Shown one piece after another: positions 1 through 64,000 of a stretch of 64,000 nucleotides of DNA. The translations under genes were made by a program, and so were the position numbers. The DNA is from Pyrococcus horikoshii OT3. Its GTDB lineage: Archaea > Methanobacteriota_B > Thermococci > Thermococcales > Thermococcaceae. Numbering within the stretch: the first letter of the stretch is position 1; every line of letters starts with the position of its first letter. The DNA lies in the NCBI RefSeq assembly GCF_000011105.1, contig NC_000961.1, forward strand, positions 1,660,662 to 1,724,661, in the 5' to 3' direction. Under the pieces are notes generated by a model. That model did no database searches, was not told the origin of the DNA, and was given only the letters and a program-made list of their open reading frames with translations.

Positions 1-1
1 A

Positions 2-436
2 ATCCTTTCAATCGTTGAGGTAAAGGAGGTTGGAGATGGAATAATAGTTCCAGGGGATGGGGCAACTTACCATGAAGTAGTATTCGACGTCCTCGTTTGG
101 GAACCGAAGAGAGATGAGGTTGTAGAGGGCACCGTAGTTGACGTCGTCCCCTTTGGAGCATTTATAAGGATTGGGCCTATGGATGGATTGGTCCACATCA
201 GCCAACTCATGGATGACTACGTAGTCTACGACGAGAGAAACAAGCAGTTTGTAGGGAAAGAGAAGAAGTATCTTTTAAAGATCGGAGATGCTGTTAGGGC
301 CAGGATAATCACCGTAAGTCCAAAGAGTAGGGTAATAAGAGAAAATAGAATTGGGTTAACGATGAGACAGCCAGGACTTGGAAAGTTTGAGTGGATCGAG
401 AAGGAAAAGAGAAAGGAAAAGGAGGGTAAGAAGTGA
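2..436 (+). CDS. rpoE: DNA-directed RNA polymerase subunit E' (Rpo7), 3' part
   Basis: The reading frame is open from base 2, so the gene starts upstream of the window; 144 residues are visible. It contains an S1/OB-fold domain (EGTVVDVVPFGAFIRIG, then GLVHISQL), typical of archaeal Rpo7, the RPB7 homologue that forms the polymerase stalk with Rpo4 and binds nascent RNA. It ends in a Lys/Glu-rich tail (EKRKEKEGKK). Its stop overlaps the GTG start of spt4, so the two are co-transcribed. The family call is secure; only the N-terminus is missing. Confidence 0.95.
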   Translation: MLSIVEVKEVGDGIIVPGDGATYHEVVFDVLVWEPKRDEVVEGTVVDVVPFGAFIRIGPMDGLVHISQLMDDYVVYDERNKQFVGKEKKYLLKIGDAVRARIITVSPKSRVIRENRIGLTMRQPGLGKFEWIEKEKRKEKEGKK

Positions 437-618
437 CGGAAAAAGCCTGTAGGAATTGCCATTATATTACAACAGAGGATCAGTGCCCTGTATGTGGAAG
501 TAGGGATCTCAGCGAAGAGTGGTTTGACTTAGTAATAATAATTGACGTTGAAAATAGCGAGATAGCAAAGAGGATAGGAGCTAAGGTTCCAGGAAAATAC
601 GCCATAAGGGTGCGTTGA
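433..618 (+). CDS. spt4: Transcription elongation factor Spt4 (RNA polymerase subunit E'')
   Basis: This 61-residue protein has two CxxC pairs (C6/C9 and C18/C21: CRNC and CPVC) forming the Spt4 zinc finger, followed by the SEEWFDLVIIID strand that contacts the Spt5 NGN domain. Spt4-Spt5 is the processivity clamp of archaeal RNA polymerase. It starts at GTG inside GTGA, overlapping the rpoE stop by 4 bases. The next gene begins in the TGATG at its stop. Length and context match Thermococcales Spt4. Confidence 0.95.
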   Translation: MTEKACRNCHYITTEDQCPVCGSRDLSEEWFDLVIIIDVENSEIAKRIGAKVPGKYAIRVR

Positions 619-1157
619 TGAGAGTCGTATTTAAATTACCAGATGAACTGAGGCAAGAGCTCAAGAACCCTCTAGGAGAGCTCATTGAAGGGAATATTCC
701 AGAGCCCTATGTTAAGGCTAAGAACATTATTGAGGGAGATGATGGGGTTTTAATAACAGTAGGGGATGTTGTAACCGAGAATATAATGAGAGTTGGTTTA
801 AATCCAAATCTAGCAATTTATGATCATAAAACAGAGAGGAGAGAATATAAGCCAAGAATTATTATAAATGGAGTTCTCCTCACTGTAAAAAATCCCCCCG
901 GAACTATAACACTACCCCTACTCAAATCTATAAAGAAAGCTTATTCCTTGATCTTGAATGGAAAATCCGTCCATATCGTTGTGAATGGTGAAGAGGACCT
1001 CGCAACAATCCCAGCGGTGTTGTATGCCCCTTTGGGAGCAACAGTTATTTATGGCCAACCTAAAAGGGGCATAGTGCTTATAAAGGTAACAAATGAATGC
1101 AAACGCAGGTGCGCGAAGATAATGAGACGGATGGAGGTGGTTAGAGATGGAGATTAA
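618..1157 (+). CDS. GTP-dependent dephospho-CoA kinase (DUF359 family)
   Basis: About 179 residues. The N-terminal [28 protein letters not shown] and the central [19 protein letters not shown] segment are typical of the DUF359 family, shown in Thermococcus kodakarensis to phosphorylate dephospho-CoA with GTP, the last step of archaeal CoA synthesis. The ATG in TGATG is preferred over a TTG one codon upstream. It ends 11 bases inside S24e. In this lineage the kinase sits inside the RNA polymerase/ribosomal protein operon, which may couple CoA supply to growth (inference). Confidence 0.85.
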
Positions 1158-1446
1158 AATTACAGAAGTCAAAGAAAACAAGCTAATTGGAAGGAAAGAG
1201 ATATATTTTGAGATATACCACCCAGGAGAACCAACACCTAGTAGAAAAGATGTGAAAGGTAAGCTAGTGGCAATGCTAGACCTAAACCCAGAAACTACGG
1301 TTATTCAGTACATTAGAAGCTACTTTGGAAGCTATAAATCCAAGGGTTACGCAAAGTATTATTACGATAAGGAAAGGATGCTCTACATAGAGCCTGAGTA
1401 TATACTCATTAGAGATGGTATAATTGAAAAGAAGGAGGGTGAGTGA
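1147..1446 (+). CDS. rps24e: 30S ribosomal protein S24e
   Basis: 99 residues. [23 protein letters not shown], then [22 protein letters not shown] and the [14 protein letters not shown] motif are characteristic of archaeal S24e, a component of the small ribosomal subunit. The start ATG follows a good Shine-Dalgarno site (GGAGGTGG at 1133-1140), which lies inside the preceding kinase gene. S27ae follows 1 base after its stop, as usual in Thermococcales. Confidence 0.96.
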
Positions 1447-1447
1447 T

Positions 1448-1603
1448 ATGGGCCAAAAATGGAAACTCTACATAGTTAAAGATGGAAAAGTTATAAGGAA
1501 GAATAAGTTCTGTCCACGTTGCGGCCCAGGAGTTTTTATGGCAGATCATGGGGACAGGTGGGCATGCGGAAAGTGTGGATACACGGAATGGAAGAGGAAG
1601 TGA
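1448..1603 (+). CDS. rps27ae: 30S ribosomal protein S27ae
   Basis: A 51-codon ORF, read directly because it is very short: [20 protein letters not shown], then CPRC and CGKC pairs (C22/C25 and C40/C43) forming one zinc ribbon, ending in TEWKRK. This is the archaeal S27ae zinc protein without the ubiquitin extension seen in eukaryotes. The start overlaps the stop region of S24e (TGATATG). The next gene begins about 10 bases later. Confidence 0.95.
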
Positions 1604-1613
1604 GGGTGAGACC

Positions 1614-2162
1614 GTGGGGCTTTTCTCTAACATTATTTTAAGAAGGTTTAGGGATATTGCCCCAATATATGAAGAGATTCTTAAGGCATACAAGGAGTTT
1701 TTACTTACCGAGGAAGAATTAGAGATCCCCACAGTAACAAGAATTCTCATCCCCTTAGATAGGTACTCAGATCCACTCCCTGAAAGCGTTATAGAGTATA
1801 TCTCATCTTTTCCTGGAAGTAGAGTTGGGTTAATCTACGTTATAGATGAGGATGTTTGCAGGGTAATTAGGGAAACAATAGGGGATAAGGATGCTGAAAT
1901 ATTTAGAGAGAAGGAGTTTAAAAAAGGAGAAGAAACGTTAAATGCAACTAAGAAGTTAATAGAAGATTTAAACCTGAACCATATAATCAGCTCTCAGATA
2001 AAAATTGGGAATAAAGCCACGATAATCGAGCATGAATCGGAGGACTATGATATTCTTATCGTTTCTAGGTACTATGGGGCCACAATGGTAAAAACATACC
2101 AGGTTAGTCCAATAGTTTTTAGAATCCTGCAAAATGTTGAAAAGCCAGTTATAATATATTAG
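1614..2162 (+). CDS. Universal stress protein (UspA)-like protein
   Basis: About 182 residues from a GTG at 1614 preceded by GGGTGAG; the frame is open further upstream but that part overlaps S27ae. The core has the Usp fold pattern: RILIPLDRYSD (beta-1), SRVGLIYVIDEDV (beta-2), a C-terminal YDILIVSRYYGA and a final PVIIY strand. The canonical GxxG(9x)G(S/T) ATP loop is not well conserved, so nucleotide binding is uncertain. A second Usp gene follows the transporter 11 bases downstream of this gene, suggesting both act with it. Confidence 0.7.
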   Translation: MGLFSNIILRRFRDIAPIYEEILKAYKEFLLTEEELEIPTVTRILIPLDRYSDPLPESVIEYISSFPGSRVGLIYVIDEDVCRVIRETIGDKDAEIFREKEFKKGEETLNATKKLIEDLNLNHIISSQIKIGNKATIIEHESEDYDILIVSRYYGATMVKTYQVSPIVFRILQNVEKPVIIY

Positions 2163-2173
2163 GGGGCGATTTA

Positions 2174-3448
2174 ATGATATCAGAAGTTGAAATAATAACC
2201 CTTGGAATATTTATAGCTACATATGCAGTAATAATAAGTGAAAAGATCCATAGAACGGTAGCTGCATTGTTAGGAGCTTCAATTATGTTAGTATTAAATA
2301 TAGTTCCTTGGGAGAAAGTCCCTGAATATTTGGATCTTGACACTATCCTCCTTTTGGCCGGAATGATGGTAGTAGTGAATATTAGCAAGGAAAGTGGCCT
2401 TTTTGAATATATAGCAATAAAGGTAGCTAAGGTTTCAAAAGGAAACCCAATAAGAGTTCTATTGTTGTTCTCAGTAACAACGGCCGTTGTTAGCGCATTT
2501 CTAGATAATGTAACGACAGTCTTGCTCTTGACCCCAATGTTGCTCTACATAACGAGACGCATGGGGGTAAATCCGGTTCCTTATTTACTCGCTGAGATCT
2601 TCGCTTCGAACATAGGAGGAACCGCAACCCTAATTGGAGATCCTCCAAACATCATGATAGGCTCAGCTGCAAAGCTCAGCTTTAATGATTTCATAGTCAA
2701 CATGGCCCCAATATCCTTCATGGATCTATTCATCATGATCGCCCTAGTATACATCCTCTACAAGAAGGAATTCTCTAGGGTAAAATATAACTTAGATGGA
2801 ATAATGAACCTTAGAGAGGAAGATGCGATTAAAGACAGAGAGCTCTTTAAAAAATCCGTGATAACCATAGGACTCATAATTGTAGCATTCTTTTTCCACG
2901 ATGCCCTTGGAATAGAGCCCGCCGTAGTCGCACTAACTGGAGCTACCATATTATTACTCTGGAGCAGAGTCTCGCCCGAAGTCGCCCTTGAGAAAGTTGA
3001 GTGGGCAACCCTATTCTTCTTCGGTGGACTTTTCATCATAGTAGGAGGGCTCGTTGAGACTGGATTAATAGATGAGGCCGGAAAGTGGATAGTAAGGCAC
3101 ATAACTTCAGAAAATGAAGCAATACTCTTGATATCCTGGATTTCAGCATTTTCAAGTGCAATAATAGACAATATACCCTTCACAGCAACCATGATACCAT
3201 TAATAAAGAGTATGGCAGGTAGTATAAATATTTACCCACTATGGTGGGCCTTAAGTCTAGGGGCATGTTTAGGAGGTAACGGAACCGCAATAGGGGCAAG
3301 TGCAAATGTGGTAGTCCTGGGAATAGCATATAGGGAGGGTATTAGAATAACATTTAAAGACTTCCTCAAAGTTGGAATGGCAGTTATGATCTCAAGTGTA
3401 GCCGCGGGATCGTTGGTGTTAATAGCAAGATATGGGGGAGGGATATGA
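2174..3448 (+). CDS. ArsB/NhaD-type ion transporter (SLC13/CitM superfamily permease)
   Basis: A 424-residue integral membrane protein with about 10-12 hydrophobic segments. The two halves carry matching signatures: AFLDNVTTVLLLTPM near residue 115 with GGTATLIGDPPNIM shortly after, and SAIIDNIPFTATMIPL in the second half with GGNGTAIGASANV. These are the inverted-repeat hairpin loops of the ion transporter superfamily. Substrate cannot be told from sequence: arsenite, Na+/H+ antiport or organic anions are all possible. It ends overlapping the second Usp gene (ATGA), so transporter and Usp proteins are co-expressed. Confidence 0.85.
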   Translation: MISEVEIITLGIFIATYAVIISEKIHRTVAALLGASIMLVLNIVPWEKVPEYLDLDTILLLAGMMVVVNISKESGLFEYIAIKVAKVSKGNPIRVLLLFSVTTAVVSAFLDNVTTVLLLTPMLLYITRRMGVNPVPYLLAEIFASNIGGTATLIGDPPNIMIGSAAKLSFNDFIVNMAPISFMDLFIMIALVYILYKKEFSRVKYNLDGIMNLREEDAIKDRELFKKSVITIGLIIVAFFFHDALGIEPAVVALTGATILLLWSRVSPEVALEKVEWATLFFFGGLFIIVGGLVETGLIDEAGKWIVRHITSENEAILLISWISAFSSAIIDNIPFTATMIPLIKSMAGSINIYPLWWALSLGACLGGNGTAIGASANVVVLGIAYREGIRITFKDFLKVGMAVMISSVAAGSLVLIARYGGGI

Positions 3449-3894
3449 AGTTATTAGTCCTCATTGACGGAAGCAAATGGAGCCAAAAGGCAGCACTTCA
3501 TGCATTCTCAATAGCCAAGAGAAAGAATGCGAAGGTGATATTATTTTCAGTGCTTGATAGAAGGGAAGCTAAAGCCTTAGCATTTCACTTAAGCATGAGA
3601 AGCGACAGTTTAGGGAAGATAAAGGAGTTCGAAGAAACGATATGGAGAGAAACTAAAAAGAGCGTAAAGGAAGTTATAACTACGCTATTAGAATTGGGGA
3701 GGAGAGAGGGGATTAACTGCTCCTTTAAGATAGTGGAAGGATCAGCTAAAGAGGAGATAATAAAGGAAGCTAACTCAGGTAAGTATTCAATGGTCATCAT
3801 GGGTGCATACGGAAGAAGTGGGAAAACCAGGATAGGAAGCTTACTTGAGGAGGTCGTTGGACAAATAAGGATCCCGGTAATGATAGTCCGCTAA
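3445..3894 (+). CDS. Universal stress protein family protein
   Basis: 149 residues, the usual Usp length. MKLLVLIDGSKWSQKAALHA is the classic N-terminal strand with the Asp/Gly-Ser that begins the nucleotide pocket. The C-terminal VIMGAYGRSGKTRIGSLLEEV matches the GxxG(8-9x)G(S/T) ATP-binding loop (GAYGRSGKTRIGS) and ends in PVMIV. Unlike the Usp upstream of the transporter, this one looks ATP-binding. It overlaps the transporter stop by 4 bases, so a role as transporter regulator is plausible (inference). It converges with the methyltransferase on the other strand, overlapping 4 bases. Confidence 0.85.
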   Translation: MKLLVLIDGSKWSQKAALHAFSIAKRKNAKVILFSVLDRREAKALAFHLSMRSDSLGKIKEFEETIWRETKKSVKEVITTLLELGRREGINCSFKIVEGSAKEEIIKEANSGKYSMVIMGAYGRSGKTRIGSLLEEVVGQIRIPVMIVR

Positions 3895-5081
3895 CGCATA
3901 TCCTCCACATAGAGGAAGAGACACTTCAAATACTCCGTATCTTTGGAGGCCATCAAAATTGGATGATCCGGGGCCTGAGTCCTATAGGGCTCAAGCATCT
4001 TAAGGAACTTCCCAGCTTTCGCTCCCGCAGCTATTATCATATCTTTGAACATTTGAAGGTCTACATGCTGAGAGCAAGAGCAAGTTACCAATATTCCACC
4101 ATCCTTCACTAGGTTTAATCCCGCAAAGTTAACGTTGAAATAAGCCCTAAGGCCGGCCTTTAGATCTTTCTCATGCTGAACGAAGGCGGGAGGATCAAGC
4201 ACGACGATATCAAATTTTTCTCCCTTTTTTTGAAGCTTTTCCATTTCTTCGAAAGCACTACCCACGATGAACTTCATTCTATCCTCAACACCATTCAATT
4301 TTGCATTCTCCTTTGCGGTTTCTATTGCTCTAGGAGACTTATCTATTCCTATAACTTCATCAGCACCAGCTATCGCAGCGTGTATAGCAAAGCCTCCTGT
4401 ATAGGTAAAAACATCAAGAACCCTATCCCCTGGCTGAACCCACTTTTCTAAGGCCAATCTGTTCTCTCTCTGATCCAGGAAGAAACCAGTCTTCTGACCC
4501 CTCATATCGACGATGAACTTTGCCCTTCCTTCTTGGATTATCGTTCTATATTTCTCCTTTCCCAAGAGAACTCTCTCAATTTCAGGCAATCCTTCCCTCC
4601 TTCTGCTCCTCCCAGTATTCTTTTCAAATACAGTTTCTATCCCAGGTTCAACCTCCATAATCGCTTCAGCGACATCAAGCTTAAACCTTTCCATACCAGC
4701 ACTTGAAATTTGAAGCGAGGCTATATCATTAAACCTATCAACTATCAGTCCAGGTAGGTAGTCGGCCTCCCCATAAACCATCCTATACACGTTAGTATAC
4801 TTTAAGACTTTCTTTCGGTACTCATTCGCCTTCTTAATCCTTCTTTTAAACAGATCCTTGTTTATTTCAACATCTTTATCCTTCGTAACTATCCTGACCA
4901 TGATGTTAGAATTAGGATTTGCAAAACCTTTCCCCAGGAATTTCCCACCCCTAGTGTAGACTTCCACTATATCCCCAGGCTTTATATCTCCCTCAACTCT
5001 TACAACACCTTTTTTAAAGACGATCATTGCTCCCTTCCCTATAGCCCTCGCGGCCTGAGCATCAACTACGACTCTCGCCAT
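3891..5081 (-). CDS. Class I SAM-dependent rRNA methyltransferase, RlmI-like (PUA + Rossmann)
   Basis: About 396 residues from MARVVVDAQAARAIGKGAM; a longer frame reaches 5111 but the internal ATG follows GGGGGTTAAC. Domains in order: PUA (1-75), a linker domain with ADYLPGLIVDRFND, and a Rossmann methyltransferase (about 190-390) with DVFTYTGGFAIHAA (motif I), VLDPPAFVQ (motif IV) and TCSCSQHV, whose Cys is the candidate catalytic residue for m5C formation. It resembles bacterial RlmI (23S rRNA m5C1962). I recall the P. horikoshii homologue as structurally characterised PH1915. Confidence 0.9.
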   Translation of the reverse strand: MARVVVDAQAARAIGKGAMIVFKKGVVRVEGDIKPGDIVEVYTRGGKFLGKGFANPNSNIMVRIVTKDKDVEINKDLFKRRIKKANEYRKKVLKYTNVYRMVYGEADYLPGLIVDRFNDIASLQISSAGMERFKLDVAEAIMEVEPGIETVFEKNTGRSRRREGLPEIERVLLGKEKYRTIIQEGRAKFIVDMRGQKTGFFLDQRENRLALEKWVQPGDRVLDVFTYTGGFAIHAAIAGADEVIGIDKSPRAIETAKENAKLNGVEDRMKFIVGSAFEEMEKLQKKGEKFDIVVLDPPAFVQHEKDLKAGLRAYFNVNFAGLNLVKDGGILVTCSCSQHVDLQMFKDMIIAAGAKAGKFLKMLEPYRTQAPDHPILMASKDTEYLKCLFLYVEDMR

Positions 5082-5150
5082 GTTAACCCCCGATAGAAGG
5101 TAGATTGACAATATTTAATCCTTATTGAAGTGAAATATTAAAGGGAAAAA

Positions 5151-5603
5151 TTAGATCTCCTCCTTAACTGTAACAAAAGAAACCATTGTAACCGTTTGAC
5201 CAACCCCTCTAATTTCTCTAAGTTTATCTATTACTATTCTCCCTATCTCTTCAGCGTTTGAAGCCCTAACTTTAAGGAGAAGATCCCACTCACCCGCAAC
5301 GAGATGAACTTCATAAACTCCCGGAATTCTAGCTATTTGCTCAGCTACTTCCCTTTGAGTCAGACCAGAGTCTGGATCATAACGAATCAGAATGAATGCT
5401 GTAGTTCCCAAGTTTAACTTTTTATAGTTAGGTTTTATTGTGAACTTCTCTATAATTCCCTCTTCAACTAGCCTCTTTATTCTATAATGAACCGTTGTCC
5501 TGGGGATACCAAGTTTTTTACTTAATGTAGCGATATTTTCCCTTGCATTATTCTTTAACTCCTCAAGTAACCTTCTATCAACTTTATCTAAGATCTCAGG
5601 CAT
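5151..5603 (-). CDS. Lrp/AsnC family transcriptional regulator
   Basis: 150 residues. The N-terminal winged helix (residues 1-60) has DRRLLEELKNNARENIATLSKKLG and TTVHYRIKRLVEEGIIEKFT. The C-terminal RAM domain (about 65-150) has FILIRYDP, GVYEVHLVAGEWDLLLKV and TVTMVSFVTVKEE. Such proteins form octamers controlled by amino acids or similar ligands. The start has GGTGAG at -10. The 32-base gap upstream contains TTTAAATAC (TATA-like, minus strand) and the palindrome GAATATTC (5630-5637), so an own promoter with autoregulation is possible. Confidence 0.9.
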   Translation of the reverse strand: MPEILDKVDRRLLEELKNNARENIATLSKKLGIPRTTVHYRIKRLVEEGIIEKFTIKPNYKKLNLGTTAFILIRYDPDSGLTQREVAEQIARIPGVYEVHLVAGEWDLLLKVRASNAEEIGRIVIDKLREIRGVGQTVTMVSFVTVKEEI

Positions 5604-5635
5604 GGTTTCTCACCTTATGATATATTGACGAATAT

Positions 5636-6196
5636 TCAGTATTTAAGATTTACCTTTAACCATTCGAAGAATGCCTTTAAGGCTTTTCCTCGATGAGATA
5701 GAGCATTCTTCTCTTCAATCGTCATTTCGGCAAACGTTTTTTCAGAACCTTCTGGAATGAAAATCGGGTCATATCCAAATCCATGGGTACCCCTTTTTTC
5801 ATTAGAAATTCTTCCCCAGGTCACACCAGAGAATTTATAGGCTTTTCCATCAATGTAAAATCCAATAACACTTTTAAAGTAGGCCCTTCTATCTTCAGCT
5901 CCTTCCATGAGCTTAAGGATACCTTCCAAGCCTATAGTTCTGTATACGTAGGATGAATAAACACCCGGAAACCCTTTTAAACTTTCAATGAACAGCCCAG
6001 AATCTTCAATCATGAAGGGCTCGGGAACTTTCCCCTTAAGCCAACTAATCCCAAAATCCACGACATCTTCCAGTTTCTCAGCTTGAATTTCTGGATATTC
6101 ATGTTTCAGTTGGACGATTTCTATTCCAAATGTCCCTAAGAAATTCGCAACTTCTCTAACCTTTCCTGGATTTGAAGTTATAAAAAATATTTTCAT
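5636..6196 (-). CDS. XTP/dITP diphosphatase (HAM1/RdgB family)
   Basis: 186 residues. [14 protein letters not shown] at the N-terminus, [41 protein letters not shown] and [10 protein letters not shown] are the four signature blocks of the HAM1 family, which hydrolyses XTP, ITP and dITP to monophosphates and pyrophosphate and so cleans the nucleotide pool. It lies 10 bases downstream of the adenosine-specific kinase family gene on the same strand, a nucleotide-metabolism pairing. I recall the P. horikoshii protein as structurally characterised PH1917. Confidence 0.95.
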
Positions 6197-6206
6197 AAGA
6201 AAACCC

Positions 6207-6695
6207 TCAGTCTATCTTATATCCGATTTTTTCAACTAGTTCTCTTCTCTCCTTCTTTTGTTCGTCAGTTTCGATCTTATTTGCGGCCTTTCCATCAACG
6301 ACTCCAATTACGGCCCTTCCAAGTTCCGTCTCAGCGACTATAACCTGGAAAGGATTTTCGCTAGCTCCATAAATCATGGCAACCGCTGGGTGATTCTTTA
6401 TCGTGTTTAAAACGTTTATTGGATAAGCATTCTTCATTAATATCACAAAAACGTGACCTGCTCCAATTTTCACAGCATTTTTGGCAGCAAGTGCCTCTAA
6501 TTCTGGATCGTTACCAGTATATCTAGTTAACTGGGGCTTTGCCTCATTCATAGCAATTCCAAATTTAATCCCAGGAACCGCCGTTAATAGGGCCCTTGCA
6601 AGGTCATCCACGGTAAATATCGAAAAATTTCCCTGGCCAATTATAACTTCAACTCCTTCCGGTTTCTCTATATCAATAACCTCTATCCTGACCAT
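6207..6695 (-). CDS. Adenosine-specific kinase family protein (DUF355)
   Basis: 162 residues. [20 protein letters not shown], then [40 protein letters not shown] and CTP-like motif [21 protein letters not shown] are characteristic of the DUF355 family, named adenosine-specific kinase from a structural study of a Pyrobaculum homologue. Biochemical proof of the reaction is thin, so the name is a family label. The gene is the first of a minus-strand run with the dITP pyrophosphatase; it diverges from the two-HTH regulator at 6753. Confidence 0.75.
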
Positions 6696-6752
6696 ACCCC
6701 AACCACCATAACTGTTTTTAGGCTGTAGTAATAAATTTTTTACTGAGGTCGC

Positions 6753-7676
6753 ATGGCCAATATAATAAATTTTGAAGAATTAGAGTGGCTAGCTGAGTTA
6801 TTGAACAAATATCCAAGGGAGAGTCTGAGGAAGATAGCTCAAGCTGAAGGGATAGAATACTACAAATTAAAGAGAATCTATGATAAGTATTATGGTAAGT
6901 ACATTTTCGTCAATGCTGTTTACAGTATAACCAAACTTGGACTCAAAAGTTACGTTGCATTTATTTCAGTTCCCAAAAGGGAGATCTTTGAAAAAGGGAA
7001 AGAAATGCTAAATAATCCCTTCTTTGGGTATATTAACCCAATATTTGGATTTAAAAATGGAATCCAGGCTATTCTACATATCCCAGTAGACCAAGAGAAG
7101 TACATTCCCGAACTGCTTTCCAAATATTCTGATGATTTTGAATATTATGAAGTCTGGTCAAATGATCCAAGTAAAGTAAAGTTTGGAAAATGGGAGTATT
7201 CCTATGAGTACGCAATTCTCCTGGATATATTTAAAATAGACGCTAGAACCCCAATTAAAGAGCTTGAGGCCAAGCTCTCTAGGAAAAGGCCAACGATAAG
7301 ATTTATGATAGAAAGGTTAATCAAAGATGGAGTAATTGTCGGATTCTACGCTTTCATAGATAACGTTGAAAAAGCTCATGATAGATCAGTCGTCGGCATA
7401 GCCAAGGAATTGGATATAGAGGAAATAATGAGCAAGTTTAAAGAGCGTGAGATAAAGCTCGGAATCTTAAGACCTGAAGGGTATTATATTGAGTGGTTCT
7501 TTTCATCTGAAGAAGATATTGGAAGAAAGATTCTCGAATTTGGCCAATATGTTGATAAGATAGGTATAGCGTACCTTGATCTATTCAGAGATTTAAATCA
7601 TGAGCATATAAAAACTAGATTCTCTAGAATGGTAAAGAAAGATGGAAGCGGGTATAAGTCAATTCTCGAGTTTTAA
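6753..7676 (+). CDS. Lrp-like regulator with two winged-helix segments
   Basis: 307 residues, not matched to a named gene. The N-terminus (about 5-50) looks like a helix-turn-helix: LAELLNKYPRESLRKIAQAEGIEYYKLKRIYDKYYG. A second one occurs around 160-205: ILLDIFKIDARTPIKELEAKLSRKRPTIRFMIERLIKDGVIVGFYAF, which is Lrp-like including the strand after the wing. Between and after them are alpha/beta stretches (SYVAFISVPKREIF, QAILHIPVD) resembling RAM-type domains. A duplicated Lrp architecture fits. It diverges from the adenosine-kinase family gene; targets are unknown. Confidence 0.6.
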   Translation: MANIINFEELEWLAELLNKYPRESLRKIAQAEGIEYYKLKRIYDKYYGKYIFVNAVYSITKLGLKSYVAFISVPKREIFEKGKEMLNNPFFGYINPIFGFKNGIQAILHIPVDQEKYIPELLSKYSDDFEYYEVWSNDPSKVKFGKWEYSYEYAILLDIFKIDARTPIKELEAKLSRKRPTIRFMIERLIKDGVIVGFYAFIDNVEKAHDRSVVGIAKELDIEEIMSKFKEREIKLGILRPEGYYIEWFFSSEEDIGRKILEFGQYVDKIGIAYLDLFRDLNHEHIKTRFSRMVKKDGSGYKSILEF

Positions 7677-7981
7677 GATTTCATCTCCTTTATTATCTTT
7701 TGGAATTCGGAGTGATCGGTCACGACTTTAACTCCATCAAGAGTCTCAAAGTACACCTTCTTTATCTTGATCTTTTTTGCCTCTGTGTATCTCATTTCCG
7801 GAGGATCGTACTCTCCAGGCTCAACTATCTCATCCTCTATTACGTAAGTTTTAAGCTCTGGCTCGCCTACATACTTCCAAACCTCATAAAAGACCTTTGG
7901 CTCTAGATGAATCTCCCCTTCGAGTTCAATATAGTCGGCCCCAATGTCTTCTAAGAACTCCTTGATTACCTCAGAATTCAT
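7673..7981 (-). CDS. Conserved hypothetical protein, 102 residues
   Basis: I do not recognise a characterised family. The protein is acidic and compact: an N-terminal helix (SEVIKEFLEDIGADYIELEG), a strand-rich centre (LKTYVIEDEIVEPGEYDPPE) and a C-terminal VYFETLDGVKVVTDHSEFQKII helix. No signal peptide or membrane segment. A Shine-Dalgarno GAGGTG lies just upstream of the ATG. It converges with the two-HTH regulator, overlapping its stop by 4 bases. Codon use resembles the neighbours, so it is a real gene. Confidence 0.6.
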   Translation of the reverse strand: MNSEVIKEFLEDIGADYIELEGEIHLEPKVFYEVWKYVGEPELKTYVIEDEIVEPGEYDPPEMRYTEAKKIKIKKVYFETLDGVKVVTDHSEFQKIIKEMKS

Positions 7982-8041
7982 CTAGAAACACCTCATAATA
8001 CAATAAATCAGTTGGGGGTTAAATACCTATCGGATACCAAA

Positions 8042-8054
8042 AAGTTTAAATTTA
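8042..8054 (+). promoter_or_regulatory. TATA box of trpS transcript
   Basis: AAGTTTAAATTTA is the best TATA element in the 171-base gap before trpS. A start about 25 bases downstream would fall near 8073-8075, directly at the mini-ORF ATG and about 78 bases ahead of the trpS start codon. trpS would therefore have an unusually long leader for this genome. Confidence 0.55.
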
Positions 8055-8074
8055 ATAATACCCTCTCTACCCCC

Positions 8075-8104
8075 ATGTTTGGTGGTCGTTTTTGGATACA
8101 CTGA
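8075..8104 (+). other. Possible leaderless 9-codon ORF in trpS leader (MFGGRFWIH)
   Basis: ATG-TTT-GGT-GGT-CGT-TTT-TGG-ATA-CAC-TGA, with no Shine-Dalgarno site but sitting where transcription should begin. It contains one Trp codon and ends 48 bases before the trpS start. It may be chance: a 9-codon ORF is weak evidence by itself. See the finding for tests. Confidence 0.25.
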
Positions 8105-8152
8105 CAACTCATTTCAACCTCTTCTATTGAACTTAGATAGGGGGGATTCTAA

Positions 8153-9313
8153 TTGGTAGAGGAGTTCAAAGTTACTCCCTGGGAAGTTGAGGGTGTAGTA
8201 GATTACGACAAGCTCATAAAACACTTCGGAACAAGCCCATTAACGGAAGATCTACTTGAAAAAACAGCGGAACTTACAAAGAGTGAGCTACCAATATTCT
8301 TTAGGAGGAAATTCTTCTTCTCCCACAGAGATTACGACCTTATCCTGAAAGACTATGAAGAAGGTAGAGGGTTCTTCCTTTATACTGGAAGAGGACCAAG
8401 TGGGCCAATGCACATAGGGCATATAATTCCATTTTTTGCCACAAAATGGCTACAGGAGAAATTCGGAGTGAACTTATACATCCAGATAACCGACGATGAA
8501 AAGTTCCTATTCAAGGAAAATTTAACCTTTGATGATACAAAACGATGGGCTTACGACAATATATTAGACATAATCGCAGTGGGATTCGACCCTGATAAAA
8601 CATTCATATTCCAAAATAGCGAATTCACAAAGATATATGAGATGGCCATACCAATAGCAAAGAAAATTAACTTCTCAATGGCTAAGGCCGTTTTCGGGTT
8701 TACAGAGCAAAGCAAAATTGGAATGATATTCTTCCCAGCGATCCAAATAGCCCCCACATTCTTCGAGAGAAAACGTTGTCTAATCCCAGCAGCAATAGAT
8801 CAGGATCCTTATTGGAGACTACAGAGAGATTTCGCTGAAAGCCTAGGATATTACAAGACCGCAGCACTTCACAGTAAATTTGTCCCATCATTAACAAGCT
8901 TATCTGGTAAAATGAGCGCCTCAAAGCCAGAGACTGCGATCTATCTAACAGATAGCCCAGAGGATGTTGAGAAGAAAGTTTGGAAATTTACCCTCACCGG
9001 GGGTAGACCTACTTTAAAGGAGCAGAGAGAAAAAGGTGGAGAACCAGAAAAATGCGTCGTATTTAAGTGGCTCGAGATCTTCTTTGAAGAGGACGATAAG
9101 AAATTAAAGGAGAGATACTATGCCTGTAAGAATGGAGAACTAACATGTGGAGAGTGTAAAAGGTACTTAATATCAAAGATCCAAGAGTTTCTAAAGGAAC
9201 ACCAAAGAAGAAGGAAGAAAGCTGAAAAGCTAGTAGAAAAATTCAAATACACGGGGAAATTAGCCCAGGAAATGTGGAACGAGGCTATACCAGAGCCACT
9301 TAAGAGATCATAG
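8153..9313 (+). CDS. trpS: Tryptophanyl-tRNA synthetase
   Basis: 386 residues, a class Ic synthetase that charges tRNA-Trp. GPSGPMHIGH carries the HIGH motif (residues 87-90). YIQITDDEKFLF, then AAIDQDPYWRLQRD and the LSGKMSASKPE loop (KMSAS) complete the ATP and tryptophan site. The start appears to be TTG at 8153, after a GGGGGG tract 8 bases upstream; no ATG or GTG with a ribosome site is closer. The C-terminus (ACKNGELTCGECKRYL) has Cys residues in the anticodon-binding part. It has a long leader with a TATA box near 8048. Confidence 0.96.
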   Translation: MVEEFKVTPWEVEGVVDYDKLIKHFGTSPLTEDLLEKTAELTKSELPIFFRRKFFFSHRDYDLILKDYEEGRGFFLYTGRGPSGPMHIGHIIPFFATKWLQEKFGVNLYIQITDDEKFLFKENLTFDDTKRWAYDNILDIIAVGFDPDKTFIFQNSEFTKIYEMAIPIAKKINFSMAKAVFGFTEQSKIGMIFFPAIQIAPTFFERKRCLIPAAIDQDPYWRLQRDFAESLGYYKTAALHSKFVPSLTSLSGKMSASKPETAIYLTDSPEDVEKKVWKFTLTGGRPTLKEQREKGGEPEKCVVFKWLEIFFEEDDKKLKERYYACKNGELTCGECKRYLISKIQEFLKEHQRRRKKAEKLVEKFKYTGKLAQEMWNEAIPEPLKRS

Positions 9314-9358
9314 GGAAAAATTTTTAGCAGGGTCCTAGATATTCAAAGATGAGTTTAG

Positions 9359-9371
9359 TTACCTTAGGTAA
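9359..9371 (+). promoter_or_regulatory. Perfect inverted repeat TTACCT-T-AGGTAA before UPF0147 gene
   Basis: Six-base arms with a one-base centre, lying between a TATA-like AAAAATTTTTA (about 9315-9326) and the Shine-Dalgarno GGAGGTG (9380-9386). With a start site near 9347 it would sit at about +12, a repressor-like position. Function is not known. Confidence 0.35.
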
Positions 9372-9392
9372 ATGATTAAGGAGGTGATTCTA

Positions 9393-9653
9393 ATGACGAA
9401 TGTAGAGGAAAGAATAGAGCAGATAATCCAAGTTCTCAGGGAACAGGTTGTACAGGACACTGCGGTTCCGAGAAATATTAGAAGGGCCGCTGAACAGGCA
9501 ATAGAAGCCCTAATGAATAAAGAAAAAGAACCTGCAGTTAGAGCTGCAGATGCTATTGCAATTCTAGAGGAAATAAGCGAAGATCCAAACATGCCACTTC
9601 ACACGAGAACTATAATCTGGGAAGTTTTAGGAGCATTAGAGCAAATTAAGTGA
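9393..9653 (+). CDS. UPF0147 family protein
   Basis: 86 residues from the ATG that follows GGAGGTGATTCTA; the frame opens 21 bases earlier but the ribosome site decides the start. MTNVEERIEQIIQVLREQVV, DTAVPRNIRRAAEQA, and DAIAILEEISEDPNMPLHTRT are hallmarks of UPF0147, a small all-helical protein conserved across archaea with no established function. It appears to have its own promoter and a palindrome in its leader. It precedes the ASCH gene by 47 bases. Confidence 0.85.
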   Translation: MTNVEERIEQIIQVLREQVVQDTAVPRNIRRAAEQAIEALMNKEKEPAVRAADAIAILEEISEDPNMPLHTRTIIWEVLGALEQIK

Positions 9654-9699
9654 GAACCTTAATTTTATATACTTGCTTTTTCTCTACTCAATTTTGGTT

Positions 9700-10056
9700 A
9701 TGAAGGGGTTAATAATAAAGCAACCCTATGCAAACTGGATCGTAGAAGGAAAGAAGGTCTGGGAAATTCGAAAAACTCCTACAAAGATCCGAGGAAGAGT
9801 AATAATAATATCGGAAAAAAAGGCCGTTGGAAGCGTTGAAATAGTCGATGTTCTCGGTCCTTTTACTCCTGAAGAGTTAGCAAATCATGAAAACAAGCAC
9901 CTAGCAAGTTACGATTTTCTAAAGAGGTATGCCAACGGTAAGAAGCTATACGCCTGGGTACTAGCAAATCCCGAAAAGTACGATCCACCAATAGAAGTGA
10001 AAATACCAAATGGAGCTCAAATTTGGGTAAATCTTAAGGGGTTTGTTAGGAGGTGA
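9700..10056 (+). CDS. ASCH domain protein
   Basis: 118 residues starting [19 protein letters not shown]; the ATG is about 30 bases after a TATA-like TTTTATATACT (9663-9673) and lacks a ribosome site, suggesting a leaderless or near-leaderless message. [30 protein letters not shown] is the start of the ASCH fold (PUA-like beta-barrel with a conserved RNA/ligand cleft), and [17 protein letters not shown] the end. ASCH proteins are predicted RNA-binding or nucleoside-processing factors. Its stop overlaps the start region of the PRPP synthetase gene. Confidence 0.8.
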
Positions 10057-10061
10057 ATAAG

Positions 10062-10916
10062 GTGTTTGTAATTGGTAGTGGAGCGAAACACCTTGAGGAG
10101 GAGATTTCAAAGAATGCCAAGATCCTCAAAACGGAGATTAAAAAATTTCCTGATGGTGAAAAATACGTGAGAATCCTGGAGCATGGAGAGGAAGTGATAG
10201 TAGTCCAATCGACGTACAGGCCCCAGGATGAGCATCTAATTGAAACGATAATTATAGGGGATGCATTGAAAGAAGCTGGATTCGAAAAACTTAAGCTGGT
10301 AGTTCCTTACTTGGCATATTCAAGACAGGATAGAGTCACAAAAGAGGGAGAACCCATTAGTGTGAGAGCGATAATGAAAATGCTCGGCTTATATTATGAT
10401 GAACTATACGTCTTCGACATACATAATCCAAAGACATTAGATTTCTTTCCTGGTAAGGCCGTAAACATATACCCAGCTAAAGTGATAGCGGAATACTTTA
10501 GGGATAAGCTCGAGAATGGGCTAGTGTTAGCTCCAGATAGAGGGGCCCTAGAAAGAGCGAAGGAAGTTGCAAATATACTCGGACTGGAGTACAGTCACTT
10601 TGAAAAAGAAAGGATATCACCAACGGAAGTCAAGATGACGCCCGTAGACGTCAATGTAAAAGGAAGGAACGTGCTAATAGTCGACGATATAATAAGTACT
10701 GGAGGGACTATGATAAGGGCTGCAGAGATCCTAAAAGATCTCGGAGCTGAAAAAGTTTTCGTAGTAGCCACACATGGCGTTTTTGCCGAAGGGGCCATAG
10801 AGAGAGTCAGCAAAGCTGTAGATGAGCTAGCAGTTACAAACACGATACCGACTAAGGTATCAAAGATAAGCATAGTTCCCGAAATAATGAGATCTATCTT
10901 GGAGGTAAAGTCATGA
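10062..10916 (+). CDS. prs: Ribose-phosphate pyrophosphokinase (PRPP synthetase)
   Basis: About 284 residues. [16 protein letters not shown] opens the protein; [21 protein letters not shown] and [12 protein letters not shown] form the ATP site; [16 protein letters not shown] is the PRPP-binding loop. It makes PRPP from ribose 5-phosphate and ATP for purine, pyrimidine, His and Trp synthesis. Two GTG starts are possible: 10053 overlaps GGAGGTG itself, while 10062 lies 6 bases after it and is preferred. The 3' end overlaps the next gene by 4 bases. Confidence 0.94.
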
Positions 10917-12172
10917 AAGCGGTAATACTTGCCGCAGGAAAGGGAGAGAGGCTAAGACCTTTAACGGATGACAGACCTAAACCTATTTTGAAGATTGCAA
11001 ATAAGCCAATTATAGAGTACATACTTGAGAATCTAGATCCATTCGTTGATGAATTTATAATTGTAGTTAAATACAAAAAGGAGAAAATAATTGAAACCCT
11101 TGGCGATGAATTCCATGGAAAGCCAATAACGTACGTTGTCCAAGGGGATGAAGAAGGAACTGCAAGGGCTATATATTCAGCAAAGGATGCCATCATTGAT
11201 GAGGAATTTTTCGCCATAAATGGCGATATATACTTTGAACAGGAAGCCATTAGGGGACTTCTACACACCTACAGGAAAATGAAGGCAGATGGTGGAATCG
11301 TGGTTAAAAAGTTTGAAAACCTATCCCAATTGGGGCTTGTTGAGGTTAAGAATAATCTAGTAAAAAAGATAATAGAAAAGCCAGGAAAAATGGAAGGCTT
11401 TGCAAATCTTGGAATTTACATCTTTAACAGTGAAGTCTTTGACTTCATTGAAGAAACGGAAAAAAGTGAAAGGGGAGAGTACGAGATTACCGATACTATC
11501 AATATAATGATAGAGAGGGGAAAGAGGATAGTATATTTTGAATATAAAGGATTTTGGAGTGATATAGGTAGACCATGGGATCTTCTCGAGGTTAACGAGT
11601 ACATCCTTAAGACGAAGCTCAAACATAACATTAGGGGAACTGTGGAGGAAGGGGCTACTATAATTCCTCCAGTCGAAATAGGGGAAGGAACTATAGTAAG
11701 ATCTGGTAGCTATATCATTGGTCCAGTAAAAATTGGAAAGAACTGTAGGATAGGGCCAAACTGCTTCATTAGGCCATACACTAGCATAGGAGATAACTGT
11801 CATATAGGGAACGCAGTCGAAGTTAAGAACTCGATAATCATGGATAACTCAAATGCCCCCCATCTCAACTACGTTGGAGATTCGATAATAGGAGAAAATA
11901 CGAACCTTGGGGCCGGTACCATTACCGCTAACCTAAGGCACGATAACAAGACGGTAAAGGTTGAGATTAAAGGTAACCTCGAAGATTCCGGAAGAAGGAA
12001 GCTTGGAGCAATAATAGGGCATAACGTGAAAACTGGAATAAACGTGAGCATATATCCGGGAAGAAAAATTGGAAGTGGAGCTCTTGTAGGCCCTGGAGTA
12101 ATAGTCGATAAAAACATCCCCCCAGGAGTTTTAGTGGTAGCTAAACAGGAAAAGATGGTGACAAAAAGATGA
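10913..12172 (+). CDS. Bifunctional sugar-1-phosphate nucleotidylyltransferase/acetyltransferase (GlmU-like)
   Basis: 419 residues. The N-terminal nucleotidyltransferase domain has [19 protein letters not shown] (residues 6-24), [17 protein letters not shown] and [15 protein letters not shown]. The C-terminal left-handed beta-helix (about 245-410) shows isoleucine-rich hexapeptide repeats such as [21 protein letters not shown], and [12 protein letters not shown], the GlmU acetyltransferase active-site region. Archaeal relatives make UDP-GlcNAc or dTDP-glucose; the actual sugar is not certain here. It directly follows prs and overlaps the DUF835 gene by 4 bases. Confidence 0.87.
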
Positions 12173-13236
12173 TATATTCCCTTGTTCCTTACATAAATTT
12201 ATTTTCTAGGATCACCTTGCTTGGGGCATCTTCTTATAGGGCCGTAAAAACTAGGGAAAGTGGATGGATCCTTTTGTCCTTTGCATTCCTTTTATCAACT
12301 CTAGATGTAGAGGAGTATATTTTAAAACCCTTAGGTATTCAAATCCAGGGAAATCATTATCTATTTACCTTCTTACCTAGCTTCTACATAGGAATTCTAT
12401 TTTTAATGACCACATTTTTACTAAGGGAACATCAAATAAGTCCCAGAGGGGTTATAATTATTGGGAGCACATTCATAATATTCCATATATGGACGTTCGC
12501 GATGGCCGTGAATCTCTTTAACAATGACTTTACCCTAATAGGACTCCTACCGTCGTTAATCCTTGGAGGTTCCCTCATATTCTTATCGGTTAGCCTGCTT
12601 GAATATGTGAATAGAAAAAGCATAGAAATTCTGTTTCCAATTGGAGTTGGATCTGTAGGTTTACTTAACTTAACGTATCCCGTAACGAGAAATATTCACA
12701 CAATTTCAGACATGTTATTTTTAGTTGCGGCAATATTTAGGCTTATTGCGGCCATAGGAGCAATTAAAATGGTAACTTTCGTTCCAAAGGCCCCAAAGAA
12801 CATCAAAGTCATATCAAAGCCGGGAGCATATTGGACTGAAAACGAGGAAAAAGGGCTAAATCTTATTTCCACTATGAACCCAGTCATAATAACAAGGAAA
12901 AGAGATCTAAACATTAAAACCCCCGCCATTGTCTATTGGATAACGAAGGTAAAAGAGGGAGAAATTGGAGAGAACATTTATGCCATTCTACCGACGAATA
13001 TAGGAATACTTACCGATTTAATTTATAGGGCCTTCAAAGTTGGATATAATGCGGTATATATTGACTGCATTGAGTATTTGATCCTAGAGAATGGAACAAA
13101 GGCGACTCTAAAGTTCCTCTACAATGCAAAAGACATAGTATTAAGCAACAAAGGAACGATAGTCCTTGTGATAAATCCAAAAGCCCTTGGAGAACAGGAA
13201 CTTAAAATAATTGAAAAAGAATTTCAAAAAATTTAG
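12169..13236 (+). CDS. DUF835 domain membrane protein
   Basis: 355 residues. About seven hydrophobic segments occupy residues 1-205 (for example GWILLSFAFLLSTLD, IGILFLMTTFLL, VIIIGSTFIIFHIWTFAMAV, MLFLVAAIFRLIAAIGAI). The soluble C-terminus (about 230-355) with TPAIVYWITKVKEGEIGENIYAIL, AVYIDCIEYLILENG and KFLYNAKDIVLSNKGTIVLVINPKAL is a DUF835 domain, an archaeal signalling-type domain expanded in Thermococcales, of unknown biochemistry. It overlaps both neighbours by 4 bases: co-transcribed with the GlmU-like gene and convergent with the acyl-CoA synthetase gene. Confidence 0.75.
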   Translation: MIYSLVPYINLFSRITLLGASSYRAVKTRESGWILLSFAFLLSTLDVEEYILKPLGIQIQGNHYLFTFLPSFYIGILFLMTTFLLREHQISPRGVIIIGSTFIIFHIWTFAMAVNLFNNDFTLIGLLPSLILGGSLIFLSVSLLEYVNRKSIEILFPIGVGSVGLLNLTYPVTRNIHTISDMLFLVAAIFRLIAAIGAIKMVTFVPKAPKNIKVISKPGAYWTENEEKGLNLISTMNPVIITRKRDLNIKTPAIVYWITKVKEGEIGENIYAILPTNIGILTDLIYRAFKVGYNAVYIDCIEYLILENGTKATLKFLYNAKDIVLSNKGTIVLVINPKALGEQELKIIEKEFQKI

Positions 13237-14633
13237 AGCTCAGATAGATACTTACCATACTTAACTAAAGCGTATACAGCATCAACACCATCTTCCACGG
13301 TTTCGAAGACTGGAACCCCAACTTTCTCAATTCTTCTGGCTATTTTCTCCGGAAATTCTCCACCAGGAGCTATGAAGACTATCGGCTTTCCGTACTTCTT
13401 GACCCTATCCATGACATCCACTATTCCCTCGTCTAAAGCTGGACTCTGAAAGAGAGCTATCACGGCGAGTATATCCACGTTTGGATCCTCAAGGACGTAA
13501 TTTATCGCTAGTTCGTACCTGCTAGAGGGAGCATCACCTATAACATCAACTGGATTTGCATAACTCATGTGCTCCGGTAACTTACCTTCCTCAATCGCTT
13601 TCCTAAATTTATCCTTTGTTTCTTCGCTAAGCTCAGCAAGTTTCAATCCTCTCTCTAGTAAACCATCGCTCATCATGACTCCAGCTCCACCACCGTTCGT
13701 TACTATAGCAACCCTATCCCCATTAGCAGGTTTTTGCATTGCTAGGGCCTTTGCGTAATTAAAGAGTTGCCTCATGCTCTTTGCGGCTAAAATTCCAGTC
13801 TGTTCAAACACTGCTTCATAGATCCTATAACTTCCGGCCAATGAACCTGTGTGAGAAGCCGCGGCCTTTGCTCCAGCTTCAGTTCTCCCAGCCTTAAGAA
13901 CTATGACCGGTTTAACTTTAGTTGTTTCTTTTGCAACATTGAAAAACTTCTTTCCGTCCTTTACTCCCTCAATATAAGCTGTTATCACCTTCGTCTTTGG
14001 ATCGTTCTTAAGGTATAACATAAAGTCGCTTTCATCAAGATCGGCCATGTTTCCTAAGCTTATGAATTTGCTCATTCCCACTTCATGCCTGGCCGCCCAG
14101 TCTAGGATTGCTGCACCAAAAGCTCCACTCTGGCTCATGAATGCTATTGGTCCAAACTTTGGCCTAGCCTGCCTCTCTGGGGGGTTAAAGTTACAATCAA
14201 ATCCATTCTCTAAATTTGTAACACCTAGACAGTTTGGTCCAACAACCCTAATTCCCCATTTCTTCGCCCTCTTCACTAACTCTTCCTCTAAATCAGCCCT
14301 ACCAGCTTCCTTGAATCCCGCAGATATTACCACAACTCCCTTAACTCCCTTTTCTCCACATTCATCTATTACCTCAGGAACGAACTTCGCTGGAACGGCA
14401 ATTACAGCAACATCAACCTTGTCGGGTACATCCTTTATACTCTTATATACCTTGAATTTCTTTCCATTCACCTCTATTTCTCCACCTTTAACGTTGACAG
14501 CATATATTTTCCCTCTGAAGTTATTTACAAGGGATCTTAATATCCCATTCCCTACTTTTCCAGGAACATGAGAAGCTCCAATTACTGCAACACTCTCCGG
14601 ATAAAACAAGAAATCAAGGTTCACTTCATTCAT
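13233..14633 (-). CDS. ADP-forming acetyl/acyl-CoA synthetase, alpha subunit
   Basis: 466 residues. The CoA-binding domain begins LFYPESVAVIGASHVPGKVG; VGPNCLGVTN, AFMSQSGAFGAAILDWA and the AASHTGSLAGS loop with the phosphorylated His (about residue 255) follow. The protein makes ATP from acyl-CoA, ADP and phosphate, the energy-conserving last step of sugar and peptide fermentation in Pyrococcus. The beta subunit (ATP-grasp) is not in this window, as usual for the separate ACD genes. I cannot tell the acetate isoform from the aryl-acid isoform by eye. Confidence 0.92.
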   Translation of the reverse strand: MNEVNLDFLFYPESVAVIGASHVPGKVGNGILRSLVNNFRGKIYAVNVKGGEIEVNGKKFKVYKSIKDVPDKVDVAVIAVPAKFVPEVIDECGEKGVKGVVVISAGFKEAGRADLEEELVKRAKKWGIRVVGPNCLGVTNLENGFDCNFNPPERQARPKFGPIAFMSQSGAFGAAILDWAARHEVGMSKFISLGNMADLDESDFMLYLKNDPKTKVITAYIEGVKDGKKFFNVAKETTKVKPVIVLKAGRTEAGAKAAASHTGSLAGSYRIYEAVFEQTGILAAKSMRQLFNYAKALAMQKPANGDRVAIVTNGGGAGVMMSDGLLERGLKLAELSEETKDKFRKAIEEGKLPEHMSYANPVDVIGDAPSSRYELAINYVLEDPNVDILAVIALFQSPALDEGIVDVMDRVKKYGKPIVFIAPGGEFPEKIARRIEKVGVPVFETVEDGVDAVYALVKYGKYLSEL

Positions 14634-14684
14634 TTTTGCATCACCTACGGAATGCTAGAATTTACATATATAAAGTTTTTTGGA

Positions 14685-15242
14685 CTAAATATCCAACAAT
14701 TTAAAGAGTTGCTTTGATTCCTCAACGTATTTATGTGAGTATAGGAATGTTAAGAAGTTTAGAATATGGATAAGGGCTATCTCGTCAAAGGAAGAGTTCA
14801 TCAGCCTACTTAGAATATGCTGAGATTGATTTTCAATATCCCTAAAGACCTTTTGAACTATGCTCCTGAATTTCTCCTTATCTCTGATCCTTATGCCAGA
14901 GTCTTCAAGAACCTCGATTAACTTCTCAACTTCTCTGGAAAGGTAAGCTCTTCTTAAGTCTTCGATTTCCTTGTTGGAGTTAGGAACGAGCAAAAATACG
15001 TAAGCAACCCTCCCATACACAACTTCATTACCAATTTTTTCAACAACTTCTACCAATCCAGCATCTTCCAAGGCCTTTATATGCCTATAAACCGTTGATT
15101 TATCCCTTCCAAGTCTTTCCGCTATTTCAGAGACTGACATTGGATGTTCTCTTAGCAGTTCAAGTATCTTTATTCTAGTAGGATCAGAAAGGGCCTTCAG
15201 CTGCTTTGGCTGGGATACTATCATCACGGGAATCCTGCACAT
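14685..15242 (-). CDS. ArsR-type winged-helix regulator
   Basis: 185 residues. The DNA-binding domain (about 14-85) has LKALSDPTRIKILELLREHP, MSVSEIAERLGRDKSTVYRHI and LVEVVEKIG. The helical remainder (95-185) resembles that of the third gene upstream. The start ATG at 15242 follows GGAGGAG by 7 bases. It is paralogous to the regulator at 15556, including the VVYGRVAYVFLL / KYYGRTADVFYINL segment. The DUF211 gene lies between them with a 4-base gap, so all three form an operon. Confidence 0.85.
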   Translation of the reverse strand: MCRIPVMIVSQPKQLKALSDPTRIKILELLREHPMSVSEIAERLGRDKSTVYRHIKALEDAGLVEVVEKIGNEVVYGRVAYVFLLVPNSNKEIEDLRRAYLSREVEKLIEVLEDSGIRIRDKEKFRSIVQKVFRDIENQSQHILSRLMNSSFDEIALIHILNFLTFLYSHKYVEESKQLFKLLDI

Positions 15243-15246
15243 ACCG

Positions 15247-15549
15247 TTACTCCTCCAGCTTATCCTGTGGAGTCTCTTCCTCTTCTATTATCTTCCTTCC
15301 AGCGGCAACCATGTCTATGCTATGAACAACGCCACCAAACTCTTCTATTGTCCTTACTATCTCATCATAATTCAAGTTGTCACCGACTATTGTAACCTTT
15401 ATGTTTTCTGTCTCCTTGTCTATTTCAACCAGGGTAATGTTAACTCCTTCAACCCCCTCAAGCTCGCTCAATCCTAAGGCAAGCTCAGTGACTAAGGGTT
15501 GATGAGGTTTTAAAACATCTAAAACAAGAAGTCTAATACCCCTGGCCAT
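15247..15549 (-). CDS. DUF211 family protein
   Basis: 100 residues from the ATG after GGTGAAAGGTG; a GTG one codon earlier is also possible. RGIRLLVLDVLKPHQP, LSELEGVEGVNITLVEIDKETENIKVTIVG and DYDEIVRTIEEFGGVVHSIDMVAAG are typical of DUF211, a ferredoxin-like fold found in archaea, often in oligomeric rings. Function unknown; ACT-like small-molecule sensing is a guess from the fold. It sits between two ArsR-type regulators in one operon, which points to a sensory or regulatory role (inference). Confidence 0.85.
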   Translation of the reverse strand: MARGIRLLVLDVLKPHQPLVTELALGLSELEGVEGVNITLVEIDKETENIKVTIVGDNLNYDEIVRTIEEFGGVVHSIDMVAAGRKIIEEEETPQDKLEE

Positions 15550-15555
15550 CACCTT

Positions 15556-16134
15556 TCACCGCTTTAATATTGATCCTAACCTTTTAAGGAGCTCTAAATA
15601 TTCCTCATCCCTGGCCAGTTCAGCAGTTGACAACCACTCAATGGCATGAATTATATCCTCATTGGAAAAATCCTTTAAGGCATCTTCCTTCTCCTCAATA
15701 TATTTTGAAATCCTAACCGTTGCATCAAACTCCTTCTGTGACATCCTATCCATAATGTTAAGAAGCTCATTCTCTTCAAACTGATAACCAAGCCTCTTGA
15801 ATATGTCAATTTTTGTTTTAAGCCTTGATCTAGCTATGTACCTTAATTCTTCGTCTCCTAAATAGAGGTTTATGTAGAACACGTCAGCAGTTCTACCGTA
15901 GTACTTCTCCACAAGGTTACCTTTCATCTCCGTTCTCTTAACTTCTACCAATCCAGCCTCTTTTAGCTTTTCTATGTGGTGATATATAGTCTGCGGTGTT
16001 TTACCGAGTATCTCACTAAGCTGGGAGATCGTCATTTCTTTATTCCTGAGTAGCTTTAGGATCTTCCTTCTGGTATCCTCCAGCATCACCTTAATAACCT
16101 CTGGATCCGTGATCACTTTGACCTTTTTCGCCAT
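15556..16134 (-). CDS. ArsR-type winged-helix DNA-binding protein
   Basis: 192 residues. The winged helix (18-85) has MLEDTRRKILKLLRNKEMTI, SQLSEILGKTPQTIYHHIEKLKEAGLVEVKR. The rest is helical with RYIARSRLKTKIDIFKRLGY. I recall this P. horikoshii protein as PH1932, solved by structural genomics as an ArsR homologue. It has no obvious metal-binding CxC. It is first in a three-gene minus-strand operon with the DUF211 gene (6-base gap) and a paralogous regulator. It lies downstream of tRNA-Arg on the same strand, separated by a T-rich stop signal. Confidence 0.87.
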   Translation of the reverse strand: MAKKVKVITDPEVIKVMLEDTRRKILKLLRNKEMTISQLSEILGKTPQTIYHHIEKLKEAGLVEVKRTEMKGNLVEKYYGRTADVFYINLYLGDEELRYIARSRLKTKIDIFKRLGYQFEENELLNIMDRMSQKEFDATVRISKYIEEKEDALKDFSNEDIIHAIEWLSTAELARDEEYLELLKRLGSILKR

Positions 16135-16207
16135 CCTTTTCAGCCTCCAGAATTTTAACGCTCTGATAAATGTTTTAACGCTTTTCCAATATAACTTTTT
16201 CCTCTGT

Positions 16208-16216
16208 AAAAGAAAA
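16208..16216 (-). terminator. Oligo-T terminator after tRNA-Arg
   Basis: On the minus strand TTTTCTTTT begins 4 bases beyond the encoded CCA of the tRNA. Archaeal RNA polymerase stops at such T-tracts without needing a hairpin. Confidence 0.6.
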
Positions 16217-16219
16217 CGT

Positions 16220-16296
<77 letters not shown>

Positions 16297-16320
16297 ACTC
16301 GGAGAAAAGTTATGAAATTG

Positions 16321-16330
16321 ATTTATAAAT
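16321..16330 (-). promoter_or_regulatory. TATA box of tRNA-Arg
   Basis: ATTTATAAAT is centred about 29 bases upstream of the tRNA 5' end, the normal archaeal spacing. It overlaps the 3' end of the GNAT gene. Confidence 0.65.
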
Positions 16331-16802
16331 TTTGTCTCTTGATCATCCTCACCCATATCCCACTCTTACCCACCTTTTTAAATCCAAATTTCTCATAAAG
16401 GTTCATGGCCCCATAATTCTTTTCACCTACCCAGAGTTCTATGGTATCATTGTATTTCCCCAAGAAGTCAAGACAAGTTATTAGTAGTTTCCTTCCTATA
16501 CCCTTCCCCTGAAACTTTTTATCAACCACGAACTCATGAATAGCACCGACTATCCTCCCCTCATACTTACTAAACCAATCCTTGTCGCAGACTATAAATC
16601 CCACAATCTTATCCCCAACCTTAGCTACAAAGAAACCATCAGAGGCTTTTTTCCAACACCACTTTATATAATTCCTAGCATAATCTCGCCCCTCTCCCCC
16701 ATATTCTTCCAATCCTTCATAACCACTCATGTAAACATCTATTAACTCATTCAATGCTTTCTTGTCTAGCTTTTTAAGCTTCTCAATTTTTATCTCATCC
16801 AT
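16323..16802 (-). CDS. GNAT family N-acetyltransferase
   Basis: 159 residues. FFVAKVGDKIVGFIVCDKDW, IHEFVVDKKFQGKGIGRKLLITCLDF (motif A, Q/RxxGxG/A acetyl-CoA loop) and ELWVGEKNYGAMNLYEKFGFKKVGK (motif B) define a GNAT acetyltransferase. The substrate is not evident; RimI-like N-terminal acetylation or small-molecule acetylation are possible. No ribosome site precedes the ATG, and a TTTTTAAAC element lies about 26 bases upstream, suggesting a leaderless message. It diverges from the HD hydrolase gene with a 29-base gap. Confidence 0.87.
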   Translation of the reverse strand: MDEIKIEKLKKLDKKALNELIDVYMSGYEGLEEYGGEGRDYARNYIKWCWKKASDGFFVAKVGDKIVGFIVCDKDWFSKYEGRIVGAIHEFVVDKKFQGKGIGRKLLITCLDFLGKYNDTIELWVGEKNYGAMNLYEKFGFKKVGKSGIWVRMIKRQNL

Positions 16803-16831
16803 CGAAAGAAGATGGAGGAGGGGGTTTAAAA

Positions 16832-17452
16832 ATGTATATTGAGTGCGAGGGTATTCTAAAGAGGTACTTTAAAGACGTGCCTGAGATTATTAAGAGGGCA
16901 TGCAAGTTTGCAAGGGAAAAGCTCGGAGAAGGGAGCCACGGGTTCTCCCATACCTTGAGGGTTCTAGCTATAGCCCTTCACATAGGAAGTAAAGAGAACG
17001 CTGATCTAGAGATCCTAGCACTAGCGGCCTTATTACATGATATAGCAAGACCTCTAGAGGACAAAGGGGTTATAAGAGATCACGCAATCGAAGGAGCAAA
17101 AATAGCCAAGGAATTCCTCTCTAATTACGAAAAGGTAGAAGAGGTTGCACATGCTATAGCCTCCCACAGGTTTTCAAATGATGTAGAGCCGAGAACCCTA
17201 GAAGCTAAAATTCTAAGCGATGCAGATAAAATCGACGCCTTAGGAGCTATTGGAATAGCAAGGGTATTCATATACTCTTGCGAAAAGGAGAGAAGCATTG
17301 AAGACTCAATAAAACACTTTGAGGAGAAGATACTAAAGCTAAAGGACCTGATGTATACGAAAACTGGAAAGGAAATTGCCGAAAAAAGGCATAAAGTAGT
17401 TAAATGGTATGTAGAAACCCTAAAGAGCGAACTCAGGGAGTTTTTATATTAA
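16832..17452 (+). CDS. HD domain phosphohydrolase
   Basis: 206 residues. GSHGFSHTLRVLAIALHIG supplies the first His, LAALLHDIARPL the HD pair, HAIASHRFSND a further His and ILSDADKIDALGAIGIARVF the C-terminal Asp, together the metal-binding set of the HD superfamily (closest in layout to the YedJ type). It likely removes phosphate from a nucleotide or other phosphorylated metabolite. A strong Shine-Dalgarno (GGAGGAGGGGG) precedes the ATG. The 3' end overlaps the convergent D-glutamate cyclase-like gene by 20 bases. Confidence 0.87.
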   Translation: MYIECEGILKRYFKDVPEIIKRACKFAREKLGEGSHGFSHTLRVLAIALHIGSKENADLEILALAALLHDIARPLEDKGVIRDHAIEGAKIAKEFLSNYEKVEEVAHAIASHRFSNDVEPRTLEAKILSDADKIDALGAIGIARVFIYSCEKERSIEDSIKHFEEKILKLKDLMYTKTGKEIAEKRHKVVKWYVETLKSELREFLY

Positions 17453-18218
17453 CTATCTCAATTAACAATTCCAGGATTTTCCCATGAAGGGAAAGTGGTA
17501 AACCATCTACAGTAGGTTCCCTCTTTTTTGTTATTCCATCTATCAAACCTACATCTACGAGAGACTTCACAACATCCTCCTCGTTGTAATCTCTTAAGAG
17601 GTTCTGACCAACCCTCATTGAGAGCCCCGCTACTAACCCATAAGCTCCCCAGTTCGAGACTCCTGCTATTATGAGTTCATTTACCCTAACTACGGAGAAC
17701 CTCTCATCATTAAGTCCAAGGTTTCCCATCCCTATTTCATTTCCACCATCACCGATACCAATAGTTGGGATTCCAAGCTCCAAGGCCCTTAGGAATAGGT
17801 CATCATATGGACGAACGCTAATCTTAAGTCCCGAAAATGACAAATATTCTCCTTTGAAATTTCTCCCAGGAGTTTCTATACTGACAAGGCAAGAAAATTT
17901 CCTTATATTAGGAAATTTCGTAGTGATCCTGGGGTAAAAATCTCTAAGCCCCTCTTTAACGATCTCCTGGGTCAATATTGTAGCTTTCTTTCCAAGTTCT
18001 GCTAATCCTAGAGCCAGAGCTAGAGCCCCAGGAGGGCCATCGGTCTCAGGTGTCATCGTTGGGGGAATTGGAAAGTCAGAAACTATAAGAACTTCATCTG
18101 ATTTAATTAGTAAATCCAAGGATTTTGAAAAATAATCAGGATCTTTAGACTTGTAAAGAATGTAAAGTTTCTCAGAACCCCTGCCCCCTATATCAGTCGC
18201 TATTAGATGATCTATCAC
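17433..18218 (-). CDS. D-glutamate cyclase-like C-terminal domain protein (DUF4392)
   Basis: About 261 residues. GGRGSEKLYILYKSK, VLIVSDFPIPPTMTPETDGPPGA, IPTIGIGDGGNEIGMGN and IIAGVSNWGAYGL are signature motifs of the DUF4392/D-glutamate cyclase-like family. In animals the enzyme turns D-glutamate to 5-oxo-D-proline; the archaeal substrate is unknown. Start is uncertain: ATG at 18233 or GTG at 18218; the GAGGTGGAGG tract between them favours the GTG. It overlaps the 68-residue protein gene by 26 bases or more. Confidence 0.75.
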   Translation of the reverse strand: MIDHLIATDIGGRGSEKLYILYKSKDPDYFSKSLDLLIKSDEVLIVSDFPIPPTMTPETDGPPGALALALGLAELGKKATILTQEIVKEGLRDFYPRITTKFPNIRKFSCLVSIETPGRNFKGEYLSFSGLKISVRPYDDLFLRALELGIPTIGIGDGGNEIGMGNLGLNDERFSVVRVNELIIAGVSNWGAYGLVAGLSMRVGQNLLRDYNEEDVVKSLVDVGLIDGITKKREPTVDGLPLSLHGKILELLIEIVNIKTP

Positions 18219-18399
18219 TATCCTCCACCTCATAGACAACTATTTTAACCCTCTTACCCTTAATGGCCTCCTTCAGCTCCCACCAGAGTCTAGTTGGGTT
18301 TTCCTCCTTATGAACAAGTTCATCGTTCCTTGCTTCCATTTTTACATTCTTCTCCTTATATTCTATAAAAACTCCTTCCTTTTCAAATATCACTTTCAT
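18193..18399 (-). CDS. Small hypothetical protein, 68 residues
   Basis: Not recognised. It begins MKVIFEKEGVFIEYKEKNVK, continues with PTRLWWELKEAIKGKRVKIVVYEVED and ends DSDRSSNSD. An excellent Shine-Dalgarno (GGAGGTGATAGAGG) right before the ATG shows it is translated. It overlaps the HAD gene by 17 bases at its 5' end and the D-glutamate cyclase-like gene at its 3' end, so it lies within one operon. The highly polar C-terminus is read in the region that overlaps the next gene. Confidence 0.6.
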   Translation of the reverse strand: MKVIFEKEGVFIEYKEKNVKMEARNDELVHKEENPTRLWWELKEAIKGKRVKIVVYEVEDSDRSSNSD

Positions 18400-19036
18400 C
18401 CTCTATCACCTCCGGTAGTTGAAGGATCGAACTTATCTCAAAGTCTGGGAGGTTATAACCGTTTTCACCCCCAACGTTTATCCATACGCTCTTCATGCCT
18501 ACCCCCTTAGCACCAAGAATGTCTTGCTCCAAGCTGTCACCTACCATTACAGCATCTTTAGGTGAAATCTTCAGCTTTTCTAGAGCAGCAAGGAATATCC
18601 TGGGCTCAGGCTTTATAGAACCCACGTCATCCCTGGTTACAACAACATCGAAATATCTGTAGATCCCGGAGACCTTGAGCTTAAGTACTTGGTATCTTGG
18701 TCCGCTTGTGACAATCCCAAGCCTATATCCCCTCTCCTTTAGGTACTTTAAAACTTCAACAACTCCTGGGAATACTTCAATCTTGGTTGGATACTTCATT
18801 ATAAAATCTTCATACTTGAAGGGTAGGGAGAACAGCCTAAAGAAGAAGTTCCAATCGTGCCATTCATACTTCCCTTTCCTTTTTTCAATTTCTGAAAGAA
18901 AAATCCTTCTAGCTTCCATTCTAGAGATGTTTAACTTATTAGCTAGCTCATCGTAAACCTGAGGAAGGATGAACATTATCAAGGGCTTCTCCGAAAGTAG
19001 GGTTCCATCTATATCAAACAATACTGCCTTCACCAT
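18383..19036 (-). CDS. HAD family hydrolase (phosphoglycolate phosphatase-like)
   Basis: 217 residues. LFDIDGTLL (motif I with nucleophile Asp), VTSGPRYQVLKLKVSG (motif II), KPEPRIFLAALEKL (motif III Lys) and MVGDSLEQDILGAKGVGM (motif IV) are all present. A helical cap sits at about 15-90. It is a phosphatase of the beta-phosphoglucomutase/phosphoglycolate phosphatase group, substrate unknown. It overlaps the FtsZ-like gene by 7 bases upstream and the 68-residue gene downstream. Confidence 0.9.
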   Translation of the reverse strand: MVKAVLFDIDGTLLSEKPLIMFILPQVYDELANKLNISRMEARRIFLSEIEKRKGKYEWHDWNFFFRLFSLPFKYEDFIMKYPTKIEVFPGVVEVLKYLKERGYRLGIVTSGPRYQVLKLKVSGIYRYFDVVVTRDDVGSIKPEPRIFLAALEKLKISPKDAVMVGDSLEQDILGAKGVGMKSVWINVGGENGYNLPDFEISSILQLPEVIEDESDI

Positions 19037-19767
19037 TTTTTCACCAGGAGAGCTAATATCTCCAAGTTTTCTATGCTTTCATCCATTTTAACTCCCCATA
19101 TTATGTCTTTTTCTTTTAGTATTTCTTGAAATCTTGCCAAGATCTTAGTAACGCTTTCCAATGGTACACTTTTATTCGCTAAGATATTGATTAGGCCTCG
19201 CTCCCACACTCCCCAATGCCACTCGAAGTTGACGTTATTAAGTAGCCTTAATATACCGACATTTCCCCCCTTTGTTATTTGAATAAAGTCGGCAAAATCG
19301 ACATTCACCAGCATCTGAGAATTTAGATACTCATAAAGCTTTGTAAACATATTCCCAATTGCCAATGCCGCTTCATCATAAGCTTTCCAAATAGGTTTCT
19401 TCTCCTTTCCCTTTAAGAATTCCCATAGAGAATCATAAAAAACCGTTTCAAAATCCTCAGCCCACTGAGGCTTTTCTTCTAATACAAGTTCTTTCCCAGG
19501 AGAGATTACATAGGCAAATCTTACCACATCATTTGGAGCTCTCTCAATGATCTCATTTACTATGTCAACATTAATCCCCTTATTCTCAAAGATCAACCAT
19601 AAAGTCGAATTTTGTTGTATCCCCCAGAGGATATCCTCAAGCTTTTCTAGAAATTCGTTCTTCAAGAATAGATACCCAGTTGGATTAATATAAATCCTTT
19701 TTCCATACCTTATCGAGAAGGCTATCCTAGTTCCATACCCCCCAATGCCAACGAATATTGGTTCCAT
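19030..19767 (-). CDS. Divergent FtsZ/tubulin-like protein lacking the GGGTGTG loop
   Basis: 245 residues, start ATG after GGAGGTTG. I see no named family at once, but four stretches line up with FtsZ: FVGIGGYGTRIAFSI (T1 loop GxGGxG), STLWLIFENKGINVDIVNEI where FtsZ has VFVTAGMGGGTGTG, VRFAYVISPGKE where FtsZ has VAVVTKPF, and VNVDFADFIQITKGGNVGIL matching the T7 loop NxDFAD and following strand. The glycine-rich T4 phosphate loop is gone and the protein is much shorter than FtsZ. No membrane segment. It lies 30 bases after the HPS-PHI gene and overlaps a HAD gene. The assignment is an inference. Confidence 0.5.
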   Translation of the reverse strand: MEPIFVGIGGYGTRIAFSIRYGKRIYINPTGYLFLKNEFLEKLEDILWGIQQNSTLWLIFENKGINVDIVNEIIERAPNDVVRFAYVISPGKELVLEEKPQWAEDFETVFYDSLWEFLKGKEKKPIWKAYDEAALAIGNMFTKLYEYLNSQMLVNVDFADFIQITKGGNVGILRLLNNVNFEWHWGVWERGLINILANKSVPLESVTKILARFQEILKEKDIIWGVKMDESIENLEILALLVKKW

Positions 19768-19800
19768 CAAGCAACCTCCAAGAAATAATTAAAAAAGACA

Positions 19801-21021
19801 TCACTCGAGCGTTGCATGCTTCTTTCTCATATCCTTCTCCGTCTTCTGGAAAGTTGCCATAAGCAGGGCGATTATACCATCTAGGAATATCATTGTTGAG
19901 TCTTCAAACAGCGTCCCCATAGGGGCCGTCCACTTATATTTAGTTAGCATCTGCCTAGCAATGTAATCCGTCGGAACATCCGTTTTAGTCCTTCCCGGGA
20001 TTTCCACAACAACATCGGCCAATCTACCCAATGTTGAGTCTTTATAGGAAGTTATCGCAACTACTTTTCCTCCCTGTTGCTTTGCAATTTCTGCGGCATC
20101 AACTATCGTTTTGGTCTCACCAGAACCACTTATCGCTATCAGCAAGTCCCCCTCCTCAAATGCCGGGGTTATGGTCTCACCCACTACGTAGACGTTAAAG
20201 TCTAAGTGCATTAGCCTCATGGCAAAGGCCTTTCCAACCAATCCACTCCTTCCAGCACCGTAGATAAATATTTTGTTCGCCCCGATCATTGCATCAACTA
20301 AACCTCTAACTTCATCAAGCCTTAACTTATCGGCCACTTCGTTTATATGATCCGTAATATCCTTCATCGCCTTCCTAATAGTCTTCATGTATTCATCCCA
20401 GAAGAGGTCTATTATCTTCCTAGTTACCCCTTCAGGATCCTTAGACTTCGTTATGGCACTTCCAACGATGACTATGGTAGCACCGAGCTCTATAACCTTA
20501 GGAATAGTCTCTAGGTTTAAACCACCGGCTACAGCTACCGGAATCTTAACAGCTTTTACAACCTTTTCAAGATCCTCTAGGGGTGTCTTTCCTTGAGCTT
20601 GCTCATCTATTCCAGTGTGTACTAATATGTAATGAACTCCCATCTGTTCGAGTTCTTTAGCCCTCTGGACTTTATCCTTGACTCCAATTAAATCCACCAT
20701 TATCTTTACCCCATACTTCCTGGCAACTGCTAGGGCATCCTTTATCGTCTTATCGTCTGCTACTCCCAATATTGAAACAACATCGGCCCCATGTCTTGCG
20801 GCCATCTCAACTTCAAGGGCCCCGGTATCCATAGTTTTTAAGTCAGCAACTATCTTCCTATCTGGAAACCTCCTCTTCAATAATTCGACTGCTCTCATCC
20901 CCTCCTTCTTTATAAGGGGAGTTCCAACCTCAAGCCAATGAGCGCCGCCGCGAGCTGCTTTTTCCGCAATAGAAATGGCCTGCTCTATGTCAGTTAAATC
21001 GAGAGCTACCTGGAGGATCAT
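19801..21021 (-). CDS. Bifunctional 3-hexulose-6-phosphate synthase / 6-phospho-3-hexuloisomerase
   Basis: 406 residues, a fusion. The N-terminal HPS domain (1-210) is a TIM barrel of the OMP decarboxylase group with QVALDLTDIEQAI, ADLKTMDTGALE, VDLIGVKDK and AVAGGLN. The C-terminal PHI domain (about 220-406) is a SIS fold with IFIYGAGRSGLVGKAFAMRL and LIAISGSGETKT. In Thermococcales the fused enzyme runs in reverse of formaldehyde fixation to make ribulose 5-phosphate for nucleotides, since the oxidative pentose pathway is missing. It is first in the minus-strand operon with the FtsZ-like gene. Confidence 0.95.
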   Translation of the reverse strand: MILQVALDLTDIEQAISIAEKAARGGAHWLEVGTPLIKKEGMRAVELLKRRFPDRKIVADLKTMDTGALEVEMAARHGADVVSILGVADDKTIKDALAVARKYGVKIMVDLIGVKDKVQRAKELEQMGVHYILVHTGIDEQAQGKTPLEDLEKVVKAVKIPVAVAGGLNLETIPKVIELGATIVIVGSAITKSKDPEGVTRKIIDLFWDEYMKTIRKAMKDITDHINEVADKLRLDEVRGLVDAMIGANKIFIYGAGRSGLVGKAFAMRLMHLDFNVYVVGETITPAFEEGDLLIAISGSGETKTIVDAAEIAKQQGGKVVAITSYKDSTLGRLADVVVEIPGRTKTDVPTDYIARQMLTKYKWTAPMGTLFEDSTMIFLDGIIALLMATFQKTEKDMRKKHATLE

Positions 21022-21086
21022 TTCTTACACCCATAGATTTGTGAGAGGGGCATTCTTTTAAACTTTAACTAATTATTAAAACTCTG

Positions 21087-21560
21087 ATGACGATGAGGTA
21101 TATTATAAAAAGAAAAATCTACTGGACTAAAGAGTTTGATAGCAGCCACTTCCTCGAGCTGGAATACGAGAGCAAATGCAAAAGGATACATGGACATACG
21201 TACAAGGTGGAGGTTGAGATTGAGGGGGAGTTGAATGAGGAGGGGATGATTTTTGACTTCACACATTTGAGTGAGATTGTGAAGGAGTTAGACCACAGGC
21301 TAATAGTTAGTAAGGAGTGGGTCAAAGAAGTAGGGGATCTAGTAATTATTGAAAAAAATAGAAAGATCCTGAAGGTTCCAAGGGATGAAGTGGTTATAAT
21401 AGACAAACCGAATGTTACAGCTGAGTACTTAGCCGAATGGTTTGGAGAGAGAATTGCAGAGAACGCCGGTTCCAATATTAAAAAGATTAAGGTAAGAATT
21501 TGGGAAGATCCCAGGAGTTACGCAGAAGTAACGTTCACTCTAGAACCTCAAGGATCTTAG
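21087..21560 (+). CDS. queD: 6-pyruvoyltetrahydropterin synthase / QueD-like protein
   Basis: 157 residues. [25 protein letters not shown] holds the zinc-binding His and the CxxxHGH motif (CKRIHGH) that marks QueD rather than classical [20 protein letters not shown] and [14 protein letters not shown] give further zinc and catalytic residues, with [10 protein letters not shown] near the C-terminus. QueD makes 6-carboxytetrahydropterin on the way to the preQ0 of archaeosine. No ribosome site: a TTTTAAACTTTAA element lies about 26 bases before the ATG, so the message is probably leaderless. It overlaps the convergent S27e gene by 26 bases. Confidence 0.87.
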
Positions 21561-21732
21561 CCTTAACTATCCCTTTACCACCAGTTGGCTCAACTAGTGT
21601 TGCCCCACAGACAAGGCACCTGACTCTTGTCGCTGGATGGCTGAAAACTATTTGCTCGTTACCACAATCAATGCACTTAACCCTCAGGAACCTTGACCTA
21701 GGCATTGGAATTACATTCCTTGGAAGGCTCAT
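21535..21732 (-). CDS. rps27e: 30S ribosomal protein S27e
   Basis: 65 residues. [41 protein letters not shown] has two CxxC pairs forming the zinc finger of S27e. Second gene of the L44e-S27e operon, with a 3-base gap. Its 3' end overlaps the end of the QueD-like gene on the other strand. Confidence 0.97.
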
Positions 21733-21735
21733 CCA

Positions 21736-22020
21736 TCACACCTCCACGAGCTCGAACCTCTTTACCCTGAACCCTTTTCCTCTTGTATGGGCCCTTCCAC
21801 AAACGGTGCATACGAATCTGAGATCTAACTTCTTCACCGGCTTTTCTCTACCTTCTGGCTTAGGTCTTGGAAATCCACCGTATCCCTTAAGAACTCTTCT
21901 GAACCTTCTCTGACCTGCGCTAAGCTCGCTCCTTGGCCTCCTCTTCACCCTTTCAACTTTATGAATCGTATGCCTCTTACAATACGGGCAGTATGTCCTT
22001 ATTTGCTTTGGATACTTCAT
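21736..22020 (-). CDS. rpl44e: 50S ribosomal protein L44e
   Basis: 94 residues from [23 protein letters not shown]; the start follows the Shine-Dalgarno GGAGGTGAAGGAG. The frame is open 15 codons further upstream, but that part is the GC-rich leader and is not protein-like. CPYC near residue 11 and [21 protein letters not shown] give the zinc site. It binds 23S rRNA near the E site. It has a stable hairpin in its leader (22040-22074). Confidence 0.96.
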
Positions 22021-22039
22021 CTCCTTCACCTCCTCGCCA

Positions 22040-22074
22040 GGCCCGGTGGGTTCCCTTTCGGACACCCCCGAGCC
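22040..22074 (-). promoter_or_regulatory. GC-rich GAAA-capped hairpin in the L44e leader
   Basis: In RNA sense (minus strand) GGCUCGG pairs with CCGGGCC and GGGU with ACCC, then UCC with GGG around a GAAA tetraloop, with one G-A mismatch and one bulged A: about 14 base pairs. It lies between the probable promoter (TTTTTAAAGG on the minus strand near 22108-22117) and the ribosome site of L44e. Its GC content is far above the surroundings, a good sign of structured RNA in a hyperthermophile. Confidence 0.55.
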
Positions 22075-22142
22075 GTGCTAAGTGATCATGCAATCATGGG
22101 TTATAAAGTACCTTTAAAAATCTTTACTTAAGATTCCAAGTG

Positions 22143-22700
22143 ATGATAATCTTAGCGTCATCGAGCCCCAGGAGAAGAGAGATCCTGGGAAGATTCTTTG
22201 AGATTAAGGTGTATCCAGCTAATGTAGAAGAGAGGAGTACTGTCAAAGATTCAAGGGAGAAATCCCTCGATATAGCAAGGAAAAAGGCGTTAAGTGTCTC
22301 ATCAAAGTTTCCAGGAGCTACGATAGTAGCTGCAGATACCATGGTCATTTTTAGAGGTAAAACCCTGGGAAAGCCCAGGAATGCTGAAGAAGCCAGAAAA
22401 ATGCTAAGAGCATTAAGTGGTAATGTTCATAAAGTGATAACTGGGTACTGCATAATCCATAATGGAAGAATAATAGAAGGAGTCGAAGAGACCGAAGTAA
22501 AGTTCAGGGAAATTGGAGATGAACTCTTGGAATGGTATATCTCAACGGGAGAATGGAAAGATAAAGCTGGTGCATATGGAATTCAAGGGTATGCATCGAT
22601 TTTCGTTGAATGGATAAAAGGAGACTACTACAATGTGGTGGGCCTTCCAATTAAGGTTGTAGTCGAATTGACAAAGTTAGGGTTCAAACCCAAGAGATAA
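22143..22700 (+). CDS. maf: Maf family nucleotide pyrophosphatase
   Basis: About 185 residues from MIILASSSPRRREILGRFF, with a GTG one codon earlier. SSSPRR, SREKSLDIARKKA, VVAADTMVIFRGKTLGKP and DKAGAYGIQGYASIFVEWIKGDYYNVVGLP are the Maf/Ham1-like signature blocks. Maf proteins hydrolyse dTTP, UTP or modified pyrimidine nucleotides. No ribosome site is present; TTTAAAAATC (22109-22118) about 30 bases upstream suggests a leaderless message. It diverges from the L44e operon. Confidence 0.92.
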   Translation: MIILASSSPRRREILGRFFEIKVYPANVEERSTVKDSREKSLDIARKKALSVSSKFPGATIVAADTMVIFRGKTLGKPRNAEEARKMLRALSGNVHKVITGYCIIHNGRIIEGVEETEVKFREIGDELLEWYISTGEWKDKAGAYGIQGYASIFVEWIKGDYYNVVGLPIKVVVELTKLGFKPKR

Positions 22701-22737
22701 TATTTAAATCGCTTTTATTCTATCTTCTTTGGTGATA
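22701..22737 (+). promoter_or_regulatory. Enolase promoter with TGM-like sequence
   Basis: TATTTAAATC (22701-22710) is a clear TATA box, giving a start near 22731. TATCTTCTTTGGTGATA (22721-22737) matches 10 of 12 fixed positions of TATCAC-N5-GTGATA, the Thermococcales glycolytic motif bound by the TrmB-like regulator. Part of the match is the ribosome site GGTGAT, so it may be coincidence. Confidence 0.45.
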
Positions 22738-22738
22738 G

Positions 22739-24028
<1,290 letters not shown>

Positions 24029-24061
24029 AGATTTTTAAGCTTCTCCCACTTTTCTTTATCC

Positions 24062-24793
24062 ATGCTTCCAGTAGCTAGGGGAGACTTTATTAGGGAATTC
24101 AGGTTAAGGGCTAGCTTAAGAGCCCTGGAGAGGGTTAAGGATTACCTAGGGGAGAAGGTATACACAAGGTTGAGGGAGCTTTTATATTACAGACTAGAAG
24201 GGAAAGAGTTTCCGCGCGGTAAAATAGACTTTAAAATGGCCGTGGCATACTCTGGGGGAAGCGATAGCTCAGCAACAGTTAAAATTCTAAGATGGGCAGG
24301 ATTTGACGTTATCCCAATAACGGCAAAACTACCCCAGATCGATTGGTCAAAATTAGAAGAGGAAACAGTATTCGTGGAGGTTCCAGGATATATGGAGGAG
24401 ATGAAGAGGCTGATAGAAAAGAGGGCTCCCATATGTGGAAGATGCCATTCCATGGTTATGCAGACGGTGGAAAGAAAAGCGAGAGAGTTAGGAATCAAAG
24501 TCCTCGCCACGGGGGATATGCTAAGTGTAGGAAGTGGATCGATATACTATAAAGACGGTATTATAATATTGAACCTTCCAGCGTTCTTAGCACTAAGTAA
24601 GCCAGAATTATTGGATATACTCAATTGGAAGAAGTACGAACTGAAATTCGGTTGCCCTTTGTGGAGGGAAGCCGTGAAAAAGGTACCCATAATGAAGAGG
24701 TTCGCCATACAGAGAATACTTAGAGAGGTGAGAGCAGGGGTTCTTCCCAGAGATATGGCCAGAGAATTGATAATGGATGTCCTAAAGTCCTAA
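24062..24793 (+). CDS. PP-loop superfamily ATPase (adenine nucleotide alpha hydrolase-like)
   Basis: 243 residues. AVAYSGGSDSSATVKILRWAGFDVIPITAK is a PP-loop (SGGSDSS) with the next strand; ICGRCHSMVMQTVERKARELGIKVLATGD holds a CxxC pair and a conserved GD. It resembles tRNA-thiolating or GMP-synthetase-type enzymes that adenylate a substrate, but the exact substrate is not evident. A TATA box (ATTTTTAAGC, 24031-24040) lies 26 bases before the ATG with no ribosome site, so the message is probably leaderless. It converges with the MBL-fold gene, overlapping 4 bases. Confidence 0.78.
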   Translation: MLPVARGDFIREFRLRASLRALERVKDYLGEKVYTRLRELLYYRLEGKEFPRGKIDFKMAVAYSGGSDSSATVKILRWAGFDVIPITAKLPQIDWSKLEEETVFVEVPGYMEEMKRLIEKRAPICGRCHSMVMQTVERKARELGIKVLATGDMLSVGSGSIYYKDGIIILNLPAFLALSKPELLDILNWKKYELKFGCPLWREAVKKVPIMKRFAIQRILREVRAGVLPRDMARELIMDVLKS

Positions 24794-25602
24794 ACGAACC
24801 TCACTGGCCTTAATGTCTTTACGTGGATTTCCTTCCCTATCGTAATTCTAAAGCCCTCCTTAGCTACATACGTTTTAACCCCAGTAACGTTTTGAATATA
24901 CTCGGCCTCTTTATAGGGGCCAGCAAAGTGCATCTTCATCCCGAGATGAGTCATTATCAAAACTTCCGGTTTTTCCTTCATCTTCTTGAGCATATATACA
25001 ACGTCATCCGTAGATAAGTGATAGGGAATCTTCATATCCCTGGGCCTAGTAACGGAAGCTATCAGAACCCTAGTCCCGTCGTGCCATTCCTCGAGCCCCT
25101 CGAAATACTCCGTATCGGCTATATAAGAGATGTCACCAAAGTTAGTTTTCAATCTAAACCCTATTGTCGTAGGATCACTGTGAACGGAGGGGGTTATCAC
25201 CATATCTTCATTTCCAAGCTTGAATCTATCTCCTGGATTTGGAGCGTGTACCTCTTCTAAAGCTTCCAGATGATATTTACTGAGGGCCGGGGTATGGGCA
25301 TCGTCGCCGTGAACCACACTTCTTGAGCCAATTAGAATTCCCCTCCTCTTAGTAACACCGTAGGTCATGCCTTCTACGATAACCTCAGCATCGTTACAGT
25401 GATCCGTGTGCCTGTGAGAAATGAAGAGCACATCTATCTTTCTGGGATCGAGCTTATACCTTATCATCCTTATTAAGGCCCCAGGGCCTGGATCTACAAA
25501 GATGTTCTTACTAGCCTTTATGAAGAACCCACCGGTCGATCTAACCTGAGTTATAGTAACGAATCTACCACCACCGGCACCAAGAAACGTCACTTCTATC
25601 AT
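24790..25602 (-). CDS. Metallo-beta-lactamase-fold hydrolase
   Basis: About 270 residues, starting MIEVTFLGAGGGRFVTITQVRSTGG; the frame is open 42 bases further but the ATG follows GGGGATAAG. FVDPGPGALIRMIRY, LFISHRHTDHCNDAEVIVEGM (the HxHxDH zinc motif in the form HRHTDH), PSVHSDPTTIGFRL, YIADTEYFEGLEEW and LIMTHLGMKMH supply the remaining zinc ligands. It is closest to the RNase Z/phosphodiesterase-like branch; substrate unknown. Confidence 0.85.
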   Translation of the reverse strand: MIEVTFLGAGGGRFVTITQVRSTGGFFIKASKNIFVDPGPGALIRMIRYKLDPRKIDVLFISHRHTDHCNDAEVIVEGMTYGVTKRRGILIGSRSVVHGDDAHTPALSKYHLEALEEVHAPNPGDRFKLGNEDMVITPSVHSDPTTIGFRLKTNFGDISYIADTEYFEGLEEWHDGTRVLIASVTRPRDMKIPYHLSTDDVVYMLKKMKEKPEVLIMTHLGMKMHFAGPYKEAEYIQNVTGVKTYVAKEGFRITIGKEIHVKTLRPVRFV

Positions 25603-25699
25603 CTTATCCCCAACACTAAACTTCCCTAGTACGCTTTTAAGCATGTAGGATACTAACTTTTATTACCAACATCCAAGAACATTAACTTAGGGGTTACGC

Positions 25700-28600
25700 A
25701 TGATCCTGGATGCTGATTATATAACCGAAGATGGCAAACCGATAATTAGGATATTTAAAAAAGAAAATGGTGAGTTTAAAGTCGAATACGACAGGAATTT
25801 TAGGCCATATATTTACGCCCTCCTTAGAGATGACTCTGCGATAGACGAAATAAAGAAGATCACGGCCCAAAGACATGGAAAAGTTGTGAGAATTGTAGAA
25901 ACCGAGAAGATTCAAAGAAAATTTTTGGGAAGGCCAATAGAAGTGTGGAAGCTCTACCTTGAGCATCCCCAAGACGTTCCCGCTATAAGGGATAAGATAA
26001 GAGAGCATCCAGCGGTTGTTGATATTTTTGAGTACGATATTCCATTTGCAAAAAGATACCTCATAGACAAGGGATTGACTCCAATGGAAGGAAATGAAAA
26101 GCTAACTTTTCTAGCGGTTGACATAGAAACTCTCTATCATGAAGGGGAGGAATTTGGAAAGGGTCCCGTGATAATGATTAGCTATGCTGACGAAGAGGGA
26201 GCAAAGGTAATAACTTGGAAAAAAATTGATCTACCTTATGTTGAAGTTGTTTCGAGCGAAAGGGAAATGATAAAGAGGCTAATTAGGGTAATTAAGGAGA
26301 AAGATCCGGATGTAATAATCACTTACAACGGTGATAACTTTGACTTTCCATACCTCCTAAAGAGGGCTGAAAAGCTCGGTATAAAGCTCCTCCTTGGAAG
26401 GGATAATAGCGAGCCAAAAATGCAGAAAATGGGTGACTCTCTAGCGGTAGAGATAAAAGGGAGAATACACTTTGATCTCTTCCCTGTGATACGGAGAACA
26501 ATAAACTTGCCAACTTACACACTTGAAGCGGTTTACGAGGCCATATTTGGTAAGCCGAAGGAGAAGGTATATGCAGATGAGATTGCAAAGGCCTGGGAAA
26601 CTGGGGAAGGACTCGAGAGAGTTGCAAAGTACTCAATGGAGGACGCCAAGGTAACTTACGAGCTCGGGAGAGAGTTCTTTCCGATGGAAGCCCAGCTCGC
26701 AAGGCTCGTCGGACAACCAGTTTGGGATGTTTCTAGATCCAGTACAGGAAACTTAGTTGAGTGGTTCCTCCTCAGAAAAGCATATGAAAGGAACGAGCTA
26801 GCCCCTAACAAGCCAGATGAAAAGGAGTATGAGAGAAGGCTAAGGGAAAGTTACGAGGGAGGATATGTAAAGGAGCCAGAAAAGGGATTATGGGAGGGAA
26901 TAGTAAGCTTAGACTTCCGCAGTCTATATCCCTCAATAATAATAACCCACAACGTTTCTCCCGATACCCTCAACCGAGAAGGATGCGAGGAATATGACGT
27001 GGCTCCCAAGGTAGGACACCGCTTCTGTAAAGACTTTCCAGGGTTCATTCCAAGTCTACTTGGTCAGCTACTCGAAGAAAGGCAAAAGATCAAGAAGAGA
27101 ATGAAGGAGAGCAAAGATCCCGTTGAGAAAAAGCTCCTCGACTACAGGCAACGGGCTATCAAGATCTTAGCAAACAGCATTTTACCAGATGAATGGCTCC
27201 CAATTGTTGAAAATGAAAAAGTTCGATTCGTAAAAATTGGAGACTTCATAGATAGGGAGATTGAGGAAAACGCTGAGAGAGTGAAGAGGGATGGTGAAAC
27301 TGAAATTCTAGAGGTTAAAGATCTTAAAGCCCTTTCCTTCAATAGAGAAACAAAAAAGAGCGAGCTCAAGAAGGTAAAGGCCCTAATTAGACACCGCTAT
27401 TCAGGGAAGGTTTACAGCATTAAACTAAAGTCAGGGAGAAGGATCAAAATAACCTCAGGTCATAGTCTGTTCTCAGTAAAAAATGGAAAGCTAGTTAAGG
27501 TCAGGGGAGATGAACTCAAGCCTGGTGATCTCGTTGTCGTTCCAGGAAGGTTAAAACTTCCAGAAAGCAAGCAAGTGCTAAATCTCGTTGAACTACTCCT
27601 GAAATTACCCGAAGAGGAGACATCGAACATCGTAATGATGATCCCAGTTAAAGGTAGAAAGAATTTCTTCAAAGGGATGCTCAAAACATTATACTGGATC
27701 TTCGGGGAGGGAGAAAGGCCAAGAACCGCAGGGCGCTATCTCAAGCATCTTGAAAGATTAGGATACGTTAAGCTCAAGAGAAGAGGCTGTGAAGTTCTCG
27801 ACTGGGAGTCACTTAAGAGGTACAGGAAGCTTTACGAGACCCTCATTAAGAACCTGAAATATAACGGTAATAGCAGGGCATACATGGTTGAATTTAACTC
27901 TCTCAGGGATGTAGTGAGCTTAATGCCAATAGAAGAACTTAAGGAGTGGATAATTGGAGAACCTAGGGGTCCTAAGATAGGTACCTTCATTGATGTAGAT
28001 GATTCATTTGCAAAGCTCCTAGGTTACTACATAAGTAGCGGAGATGTAGAGAAAGATAGGGTGAAGTTCCACAGTAAAGATCAAAACGTTCTCGAGGATA
28101 TAGCGAAACTTGCCGAGAAGTTATTTGGAAAGGTGAGGAGAGGAAGAGGATATATTGAGGTATCAGGGAAAATTAGCCATGCCATATTTAGAGTTTTAGC
28201 GGAAGGTAAGAGAATTCCAGAGTTCATCTTCACATCCCCAATGGATATTAAGGTAGCCTTCCTTAAGGGACTCAACGGTAATGCTGAAGAATTAACGTTC
28301 TCCACTAAGAGTGAGCTATTAGTTAACCAGCTTATCCTTCTCCTGAACTCCATTGGAGTTTCGGATATAAAGATTGAACATGAGAAAGGGGTTTACAGAG
28401 TTTACATAAATAAGAAGGAATCCTCCAATGGGGATATAGTACTTGATAGCGTCGAATCTATCGAAGTTGAAAAATACGAGGGCTACGTTTATGATCTAAG
28501 TGTTGAGGATAATGAGAACTTCCTCGTTGGCTTCGGACTACTTTACGCACACAACAGTTATTACGGGTATTATGGTTATGCGAAAGCTAGATGGTACTGC

Positions 28601-29407
28601 AAAGAGTGCGCAGAAAGCGTTACGGCATGGGGGAGGCAATACATAGATTTAGTTAGGAGAGAACTTGAAGCTAGAGGATTTAAAGTCCTGTATATAGACA
28701 CGGATGGACTCTACGCGACTATTCCTGGGGTTAAGGACTGGGAAGAGGTTAAAAGGAGGGCCTTAGAGTTCGTAGACTATATAAACTCCAAGCTCCCAGG
28801 AGTTCTCGAACTCGAATATGAGGGCTTTTACGCAAGGGGGTTCTTCGTCACAAAGAAGAAGTATGCCCTGATAGATGAGGAAGGAAAGATAGTGACAAGA
28901 GGTCTAGAGATAGTTAGGAGGGACTGGAGTGAGATAGCAAAGGAGACCCAAGCAAGAGTTTTAGAGGCCATACTCAAGCACGGTAATGTTGAAGAGGCCG
29001 TCAAGATAGTTAAGGATGTAACCGAAAAGCTGACAAATTATGAAGTTCCCCCAGAAAAGCTGGTCATATACGAGCAGATAACGAGGCCAATAAATGAATA
29101 CAAGGCAATAGGGCCCCACGTAGCCGTGGCAAAGAGGCTTATGGCCAGGGGAATCAAGGTGAAACCTGGGATGGTGATAGGGTACATAGTCCTCAGGGGT
29201 GATGGCCCGATAAGTAAGAGGGCTATCTCAATAGAAGAATTCGATCCCAGGAAGCATAAATACGACGCCGAATACTACATAGAGAACCAAGTCTTACCTG
29301 CCGTTGAAAGAATACTCAAAGCTTTTGGGTACAAAAGGGAAGACCTTAGGTGGCAGAAAACAAAACAAGTGGGATTAGGAGCATGGATCAAGGTCAAGAA
29401 GTCTTAA
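25700..29407 (+). CDS. polB: DNA polymerase B (family B) containing an intein
   Basis: 1235 residues including a 460-residue intein; the mature polymerase would be 775 residues. Exonuclease motif I is [12 protein letters not shown], motif [15 protein letters not shown], motif [16 protein letters not shown]. Polymerase motif A is [23 protein letters not shown], motif [15 protein letters not shown] (split by the intein) and motif [10 protein letters not shown]. The thumb carries the [12 protein letters not shown] region. This is the proofreading replicative or repair polymerase of Pyrococcus. A TATA-like CTTTTATTA lies near 25657. Confidence 0.98.
27176..28555 (+). other. Intein in DNA polymerase B, 460 residues
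   Basis: It spans residues 493-952 of the ORF and inserts in polymerase motif B, between N and S of [12 protein letters not shown]. It begins with Ser ([18 protein letters not shown]), the splicing block B is [15 protein letters not shown] with the TxxH-type His, and it ends [23 protein letters not shown], followed by the +1 Ser of the extein. The homing endonuclease blocks are degenerate: [14 protein letters not shown] lacks the acidic residue before Gly, and the second block [12 protein letters not shown] has lost the D/G-D/E. Confidence 0.95.
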
Positions 29408-29419
29408 TATGCCTTACCT

Positions 29420-30043
29420 TTATCTCGAATTTATAACCTTACTGAACCTGTAAATATCTACGGTAATCCGCTCTAACTTCTTCCTATGGAAAAAGAACTG
29501 GAGTGGTATCTCTATCTTCGTTGTGAGCCTATGAGTTACTACAAACCCATGTTCCCAGGAAAACTTTTCTATAAACCTCCTCACCTCAGGTTTTGCTAAG
29601 TGGATGGAGTAAACAACATCACTTATCTCGAAAGCTTTTAAAAGGAAGGGCCTATCAGCATGCTTCCTTTGACTTCCAAAGGGAGGATTCATTATCACAA
29701 TATCAACCCTAGAGTTGAATTCAGAGACATCCCCTATGAATACCTTAAACTTACCCTTAAATTCACCTAAATTTTCAATTAGAACATCAACAGCTTCTTT
29801 ATCAACTTCAACGCAGATCACTTCCTTAGCCCCAAGAAGAAGGGCCCCATAGCTCAAAACCCCTGTTCCGGCCCCTAGGTCGGCCACCACTTTCCCCTCT
29901 ATATCTCCAAGTGAATAGGCCAACCAAAGCAATTCGGAAGCCGCGTTTCCCGGAGTTCTGTATTGCTCCAACCACACCTTTGGATTTTTAAACCCCTTAA
30001 GCTTTGATAGAGCTATAGCTAATTCCTTCTTTCTCGTCATCAT
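29420..30043 (-). CDS. METTL5-like N6-adenine RNA methyltransferase
   Basis: 207 residues. The N-terminus KKELAIALSKLKGFKNPKVWLEQYRTPGNAASELLW leads into a Rossmann fold with VVADLGAGTGVLSYGALLLGA (SAM site) and MNPPFGSQRKHADRPFL, the NPPF catalytic motif of N6-adenine methyltransferases. The sequence layout is that of METTL5 (small-subunit rRNA m6A in eukaryotes). I recall the P. horikoshii homologue as PH1948, solved by structural genomics. It converges with the polymerase gene. Confidence 0.87.
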   Translation of the reverse strand: MMTRKKELAIALSKLKGFKNPKVWLEQYRTPGNAASELLWLAYSLGDIEGKVVADLGAGTGVLSYGALLLGAKEVICVEVDKEAVDVLIENLGEFKGKFKVFIGDVSEFNSRVDIVIMNPPFGSQRKHADRPFLLKAFEISDVVYSIHLAKPEVRRFIEKFSWEHGFVVTHRLTTKIEIPLQFFFHRKKLERITVDIYRFSKVINSR

Positions 30044-30132
30044 TTTAAAAAGGATATTAAGAGTTTAAGTTTTTAAGTGCAAGCGTAACTTTCTTAAGTA
30101 TGAAACTAATCTTTCAGATGTAGGTGGTTAAA

Positions 30133-31737
30133 ATGGCAAAGATAGTTTTAACCACCGATGAAACCCTAACAAGTACTTACCACAACGTCCCCCTGCTCGA
30201 CTTCTTTGGATGTGCACCCTATGATAAAATCCCAAAATGGGTGTTTAGGTTCCTAGATTCTCAAATACCAGATAAAAACGGAGTACTAACCCAAGCTCCT
30301 TATGGGCTTAGAAAGATAGAAGCAGCGTTACTAAGATGTTATCCTAGAGAGGATGTCGTGGTCGCCCATCCAAGAAAGGTGGAAATGTTCCTCGATGAGA
30401 ACACGGAGATAGTTGGACTTTACGAGATGGATCCCTTTGGACTAGGGCCAGTAACCATGATGTTTACCAACGGTGGACAATGGAAAAGCTATACCTACGT
30501 TAAATTTAGAGAGCTAGTTGAGAAGATAAACTCAGTAAGGGAGAGAAAGGGATTAAAGTTCAAAATAGTAGTGGGCGGACCAGGAGCCTGGCAAGTCGAT
30601 ATGAGGAAAGAAGAGAGGGAAGAATTAAAAATAGATCATGTTGTCATGGGAGAGGCCGAACACGTTATTTGCAAAATATTCGAAGATATAATAAACGGGA
30701 GTGCCGATGAAACAATAATCATAAGGAAAGGTCCGAAGATAGAGGAGATACCAACAATAGTGGCCCCCTCTTATAAAGGACTTGTGGAAGTAATGAGGGG
30801 ATGTGGAAGAGGTTGTCGCTTCTGCGAACCAAACCTCAGGGTTGCCCGCTATATGCCACTTGAGAAAATAGAGAAGGAGATAAGGGTAAATATAAACGCT
30901 GGAATAGACCATGCATGGCTTCACAGCGAAGACATATTCTTGTATAAAGTAGAAGATAAGAAGAACTTCTACCCAAATGCTGAAGCCGTCATAGAGCTAT
31001 TCGAAATGGCTAGACAATATACCAAGAACGTTAATCCAACCCATGGAACTGTAGCTGGAGCTTTAGCTGTTCCTGGGATGATAGAGGAGATATCAAGGAT
31101 AGTTGAAGCAGGGGATACCCACTGGGTAGGAATCCAGGTCGGCCTGGAAACTGCGGATCCAGAAATAATTGGAAGACTAATGAACAACAAGATGAAGCCC
31201 TTCTCCCCAGAGGAATGGCCCTGGGTCGTGTTAAATGGAACGTACGTCCTTAATAAGAACTATTGGTTCCCAGCATATACCACAATACTTGGACTTCCAG
31301 GAGACAATGACGATGCAGAAATAATGACCGCAAGATTAATTATCACAATGGAGAAAGAGCTCGAAGAAAAGCTTGGGAACAGGGCCCACTTTACAGTAAC
31401 GCCTCTAGCTTTCGTCCCTATGGGAGTCCTCAAGGGTGAACAGTTCTACAAGGTTGAAGAGATGATAACCTATGGGCAGTTCCTTCACCTTTACTATGCC
31501 TGGAAACATTTAGCGAAGGAAATTGTCAGGGGATTACCAAAGGTTATGTGGGGAAACCTTTTCCTAGTCCCCTTATTCCCATTGGCAAGATTTGGAATTA
31601 GAGTAGTGCTTAAGCAGATTGAAAAGTGGGGCAAGAAGAAGGGATTCGAAGTCAAGAAGCTCGATCCCCTTGATGTCAAGATAGATGTAGATGAGCATGT
31701 GTGGGGAACTAAACCCAGCTTGGCTGAAGCTTATTAG
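30133..31737 (+). CDS. Radical SAM protein, B12-binding type
   Basis: About 534 residues, start ATG after GGTGG. The N-terminal half (1-190) is a Rossmann-type region with PREDVVVAHPRKVEMF and VVGGPGAWQVD, GEAEHVI, consistent with a cobalamin-binding-like domain. The radical SAM core has VMRGCGRGCRFCEPNLR, the CxxxCxxC iron-sulfur motif (around residue 230), then HSEDIFLY and GIQVGLETADPEIIG. No DxHxxG cobalamin motif is obvious. Function unknown; members are often methylthio- or C-C bond-forming enzymes. A TATA box (GTTTTTAAG, near 30068) and short leader precede it. Confidence 0.78.
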   Translation: MAKIVLTTDETLTSTYHNVPLLDFFGCAPYDKIPKWVFRFLDSQIPDKNGVLTQAPYGLRKIEAALLRCYPREDVVVAHPRKVEMFLDENTEIVGLYEMDPFGLGPVTMMFTNGGQWKSYTYVKFRELVEKINSVRERKGLKFKIVVGGPGAWQVDMRKEEREELKIDHVVMGEAEHVICKIFEDIINGSADETIIIRKGPKIEEIPTIVAPSYKGLVEVMRGCGRGCRFCEPNLRVARYMPLEKIEKEIRVNINAGIDHAWLHSEDIFLYKVEDKKNFYPNAEAVIELFEMARQYTKNVNPTHGTVAGALAVPGMIEEISRIVEAGDTHWVGIQVGLETADPEIIGRLMNNKMKPFSPEEWPWVVLNGTYVLNKNYWFPAYTTILGLPGDNDDAEIMTARLIITMEKELEEKLGNRAHFTVTPLAFVPMGVLKGEQFYKVEEMITYGQFLHLYYAWKHLAKEIVRGLPKVMWGNLFLVPLFPLARFGIRVVLKQIEKWGKKKGFEVKKLDPLDVKIDVDEHVWGTKPSLAEAY

Positions 31738-31770
31738 GTTTCCCCTTCCTCATAATTTTTGGTGATCACC

Positions 31771-33213
31771 ATGAAGATTGAGGATGTTTACATATGGGAT
31801 ATCAACGCAAGATGGCTCGGTGTAACTCCGTACCAACTCATGGAGAATGCGGGGGCAAGTGTTGCTAGGGTTATAGAAGAGAAGTTCGGGAAAAATCTTA
31901 AGATAGCAGTTTTCTGCGGAACCGGGAACAACGGTGGAGATGGGTTCGTTGCTGCAAGGCACTTAAGTTATGAAAACGATGTTACAGTGTTCTTAATTGG
32001 AGAAGAAGTTAAGATAAGGAGTGAAGAAGCTAAACTGAACTGGAACATACTGAAGAATTTAGACTTCGTCAAAATAAAGGTGCTCAAGGATTCAAGCCAA
32101 ATAAGAGAGCTAGACTTAAGTGAATTTGACATAATAGTTGATGCCCTCCTGGGGGCCGGAACAAGGGGAAAACCCAGGGAACCGATAAAATCTGCAATAG
32201 AGAAGATAAACGAGTACAGTGGAAAGGTAAAGATAGTTAGCATAGACCTACCAAGCGGATATCCAAGCGAAATTAGAGTAAAGGCCGATTTTGCAGTAAC
32301 GTTTCAGTGGGATAAAGAAGAATTTAAAGATTTTAAAAGGATAATTGCTAAAATAGGCTACCCAAAAGAGCTCAAATACCTCGTAGGACCAGCCCATGTC
32401 AAATTCGCCTATAAAAGAAAAGGAGAACACAAGGGGCAGAATGGGAAGCTTTTGATAATTGGAGGAAGTGAAAACTACTATGGAGCCCCAGTGCTAGCTG
32501 CGAGTGCAGCAAAGCACTTGGTAGATCTGGTATTCCTACTCCTCCCTCAAAATGCGGCCAGAAGGGTAAATGATCCTGATCTAATAGTTAGGGAAGTTGA
32601 TGGTTTAAACTTTACTCCCGAGCATATTAAAAGTGCACTAGAGCTAGTGGAAAAGGTTGATGCAATCGTCATAGGGCCTGGAATTGGAGTTAGGGAAGAG
32701 ACAAAAGAATTCGTCAAGGGGATCATTGAGAGGGTTGAGAAGCCGATTGTTGTTGATGCGGATGGACTCAAGATAATTGCGGAGTTCAAAGACATCCTTA
32801 AGGGTAAAGAGATCGTCTTAACGCCCCATGCCGGAGAGTTCAAGCTACTCTTCGGTGAAAAGGTTCCAGAAGATCTAGTCGAGAAAGGAAAGGTTGTCAT
32901 GAGAAGGGCGAAGGAAATAGGAGCAACAATACTGCTCAAAGGAAAGTACGACGTAATAAGCGACGGAAAAGTGTGGCTTTACAACAAAACAGGGAACAGG
33001 GGAATGACAACTGGAGGAACGGGAGATGTGCTTGCAGGAACTGTTGGGGCGTTCTTAGCGTTGGGAAATAAAGCATTAAAAGCTGCCGCTGCGGGGGCAT
33101 TCCTAGTAGGTTTTGCCGGAGATCTAGTTATGGAAGAAAAGGGAGAAGCCTTCACGGCCAGGGATGTAGCTGAGAAGATTCCGATAGCATTAAAGAAGAT
33201 TATAGAGTTTTAA
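31771..33213 (+). CDS. nnr: Bifunctional NAD(P)H-hydrate repair enzyme (epimerase + dehydratase)
   Basis: 480 residues. The N-terminal YjeF epimerase domain has MENAGASVARVIE, CGTGNNGGDGFVAARHL and DIIVDALLGAGTRG; the C-terminal ribokinase-like ADP-dependent dehydratase domain has KLLIIGGSENYYGAPVLAA, VIGPGIGVREETK, VVDADGLKII, LTPHAGEFKLLF and TTGGTGDVLAGTVGAFLALG. It repairs hydrated NADH and NADPH, which form readily at high temperature. Start ATG follows GGTGATCACC. The 3' end overlaps the HAD-IIA gene by 14 bases. Confidence 0.95.
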   Translation: MKIEDVYIWDINARWLGVTPYQLMENAGASVARVIEEKFGKNLKIAVFCGTGNNGGDGFVAARHLSYENDVTVFLIGEEVKIRSEEAKLNWNILKNLDFVKIKVLKDSSQIRELDLSEFDIIVDALLGAGTRGKPREPIKSAIEKINEYSGKVKIVSIDLPSGYPSEIRVKADFAVTFQWDKEEFKDFKRIIAKIGYPKELKYLVGPAHVKFAYKRKGEHKGQNGKLLIIGGSENYYGAPVLAASAAKHLVDLVFLLLPQNAARRVNDPDLIVREVDGLNFTPEHIKSALELVEKVDAIVIGPGIGVREETKEFVKGIIERVEKPIVVDADGLKIIAEFKDILKGKEIVLTPHAGEFKLLFGEKVPEDLVEKGKVVMRRAKEIGATILLKGKYDVISDGKVWLYNKTGNRGMTTGGTGDVLAGTVGAFLALGNKALKAAAAGAFLVGFAGDLVMEEKGEAFTARDVAEKIPIALKKIIEF

Positions 33214-33991
33214 GATAGTCAATCAACTCATAAACGCTTGGAAGGACTAAGTCCGGTTTGTACTCACTCTTTTTTATATCTTCAAGTGAGCTAACCCCAG
33301 TTAATACCATTATCGCTTTCATGCCAAACTTCTTGGCAAAGGCTATATCAGTATCCAACCTATCTCCCACCATCCAAAGTTCCTCCCCAGGGAACATCTC
33401 TCTCACAACCTCATACATGGGCTCATTGGGCTTCCCTATTATTATTGGCTCTACGTTAGTTGCCACCTTTAGAGCAGCTATTATAGATCCGGCCCCAGGA
33501 TAGATACCCTCTTCGCCAGGGAGCGTCGCATCAGGGTTAGTTCCTATAAAGGTAGCCCCATTCCTTATGGCTAATGTCGCATACTTTAGCTTTTCATAAG
33601 TCAAATCAGGATCCAAGCCGACGACAACGTGCTTTACCTCTTTCCAAGATCCCTGCCTTGCTTCATCAAGCGTGACTATCCCCCAGCCAAGGGCTTGCAT
33701 CTCCTTAACTAACCCCTCTCCCCCGATGACAAAGATTTTACCTGGATCAAGGTGTTTACTCATGTAAAGCCTCGTCGCAAGACCAGAGGTTATTATGATG
33801 CTGGAGGAAACGTCAATTCCCATCTTAAGTAGCTTTTCTCTATACATCTCTGGTGTTTTCGTTGAGTTGTTCGTGAGGAAAGCGAAGGGGATACCCCTTT
33901 CCTTTAAGAATTCTATAAGCTCTCTTACCCCAGGAATTGCCCTGTTCCCCCTGTAAAGAACCCCATCCATATCGAATATTATCGCAACCAT
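33200..33991 (-). CDS. HAD-IIA family phosphatase (NagD / 4-nitrophenylphosphatase-like)
   Basis: 263 residues. IIFDMDGVLYRGNRAIPG (motif I), FLTNNSTKTPEMYREKL (motif II), a large cap domain in the centre, then IGKPNEPMYEVV and WMVGDRLDTDIAFAKKFGMKA (motifs III and IV). The NNSTKT loop and mid-protein alpha/beta cap are typical of type IIA HAD phosphatases acting on sugar or nucleoside phosphates. I recall it as PH1952, a structural genomics target. Confidence 0.9.
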   Translation of the reverse strand: MVAIIFDMDGVLYRGNRAIPGVRELIEFLKERGIPFAFLTNNSTKTPEMYREKLLKMGIDVSSSIIITSGLATRLYMSKHLDPGKIFVIGGEGLVKEMQALGWGIVTLDEARQGSWKEVKHVVVGLDPDLTYEKLKYATLAIRNGATFIGTNPDATLPGEEGIYPGAGSIIAALKVATNVEPIIIGKPNEPMYEVVREMFPGEELWMVGDRLDTDIAFAKKFGMKAIMVLTGVSSLEDIKKSEYKPDLVLPSVYELIDYLKTL

Positions 33992-34021
33992 GATTGAAGA
34001 AGCGAAAGGAGGAATAAAAGG

Positions 34022-36139
34022 TTAATCCATTAACCTATAAAGGGTGTTCCAATAAACATCCTTGAGCTTATCTAGATTCCAGAGTAAAACTTCGTCATTT
34101 ATCTTAACGCTGAACGAATTAGATCCTATTATCCTTCCGATAACCTTAAGATCCGTTATCTCCCTAGCCTCTTCAAGTTTCCTCTCTGGAAGAACAACTA
34201 GATATCTACCATGACTTTCACTGAACGCGAACTCTACAGGGTTCATATCGGTTTTAATAGTAACTTCCATCCCAACGTTGAACAATGCAGCTACCTCAGC
34301 TAATGCTACAAGGAGTCCTCCCCTAGATAAATCGTGCACGAAACTAACGAGAGAGGCATTTATAAGCCTTAAAATGCTTTCAGCATTTTTCCTCTCCACC
34401 TCTAAATTTACCCTGGGAGCAATACCCTTCCTTATTCCGAGAACCCTGTAGAGCTCGGATCCCCCAAGCTCCCTCTTGGTTTCCCCAACCAAGGTTACAA
34501 CATCTCCCTTATTAGGTCCCTTAGGTATTTTACTTAGCTTTACCTTTCCAACACCTGCAACTACAGGGGTAGGCTTTATCGGCTTATCAACGATTTCATT
34601 GTAAAAGCTAACGTTTCCGCTGACGTAAGCTAAGTTAAAAGCCTTAGCAGCATCAGCTAATCCCTTCACCGTTTCAGCAAAGCTCCAGTAAACCTCTGGC
34701 CTTTCAGGGGAAGCAAAGTTTAGATTATCTACGAGGGCTAAAGGTTTAGCACCGACACTTACTAGGTTCCTTACAACTTCAGCGACGAGGCCCATCGCAC
34801 CATGGTAAGGATTCAAGTAACAATGATTCGGATTTCCATCTGCCGTAATAGCGATCCCATATTCCTCATTTATCTTCAGCACTGCAGAGTCAAATCCAGG
34901 CTTCACAACAGTCCTACCCTGAACTTCATGGTCATATTGTTCCCATATCCATCTCTTTGCTACTATGTTAGGACTTCTCCAGACCTTCTCAAAGGCCTCC
35001 TGAAGAGATATCCTAGGGATCCCAACTTCCTCTTCAATTTTATATTCCTTCATTGGCCACTCAATAGTTGGAACTTCCGTTAGTAGATCAATTGGAAGCT
35101 CCGCAACTTTACTTCCCTTCCAATAAACTATGAATTTAGGTTCCTCTATAACCTCACCAACGACGCTCCACTCAAGCTCGTACTTCTCAAAGATCCTTGC
35201 AAGCTCTTCAACATCTTCAGGTCTTACCGCGAAAAGCATTCTCTCCTGGCTTTCTGATATCATAACTTCAAGAGGGGTCATTCCAGGCTCCCTTAAGAGA
35301 ACTTTGTCAGCATAAATTATTGCGCCAAAGCCTCTCTTCCCAACCATCTCTGAAGCGGCACAGGTTAATCCTCCCCCACCTAAATCCTTGAGGGCCCTAA
35401 CCTTTCCAGTATAGACAGCTTCAAGCGTTGCCTCAATTAATAGCTTCTCCGTAAAGGGATCTGGAATTTGGACAGCTGACCTATCTTCTTCTTCAGCATT
35501 TTCACTTAACTCTTCGCTAGCAAAGGTGACCCCATGAATGCCATCCCTTCCAGTCCTATTTCCCACTATGATTAGCTTTAAGCCCGGCTCTGTTACGTAG
35601 CTGTGGACGAGGTGTTCAGGTTTCATTATTCCAACACAAGCAACGTTAACTAGAGTGTAGTTGTCTAAGCTTTCGTCAAATTCAGTCTCCCCTCCCACAG
35701 TGGGAACTCCTATTCTGTTTCCATAATCAGATATTCCCTTAACCACGTATTCGAAGAGATACCTGTTCTTCTCCTTCTCCAAAGGGCCGAACCTTATTGG
35801 GTCGAGCAGAGCTATCGGCCTAGCCCCCATACATAAAATATCCCTAACTATTCCACCAACACCAGTGGCAGCACCGCCATAGGGTTCAACAGCGGAAGGA
35901 TGATTATGACTCTCTATTCCAATTACGATCCAAGTTTTATCATCAAATTTAATTATTCCAGCATCCTCTCCTGGGCCCAAAACAACGTGCTCGTTTTTTG
36001 TAGGTAATAACTTCAACCATTTTCTGCTCGACTTATAGGAGACGTGCTCACTCCACATTACCTCAAGCATTGCCCTTTCAACATCGTTCGGTTCCCTTCC
36101 AAGTCTCTCACGAATTAACTTTTCCTCCTGGGGAAACAT
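34022..36139 (-). CDS. purL: Phosphoribosylformylglycinamidine synthase, large subunit PurL
   Basis: 705 residues, the short archaeal PurL form that works with PurS and Pur[77 protein letters not shown] and [17 protein letters not shown] are ATP and substrate loops. It converts FGAR to FGAM with ATP and PurQ-supplied ammonia. Start ATG follows GGAGGTG. Its upstream region carries a TATA element and a perfect palindrome (36198-36215) shared with the purSQ promoter. Confidence 0.97.
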
Positions 36140-36197
36140 CGTGACACCTCCTTATTTGCCAGAAAAATGTAAAAATTTTAAATTTTTAAGATTTATT

Positions 36198-36215
36198 TTG
36201 ACAAAGAAATGTCAA
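36198..36215. promoter_or_regulatory. Perfect palindrome, candidate purine operator upstream of purL
   Basis: TTGACAAAGAAATGTCAA: 6-base arms TTGACA/TGTCAA with a 6-base spacer. Relative to purL (minus strand) it lies just upstream of an AAATTTTTACAT/TTTAAAATT TATA region, an activator-like or upstream-repressor position. The same design occurs before purS at 37731-37748, with a near-identical distance to a shared ATGTAAAAATT block (30 versus 31 bases). Confidence 0.65.
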
Positions 36216-36261
36216 TCACTCACCCTAAATCCTATCAACTGAAACTGAGATGGGAGTTGAG

Positions 36262-36588
36262 ATGGGTATTGAGGAAAAAACCGAGATCATCAAGAGGGAA
36301 ATTAAGAGGATGTTTGAGGGTAAGAAGTTATCGGAGGTAAATGAATTTAGTGATTACGTTAAGGGGTATGATGTTTGGTTTGATGGAAAGATGGGAGGGG
36401 TTTGTATCCGCGTCGATTTGGAGTTACGTGTAAATGAGAAACCATCTGGAGTGTTTTCGCATGTGGTGTGCGTCTCGCAGAATGTTATTATGAAAATGGA
36501 TGAGATAGACCTCTGGGAGTTAGCGTATAATATTGTCCTTCATGTTGAGAGTAAAATGTGTTGGGAGTGGAATGTGCCCTTGTGTTGA
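36262..36588 (+). CDS. Hypothetical protein, foreign-looking, about 108 residues
   Basis: Not recognised. From MGIEEKTEIIKREIKRMFEG to NVPLC; a start 12 bases earlier is also possible. The ORF is G- and T-rich with many GTT/GTG/TGT codons, unlike its neighbours, and has four Cys, several Trp and a run of hydrophobic strands (GGVCIRVDLELRV, GVFSHVVCVSQNVIM, LWELAYNIVLHVES). It splits the purL and purSQ gene groups. Weak GGGAG lies upstream. Possibly a remnant or transferred gene. Confidence 0.4.
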   Translation: MGIEEKTEIIKREIKRMFEGKKLSEVNEFSDYVKGYDVWFDGKMGGVCIRVDLELRVNEKPSGVFSHVVCVSQNVIMKMDEIDLWELAYNIVLHVESKMCWEWNVPLC

Positions 36589-36765
36589 GGTTAGAATATC
36601 CACGTAGGTTTAGGAGATGCAACTGAAAACATCAACGAGAATCTAACTATATTCCCGAGTTTTAGAATTTGAGAGAGAAGAATAAGTCCTCACTCAAATA
36701 CATTTCCCAGTTAAATATATCCGCCTAAAGTAACTTCAGCCGTTCTACCGCATAAGGAGGTGATA
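36589..36765. other. 177-base gap between the foreign-looking ORF and purQ
   Basis: I find no gene or clear RNA here. It holds a strong isolated Shine-Dalgarno-like AAGGAGGTGAT (36754-36764, plus strand) followed by no start codon, ending at the purQ stop. That could be the remnant of a gene start lost in a rearrangement. Confidence 0.4.
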
Positions 36766-37437
36766 TTACTTCTTCATCCACTCCACTATACTTTTGAACA
36801 CTTTTAACCCATCTTCACTCCCCAGGAAGCGGTCACTCGCCCTCTCAGGGTGAGGCATCATCCCAAGAACATTTCCCTGTTTATTTGTAACTCCAGCTAT
36901 ATTCAGCACAGAACCATTTGGATTTGCTTCCTCTGTAATACTTCCCTTTTCATCACTATACTGGAATACAATTCTAACCTTAGAGGGATTATCAATGTAG
37001 TAATTACCCTCTGCATGTGCTATCGGCATTCTCACAACTTCTCCTTCCTCATAGAGGTAAGTGAAGGGAGTCTCAACGTCAACGACTTTTAAGTGAACCC
37101 ACTTGCACAGAAATCTCGGTATCTTATTTGGTCTAAGGGCCCCGGGAAGAAGATTAGCTTCAGTTAAAATCTGAAAGCCATTGCATATTCCAAGTATAGG
37201 CCTTCCCTCTTCGGCAAGTTCTCTTATTTCCTCCATTACTTTTTGCCTAGCAGCTATTGCCCCAGCTCTCAAATAATCAGCGTAACTGAATCCCCCTGGG
37301 ATCACAACTCCATCGTAATCTTTCACACTCTGCTTATACCAAACCCTCTCAGCTTCCCCACCGGCCCTTTTTATAGCTTCAACTGTCTCAAAGTCACAGT
37401 TAGTCCCAGGAAATACTATTACAGCAAATTTTACCAT
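36766..37437 (-). CDS. purQ: Phosphoribosylformylglycinamidine synthase subunit PurQ (glutaminase)
   Basis: 223 residues from [20 protein letters not shown], with Shine-Dalgarno GGTGATAATC before the [38 protein letters not shown] (nucleophile Cys in GICNG) and MPHPERASD (catalytic His and Glu) mark a class I glutamine amidotransferase. It gives ammonia to PurL in the complex with PurS. It follows purS with a 5-base gap. Confidence 0.97.
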
Positions 37438-37442
37438 GATTA

Positions 37443-37682
37443 TCACCATTTTTCGATGGTATATTCCCAAGTATGAATTAAGGGATTAGCTAACAATCTT
37501 TTGCACATTTCCTCGACGTCTTTCTCCGGATTATCGCTCTCTAAAATAAATTCAAAGCATTTTGGCACCCTTAGATCCTCAACTTTATACCCAAGGTTCT
37601 TGAGGGCATTTCCAATTACCCTACCTTCTGGATCGTTGAGTCCTTCTTTTAGCCTAACGAGAACCCTAACCTTCCACTTCAT
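37443..37682 (-). CDS. purS: Phosphoribosylformylglycinamidine synthase subunit PurS
   Basis: 79 residues. [60 protein letters not shown] are diagnostic of PurS, the small dimeric subunit bridging PurL and PurQ. First gene of the purSQ operon; its promoter region holds a TATA element and a palindrome (37731-37748). Confidence 0.96.
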
Positions 37683-37730
37683 TTTCCATTACCAAAAAGA
37701 TGTAAAAATTGGAAATTTAAAAGGATTATT

Positions 37731-37748
37731 TTAACATTTTTATGTTAA
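37731..37748. promoter_or_regulatory. Perfect palindrome, candidate purine operator upstream of purSQ
   Basis: TTAACATTTTTATGTTAA: arms of 7 bases (TTAACAT/ATGTTAA) with a 4-base centre, of the same length and TTRACA-N6-TGTYAA pattern as the site before purL. On the minus strand it is followed by AATAATCC and a TATA-like TTTTAAATTT, then the shared AATTTTTACAT block (37700-37710). It lies immediately after the PGI stop codon. Confidence 0.65.
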
Positions 37749-38318
37749 TTAATTCTTCCACCTCGGATTGTCAACGACCTTAACTTCACCATTTTCCTCT
37801 ATGACAATTTTGCTAAACCCTTTCTCAGCAATAGTTCCATAATCATGCCCAGCATCCGCCGGGTAGATCGCTAAGAATATGAAAGGCTCATCTCCAGTGT
37901 TCACGGTTCTATGGGCCCAGTATGGTGGAACATAAACAACTGTCCCGGGCTCCATAGGTATCCATCTAGCCTCTCCCTCGGGAGTCTGAAGGAGCATTCC
38001 ACCCTTACCCTTTAATGCAATGTAAACTTCGGCCCTATCCCTCTTTGCATGGAAATGACCCTTTGTAAAGAAGAACTCCTTTCCGACTTTTCCTGGGTAT
38101 AGAACGGTTGTAGCGAAGTTTAGATCACCTTCCTTTTCTTCCTGTTCCACAGCATATACCTCATAGACTACTGGATCTTCCCTCTCCACCAATTCTCTCC
38201 AGGTTTCTTCATCTAGAAAATATCCCTTCATGTCACTTAGCCTTCTTACTAACTTCTTTGCTCCCTCAATTACTCCACTTTCAAAGTCTACCTTCACGCC
38301 AAGGGGTTCTTTGTACAT
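37749..38318 (-). CDS. pgiA: Cupin-type glucose-6-phosphate isomerase (cPGI)
   Basis: 189 residues from MYKEPLGVKVDFESGVIEG, with GGTGGTGAAG before the ATG. The cupin metal site is FFTKGHFHAKRDRAEVYIALKGKGG (HxH and Glu) plus YVPPYWAHRTVN (His). This metal-dependent PGI is the Thermococcales analogue of the classical enzyme and interconverts glucose and fructose 6-phosphate. It overlaps the 177-residue membrane protein gene by 38 bases. Confidence 0.96.
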   Translation of the reverse strand: MYKEPLGVKVDFESGVIEGAKKLVRRLSDMKGYFLDEETWRELVEREDPVVYEVYAVEQEEKEGDLNFATTVLYPGKVGKEFFFTKGHFHAKRDRAEVYIALKGKGGMLLQTPEGEARWIPMEPGTVVYVPPYWAHRTVNTGDEPFIFLAIYPADAGHDYGTIAEKGFSKIVIEENGEVKVVDNPRWKN

Positions 38319-38814
38319 CTTCACCACCTAATCTTTCTTTGCGCCTCTTCTTTTTGACCTTTTCCATCTCACCCTGAAGATAGCTAGCGAAACCTAATAA
38401 TGAGAGAATGCTTCCCGCGATCATTAGAACGAAACCTATGGGAGAGAGCCAAGAGTATGGATAAGCATATCCAATTACGGAGAGGGTGTACAAAACTTCT
38501 CCATCTGTTTCTATTTTTGGGTAATCTTCCATATCACTCAACGTAATTGTGTTGTTTGAAAGCTCCAGAGAATAGTACTTTCCACCAGAATAGACAGAAA
38601 CACTTGCATTTTTTGAGTACAGAGTTAAGTTACAGTCCACTATCGTTATTATCCTATCTGAGTATAGGAAGTGTGATCCTGGAGTAAGAGTCCCCTTAAG
38701 CTCTTCTCTTTCAAGCTCGGCTTTCATCGAGATAAGGGCTAACCCAAGGGATAAGAAAAGTAAGAGGAGGCCAAAGAGTATAGTTGGATACCTAACCGCA
38801 TCCTTGATTCCCAT
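38281..38814 (-). CDS. Two-helix membrane protein of unknown function
   Basis: 177 residues, not recognised. TILFGLLLLFLSLGLALISM near the N-terminus and WLSPIGFVLMIAGSILSLLGFASYL near residue 125 are membrane helices. The part between (40-120) is a polar, strand-rich domain likely outside the membrane (LYSDRIITIVDCNLTLYSKN). The cytoplasmic tail is strongly basic (KVKKKRRKERLGG). It lies between the Opp ATPase operon and PGI; start ATG at 38814 has no strong ribosome site. No function is claimed. Confidence 0.65.
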   Translation of the reverse strand: MGIKDAVRYPTILFGLLLLFLSLGLALISMKAELEREELKGTLTPGSHFLYSDRIITIVDCNLTLYSKNASVSVYSGGKYYSLELSNNTITLSDMEDYPKIETDGEVLYTLSVIGYAYPYSWLSPIGFVLMIAGSILSLLGFASYLQGEMEKVKKKRRKERLGGEDVQRTPWREGRL

Positions 38815-38826
38815 TTCTTAGCACCG

Positions 38827-39834
38827 CTAAATCTCTCCTACCCTATGGCACTCAACCCAATGATTGTGGCTGTACTCTATCAGCTGGGGTTGCTTAACAT
38901 CGCACAAGCCTTTCTTGAAGTATATGCACCTCGGATGGAATCTACATCCTGAAGGTATGTTCACGGCACTTGGAACTTCACCCTTAATTGGCAATTCTTT
39001 AATCACATCTTTCCTCTCAGGGATCGGCTCTGGGACAGCTGCTAGCAACGCCCTCGTGTATGGATGGAGAGGATTGTCTATGATCTCCTTCGCAGGACCC
39101 ATCTCCACTATCCTTCCAAGGTACATTACCGCAATCCAGTCGGCGAAGTATCTAGCGGTCGAAAGATCGTGAGTAATGTAGAGGTAAGTGACACCCATCT
39201 TCTCCTTAAGCTCCTTCATGAGTTCCAGAATCTCAGCCCTAATCGAAACGTCAAGCATTGAAACAGGCTCATCAGCGACCACGAAAGTTGGGTTGAGGAT
39301 TAATGCTCTAGCGATAGCTACCCTCTGCCTCTGACCACCGGAAAGCATGTGAGGGAATCTGCCAACGTACTCCTCCGGTGGCGTTATCTTTACCATTTCT
39401 AAGGCTTTATATATCAACTCCTCACGCTCGGCCCTCGTTTCTCCTATCCCATGAATGAGCAAAGGCTCTTCCAAGACATCATATATCCTGAACCTCGGGT
39501 TCATTGAGCTAAAGGGATCCTGGAATATCATCTGAACCTTCCTTCTATAAGCCTTTATCTCCTCCTTAGTCCTCAACTCCGTAACATCCTGGCCCTCGAG
39601 GTATATCTTTCCATCAGTTGGCTCAAGTAACTTTACTATCAGCTTTCCAGTCGTTGTTTTTCCGCAACCGCTCTCTCCAACCAAGGCGAAGACCTGTTGC
39701 TTGTAGATTTCAAAGCTTACGCCATCAACCGCCTTCACGAACTTCTGAGGTTCTCCTCTTAAAGCTGAGAGAAATCCCCTTCTTACTGGGAAGTACTTTT
39801 TAAGGTTTTCAACCTTCAGTATTGGCTCGGACAT
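38827..39834 (-). CDS. ABC transporter ATP-binding protein, OppF/DppF type
   Basis: 335 residues. Walker A is GESGCGKTT (around residue 54), Q-loop in QMIFQDPFSSMNP, signature LSGGQRQR, Walker B FVVADEP followed by SMLDVSIRA and ITHDLS. The C-terminus SGCRFHPRC with CD is the oligopeptide-transporter ATPase extension, which may hold an iron-sulfur cluster. Fifth gene of an Opp/Dpp-type operon read on the minus strand. It takes up peptides or oligosaccharides with its partners. Confidence 0.93.
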   Translation of the reverse strand: MSEPILKVENLKKYFPVRRGFLSALRGEPQKFVKAVDGVSFEIYKQQVFALVGESGCGKTTTGKLIVKLLEPTDGKIYLEGQDVTELRTKEEIKAYRRKVQMIFQDPFSSMNPRFRIYDVLEEPLLIHGIGETRAEREELIYKALEMVKITPPEEYVGRFPHMLSGGQRQRVAIARALILNPTFVVADEPVSMLDVSIRAEILELMKELKEKMGVTYLYITHDLSTARYFADWIAVMYLGRIVEMGPAKEIIDNPLHPYTRALLAAVPEPIPERKDVIKELPIKGEVPSAVNIPSGCRFHPRCIYFKKGLCDVKQPQLIEYSHNHWVECHRVGEI

Positions 39835-39843
39835 GCTCTCACC

Positions 39844-40803
39844 TCACAGGAGCCAGCATGCTGCATAGTGATCCTTATCAACCTCAACCATCTTCGGCTC
39901 CTCTTCCTTGCACTTATCCATTGCATAAGGACACCTTGGGTGGAATCTGCAACCGCTTGGCGGGTTAATCAAGTTCGGTGGACTCCCAGGAATGAATTCA
40001 AGTTTTTCGACATCTTCGTGAAGTCTAGGAATTGCGGCTAGGAGTTTCTGAGTGTATGGATGGGCTGGTTCGTAATAGATCTTCTCACTAGGCCCGATCT
40101 CCACGAGCTTCCCAGCGTACATCACAGCCACTCTATCACTAATCTCAGCAAGAATGCTTAAGTCGTGGGTAATGAATATCATTGAGAGGCCAAGCTTCTT
40201 CTTTAACCTCTTCATTAAATTAATTATTTGAGCTTGAACTACCACGTCTAAAGCCGTTGTTGGCTCGTCGGCTATTACTATGTCAGGTTCCAGGAGTAGG
40301 GCCATTGCTATTACAACCCTTTGTTTCATTCCACCTGAAAGCTCGTGGGGATACCTGTAAACGATCTCTGGGTCGAGTCCTACGAGCTCTAAATACTTCA
40401 TAGCCCTGTCTAAAGCATCTTCCCTGTCCATTCCCTTGTGATATATCAAGGGTTCAATCATTTGATATCCCACGGTATAAACTGGATTGAGAGCATTCAT
40501 TGCCCCCTGGAAGATCATTGAAATCTTCTGCCATCTTATCTCCCTTCTCAGGACATCCTCAGGTAATCCAACAATTTCCCTACCGTCGATCTTTATGCTA
40601 CCACCAACGATTCTTCCTGGGGGCTGGGGCATTCCCATTAGAGTGAATCCAATAGATGATTTTCCGCAACCACTCTCTCCAGCTAAGCCAAGAACTTCAC
40701 CCTTCTCTAAGTCGAAGGTAACGTCGTCAACGGCCTTAACGGGGCCCCTAGAGGTGAAGTAATACATCTTAAGGTTCTTAACCTCAAGTATCTTCTTACC
40801 CAT
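39844..40803 (-). CDS. ABC transporter ATP-binding protein, OppD/DppD type
   Basis: About 319 residues, start MGKKILEVKNLKMYYF after GAGGTGG. Walker A GESGCGKSS, signature LSGGMKQR, Walker B VIADEP then TTALDVVVQA, ITHDLS. C-terminal SGCRFHPRCPYAMDKCKEE is the Cys-containing tail shared with the OppF-type partner. Both ATPases lie downstream of the two permease genes in one operon with gaps of about 10 bases. Confidence 0.93.
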   Translation of the reverse strand: MGKKILEVKNLKMYYFTSRGPVKAVDDVTFDLEKGEVLGLAGESGCGKSSIGFTLMGMPQPPGRIVGGSIKIDGREIVGLPEDVLRREIRWQKISMIFQGAMNALNPVYTVGYQMIEPLIYHKGMDREDALDRAMKYLELVGLDPEIVYRYPHELSGGMKQRVVIAMALLLEPDIVIADEPTTALDVVVQAQIINLMKRLKKKLGLSMIFITHDLSILAEISDRVAVMYAGKLVEIGPSEKIYYEPAHPYTQKLLAAIPRLHEDVEKLEFIPGSPPNLINPPSGCRFHPRCPYAMDKCKEEEPKMVEVDKDHYAACWLL

Positions 40804-40813
40804 ACCAACCACC

Positions 40814-42238
40814 TCATAATCTCCTGAGCCTCGGGTTCAGGACTCTATCTAACGCGGTACCAATCAAGACGAACGTCAAAGCTACTAGTGCGATAGCTAT
40901 TCCTGGAGGAATCACCCACCACCAATAGCCATTAACGGCAGCTCCGGCAACTTGGGCATCGTGGAGTATCTGACCCCATGTTACCTGGGTTGGATCACCA
41001 AGTCCCAAGAAGCTTAGAGAAGCCTCGGCTAGAACGGCACCTGGAACGCTTAAAGCCATCTGAGCAAATGCGTAAGGTAGCAACTGTGGAACCATGTGCT
41101 TGAAGATAATCCTTCCGGTTCCAGCACCAAGCGCTATCGCGGCCTCTACATAAGTCTGCTCCTTAATCTGGTACGCCATACTTCTCGCAACTCTCGCTAT
41201 TCCCACCCAACCGAACACTGCTAATAGTAAAACTATCTGCCAAAGCTGGATATGACCTCCAAAGTAAGTTCCCAGGAGGATTAGAATTGGAAGCGTTGGT
41301 ATTGAAGCCATGAACTCCTGGAATCTCATCATTAGCTCATCCGTCCAGCCACCAAAGTACGCTGCGGCTACACCGTAGAATATTCCTATTAGAACTGAGA
41401 GTACCGCAGTCGAAATTCCAACAGCTAATGACACTCTCGAACCCCATACAAGTCCAGCAAAGAGATCTCTACCCTTATCATCAGTCCCAAGGTAACCGTA
41501 GGTTCTTCCGGTGAGCACTACCTCAGCTTTTGAAAGATCTACTGAAGTTCCCCTTGGAAGTTTTATCTCATATATTATGTGATATTCACCCCTAAGTGGC
41601 TCGGGTGAGTCAAGCATATTCGGAGATATCTTAGCGAATACAACCTTTAGCGTATCCAACGTTGTTATAAGCTCAAACTCCTTTGTTGGATCTAACTGGA
41701 TTCCAGTCTTCATTTTAACCCAGTTAATTACATTTCTCCTAACATTGGTATCCCTTGCAATCTGAATGTTCGTGGATCCCTTTATCTTTAATCCGCTCAG
41801 CAAAGTCAGCTCTTCTCCATCGGGCCTCTTGACTTTCAATGTTAAGGAAGGTTTTAACCTTCCTGAAGAATTACCGGAAACGTGCATCATGACTATATCC
41901 TGAGGAGGTACATCATACTGCATATTATAGGGGATATCAATTATTATCTTGTTTTTGCTTTTAGTTACATACTTCTGTAACTCCTCTGGGGGTATCATAA
42001 GATGGGGGGCCTCTTTTACACCGCTAAACACTCCGGCCCACGTCGGTGGCACGACTTTCGGATAATCAATCCATATTGTCTTCCACTTATCCGGAATGTC
42101 AGGCTGAGTTATGTAAGGAGCGCCAAGGGCGATTATAATCCAGAAGATTAATAGAGCTATCCCTAAAATTCCAGTTTTTTGTCTCTTGAATTCAAACCAG
42201 AAATTTGAGAGTGAATCCTTGATATCAACCCATCTCAT
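40814..42238 (-). CDS. ABC transporter permease, OppC/DppC type, with large insertion
   Basis: 474 residues, longer than the usual 280-310. A first membrane helix (GILGIALLIFWIIIALGAPYI, about 25-45) is followed by a 200-residue non-membrane region (about 50-250), then the permease core starting TDDKGRDLFAGLVWGSRVSLAVG with five further helices and the EAA-type loop YVEAAIALGAGTGRIIFKHM. The inserted region has strand-like segments and would lie outside the membrane. This may help binding-protein docking in this group. Confidence 0.9.
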   Translation of the reverse strand: MRWVDIKDSLSNFWFEFKRQKTGILGIALLIFWIIIALGAPYITQPDIPDKWKTIWIDYPKVVPPTWAGVFSGVKEAPHLMIPPEELQKYVTKSKNKIIIDIPYNMQYDVPPQDIVMMHVSGNSSGRLKPSLTLKVKRPDGEELTLLSGLKIKGSTNIQIARDTNVRRNVINWVKMKTGIQLDPTKEFELITTLDTLKVVFAKISPNMLDSPEPLRGEYHIIYEIKLPRGTSVDLSKAEVVLTGRTYGYLGTDDKGRDLFAGLVWGSRVSLAVGISTAVLSVLIGIFYGVAAAYFGGWTDELMMRFQEFMASIPTLPILILLGTYFGGHIQLWQIVLLLAVFGWVGIARVARSMAYQIKEQTYVEAAIALGAGTGRIIFKHMVPQLLPYAFAQMALSVPGAVLAEASLSFLGLGDPTQVTWGQILHDAQVAGAAVNGYWWWVIPPGIAIALVALTFVLIGTALDRVLNPRLRRL

Positions 42239-42249
42239 TTCTTCTCACC

Positions 42250-43299
42250 TCACATCTTTGCTGAAGCTCCAACTCTGACTCTTGGATCTAGGAATCCGTA
42301 TGATATGTCGGCGATTATAACTCCAGTCAAGTACAGAGCGACGCTTATGAACGTTAGACCCATAACAAGGTTAATTTCATTTGTCTGAATTGCTATCCAG
42401 TAAACCCTACCCATACCTGGCCAGTTAAAGACACTCTCAGTTATGATTGCACCACCAAGTGATCCGAGCAGGGAGAATATCGTCATTGTGACTATTGGAG
42501 GTGCTGCAGCCCTTAAGGCGTGACCATAAATCACCTTCCTTTCGGGGACACCTTTAGCCCTAGCGGCCATAATAAAGTCTTCCTGCATTGTTGTGATCAT
42601 TATATTCCTAGTTACCCAAGCCCAACCTCCAAAGAGTACGAAGACTATTGTAAATATTGGAAGGACTAACCTTTTTGCAACATCAAGGACGTGAGCTAAT
42701 CCTGTTAAATTAGGATCTGGCATTGAATTAGCAGGGAACCATCCGAGCTTAAATGCGAAGATAAGTAGGGACATCATTCCAAACCACCACATTGGAATAC
42801 TTGTAGTTACTAGGGCCAGGATAGATAGCGATCTATCGAATGCACTCCCCACCATTTGAGCAGCTTTTACACCCAAGAGAAGCCCTATTATGATGACTAT
42901 AATTTGAGCCGTTGTGAAGAGGAGTATCGTCCTTGGAAGGGCTAATGAAATTATGTTCTTTACGTTTCTCTCAGTTCCAAATATCGGTATTCTCGTATTA
43001 CCAAAATCTAACATTATCGTCCTCTTTGAATAATACAAGACTCTCCACCAATAGGGTCTATCTAATTTAAATTGGTGCCTATAATAGGCAATTCTTTCAG
43101 CTCTCCACTCATCTGGATTAGCAGGGGCCCTTCCTCTTTGAGCTAAACTTTGATACTCAGAATTTATCAGCTCTTGGATTCTATTTTCTAGATCTTTCTC
43201 TGCTACCTTAACGAAGAGTGCTGAGACGACCAACGTCACTATCGAAAGCACTATTAGCGCGTTAATAATTCTAATGACAAGATATTTCCCTAATCCCAT
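42250..43299 (-). CDS. ABC transporter permease, OppB/DppB type
   Basis: About 349 residues from MGLGKYLVIRIINALIVLSIV, start after GGTGTGAG. Six membrane helices, with an extra polar stretch between helix 1 and 2 (LENRIQELINSEYQSLAQRG to PYWWRV). MAARAKGVPERKVIYGHALRAAAPP is the cytoplasmic EAA loop that meets the ATPase. A TATA box (AAGATATATAAG, 43375-43386, minus strand) upstream suggests a promoter within the operon, separate from the binding-protein gene. Confidence 0.93.
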   Translation of the reverse strand: MGLGKYLVIRIINALIVLSIVTLVVSALFVKVAEKDLENRIQELINSEYQSLAQRGRAPANPDEWRAERIAYYRHQFKLDRPYWWRVLYYSKRTIMLDFGNTRIPIFGTERNVKNIISLALPRTILLFTTAQIIVIIIGLLLGVKAAQMVGSAFDRSLSILALVTTSIPMWWFGMMSLLIFAFKLGWFPANSMPDPNLTGLAHVLDVAKRLVLPIFTIVFVLFGGWAWVTRNIMITTMQEDFIMAARAKGVPERKVIYGHALRAAAPPIVTMTIFSLLGSLGGAIITESVFNWPGMGRVYWIAIQTNEINLVMGLTFISVALYLTGVIIADISYGFLDPRVRVGASAKM

Positions 43300-43497
43300 C
43301 TCACACCCTCCTGAACATTCCAGTTTTTGAAGGAACAAGTTTGAACATTATCTTTTTCAAGCTTGTAAAACTACCTTATATATCTTACTTTCGAAAGTCA
43401 TCTAAACGATAAGCCGAAAGAACTAACGAGAAAGAGAGCTTAAGAGAAGGGTTTCTAAAATTTAAAAATCAAGGAGAAAACTAAAGGGGAGGAGAAA
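43300..43497 (-). promoter_or_regulatory. Intergenic region with promoter for the Opp permease genes
   Basis: A 198-base gap between the binding-protein stop and the OppB start. It has a good TATA box on the minus strand (43375-43386) and an A-rich tract (43455-43490) that, read on the minus strand, gives T-runs suitable for termination after the binding-protein gene. This would let the binding protein be made in excess over the permease. Confidence 0.5.
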
Positions 43498-46023
43498 TCA
43501 GCGCCTTCTCCTTAGGATTAATGGTATTGCTGCTAGTCCAACAATTAGTGCTGGTCCACAGATGCCTCCTCCGGTCTTGGTTTGGCTTGGTGAAGTTGTG
43601 GTAGTTGTAGTCTGAGATGGACTGGTGGTTTGCGTTGGACTAGGTGACGAAGTCGTAGTCTGTGTTTGGGTTTCAGTCTTGGTTGGGCTTGGAGATGAGG
43701 TAGTAGTCTCAGTCTTAGTTGGTGACTGTGGAGCTTCAGCAAGATAAGCACTCTTCATGACTATTGAGTTACCTAGACCAACTGCTGGATCCATGACTCT
43801 GAACTTGATCCTCTTGTTAACTGGGAAGAACTCCCAGTTCTCTGCTGTGAATACTCTGAAGCTCTCATAGATACCTAAGGCTGCACCGATCTTTGTAAGA
43901 TCCCAGTACTTGGCCTCTGAGTCAAGAGTCTGGTTCTTGTAGTGGCTGGTGTAGATGAGCCATCCTACGTCGTCTGCTGTCCAGTTGAGTATTGGCTTAA
44001 GCTTGTCTGGGCTTGTGTAGTACTCAAGCTCTAACATGTCAATTGCTGATTGTATATCTCCCTCACCAAGGTACTTGAGAACTTCTTCTACTGTTGCTCT
44101 GTAGGTATTCTGTGGTGTGAACTTCCAACCAACGAATCCTGGACCGAACCATGCGGTTGTGTAGTACTGTAAGATCCTGCTTATTGAGAACTTCACGCTA
44201 CCACCTGCAACCCAACCCTCAGTGTAGTAGTTCCATTCGTAGTTTGCTGGGTCTGAGAGGTAAACCATTTTGCTTGCTGTTCTTCTGTCAACGATTTTGA
44301 CTTGGACGTCGAATCCGGCTTTCTTCAGTATGTTTGCAATGTAGTAAGCTTCATCCTTCCTCTCATCCTCCTGCCTACCAATACCAACGAGCTTAACAGG
44401 TTGACCGTTAAAGTACCCCTTACCATTAACCTTCTCAAGCTTGTAACCCATCTTAGCAAGATCCCTAGCGGCTTTCCTCATAGCATCATCAATAAGCTTA
44501 AGAGCATACTCCTCATCACCCTGAGCATCAAGACCATAGGCATCAAGTACTGGTTGTAACTTCTTAATAGCTAACTTGTCACCGCTTGTCCATGGGGTGA
44601 ACATTGGGCCACCTGAACCCTGTAGGATGTTTTGGACGATGTAGTTCCTGTTGATTAGGTATTCTAGGGCAAATCTTATCTCCCTAATTGCGAATGGGTT
44701 GAAGTACTTCTTGTCACCAACGGTAACTAGGTACGGGTTATCCTTGTCGTGTACTGGGTTCCAAACCATGTCCCAGAATCCACCGATGTTAACGTACATG
44801 TCAATGTTGTTTCTGTCCTCTTCACTAAGTCCTGAGAACTTGAATGATGGGAATGAATACCAGGATAAGTCGTAGTCTCCCTTGGCAACACCTAGGATTA
44901 TAGTATTCTCGTTCTGGATACCATAAAGCTCGATAACGTCAAAGTATGGTTCGAAGTTATACATGTCCTCGGCAAACTCTGGCTTGACCCACTTGTCAAA
45001 TTTTATGTACTTGAGGTAGAGGTTCTCTGGCTTGTAAACGTCAATTATGTATGGACCATTTGAAATGAACATGTGGTTGTGCTGCTTAATAAAGTTGATA
45101 ATATCATCATACTCCTTAATCTCATCCTGTTCGTTGTATATGAATTGCTTAAGAACGTCTGGAATGGGCTTCTCCTTCTTAAGCTTCTCCAACTCTTCCA
45201 TGACAACCTTTGCATGGGCTGGGGTCAGCATGTCGATCTGTTGAATATCCTCAGTAGACTCACTGAAGGAGAAGAGTTGCTTACCTTGGGTCTGGTTAGC
45301 AAGCCTAGCCTTATTACTCTCAGCAACAACTTCGCTCATTGCATAGATTAGTTGCCATGGATAGGAGGTGTACGGTGTGAAGTACCAGTACTCATACCAC
45401 TTATATGGTGGGAACGTGTACTTGTGATAGATCGTTATAACGAAGTGGTCATCATCCTCACTAACGACCTTAATTCCGAGGAGCTTTGCCATAGTCTCCG
45501 CGTTCCAATCAGCCTCGTTCTGGTCATAGTATGGATCATTGTCTCCATCCTGGCTAGTCCACTCCCACTCCCAATAGTAGCTGTATATAACATCGGCAAC
45601 TGTTAGCTTGTGACCATCATGGAAGTAAATCTTCTGACACTTGAATGTAACTGCAACAGGGGCCGTCTGACCAGCATAGGCAGCTTCCCACTTCTTGCTT
45701 GTTGAATTGAAGATTACGGCATCACTGGGTATCTTGACGTTTTCCTTGGCCTCAACTATGGTACATCTGTATGGGTGATAGTCACCGTCTATTCCCCAAA
45801 CTGAAGATCCTTCATCCTGGGCTAGGCTCGCTGCTCTAGTTGAATACACATCCCTGAATCCTGCTGCACTTGGATTCCAAACACCCATGAAGAGAGAACC
45901 AGTTGCTGAGTACATTGCTATCTTTAGAACCTTTTGCTCCTCTGCACTCACTGGATGTAGAAGGGGTGTCACTAACATTCCTAAGGCAACTAATATTGCT
46001 AATATACCAACTTTTTTCTTCAT
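43498..46023 (-). CDS. ABC transporter substrate-binding protein with CGP-CTERM anchor
   Basis: 841 residues, large for the family (SBP_bac_5/OppA). Signal peptide 1-28 (MKKKVGILAILVALGMLVTPLL then SAEE). The mature domain has the OppA layout including KIYFHDGHKLTVADVIYSY and the long C-terminal lobe. From about 775 a Ser/Thr/Pro linker (SPSPTKTET repeats) leads to GGGICGPALIVGLAAIPLILRRRR: a CGP motif, a hydrophobic helix and Arg cluster, the CGP-CTERM sorting signal known from Thermococcales. Substrate is peptide or oligosaccharide. A TATA box at 46094-46101 serves it. Confidence 0.93.
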   Translation of the reverse strand: MKKKVGILAILVALGMLVTPLLHPVSAEEQKVLKIAMYSATGSLFMGVWNPSAAGFRDVYSTRAASLAQDEGSSVWGIDGDYHPYRCTIVEAKENVKIPSDAVIFNSTSKKWEAAYAGQTAPVAVTFKCQKIYFHDGHKLTVADVIYSYYWEWEWTSQDGDNDPYYDQNEADWNAETMAKLLGIKVVSEDDDHFVITIYHKYTFPPYKWYEYWYFTPYTSYPWQLIYAMSEVVAESNKARLANQTQGKQLFSFSESTEDIQQIDMLTPAHAKVVMEELEKLKKEKPIPDVLKQFIYNEQDEIKEYDDIINFIKQHNHMFISNGPYIIDVYKPENLYLKYIKFDKWVKPEFAEDMYNFEPYFDVIELYGIQNENTIILGVAKGDYDLSWYSFPSFKFSGLSEEDRNNIDMYVNIGGFWDMVWNPVHDKDNPYLVTVGDKKYFNPFAIREIRFALEYLINRNYIVQNILQGSGGPMFTPWTSGDKLAIKKLQPVLDAYGLDAQGDEEYALKLIDDAMRKAARDLAKMGYKLEKVNGKGYFNGQPVKLVGIGRQEDERKDEAYYIANILKKAGFDVQVKIVDRRTASKMVYLSDPANYEWNYYTEGWVAGGSVKFSISRILQYYTTAWFGPGFVGWKFTPQNTYRATVEEVLKYLGEGDIQSAIDMLELEYYTSPDKLKPILNWTADDVGWLIYTSHYKNQTLDSEAKYWDLTKIGAALGIYESFRVFTAENWEFFPVNKRIKFRVMDPAVGLGNSIVMKSAYLAEAPQSPTKTETTTSSPSPTKTETQTQTTTSSPSPTQTTSPSQTTTTTTSPSQTKTGGGICGPALIVGLAAIPLILRRRR
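43560..43730 (-). repeat. Short imperfect repeats encoding the Ser/Thr/Pro linker
   Basis: The coding DNA holds near-repeats of a block for SPSPTKTETTTSS and SPSPTQTTSPSQTT. Such linkers are probably O-glycosylated cell-surface spacers and vary in length among species. Confidence 0.6.
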
Positions 46024-46337
46024 GTCCTACCACCTACACACTTTAGATCCAAATTTGAAACAGAGATGCCTAAGGTAGTGCTTACAAGGCATAACTTTAT
46101 ACACAAACTCTGATATTTAAGGATTGCGACTATTCCGCAAATTTAAGCTATAAATGGGTATTCGGCCAAGATTAGACAGGCTATAGCTCAAATTTATTAA
46201 CAATTACGCTTAGTTCAATTTAACGTTAAAACCAACAGTATCACTCCATATTTTTCCCAAAAGTAACGTAGAACCAAAAAAGAAAGGTAGAAAAAACTTA
46301 AGAACCTTTTAATAACTTTCTAACTTTGGTGACCCAA
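46024..46337. other. 314-base divergent intergenic region between the binding protein and pyrC
   Basis: No gene or RNA seen. On the minus strand TATAAAGT (46094-46101) with a leader of about 50 bases serves the binding-protein gene. On the plus strand an AACTTAAGAACC element near 46294 is a possible pyrC TATA, about 25-30 bases before the first possible start codons. A half TATCAC at about 46238 does not have a GTGATA partner. The rest is AT-rich. Confidence 0.5.
46094..46101 (-). promoter_or_regulatory. TATA box of the binding-protein gene
   Basis: TATAAAGT on the minus strand, placing the start near 46072 and giving a leader of about 50 bases before the ATG at 46023; a Shine-Dalgarno-like GTAGGTGGTAGG precedes that ATG. 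Confidence 0.6.
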
Positions 46338-47582
46338 GTGGATTTAGTTGTCGTTGGCAAATTTTTATTTAAAGAAAAGATCATTGACGGTTCGATAGGT
46401 ATAGAGGATGACAAAATTGCAAAATTTTCTTTAAGAGAATTAAAAGGTGACAAAAAAATAAAGGTTGAAAAAGGGAAAATAATACTTCCAGGCCTCATCG
46501 ATGTTCACGTTCATCTTAGGGATTTTAACGAAAGCTATAAGGAGACAATAGCAAGCGGAACAAAAGCTGCAATTCATGGAGGCATAACGACGGTTTTTGA
46601 CATGCCCAACACGAAACCCCCGATAATGGATGAGAAAACGCTCAAGCTAAGAGAGTTGATATTTAAAAAGAAGAGCTACTCCGACTATGCACTAGGATTC
46701 CTTATAGCTGGAAATGAGCCTGCTAAGGCAGATTTCTATAAGATATTTATGGGGGCATCAACCGGTGGAATTTACTCAAAGAACTTTGAGGAAGATTACA
46801 AAAAGGCTCCCGATATCGTGAGCGTTCACGCAGAGGAGTATGAACTTATAAACAGATACCCAGAGAGGCCACCAATAGTTGAAGTTGTTGCAATAAAAAA
46901 GGCCCTCCAAGCAAGCAAAAAGATGAAGAAGCCACTACATATATGTCACGTTTCAACAAAAGATGGATTAAAAGAGATACTAAAAGCAAACATTCCCTGG
47001 GTGAGCTTTGAAGTAACCCCCCATCATCTTTTCTTAACGAGAAGGGATTATGAAAGGTCAAAACTTCTAAAGGTATACCCTCCCCTTAGGGATGAAGAAG
47101 ACAGAAGGTATCTTTGGGAGAACCTGAAAAGTATTCCAATAATAGCGAGCGATCATGCTCCTCATACGTTAGAAGATAAAGAAGCTGGGGCTGCAGGTTT
47201 ACCCGGGTTAGAGACAGAGGTAGCGCTTTTACTTGACGCTGTAAACAAAGGAATGATAACCATATGGGATATAGTTGCGAAGATGTCAATAAATCCGGCT
47301 AGAATATTCAAAATAAAGAACAAGGGATGGGAAGAAGGGAAGGATGCCGACTTGATAGTTGTAGATATGAAAAAGGAATGGACTATAAAAGCAGAAAACT
47401 TTTACACGAAAGCAAACTGGACACCTTATGAAGGGTGGAAGGTAAAAGGAAAAGTTATAATGACGATCTTGCGGGGAGAAGTAGTCATGGAAGATGATGA
47501 GATAATAGGAAAGCCCAGGGGGGAGAGAATTGTTAAGGAGGGTAACGCTCAAGGAAACTTGGGAAGTAGCCAAGAACATTAA
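46338..47582 (+). CDS. pyrC: Dihydroorotase
   Basis: About 414 residues from MDLVVVGKFLFKEKIIDGSIG; GTG at 46338 follows GGTGACCC, while TTG/GTG codons 9-12 bases upstream are alternatives. GLIDVHVHLRDFNESYKETI has the HxH zinc motif, VSVHAEEYELI and HICHVSTKDGL supply further His, SDHAPHT the Asp. It closes carbamoyl-aspartate to dihydroorotate in UMP synthesis. The 3' end overlaps pyrK by 53 bases, so they are translated together. Confidence 0.95.
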   Translation: MDLVVVGKFLFKEKIIDGSIGIEDDKIAKFSLRELKGDKKIKVEKGKIILPGLIDVHVHLRDFNESYKETIASGTKAAIHGGITTVFDMPNTKPPIMDEKTLKLRELIFKKKSYSDYALGFLIAGNEPAKADFYKIFMGASTGGIYSKNFEEDYKKAPDIVSVHAEEYELINRYPERPPIVEVVAIKKALQASKKMKKPLHICHVSTKDGLKEILKANIPWVSFEVTPHHLFLTRRDYERSKLLKVYPPLRDEEDRRYLWENLKSIPIIASDHAPHTLEDKEAGAAGLPGLETEVALLLDAVNKGMITIWDIVAKMSINPARIFKIKNKGWEEGKDADLIVVDMKKEWTIKAENFYTKANWTPYEGWKVKGKVIMTILRGEVVMEDDEIIGKPRGERIVKEGNAQGNLGSSQEH

Positions 47583-48273
47583 AGCATTTAGATTTGACGA
47601 GAAGCTTGACTTCACCCCAGGTCAGTTTATAATGGTATGGCTCCCAGGGGTCAATGAGAAACCTTTCAGTCTAGCTGATAAAGATTTAATCGTTGTAAAA
47701 AGGGTAGGTCCCTTCACATCGAAACTCTTCACGCTCGAGGAAGGTGACTACCTATGGATTAGGGGCCCCTATGGAAACGGGTTTAAAGAGGTGAAAGGGA
47801 AGGTTGCCTTAGTTGCTGGAGGAATAGGAATACCACCGATATACGCCCTCGCAAAACATGGAAAGCTTGAGGAGAAAGTCCTTATATATGGAGCTAGGGG
47901 TAAGGATGAGTTGGCCCTTTTGGATATAGAAAATTACGTTGATGAAATAGTTATAACAACCGATGATGGCTCATATGGAATCAAAGGCTTCCCAACAGAT
48001 GTGCTTGCCAAGAGGAAGGAAGAATTTTCACAGGTCTACGCTTGTGGTCCAGAGATCATGCTCGCAAAGGTTTTAGAAATCATGAACTACGAAAGAACCC
48101 AAATTTCAGCGGAAAGATACATGAAATGTGGGATAGGGATTTGTGGGAGTTGCGCACTTGGACCTTATCTCGTATGTAGGGATGGCCCCGTATTCACGGG
48201 AGAACAGTTAAAAGATACAGAGTTTGGGAAGTTCACAAGGTTGCCAGACGGGAGGATAAAAGGGTTGAGGTGA
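47530..48273 (+). CDS. pyrK: Dihydroorotate dehydrogenase electron transfer subunit PyrK
   Basis: 247 residues, starting at TTG 47530 after GGGGGAGAG. FAD domain: FTPGQFIMVWLPGVNEKPFSLAD; NAD domain: KVALVAGGIGIPPIYALAKHG; and the 2Fe-2S cluster RYMKCGIGICGSCALGPYLVCRDGPVF with Cys spaced CGIGICGSC and a last Cys. It passes electrons from the PyrD FMN to NAD. PyrD itself is not in this window. It shares a long overlap with pyrC. Confidence 0.93.
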   Translation: MLRRVTLKETWEVAKNIKAFRFDEKLDFTPGQFIMVWLPGVNEKPFSLADKDLIVVKRVGPFTSKLFTLEEGDYLWIRGPYGNGFKEVKGKVALVAGGIGIPPIYALAKHGKLEEKVLIYGARGKDELALLDIENYVDEIVITTDDGSYGIKGFPTDVLAKRKEEFSQVYACGPEIMLAKVLEIMNYERTQISAERYMKCGIGICGSCALGPYLVCRDGPVFTGEQLKDTEFGKFTRLPDGRIKGLR

Positions 48274-48277
48274 AAGC

Positions 48278-49189
48278 ATGAAGAAGAGGTATTCCTGGGA
48301 AGAGCTTGCTAGAGCGATGGGAATTGAACCCCAAAGATTAGAAAATAAAGAAGCTAGAGAGTTGAAAAAATTCGTTGATGAGATGACCTGGCCAACCCAC
48401 TGTAACTATTGTCAGGGATTGGACTTAACGAATCCAAATCCAGTTCATCATCCGAGCTACGAGCTAACCCCAGCATGCAACCACGATTGTATATTCTGCT
48501 ACTCCAATGTAGCGGTAAAATTGGGCAAGGCCCCAAAACCAGGTTATTATGGCTGGGATAACCCGAAGGTTATAACAATCTCCCAATATGGGGAACCTCT
48601 GTTAAGCCCCAGGATAGTCGAAGTAAACAAAATGCTCAGAAAGAGATTCCCAGAAGCTAGGCTTGATCTTCAAACTAATGGATCCTTACTAACAAGGGAG
48701 CTCTGGGAAAAGTTAGACTTTGATTTAGTAATGATAAGTTTGAATGCTGCTGATAGAGAAAAGCATAGGAGAATAGCAAATGCAGATACATTTGAGCAAG
48801 TTGTTAACGCCCTTAAAATCGTTGGAGAAGATAAAAGTGTCCGCTCGGTTGTTAGAACTGTATTTATGCCAGGAATAAATGATGAGGATATACCAAAAAT
48901 TGCAGAACTCGCAGCTTCTCTGGGAATAGATGAAATGCACCTCCAACCCCTAACGATCCATGAATTAAACGTGGAGAGGCTGAAAAAAGCAGGATTAGAC
49001 TTTGAAAGAGCAGAGAGCATAAGGGAGCTATTAAAAGCTGCAATGGAAGCCAAAAAGTACATAGACGTTAGGATAAGCGGATGTATATTAGTTCAGCTTA
49101 AGCAGATGGATCCAATAACTCTCTATAGTGTTAGGAGGGTAGCTAGAGAAGTTGTGCCACTCGTAAAGAGAAGTAAGTTGGATATTTAG
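48278..49189 (+). CDS. Radical SAM protein of unknown function
   Basis: 303 residues. PTHCNYCQGLDLTNPNPVHHPSYELTPACNHDCIFCYSNVAV has the radical SAM CxxxCxxC (CNHDCIFC) and two extra Cys 20-30 residues earlier (CNYC). ITISQYGEPLLSPRIVEVN is the GGE-like region and LQTNGSLLTRELW follows. The end RISGCILVQLKQMDP has one more Cys. It resembles the MoaA/pyruvate-formate-lyase activating enzyme shape, but target is not known. It follows pyrK by 4 bases, so is in that operon. Confidence 0.78.
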   Translation: MKKRYSWEELARAMGIEPQRLENKEARELKKFVDEMTWPTHCNYCQGLDLTNPNPVHHPSYELTPACNHDCIFCYSNVAVKLGKAPKPGYYGWDNPKVITISQYGEPLLSPRIVEVNKMLRKRFPEARLDLQTNGSLLTRELWEKLDFDLVMISLNAADREKHRRIANADTFEQVVNALKIVGEDKSVRSVVRTVFMPGINDEDIPKIAELAASLGIDEMHLQPLTIHELNVERLKKAGLDFERAESIRELLKAAMEAKKYIDVRISGCILVQLKQMDPITLYSVRRVAREVVPLVKRSKLDI

Positions 49190-49235
49190 GCATGAGAGGA
49201 TACCTTAAAAAGTGAAGATATAAAAGCTAACTACC

Positions 49236-50057
49236 ATGCTGAAATGTTCAATCTGCATAAATGATGAAAGGATAACGAGAATCTTAATAGTAGATGGAAG
49301 GCCAATATGCAAAGAGTGCAAAGTATTTCTAGAGCACCCTCCAGATAAGGAAAAGATAAAGAAAGAACTAGAGGAGATTTTATCCAAAGTAGATAAAGCA
49401 ATTGTTGCTTATTCTGGGGGTAAAGATAGTATAGTTGCATTATATTTAGCCAAAGAAAAATACTCGATAGATGTTGAGGCAGTAATGGTCGATCATGGTT
49501 TTATAGCACCCCAAGCTATAAAGAATGCAAAGAACGTTGCCAAGTACTTAGACGTTCCTTTAACTATAATAAAGAGAGATTATTCTGATATATTCAGGGA
49601 GGCATTACTAAAGGCTAAATCTCCATGCAGAAAGTGCTCCAGGAGGACAATGGAGATCCTTAGAAAGTATGCATTAAAGAAGGGGTATAGATACATGATC
49701 ACAGGGCATGAACTACCTTTTGGCCATCACCCTTACAGATTAATGAGTGGAGGAATAATCCAGGTAAGGATTCTATCCTTAATGTCAGAGGAGGAAAGGA
49801 TGAAGATCCTTAAGAAGTTGCCAGTTGAGTTACCGGAGCTTCCAGGCTATACTAGTAACTGTTTGATTTTAGGCCCAGCTCTACAGAGATTTTGGGAGAG
49901 ACATGGTTACTCATTTGAGCATAGAAGAATAGCAGCCCTTGTTAGGTATGGACTTTTGAATAAAGAAAAAGCTCTAAAAAAAGTACAAAAACCAGAAGTT
50001 CCTCAATGGCAATGGGAGTTGGTTAAGAAAAAGCTTAAACTTGAAGATGGCTTCTAA
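49236..50057 (+). CDS. PP-loop ATPase with N-terminal zinc finger (TtuA/TtcA-like)
   Basis: 273 residues. The N-terminus MLKCSICINDE..CKECKVF is a CxxC/CxxC zinc finger. VAYSGGKDSIVALYLAKEKY is the PP-loop (SGGKDS, about residues 60-66). KSPCRKCSRRTMEILRKYALKKGY has a second CxxC as in tRNA 2-thiolation enzymes, which hold a 4Fe-4S cluster. PELPGYTSNCLIL adds a Cys. A tRNA-thiolation role is likely but the position is not known. TATA-like CCTTAAAAAGTG (near 49203-49214) with no ribosome site suggests a leaderless message. Confidence 0.78.
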   Translation: MLKCSICINDERITRILIVDGRPICKECKVFLEHPPDKEKIKKELEEILSKVDKAIVAYSGGKDSIVALYLAKEKYSIDVEAVMVDHGFIAPQAIKNAKNVAKYLDVPLTIIKRDYSDIFREALLKAKSPCRKCSRRTMEILRKYALKKGYRYMITGHELPFGHHPYRLMSGGIIQVRILSLMSEEERMKILKKLPVELPELPGYTSNCLILGPALQRFWERHGYSFEHRRIAALVRYGLLNKEKALKKVQKPEVPQWQWELVKKKLKLEDGF

Positions 50058-51249
50058 GCTTTTCTAAGGCTACATCAAAGATTTCCTCTGGCTTAGCCTC
50101 CACCCTTCCCCTAGCTAGATTATCCGTTCCTCCTCCTTTCCCTCCAAGTTCATCAATAACCTCCTTAAGTAGTTCCCTCATCGACACTGGAACACCTTCA
50201 TTCTTCGCAAAGAGGACGTACTTTTCATTAGCAAGCAATAATATCGTGTTTGAATTCTTTTTAACGAAGTCTATCGCAAAGGCCTGGGCATCCTTCATAT
50301 TCCAATTCTCTACATGGGTAATTACGGTGTAATTCCCCACCTTAACGCCCTCTTTTAATAATGCCTTTCCCTTCCATTCCCATATTTCCCTTCTTAGCTC
50401 CTCTATTCTATTCTCAAGGGAGTTAACGGTCCTAAGGACTTCATTAATCCTCTCAATAAGTGGAGGATTCTTATTAGGCATTAAATCTAAGGATCCCCAA
50501 TAATCCCTTAGAATCTCATTCATTTTGCTTATCGCCCTATATCCACATGTAAATTCTATCCTCCACAGGTTTTTAGATTTCTTATAAAACCTGAGAACTT
50601 TTATAATTCCAACCTCCCTAGTCGATTTAACGTGGGTTCCTCCGCAAGGGGTGACATCAACATCTCCTATTTTAACTATTCTAATTTTCTCCTTTACCTT
50701 TGTGACGTTTTTCCTTAGCTTCAAAGCAATTTCCTCAGGAAGCTTATCATATTCCTCAATAACTACTGGAAGGTCGTTGATGATGATCTTATTGACCTCT
50801 AACTCGGCCCTCTCTATCATATCCCAGTTAACTTCCCCATTCACTTCTATCTTTGCGTAATCCCTAAATATATTGAATCCCGTCGTATCAAGATCATAAA
50901 GCTTCTTTAGAACAGCGGATAATATATGCTGACCCGTGTGCATCTGCATGTTTCCGTATCTCCACTCCCAATCCAAGTAGAGTTTGACTTTCTCTCCTTC
51001 CTTTGGGATCTCTCCCCTTAACTTTCCAATGTGAAATATCTCTCCGTTCTTTTCAATGGTATCTTCCACCATTATTTCAAAATCATTCCCTTTTATGACT
51101 CCCCTATCCCCCGGTTGTCCTCCTCCCTCTGGATAGAAAATCGTTCTATCCAACACGACCTCTACTCTATCTTTTTCTTTTCTAACGTCAACGATCTTTG
51201 CATCAATTTCCCTTAAATAAGGATCCTTATAGTATACCCTTTCGACCAT
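50035..51249 (-). CDS. Alanyl-tRNA editing protein AlaX-L
   Basis: 404 residues. The N-terminal part and central [11 protein letters not shown] motif plus [17 protein letters not shown] match the AlaRS editing domain zinc site (HxxxH and CxxxH). The C-terminal DHHA1-like region ([16 protein letters not shown], near 375) makes this the long AlaX form. It hydrolyses Ser- or Gly-tRNA-Ala in trans. It overlaps the MCP-like gene by 23 bases upstream and the PP-loop gene by 23 bases downstream. Confidence 0.93.
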
Positions 51250-52003
51250 TCTTACCTCCTCCAGCCTCTTTGGAATATTCGCTGGCCATGATCCTTAGAA
51301 GGGAGGCTAAGTCCTTATTGTATTTCTCTTGTAACTCGGCAAACTTGCTTATAGCTAGGGCTATACCTTTCAATCCTTTTATATCGTTTATGAACTGCTC
51401 CTGCTCCTTAGAAATCTCACTCAAAATGTTCGTTATCTCAACTATCACCCTTATATCCTTTCCAAGTATTTCAGTTCCCTCCCTGATCCTATCCATGATC
51501 CCGAGGACTTCCCTCAGAGAATCAAGCTGATCCATAACTTTAGAATTAAATTCTTTTATCTCTCTCGCAAGGTTCATAGTTTGAACGGCCATCCTTCTAA
51601 TTTCATCTGCAACAACAGCGAATCCTCTTCCCGCTTCTCCGGCCCTAGCGGCCTCTATTGATGCATTTAGGGCGACTAGATTTGTTTGCTTAGCAACGCT
51701 AGCTATTGAGTCGCTGATCTTTGACACTGATTCTAAATGCTCAACGAGGGTGTTAAATTCCCTTGAAAAGACTTCAAGTCTTTGGAAGAAGGGTAAAAAC
51801 TCCCTTTGAAATCTATCAAGCTCAGACATTATTTCCGACAATTTCTCAATATTATCAAGTATTAGGGTATTATTCTCCATAAATTTTCCACTTATTTCCT
51901 CAGCAAGCTCATTGATGATCTTACTTGCCTCTTTTCCCGAGACGGATATTCTAAGTGACTGAGAGAGCGCAGTGGATGTTTTCTCTAGACTTTTGATGTC
52001 CAT
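51227..52003 (-). CDS. Soluble methyl-accepting chemotaxis-type signal transducer
   Basis: About 258 residues from [17 protein letters not shown], start after [46 protein letters not shown] (residues about 107-142) is the hairpin tip of MCPs that binds CheA/CheW. No membrane helix is present, and the flanking heptad-rich helices are short, so it is a small cytoplasmic receptor. It starts 5 bases after the ODP-like gene, the likely sensor partner. Confidence 0.9.
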
Positions 52004-52008
52004 TTTCC

Positions 52009-52788
52009 TCACCTCATTAAATCAACCCCAACTTTTAGGTTCTCAAGCCAATCTAGAAACCTAGGGACAAATCTTCTCGGAATTATAGCACCGTGCTGAG
52101 GGAGTATAGCCTCTATATCCAGCCCCCTAACTTTGTTAACCCACAATCTTAAGGCCTTATTACTGGCCATTAGCCTTTCGTGTAGTGGCCTCATATACTG
52201 AATATGCCTCTCCATATTCTCGACTACTAGGTACCTTTCATCTGGAAAGGCTATGCCGATGTCTCCAGAGAATAGGAACTTGCTCCTCCTGTCATATACT
52301 GTGAAGTGTCCTGGGCTATGAAGGAAATGGGCAGGAATAAATTCCAACGTTGTAGCTCCAAAGTTGAGAGTTTCCCCCTCATCCTGAAGTTCATGAGCGT
52401 AACCCCTTATGTTCTCAAATCCGAAATGGGGAAGAAACCTTACCCATAACCAGTGAATTATTATTTTTGCATTGCTAATCTCCCTCCATAAGGGAATGCT
52501 CCCAGCTACATCGGGATCTTGATGGCACATGTAAATGTACTCTATATCTTTCGGATCTATGTACTTCGACACATTTGCTAAAACCTTAGTAAATATCTTG
52601 TAACCTCCTGGATCAATTAGTATACCTTTCCCCTTGCTAACTATTAAATAGCTGTTCACATCTACATCCTCAAGCCCTTCCTGGGTTCCCAAGTAAATTA
52701 CCATGTGCTCATCATCCTTGTATAGGATATGATCCCTTCCTGGATCAAGGTTTGGATCTAAAAAGTATTCGCCCACTTTTTTCACCAA
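52009..52788 (-). CDS. ODP-like di-iron protein (metallo-beta-lactamase/flavodiiron fold without flavodoxin)
   Basis: 259 residues. The metal-binding region has [16 protein letters not shown] (H89, D91, D93), then [27 protein letters not shown] and [10 protein letters not shown] for the other ligands. This follows the flavodiiron beta-lactamase domain but has HxDxD where typical enzymes have HxExD, the pattern I recall for ODP of Treponema, an oxygen and iron sensor that works with a chemoreceptor. No flavodoxin domain. The next gene is a soluble MCP. The start is a TTG/GTG and may be leaderless. Confidence 0.75.
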
Positions 52789-52836
52789 AGGTATAATTAG
52801 AAGAGGAATATTTAAGCAATTTGGCTACATAAAAAC

Positions 52837-53481
52837 CTACATAGACTGTCTAGCCTCTAATATTGCCTTAACTCTCTTTAGTCTGAAGAAGTTCTCCCTT
52901 TCCATCTCATCCAAATGTTGCTCTATGAACTTGATCGTGTTCTCCATCCTCGGGATTATTATGTATTCTAAAGCATTAACTCTCCTCTTGGTTTTCTCTA
53001 TCTCTTTTCCAAGCCTCTTAAGGGATTCTTCAACTTCTGCAAGTCTTATTGCTAACTCCAAAACCTCCTCAAACTTTTCAGCGGCCATGTCTACCGTTGA
53101 AGTTGTTGAAACGAAGGCATAACCTCTTTCGCTGGCTTTCCTTTTAAGTTCAGGTACCTCGATCAACGGGACCCTAACACCCATTATGTTTCTTGTTTTG
53201 ATTTCAATTTCTTTGTTAGGCTTGACCCCAATGGCTATTTCCTTTAATCTTAATGCTCCAACGTCCACCTGGGCCCTTCTTAGAGAGTTGAAAGCCTCCT
53301 CCATCTTTCGAATTAGCTCTCTCCTTAAAGAAAGGGCTTCATCATATATTGTAAAGAACTCCATGATTAGGGCATCCTGCTTCTCCTTGAGAAGCTTATG
53401 GCCCCTCTCAGCTAACTTAACTCTTCTCTTCAACTTTAGGAGTTCCATTCTTGTGGGTTTTATCTTAAGAATTTCTGGCAT
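52837..53481 (-). CDS. atpD: A-type ATP synthase subunit D
   Basis: 214 residues, mostly long coiled-coil helices with the family motif [25 protein letters not shown] near the N-terminus and [37 protein letters not shown] at the C-terminus. It forms the central rotor shaft with subunit F. Last gene of the ATP synthase operon, 24 bases after atpB. Confidence 0.96.
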
Positions 53482-53505
53482 TTCCTGTCACCTAGTAAAA
53501 TGGAA

Positions 53506-54894
53506 TTAAGAGGAGCGCTTCCTGTACTTTGGATGATACTTCATTATCATCTCTTTCTTCACTCTCTTTAGCTCACTTTCGGGTAGTATTGAAAGTAATT
53601 CCCAGCCAAGGTCAAGGGTTTCTTCTATGCTCCTATCCTCGTAGTATCCCTGGGCAACGAACTCCCTCTCGAATCTATCAGCGAATTCTAAGTACTTCTT
53701 GTCGGTTTCACTTAGGGCTTCCTCACCAACGACAGCAACGAGATCCCTCAGACTCCTTCCTTCAGCGTAGGCAGCATACAATTGCTGGGCTAACTGTGGA
53801 TGATCTTCTCTAGTCTTTCCTTTCCCAATACCATCCTTCATGAGCCTTGAAAGGCTCGGAAGAACATCTATAGGCGGATAGATTCCCTTTCTGTGCAATT
53901 CCCTGCTTAGAACTATTTGACCCTCCGTAATGTAACCTGTTAAATCTGGGATTGGATGAGTTATGTCATCGTCAGGCATCGTTAGTATTGGCATCTGTGT
54001 TATTGAACCCTTTCTTCCCCTAATTCTTCCAGCTCTCTCGTAGATCGTCGCTAGATCTGTGTACATGTAGCCAGGATAGCCTCTTCTCCCAGGAACTTCT
54101 TCTCTAGCTGCTGATATCTCTCTCAAAGCTTCACAGTAATTCGTCATGTCTGTGAGGATAACTAATACGTGCATATCATAGTCGAAGGCTAAGTACTCGG
54201 CAACCGTAAGGGCCATTCTAGGCGTTATTATTCTCTCAATAGCTGGATCATCGGCTAAATTCAGGAATAGGACTGCTCTCTCTATTGCTCCAGTCTCTTC
54301 AAAGCTCTTCTTAAAGAAATTGGCTTCTTCATAAGTTATACCCATAGCAGCGAAAACTACTGCGAAACTCTCCTCTTCCCCGAGAACCTTAGCTTGCCTA
54401 GCTATTTGAGCGGCAAGTTGATTGTGGGGTAAACCTGAACCGCTAAATATAGGTAGCTTTTGGCCCCTAACAAGTGTGTTCATACCATCTATTGCTGAAA
54501 TTCCAGTTTGAATGAAATCCCTGGGATAAGCTCTAGCCACTGGGTTAAGGGGAGCACCATGAACGTCTCTCCTATCCTCTGGAATAATCTCTGGACCTCC
54601 ATCTATTGGCTTCCCTATTCCATTGAATATCCTTCCCAACATATCCATGCTTACTGGAACTTTGAGGGTTTCCCCGGTGAAGCGTACGCTAGTTGTTTTT
54701 ATATCTAAATCTCTAGTTCCCTCGAAAACCTGAACTATTGCCATATTTTCCCTTGCATCTAAAACCTGCCCCTTTCTCTTCTCTCCGCTCTCAGTTTCGA
54801 TCTCAACCACTTCACCATAAGCTACTCCTTTAACCCCCTCAACTATCATTAGAGGACCGTAAATCTTGCTTATCGTTGAGTATTCCTTGCTCAT
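53506..54894 (-). CDS. atpB: A-type ATP synthase subunit B
   Basis: About 462 residues, start [14 protein letters not shown] after GTGATGAAA; ATG at 54900 is an alternative. It has the degenerate P-loop region [38 protein letters not shown] and [33 protein letters not shown]. It is the non-catalytic nucleotide-binding subunit that alternates with A in the A1 hexamer. Its start overlaps the atpA stop area. Confidence 0.97.
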
Positions 54895-54899
54895 TTTCA

Positions 54900-57794
54900 T
54901 CACGCCCCATACTTCTTGAAGAGCTCCTCAAACTGTTCGTTAGTTTTGTCAATTAAGGATCTAATTTTAGATACGTCACGCTCAAACTTCATCCTACCTA
55001 TTTCCTCCCTAACGGGTAACTTAGCTATCTCCTCTAAGGGAACTCCCCTGTTTATGGCTTCCATGGTCTTGTCATAGAAGTTCAGGAGAACCCTCATCAT
55101 CGTAACCTGCTTCTCGGGTGGACAGTAGGTATCTACTTCATCGAAGGCATCCTGCTGTAGATAATCCTCCCTAAGCATTCTGGCAACTAAGAGGATTGCT
55201 CTCTCCCTCTCAGGTAATGCATCGGGACCAACAATTCTAACTATCTCCTGTAACTCGGATTCCTTCTGAAGCAAAGCCATGGCTTTATCCCTCATCGCCT
55301 TCCATTCGGGATCAATGTTCTTATGCCACCAGTCCTTTACTGCATCAACATACAAGGAATAGCTCGTCAACCAGTTGATTGCTGGGAAGTGTCTTCTCCT
55401 AGCTAAGTCGGCATCTAAAGCCCAGAAGACCTTGACAACTCTAAGCGTGTTCTGAACTACAGGTTCACTGAAGTCTCCTCCAGGAGGTGACACCGCTCCT
55501 ATTACAGAAACGCTTCCAACCCTGTAGTCACTTCCAAGGGTAACAACTCTACCTGCTCTCTCGTAGAATTCGGCAAGCTTTGAGGCTAAGTAAGCTGGAT
55601 ATCCCTCTTCACCAGGCATTTCCTCAAGTCTACCTGAGATCTCTCTCAGGGCTTCGGCCCATCTTGAGGTTGAATCAGCCATTAGGGCTACATCATATCC
55701 CATATCCCTGAAGTACTCGGCTATCGTGATTCCGGTGTAAATAGAGGCTTCTCTAGCGGCCACAGGCATGTTAGAGGTGTTAGCTATTAAAACGGTTCTT
55801 TCCATTAATGGCTTACCAGTCTTAGGATCCTTAAGCTTGGGGAACTCTTCAAGAACATCCGTCATCTCGTTTCCTCTCTCTCCACAACCAATATAGATAA
55901 CCACTTGGGCATCACTCCACTTGGCTAGCTGATGCTGAGTCACCGTGTTGTGAAGCAATGTTGGCATGTTGCCACCAACGAAATTGTGGGTTTCAGTCGT
56001 TACATCATATACCTCTTGAGGTTCAGGAATGTACCTGACGTCAATGACCTCGTCAAAGATGATGTGCTGTAGGTGATTCTCCGCCACCTCTTCAAGTCCT
56101 ATAGACTTGGCAAACTTTCTGAAGTCCTCATAAGGTAATACCTTAGGCATACCGTTGACTTCAACTGGAATCGTATCTAAATTGCCCCTTCTACTTACCC
56201 TAACCTTGTAGTACTCCCCACTCTTACTGATCGTTACGTATATTCCAAGTTTCGCGAACAGATAGCTTAGTTCATAGGCCCCCTCTTCGGATGCCAGTGT
56301 TATTTCAACTTCCTCTTTTCCTTTAATATAGGCATTTACAAATGCCCTAACTACATTGCTGGGAGAAAGTAGAAGCTCCCTGGGTACTTTCCAGTTTTCA
56401 ACCTTTTTATCCTCTGGAACTCCCAACCTTCTAAGAACGTCAACCAGAGGTTTACTTTGGATCACTAACGCCTTACCATCTACTTTCTGGACTATTCTTC
56501 CACCAACTCCGAAGAGCTTTAGGGAGAGAGAATTTACCCTCTCAAGCAGAGATTCATCGTCACAGTAAATCTCAATGATCCCAGACTTCAAGGTTCCATT
56601 GGCCATTAAATATCCTAGGAATTCCGCAAGTTCTTCATTTAGGATCTCCGGAACTTTGATCTCTCCAACATTAGAACTATCCAATTTGATGTACTCGCCA
56701 CCATCTATTTTCTTTACGACTGCTATTCTATCTCCTGGCTTTACATGCATGGCCATTACTTCTTTAAGGATAAGGCCATCCTTGGTTACCCTACCCGTGA
56801 ATAGCCTATGAATTGGAGTGACCTTTATCTTTCTCCCTGTTCTCGTTCTGATCTCAACCATTCCAGAGGATACTCCCTTGTAGACGTGAGTAGCCTTAAT
56901 CTCCACTATCTTACCATCCTTATAGCCATAAACAGTTATCGGTTTCTCAAGTTCTGTCCATTCCTCATTTCCTTCAACGATTTTTCTTCCCTTTCCATCG
57001 AGCTTTTCATAGAGCTCCTTAATTTTGATTAAGCCGAATTCCTTGGTGAGCACAAGAGTATCTCCATCTACGCACTTACCGCTGCCGAAAGGCCCAGGAA
57101 TTGCAGCTGTTCCACCTTTAGCTTGCGGGAAGAAGGTATCTATTACCCTCTGTCCAGTTATTAGAGGAACTTCAGGTGGAAGCTTCTCCTTGTAAGGCCT
57201 CTTCACTCTAACGGGCCACCTCTGATACATCTTAAGCTCTTTTATCTCACCGCTAGGAGTCTTTACCTTTGCTATAACCTCTTCTATTGTGTAGTCTCCT
57301 TCCTCCGCAATCTCAACGATCTCTCCTTCGATTCCTGGGGGAACCATTATTTTATGGACGATTATACTTGTCTCTGGAACTTCTCCTATTATGTCTCCCC
57401 CAACCACCTTATCTCCAACTTTAGCTTTTGGAATGAAGTGCCACTTCTTATCCCTTGGGAGGGCCGGAGCTGTAACTCCTCTTGCTATGAAATCACCAGT
57501 TTTCTCCCTAATGACCTCTAATGGTCTCTGAATACCATCATATATTGAAGTTAACAACCCAGGACCTAGTTCAACGCTTAAGGATGCACCGGTTCCAACA
57601 ACAGGTTCTCCTGGCCTAACTCCAGCAGTTTCCTCATAAACCTGAATTACCGCTTTATCTCCTTCAAGCCTGATGATCTCTCCTATAAGTCCAAGTTCGC
57701 CCACTCTAACTACCTCGTACATCTTAGCTCCTTTCATTCCATCTGCGACCACTAAAGGTCCAGTAACCCTAATTATCCTCCCCTTCGCCACCAT
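54900..57794 (-). CDS. atpA: A-type ATP synthase catalytic subunit A, with intein
   Basis: 964 residues including a 376-residue intein; the mature subunit would be 588 residues. The P-loop GPFGSGK/T is split by the intein after Lys. [48 protein letters not shown] and the non-homologous region before 240 are typical of A-type catalytic subunits. It makes ATP from ADP and phosphate driven by an ion gradient. The gene lies between atpF and atpB. Confidence 0.98.
55947..57074 (-). other. Intein in AtpA, 376 residues
   Basis: It spans residues 241-616. It starts with Cys ([14 protein letters not shown]), block B is [15 protein letters not shown] with the His, and it ends [23 protein letters not shown] before extein Thr. 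It interrupts the Walker A loop between K and T. The LAGLIDADG blocks are degenerate: [17 protein letters not shown] has Asn where an acid is needed and [14 protein letters not shown] has no D/E-G motif. The size matches my memory of the P. horikoshii VMA intein. Confidence 0.95.
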
Positions 57795-57800
57795 TTTTAC

Positions 57801-58112
57801 TCACCTCTTAACCTCAATCCCAACGGCCCTTCTAACTATCTCCCTTAACAATTCTTCACCGTAAATTGAGCCGAACTTATCAGGTATTTGAAGGATTATC
57901 GGAAGATTTACTTGAGGGAGTTCCCCTATTTTTTGGGCCAATCTCTCCGTGATTAAAATGATACCAACATCATCTCTCTCCACCAACTCCTTTAACTTGT
58001 TCCTGGCCCTCTCTATTGAGAGCTCAGAGAGGTCAAATTCATAAGCCTCATGAATTCCCGCTAGTCTAAAACCAACTACCGTATCTGAATCTCCCATGAT
58101 AACTACCTTCAT
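57801..58112 (-). CDS. atpF: A-type ATP synthase subunit F
   Basis: 103 residues. [20 protein letters not shown] is the family signature, followed by [18 protein letters not shown]. Part of the central stalk with subunit D, and may control hydrolysis. Overlaps atpC by 4 bases; atpA starts 6 bases later. Confidence 0.96.
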
Positions 58113-59221
58113 GCCATCTCACCTATGAGCTCTTTAATCTTCTCAGGTTTAGCTTTGTCCTCTATCAACTTTGCTACTGCTTTTAGCTTCCTTACTTCAC
58201 TTTCCCTTTCCAAAAGATACGTTAAAGCTACCGCAACACTCAATGGATAGAACTGAGAGAGCTCTTTCATCCTATTTAGGATGTACCTCCTTAGGGCCTC
58301 TTCGACTTTATCTATCCTTCCCCCCTCGACGGCTTCCCTGACATCCTTCAACGCATCACCATATCTAGTTCCTTCTAACTCGCCCAGGGCCATCATAACA
58401 TCCTCGCTACTTAGCATTGATTCTAAAACAGCCCTGGAGAGCATCCCTCCTGGGATTAGGAGGGATTTTATTTCCTCGCTTGGCATTCCGGATAGCTTAG
58501 CCCTCAGGATTATTGATATGTTCCTGTAGTCAATGAGCATTTTAATGAACTCCTCTGAGATCAATTTTTCCTCTCCCTTCCTGGAGCTTGCATACTTAAG
58601 GAGCTTGGAGTAATAGATCTTATAAAGCTCCAATTCAAATGCTTGGAGGTCTATCTCCTTGAGCAAAAGCTTCCTCAAGGGTTCTTCATACTCCGTACCT
58701 TCCAATATTACTAATATTTCTTCCATTGTCTTCGACTCAACCATAGCTTTTACTTTAGGAAACATTCTCCCCGCAGGGATTATAAAATCTTGAGGAGGTA
58801 AATTGGAGAGCTTAGCCTTTATAACATTAGTTATATTCCTAACATCCCACTCTTCCAGGAGAATTTCGAAGAGGCCCCTAATTCTTTTTGGCATTATTTT
58901 AATCATCAACTCAACTAAATCAACTAAGGATAAATCGAGGGCCCTCTCAATCTCATAAAGATTGTAACTTTGCAAAGAGGCTAAGCGGGGACTATAATCA
59001 GTATCCTCTAAGCTAACAACGAAGTTTTGAAGAGTCTTACTCTCGGCTAGTTCTGAAAACCTCTGATCGGTTAAAAGTCTAGCTTCCATAGCTCTTATCC
59101 TAGCATTTGGATACGAATAGGGGGTATACTTCCAAATGATTTGACCTGTTTTGTAGGCTACCCAGGTAAATATTACGGCCAGCGTTGTATCAAGGATAGT
59201 AGTTAGCGTTGATATTTCCAT
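58109..59221 (-). CDS. atpC: A-type ATP synthase subunit C
   Basis: 370 residues, a d-type rotor connector built of three similar helical repeats. N-terminal [38 protein letters not shown] and repeats such as [20 protein letters not shown] and [10 protein letters not shown] show the three-fold repetition. It links the central stalk to the membrane ring. 4 bases separate it from atpE. Confidence 0.95.
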
Positions 59222-59225
59222 ATTA

Positions 59226-59822
59226 TCACCCGAATAATACCTTAGCTATTGTGGATCTTATTTCCCCCTCAAATCTTTCCATCCTAGCCTCAAACGTATT
59301 ATCTATCCTTATTCTTCCATCTTCAGTCTCTACTATGACTCCTCCCATTGTATCTACTGTTTCTCCAAGCTCTATTGAAACGTCCCCAAGCTCTGACTTT
59401 ATCTCCTCTATCCTTGAAGCTATTAAGCCTAATGTCTTCTCATTTGACATAACCCTTACCTTCTTCTCATTAAGTTCTTTAATAGCTTCTTTCAGTAATG
59501 CCTTAACGGATTCAAAGTACTCATCCTCGCTCATGGTTTCAAGTCTTCTTTTAACTTCCTCCAGGACACTAGAGATTATCTCCTCCTGTATGGCAAGTCG
59601 CTTTCTCCTAACTTCAAGCCTTGCATTCGCTATTATTCTCTGCTTCTCCAGCTCTGCTTGCGTTTTTGCTCTTCTAATTATCCATTCAGCTTTAGCTTCA
59701 GCATTCCTTCTAGCTTCCTCTTTAATTTTTTCGGCCTGCTGCCTAGCCTCATTGAGTATGTACTCTATCTTTCTCTCAGCCTCTTTGTTTATTTCTTGAA
59801 TTATTAGCTCAGCACCGTTCAT
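59226..59822 (-). CDS. atpE: A-type ATP synthase subunit E
   Basis: 198 residues. A long N-terminal coiled coil (LIIQEINKEAERKIEYILNEARQQAEKIKEEARRN to about 100), then an alpha/beta head with VSIELGETVDTMGGVIVETEDGRIRIDNTFEARMERFE. It forms the peripheral stalk with subunit H. Placed between atpK and atpC. Confidence 0.95.
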   Translation of the reverse strand: MNGAELIIQEINKEAERKIEYILNEARQQAEKIKEEARRNAEAKAEWIIRRAKTQAELEKQRIIANARLEVRRKRLAIQEEIISSVLEEVKRRLETMSEDEYFESVKALLKEAIKELNEKKVRVMSNEKTLGLIASRIEEIKSELGDVSIELGETVDTMGGVIVETEDGRIRIDNTFEARMERFEGEIRSTIAKVLFG

Positions 59823-59853
59823 CTTTCTGTCCTCCTAAATTAAAGAAAGAACA

Positions 59854-62326
<2,473 letters not shown>

Positions 62327-62327
62327 T

Positions 62328-62645
62328 TTAAATCCCTCTTATAATTTTTAGGCACTCTGAAACGGCCTCCTCAAATTTTTCCTCGCTTTTAGCTTTAGTT
62401 AACATTTCGCTTATTTCAGCTTCTCCCGATGATAATATCTTCTTTGCTTCCTCCTCACCTTCCTTCTTTTTCTCCTCTATAAGCTTTTGAGCTTCCATTT
62501 CTGCTTTCTTGACTATCTCCTCCTCAATTTTTCTCGCATCTTCTTTTGCCTCTCTCACGATCTTCTTAGCTTCTTCCTTTGCCTTTTCAATTCTCTCTTC
62601 AGCAAGCCTCTCAGCCTTAATAATCTCTCTAAGGACTTCCTCCAT
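62328..62645 (-). CDS. atpH: A-type ATP synthase subunit H
   Basis: About 105 residues from MEEVLREIIKAERLAEERIEKA, with AAAGGAGATGG before the ATG; the longer frame has an unlikely N-terminus with CSC residues. It is a continuous right-handed coiled coil of Glu/Lys/Ala, the peripheral stalk partner of subunit E. First gene of the operon, so the promoter lies in 62650-62790. Confidence 0.9.
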   Translation of the reverse strand: MEEVLREIIKAERLAEERIEKAKEEAKKIVREAKEDARKIEEEIVKKAEMEAQKLIEEKKKEGEEEAKKILSSGEAEISEMLTKAKSEEKFEEAVSECLKIIRGI

Positions 62646-62787
62646 TTGAACCATCTCCTTTGGATGATAGGGAGAATTACAAGAACAGATCATTGACATT
62701 CATTTAAAATATTTTTTGCTAGGATTATTGAACAATTATTTATAAACAAAAAACAAAATAAAAGGCTCATCTTCCTGAGTCTCAAAT

Positions 62788-63474
62788 TCACTGCTCTTTC
62801 TTCTTTTTCTCCATAATCTTTTTTACTTCCTGGAGTGCAGAATTTTTGGCAAATATTATCACTTGTCCCTTCTTTGGAATGATGGTGTCACCAGAAGGTA
62901 TCGTTAAGTTACCTTTCTCATCATAAACAGCGATTATTAAAGAGTCTTTCGGTAGATTTAGCTCCTTAACAGGCTTACCTGCAACTTCACAGTCTTCATC
63001 TATTTGAAACTGAATTATCTCCGCACCCTCTCTAGGTAAAAGAACCCTATTGAATCCAGGAGTTACCAACGTTCTAAATATATAATTTGCAGCGATGTCT
63101 TCTGGGGATACGACGATATCAAAGTAAGTCTTTAGCTCCTTAACATCTTCAAAGATCTTCTTCTTCCCAGGATCCGTTATCCTAAGTATCGTCATTATGT
63201 TCGGATTTAAATGCTTTGCAAGTATGCACGCCAAAATGTTCGCATCATCCTTTCCGGTTAGAGCTGCAAACGCATTAGCGTTTTTTATATTTGCATTTTC
63301 TAGAACTTTTTGGTCGGTTGCATCCCCCTCAATGACGAGACCTGATATATATTCGGATATTTCCCTCGCTCTTTCCCTGTTCATCTCTATTATAGCAACA
63401 TCATGACCTTCACTTTCAAGCATCCTAGCCACGAGGGTTCCAATCCTCCCCGCTCCCATGATAACTATGTACAT
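62788..63474 (-). CDS. TrkA-type potassium transport regulator (TrkA-N + TrkA-C)
   Basis: 228 residues. The N-terminal Rossmann domain has VIMGAGRIGTLVARMLESEGHDVAIIEMN, VIEGDATDQKVLENANIKNA and FAALTGKDDANILACILAKHLNP; it binds NAD(H) or nucleotide. The C-terminal TrkA-C domain (about 140-220) has VAGKPVKELNLPKDSLIIAVYDEKGNLTIPSGDTII. It gates a Trk/Ktr K+ transporter. The gene follows secD by 4 bases on the minus strand. Confidence 0.92.
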   Translation of the reverse strand: MYIVIMGAGRIGTLVARMLESEGHDVAIIEMNRERAREISEYISGLVIEGDATDQKVLENANIKNANAFAALTGKDDANILACILAKHLNPNIMTILRITDPGKKKIFEDVKELKTYFDIVVSPEDIAANYIFRTLVTPGFNRVLLPREGAEIIQFQIDEDCEVAGKPVKELNLPKDSLIIAVYDEKGNLTIPSGDTIIPKKGQVIIFAKNSALQEVKKIMEKKKKEQ

Positions 63475-63478
63475 TCGT

Positions 63479-64000
63479 TCACCTCCTCCAGCCGATTAGA
63501 ACCTTTGCTATTTCACCGTAGGCTGGTCTTGTTATCAGTATCCCAACGAGTATTCCTAGAATCGTTGTAAAGGCGAATCCCCTTAAACCTCCAACGAAGA
63601 ACTTAAATAGAAAGCTCATAGCTACTATTGTAGTTGAAGCTGAAGCCAGGATTATGAAGAATGCCCTTCCCATTCTCCTTAATACACCACTTCTCTTGAC
63701 TACCCTCTTCTTTCTGGTAGATGTTTCTCCTAAAAGCTCATCCGTTATTACTATTTGCTGATCAACTCCAGTACCGATCGCGGCTATTATTCCAGCTATA
63801 CTCGGTAAGTCAAGATTCCACTTAATCATGGATGCTATTCCCAGGATAATAAGAACTTCACTAAAGCTAGTCAACATAACCGGAATAGCTATCCTCAGCT
63901 TTCTATAGTGGAGGTACACTATACCACCGACGACAAGCAATGCTGCTATTCCAGCTATTAATACCTGTTTCTTAAAGTTTTCACCTAGCTTTGGAGATAT
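63479..64000 (-). CDS. secD: Protein translocase subunit SecD, C-terminal part
   Basis: 174 residues visible; the frame is open to the window end, so the start lies beyond base 64000. Sequence [55 protein letters not shown] and the C-terminal helices [25 protein letters not shown] match the SecD membrane half of archaeal SecDF, which helps pull proteins through SecYEG. Only the last membrane segments are present. Confidence 0.87.

Follow-up and report, generated by a model that had tools for sequence, protein, structure and literature searches.

An ODP-type di-iron protein and its adjacent soluble chemoreceptor as a probable chemotaxis input operon in Pyrococcus horikoshii

Can a beta-lactamase-fold protein, encoded next to a chemoreceptor that has no membrane anchor, act as a detached oxygen sensor for the archaellum of an anaerobe? 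The question arises from a gene pair within a 64,000-nucleotide stretch (the window) of the closed genome of Pyrococcus horikoshii OT3 (1,738,505 bases), which the initial annotation had read as an O2 or redox sensing module. Muok et al. (PNAS, 2019) reportedly described such a protein, ODP (TDE2498), together with the receptor TDE2496 in Treponema denticola, as well as the ODP of Thermotoga maritima. These are the closest known systems (PMC7319448, PMC6978683, PMC7666581), and TDE2496, the partner of the Treponema ODP, is devoid of membrane and sensing modules and modulates CheA (PMC7666581). We consider, with a probability of roughly 0.82, that the pair in the window is likewise an ODP-type input operon for chemotaxis, steering the cell with respect to O2 (or Fe2+ or redox state), and that it belongs to a motility regulon marked by EarA-type promoter boxes. 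The protein family, the ligands, the pairing, the link to CheA, the joint decay and the shared promoter boxes on which we base this reading were all established by computation. The pair is a concrete candidate for an O2 or iron input to the chemotaxis of hyperthermophilic archaea.

Table 1. Features of the ODP-chemoreceptor (MCP) operon, in window coordinates
Feature	Position	Strand	Details
Two tandem EarA-type boxes in TATGTAGGTTTTTATGTAG	52825..52843	(-)	12-base period; 0 mismatches
TATA box CTTAAATAT of the ODP-MCP operon	52808..52816	(-)	downstream of the tandem boxes
ODP gene (putative di-iron sensor of beta-lactamase fold)	52009..52788	(-)	TTG start at 52788 (alternative in-frame GTG at 52785), stop at 52009; 259 aa; motif CHQDPDVAG; PF19583, PDB matches, ligand conservation
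Shine-Dalgarno-like GAGGTGA of the MCP gene	52009..52015	(-)	overlaps the ODP stop codon; read from the sequence
Soluble chemoreceptor (MCP) hairpin gene	51227..52003	(-)	ATG at 52003, stop at 51227; 258 aa; PF00015, 99 bits; no transmembrane segment or sensor domain
AlaX-type tRNA-editing protein gene	50035..51249	(-)	tRNA_SAD and DHHA1 Pfam matches; overlaps the MCP stop by 23 bases

The ODP and its soluble receptor

Both frames occupy the coordinates that the initial annotation had given, on the minus strand. The upstream frame matches the Pfam ODP profile (PF19583, cut-off 27.2 bits) at 247.8 bits (E 1e-73), against 95 bits for Lactamase_B, and the downstream frame matches MCPsignal at 99 bits; with such scores neither frame is a chance match. 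Among PDB sequences, the two solved ODPs match the protein at 217 and 213 bits, and the best flavodiiron protein at 55. The fold gives the same answer. An AlphaFold model built from 30 sequences has a mean pLDDT of 90, and a Foldseek search with it returned ODP chains at all of ranks 1-10. Superposition with VIA-align gave Z scores of 34.4 to the T. maritima ODP (6qwo), 33.0 to 6r9n, which holds the peroxy di-iron species, and 31.3 to the T. denticola ODP (6qnm); the best member of the next family, a flavodiiron protein, reached 26.4. The gene thus encodes a true member of the ODP (oxygen-binding di-iron protein) family. The initial annotation had called the protein ODP-like and had set a grouping with ordinary metallo-hydrolases against that identity; sequence and fold both place it with ODP.

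Searching every one of the 94 genomes of the order, we found two groups of ODPs, clade A, to which the window protein belongs (30 of 94 genomes, 71-100% identical), and clade B (31 of the 94, in Thermococcaceae, about 45% identical). The initial annotation had suggested an alignment with the Treponema ODP, which is 44% identical to the window protein, and in that comparison all six ligands are kept: H89, D91, D93, H157, D176 and H232, numbered from the TTG codon. That these six positions (H-D-D-H-D-H) bind the metals we take from the flavodiiron literature. Across 122 aligned ODPs (30 of clade A, 12 of clade B and 80 bacterial) there are three departures from the set, including one Asp to Asn change in a bacterial protein (L144) and a clade B frame (L085) that departs before the last His. 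An Asp and a Val typical of ODPs are retained in 122 of 122.

With the flavodiiron proteins (ROO, FprA, FlRd) the ODP has in common the metallo-beta-lactamase fold and a di-metal site, but their hallmarks, a C-terminal flavodoxin domain and the H-E-D-H ligand pattern, are both absent from it. As the initial annotation had noted, no flavodoxin domain is present in the frame: Pfam detects none, and the stop codon comes right after the lactamase domain. The same genome encodes a separate flavodiiron protein (an open frame of 415 aa), which carries Glu and His where ODPs carry Asp and Val. With the Treponema and Thermotoga ODPs, on the other hand, the protein shares the fold, the six ligands and the HQDPDV motif.

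The receptor gene follows the ODP gene after five bases (52004-52008), a spacing that the initial annotation had given correctly, together with the description of the product as an MCP hairpin with neither a membrane anchor nor a sensor domain of its own. The hairpin tip is intact. No membrane-like stretch was detected in the receptor (maximum 19-residue hydropathy 0.98), and the strict methylation motif is absent from it. Four further receptors are encoded in the genome: three have both a membrane stretch and the strict motif, and the fourth, a 389-aa protein in the che cluster, has neither. By sequence, the closest solved relative of the window receptor is 3g6b/3g67, presumably the soluble receptor of Thermotoga. 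An adjacent soluble receptor without a membrane or sensing part is also what accompanies the Treponema ODP.

The AlaX-type gene downstream is probably co-transcribed with the pair. In most of the relatives with flanks that we read it likewise comes after ODP-MCP, and this holds in G001 and G093 too, which have different upstream genes; genome G081 is an exception. Elsewhere in the window, at 54900-57794 (minus strand), the 964-aa frame of ATP synthase subunit A is seemingly interrupted after GPFGSGK by an insert that, judged by eye, looks intein-like.

Promoter boxes and a predicted EarA regulon

The ODP-MCP operon has its own promoter, located at the 3' end of atpD, and the first of its tandem boxes overlaps the atpD stop codon. 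By chance, 0.11 such tandems would be expected in the window at up to 2 mismatches. The TATA box lies about 20 bases before the start codon, which suggests a leaderless or near-leaderless mRNA. Of the 30 stretches upstream of clade A ODPs, 27 contain the sequence CTTAAATA; in two genomes (G027 and G069), whose operon begins with an extra receptor gene, it stands before that gene instead. The boxes themselves precede 29 of the 30 clade A operons: in 26 they are directly upstream of the ODP gene at no more than 1 mismatch, in G059 at 2, and in G027 and G069 perfect boxes precede the extra receptor gene. The operon of G093, alone among the 30, lacks them, and the nine clade B promoters that we examined contain no match better than 5 mismatches. 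This promoter, and the extra soluble receptor at the head of the operon in two genomes, set the archaeal systems apart from their bacterial counterparts.

The extra receptor is a soluble protein of 409-413 aa (L087:5133-6362 in G069 and L089:5796-7037 in G027, both on the minus strand). Its N-terminal domain comprises about 130 residues; neither a globin nor another sensor domain was found there with a convincing Pfam match, and the first 135 residues have no match among PDB sequences.

The EarA motif described for archaellin promoters of Thermococcales is A(C/G)(C/G)TACA(T/C), in up to three repeats near the BRE (PMC10665913), and the box of the ODP promoter is its exact reverse complement. 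That paper describes the arl operon of Pyrococcus furiosus and other Thermococcales as controlled by EarA, and the ODP promoter shares with it the box sequence, the repeats and the adjacency to BRE and TATA. We searched eight genomes, at up to 2 mismatches, with a pattern designed from the ODP promoters and obtained 98 matches; the reversed pattern gave 19. At up to 1 mismatch there are 37 regions after merging of overlapping sites: 8 at ODP genes (one of these, L022, was assigned from the sequence because the frame caller had put the start too far upstream), 6 at archaellin operons, 14 at chemoreceptor genes (one shared with cheR), 1 at a cheY operon, 4 beside an AAA-ATPase gene and 4 with no notable gene start nearby. 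Apart from the ODP promoters, 21 of 29 such sites in the eight genomes precede archaellin, che or receptor genes. The motility and chemotaxis sites usually lie upstream of the first possible start, by about 45-130 bases. Many regions with exactly 2 mismatches are not associated with any motility or chemotaxis gene, and this class looks like background.

In the window genome no site other than the ODP promoter is perfect. The che cluster of that genome has a box tandem with 2 mismatches, and the promoters of a 437-aa receptor and of the archaellin carry matches with 3; the other sites with 2 mismatches are near nothing related.

These data bear on whether the boxes are read by EarA. The operon could belong to the motility regulon and yet be controlled by a different protein that binds the tandem boxes, as might be suspected because the boxes of the ODP promoter are oriented opposite to those of the archaellin promoters, because one of them lies almost against the BRE/TATA whereas the published archaellin sites are nine bases upstream of the BRE (PMC10665913), and because four perfect sites adjoin the AAA-ATPase gene, which is not obviously a motility gene. 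We regard this as unlikely, given the exact complementarity to the published motif, the occurrence of both orientations among receptor promoters, and the presence in this genome of earA (PF07381, 114 bits) immediately ahead of the archaellin genes. We therefore retain EarA, whose binding to the ODP promoter boxes is predicted by analogy with its homologues, as the candidate regulator. The sites described for EarA in PMC10665913 are those of the first archaellin gene only, whereas the boxes reported here also precede ODP-MCP, chemoreceptor and che genes, and among these promoters they occur in both orientations, unlike in the published arl case.

From the boxes we predict a chemoreceptor regulon of EarA, a subject that the Pyrococcus EarA paper leaves as future work (PMC10665913). 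Among the open-licence papers listed by our searches, no title or abstract reports that EarA controls chemoreceptors, and within that scope control of both chemoreceptors and ODP by EarA is a new prediction.

The four perfect tandem boxes outside the recognized motility genes (L270, L279, L290 and L306; motif positions 4982 and 3001) were found in four genomes of one genus, beside an AAA-ATPase gene whose product has a Vps4-like C-terminus. On their other side is a gene that we take, by eye, to encode seryl-tRNA synthetase. The AAA-ATPase gene is possibly an unrecognized member of the motility regulon.

Pairing with the receptor and linkage to CheA

An orthologous receptor gene lies directly beside the clade A ODP gene in 30 of 30 genomes. 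Among the best 80 of the 524 relatives of the Treponema ODP in our genome collection, a receptor frame follows directly downstream on the same strand in 79, the gene order of the window; the single exception (L180) has receptors upstream. The pair is accordingly a widespread module. The recruitment of ODPs into signalling systems of bacteria and archaea, chemotaxis among them, has been described, as have two gene orders for the operons with receptors, and the pairing itself is thus already published for both domains (PMC7319448). The main text of a paper on archaeal chemoreceptors (PMC9680633) does not mention ODP.

Searching phylum-wide (115 genomes) we found no match to the ODP outside the family at E 1e-30. 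In a tree of 57 of the best 80 bacterial relatives, 14 of the 30 sequences of clade A and the full set of 12 retrieved from clade B, clades A and B are each firm, and neither is firmly placed among the bacterial ODPs; the Thermococcaceae protein forms a clade of its own relative to that of Treponema. The archaeal receptor, unlike its bacterial counterparts, has a very long branch. In the receptor tree, computed from 63 cores of coiled-coil sequence and with long branches, archaeal and bacterial ODP-linked receptors unite with a support of 72, and the grouping of the archaeal receptor with other archaeal receptors is not rejected (p-AU 0.385). ODP relatives also occur in seven phage records; the five that were listed reach no more than 39.5% identity.

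The distribution of the ODP was compared with that of CheA. We counted CheA at an identity of at least 56% to that of the window genome (G000:C1:440816-443110, PF02895), so that divergent copies (33-36% identity) do not enter the count, nor does a partial match in G063; 33 of 94 genomes qualified. The window genome also encodes CheW, and neighbouring frames of its che cluster we take, by eye, to be cheR, cheY, cheB, cheC and cheD. Both CheA and clade A ODP are present in 27 of the 94 genomes, ODP alone in 3 (G049, G069, G081), CheA alone in 6 (G002, G009, G035, G065, G077 and G085, with G009 cut at a contig end) and neither in 58, a co-occurrence with a Fisher p of 1e-14 that is not corrected for shared ancestry. 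With the set restricted to the 74 genomes of no less than 90% completeness and no more than 5% contamination, the corresponding counts are 27, 2, 3 and 42. Clade B served as an inner control: only 9 of its 31 genomes have the main-type CheA, and there is no association (Fisher p 0.49).

Two features of CheA genes may be recorded here. Eight Thermococcaceae genomes (G018, G020, G029, G032, G050, G055, G067, G072) contain a second, divergent CheA, the 33-36% class; in G029 this gene comes after a cheY-like gene, and an EarA-type box precedes the two. In G023 the CheA gene is split into two overlapping open frames (G023:C1:539311-541670), by a frameshift, a sequencing error or a true gene split.

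The three genomes with ODP alone differ from each other. G069 is 100% complete and has archaellins, but neither CheA nor CheW was found in it; the receptor beside its ODP lacks the N-terminal 96 residues, and its ODP has an Arg in place of H157, the only ligand lost among the 30 clade A proteins. Since both receptor and ligand are damaged where CheA is missing, this genome provides natural evidence that the iron site of the ODP is maintained for the CheA pathway. The pair is intact in G049 (96% complete) and G081 (79% complete), where we found no CheA, CheW or archaellins. Both are incomplete drafts, so that an assembly gap is possible; as they are, they stand against a strict rule linking ODP to CheA.

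The tie to archaellum chemotaxis proposed by the initial annotation is therefore strengthened by the presence of CheA in 27 of 30 genomes with the ODP, by the joint decay in G069 and by promoter boxes that archaellin, che and receptor genes carry as well. As far as our searches of open-licence papers show, the predicted EarA-type regulon and the G069 case are new. Taking them together, we lean towards a broader view, in which the EarA of Thermococcales would be a master regulator of behaviour, uniting archaellum, chemoreceptors, che genes and ODP-MCP in one regulon, and in which the ODP ligands would be kept only along with the CheA pathway.

A proposed sensing mechanism

We propose that EarA, or another factor that recognizes its motif, would turn on the ODP and its receptor along with the archaellum. 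The ODP would most likely bind two iron ions and form a stable peroxo adduct with O2, which would alter both the shape of the protein and its contact with the receptor, with the ODP acting as a detached sensory subunit for the adjacent soluble protein. Through its intact tip the receptor could then change the activity of CheA, coupled by CheW, and the signal would pass from CheA to CheY and to the archaellum, so as to steer the anaerobe with respect to O2 (or Fe2+ or redox state). The output organelle is an archaellum here, in contrast to the flagellum of Treponema and Thermotoga. For this archaeon, binding of iron and O2, contact between ODP and receptor and an effect on CheA are suggested by analogy with the bacterial systems, and any sign assigned to the chemotactic response would be an analogy as well.

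The ODP could instead sense something other than O2 or Fe2+, such as NO, another metal or the redox state, while still signalling through the receptor. The ligand set alone does not fix the signal, and the identity to the Treponema protein is modest; however, both characterized ODPs have the same six ligands and the same ODP-specific Asp and Val, and we find this alternative quite improbable. That the protein is an enzyme (an O2 or NO reductase like the flavodiiron proteins, or a hydrolase) with a receptor next to it by accident, as the fold held in common with flavodiiron proteins (Z about 26) and weak matches to flavorubredoxin models might suggest, is hardly credible for a protein without a flavodoxin domain, in a genome with a separate flavodiiron protein whose Glu and His ODPs lack, and with so constant a receptor neighbour, linkage and joint decay with CheA, and a motility-type promoter.

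The oxygen- or iron-responsive input that we favour should be accessible to genetics, T. kodakarensis being a tractable member of the group. Deletion strains of P. furiosus have been used too (PMC10665913).

The family also offers a comparison of its own, because it contains two ODP paralogues, one (clade A) wired to chemotaxis and one (clade B) not, a contrast that should help to identify the features by which an ODP becomes a chemotaxis sensor. At the clade B loci (L075-L085; for example L076:5766-7672, minus strand), a gene of about 264 aa lies directly upstream of the ODP gene wherever the fetched locus includes upstream sequence (11 of 11), and it is in turn usually preceded by a gene of about 110 aa that has no Pfam match. 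Some members of the 264-aa group show weak CoxG/SRPBCC-like matches.
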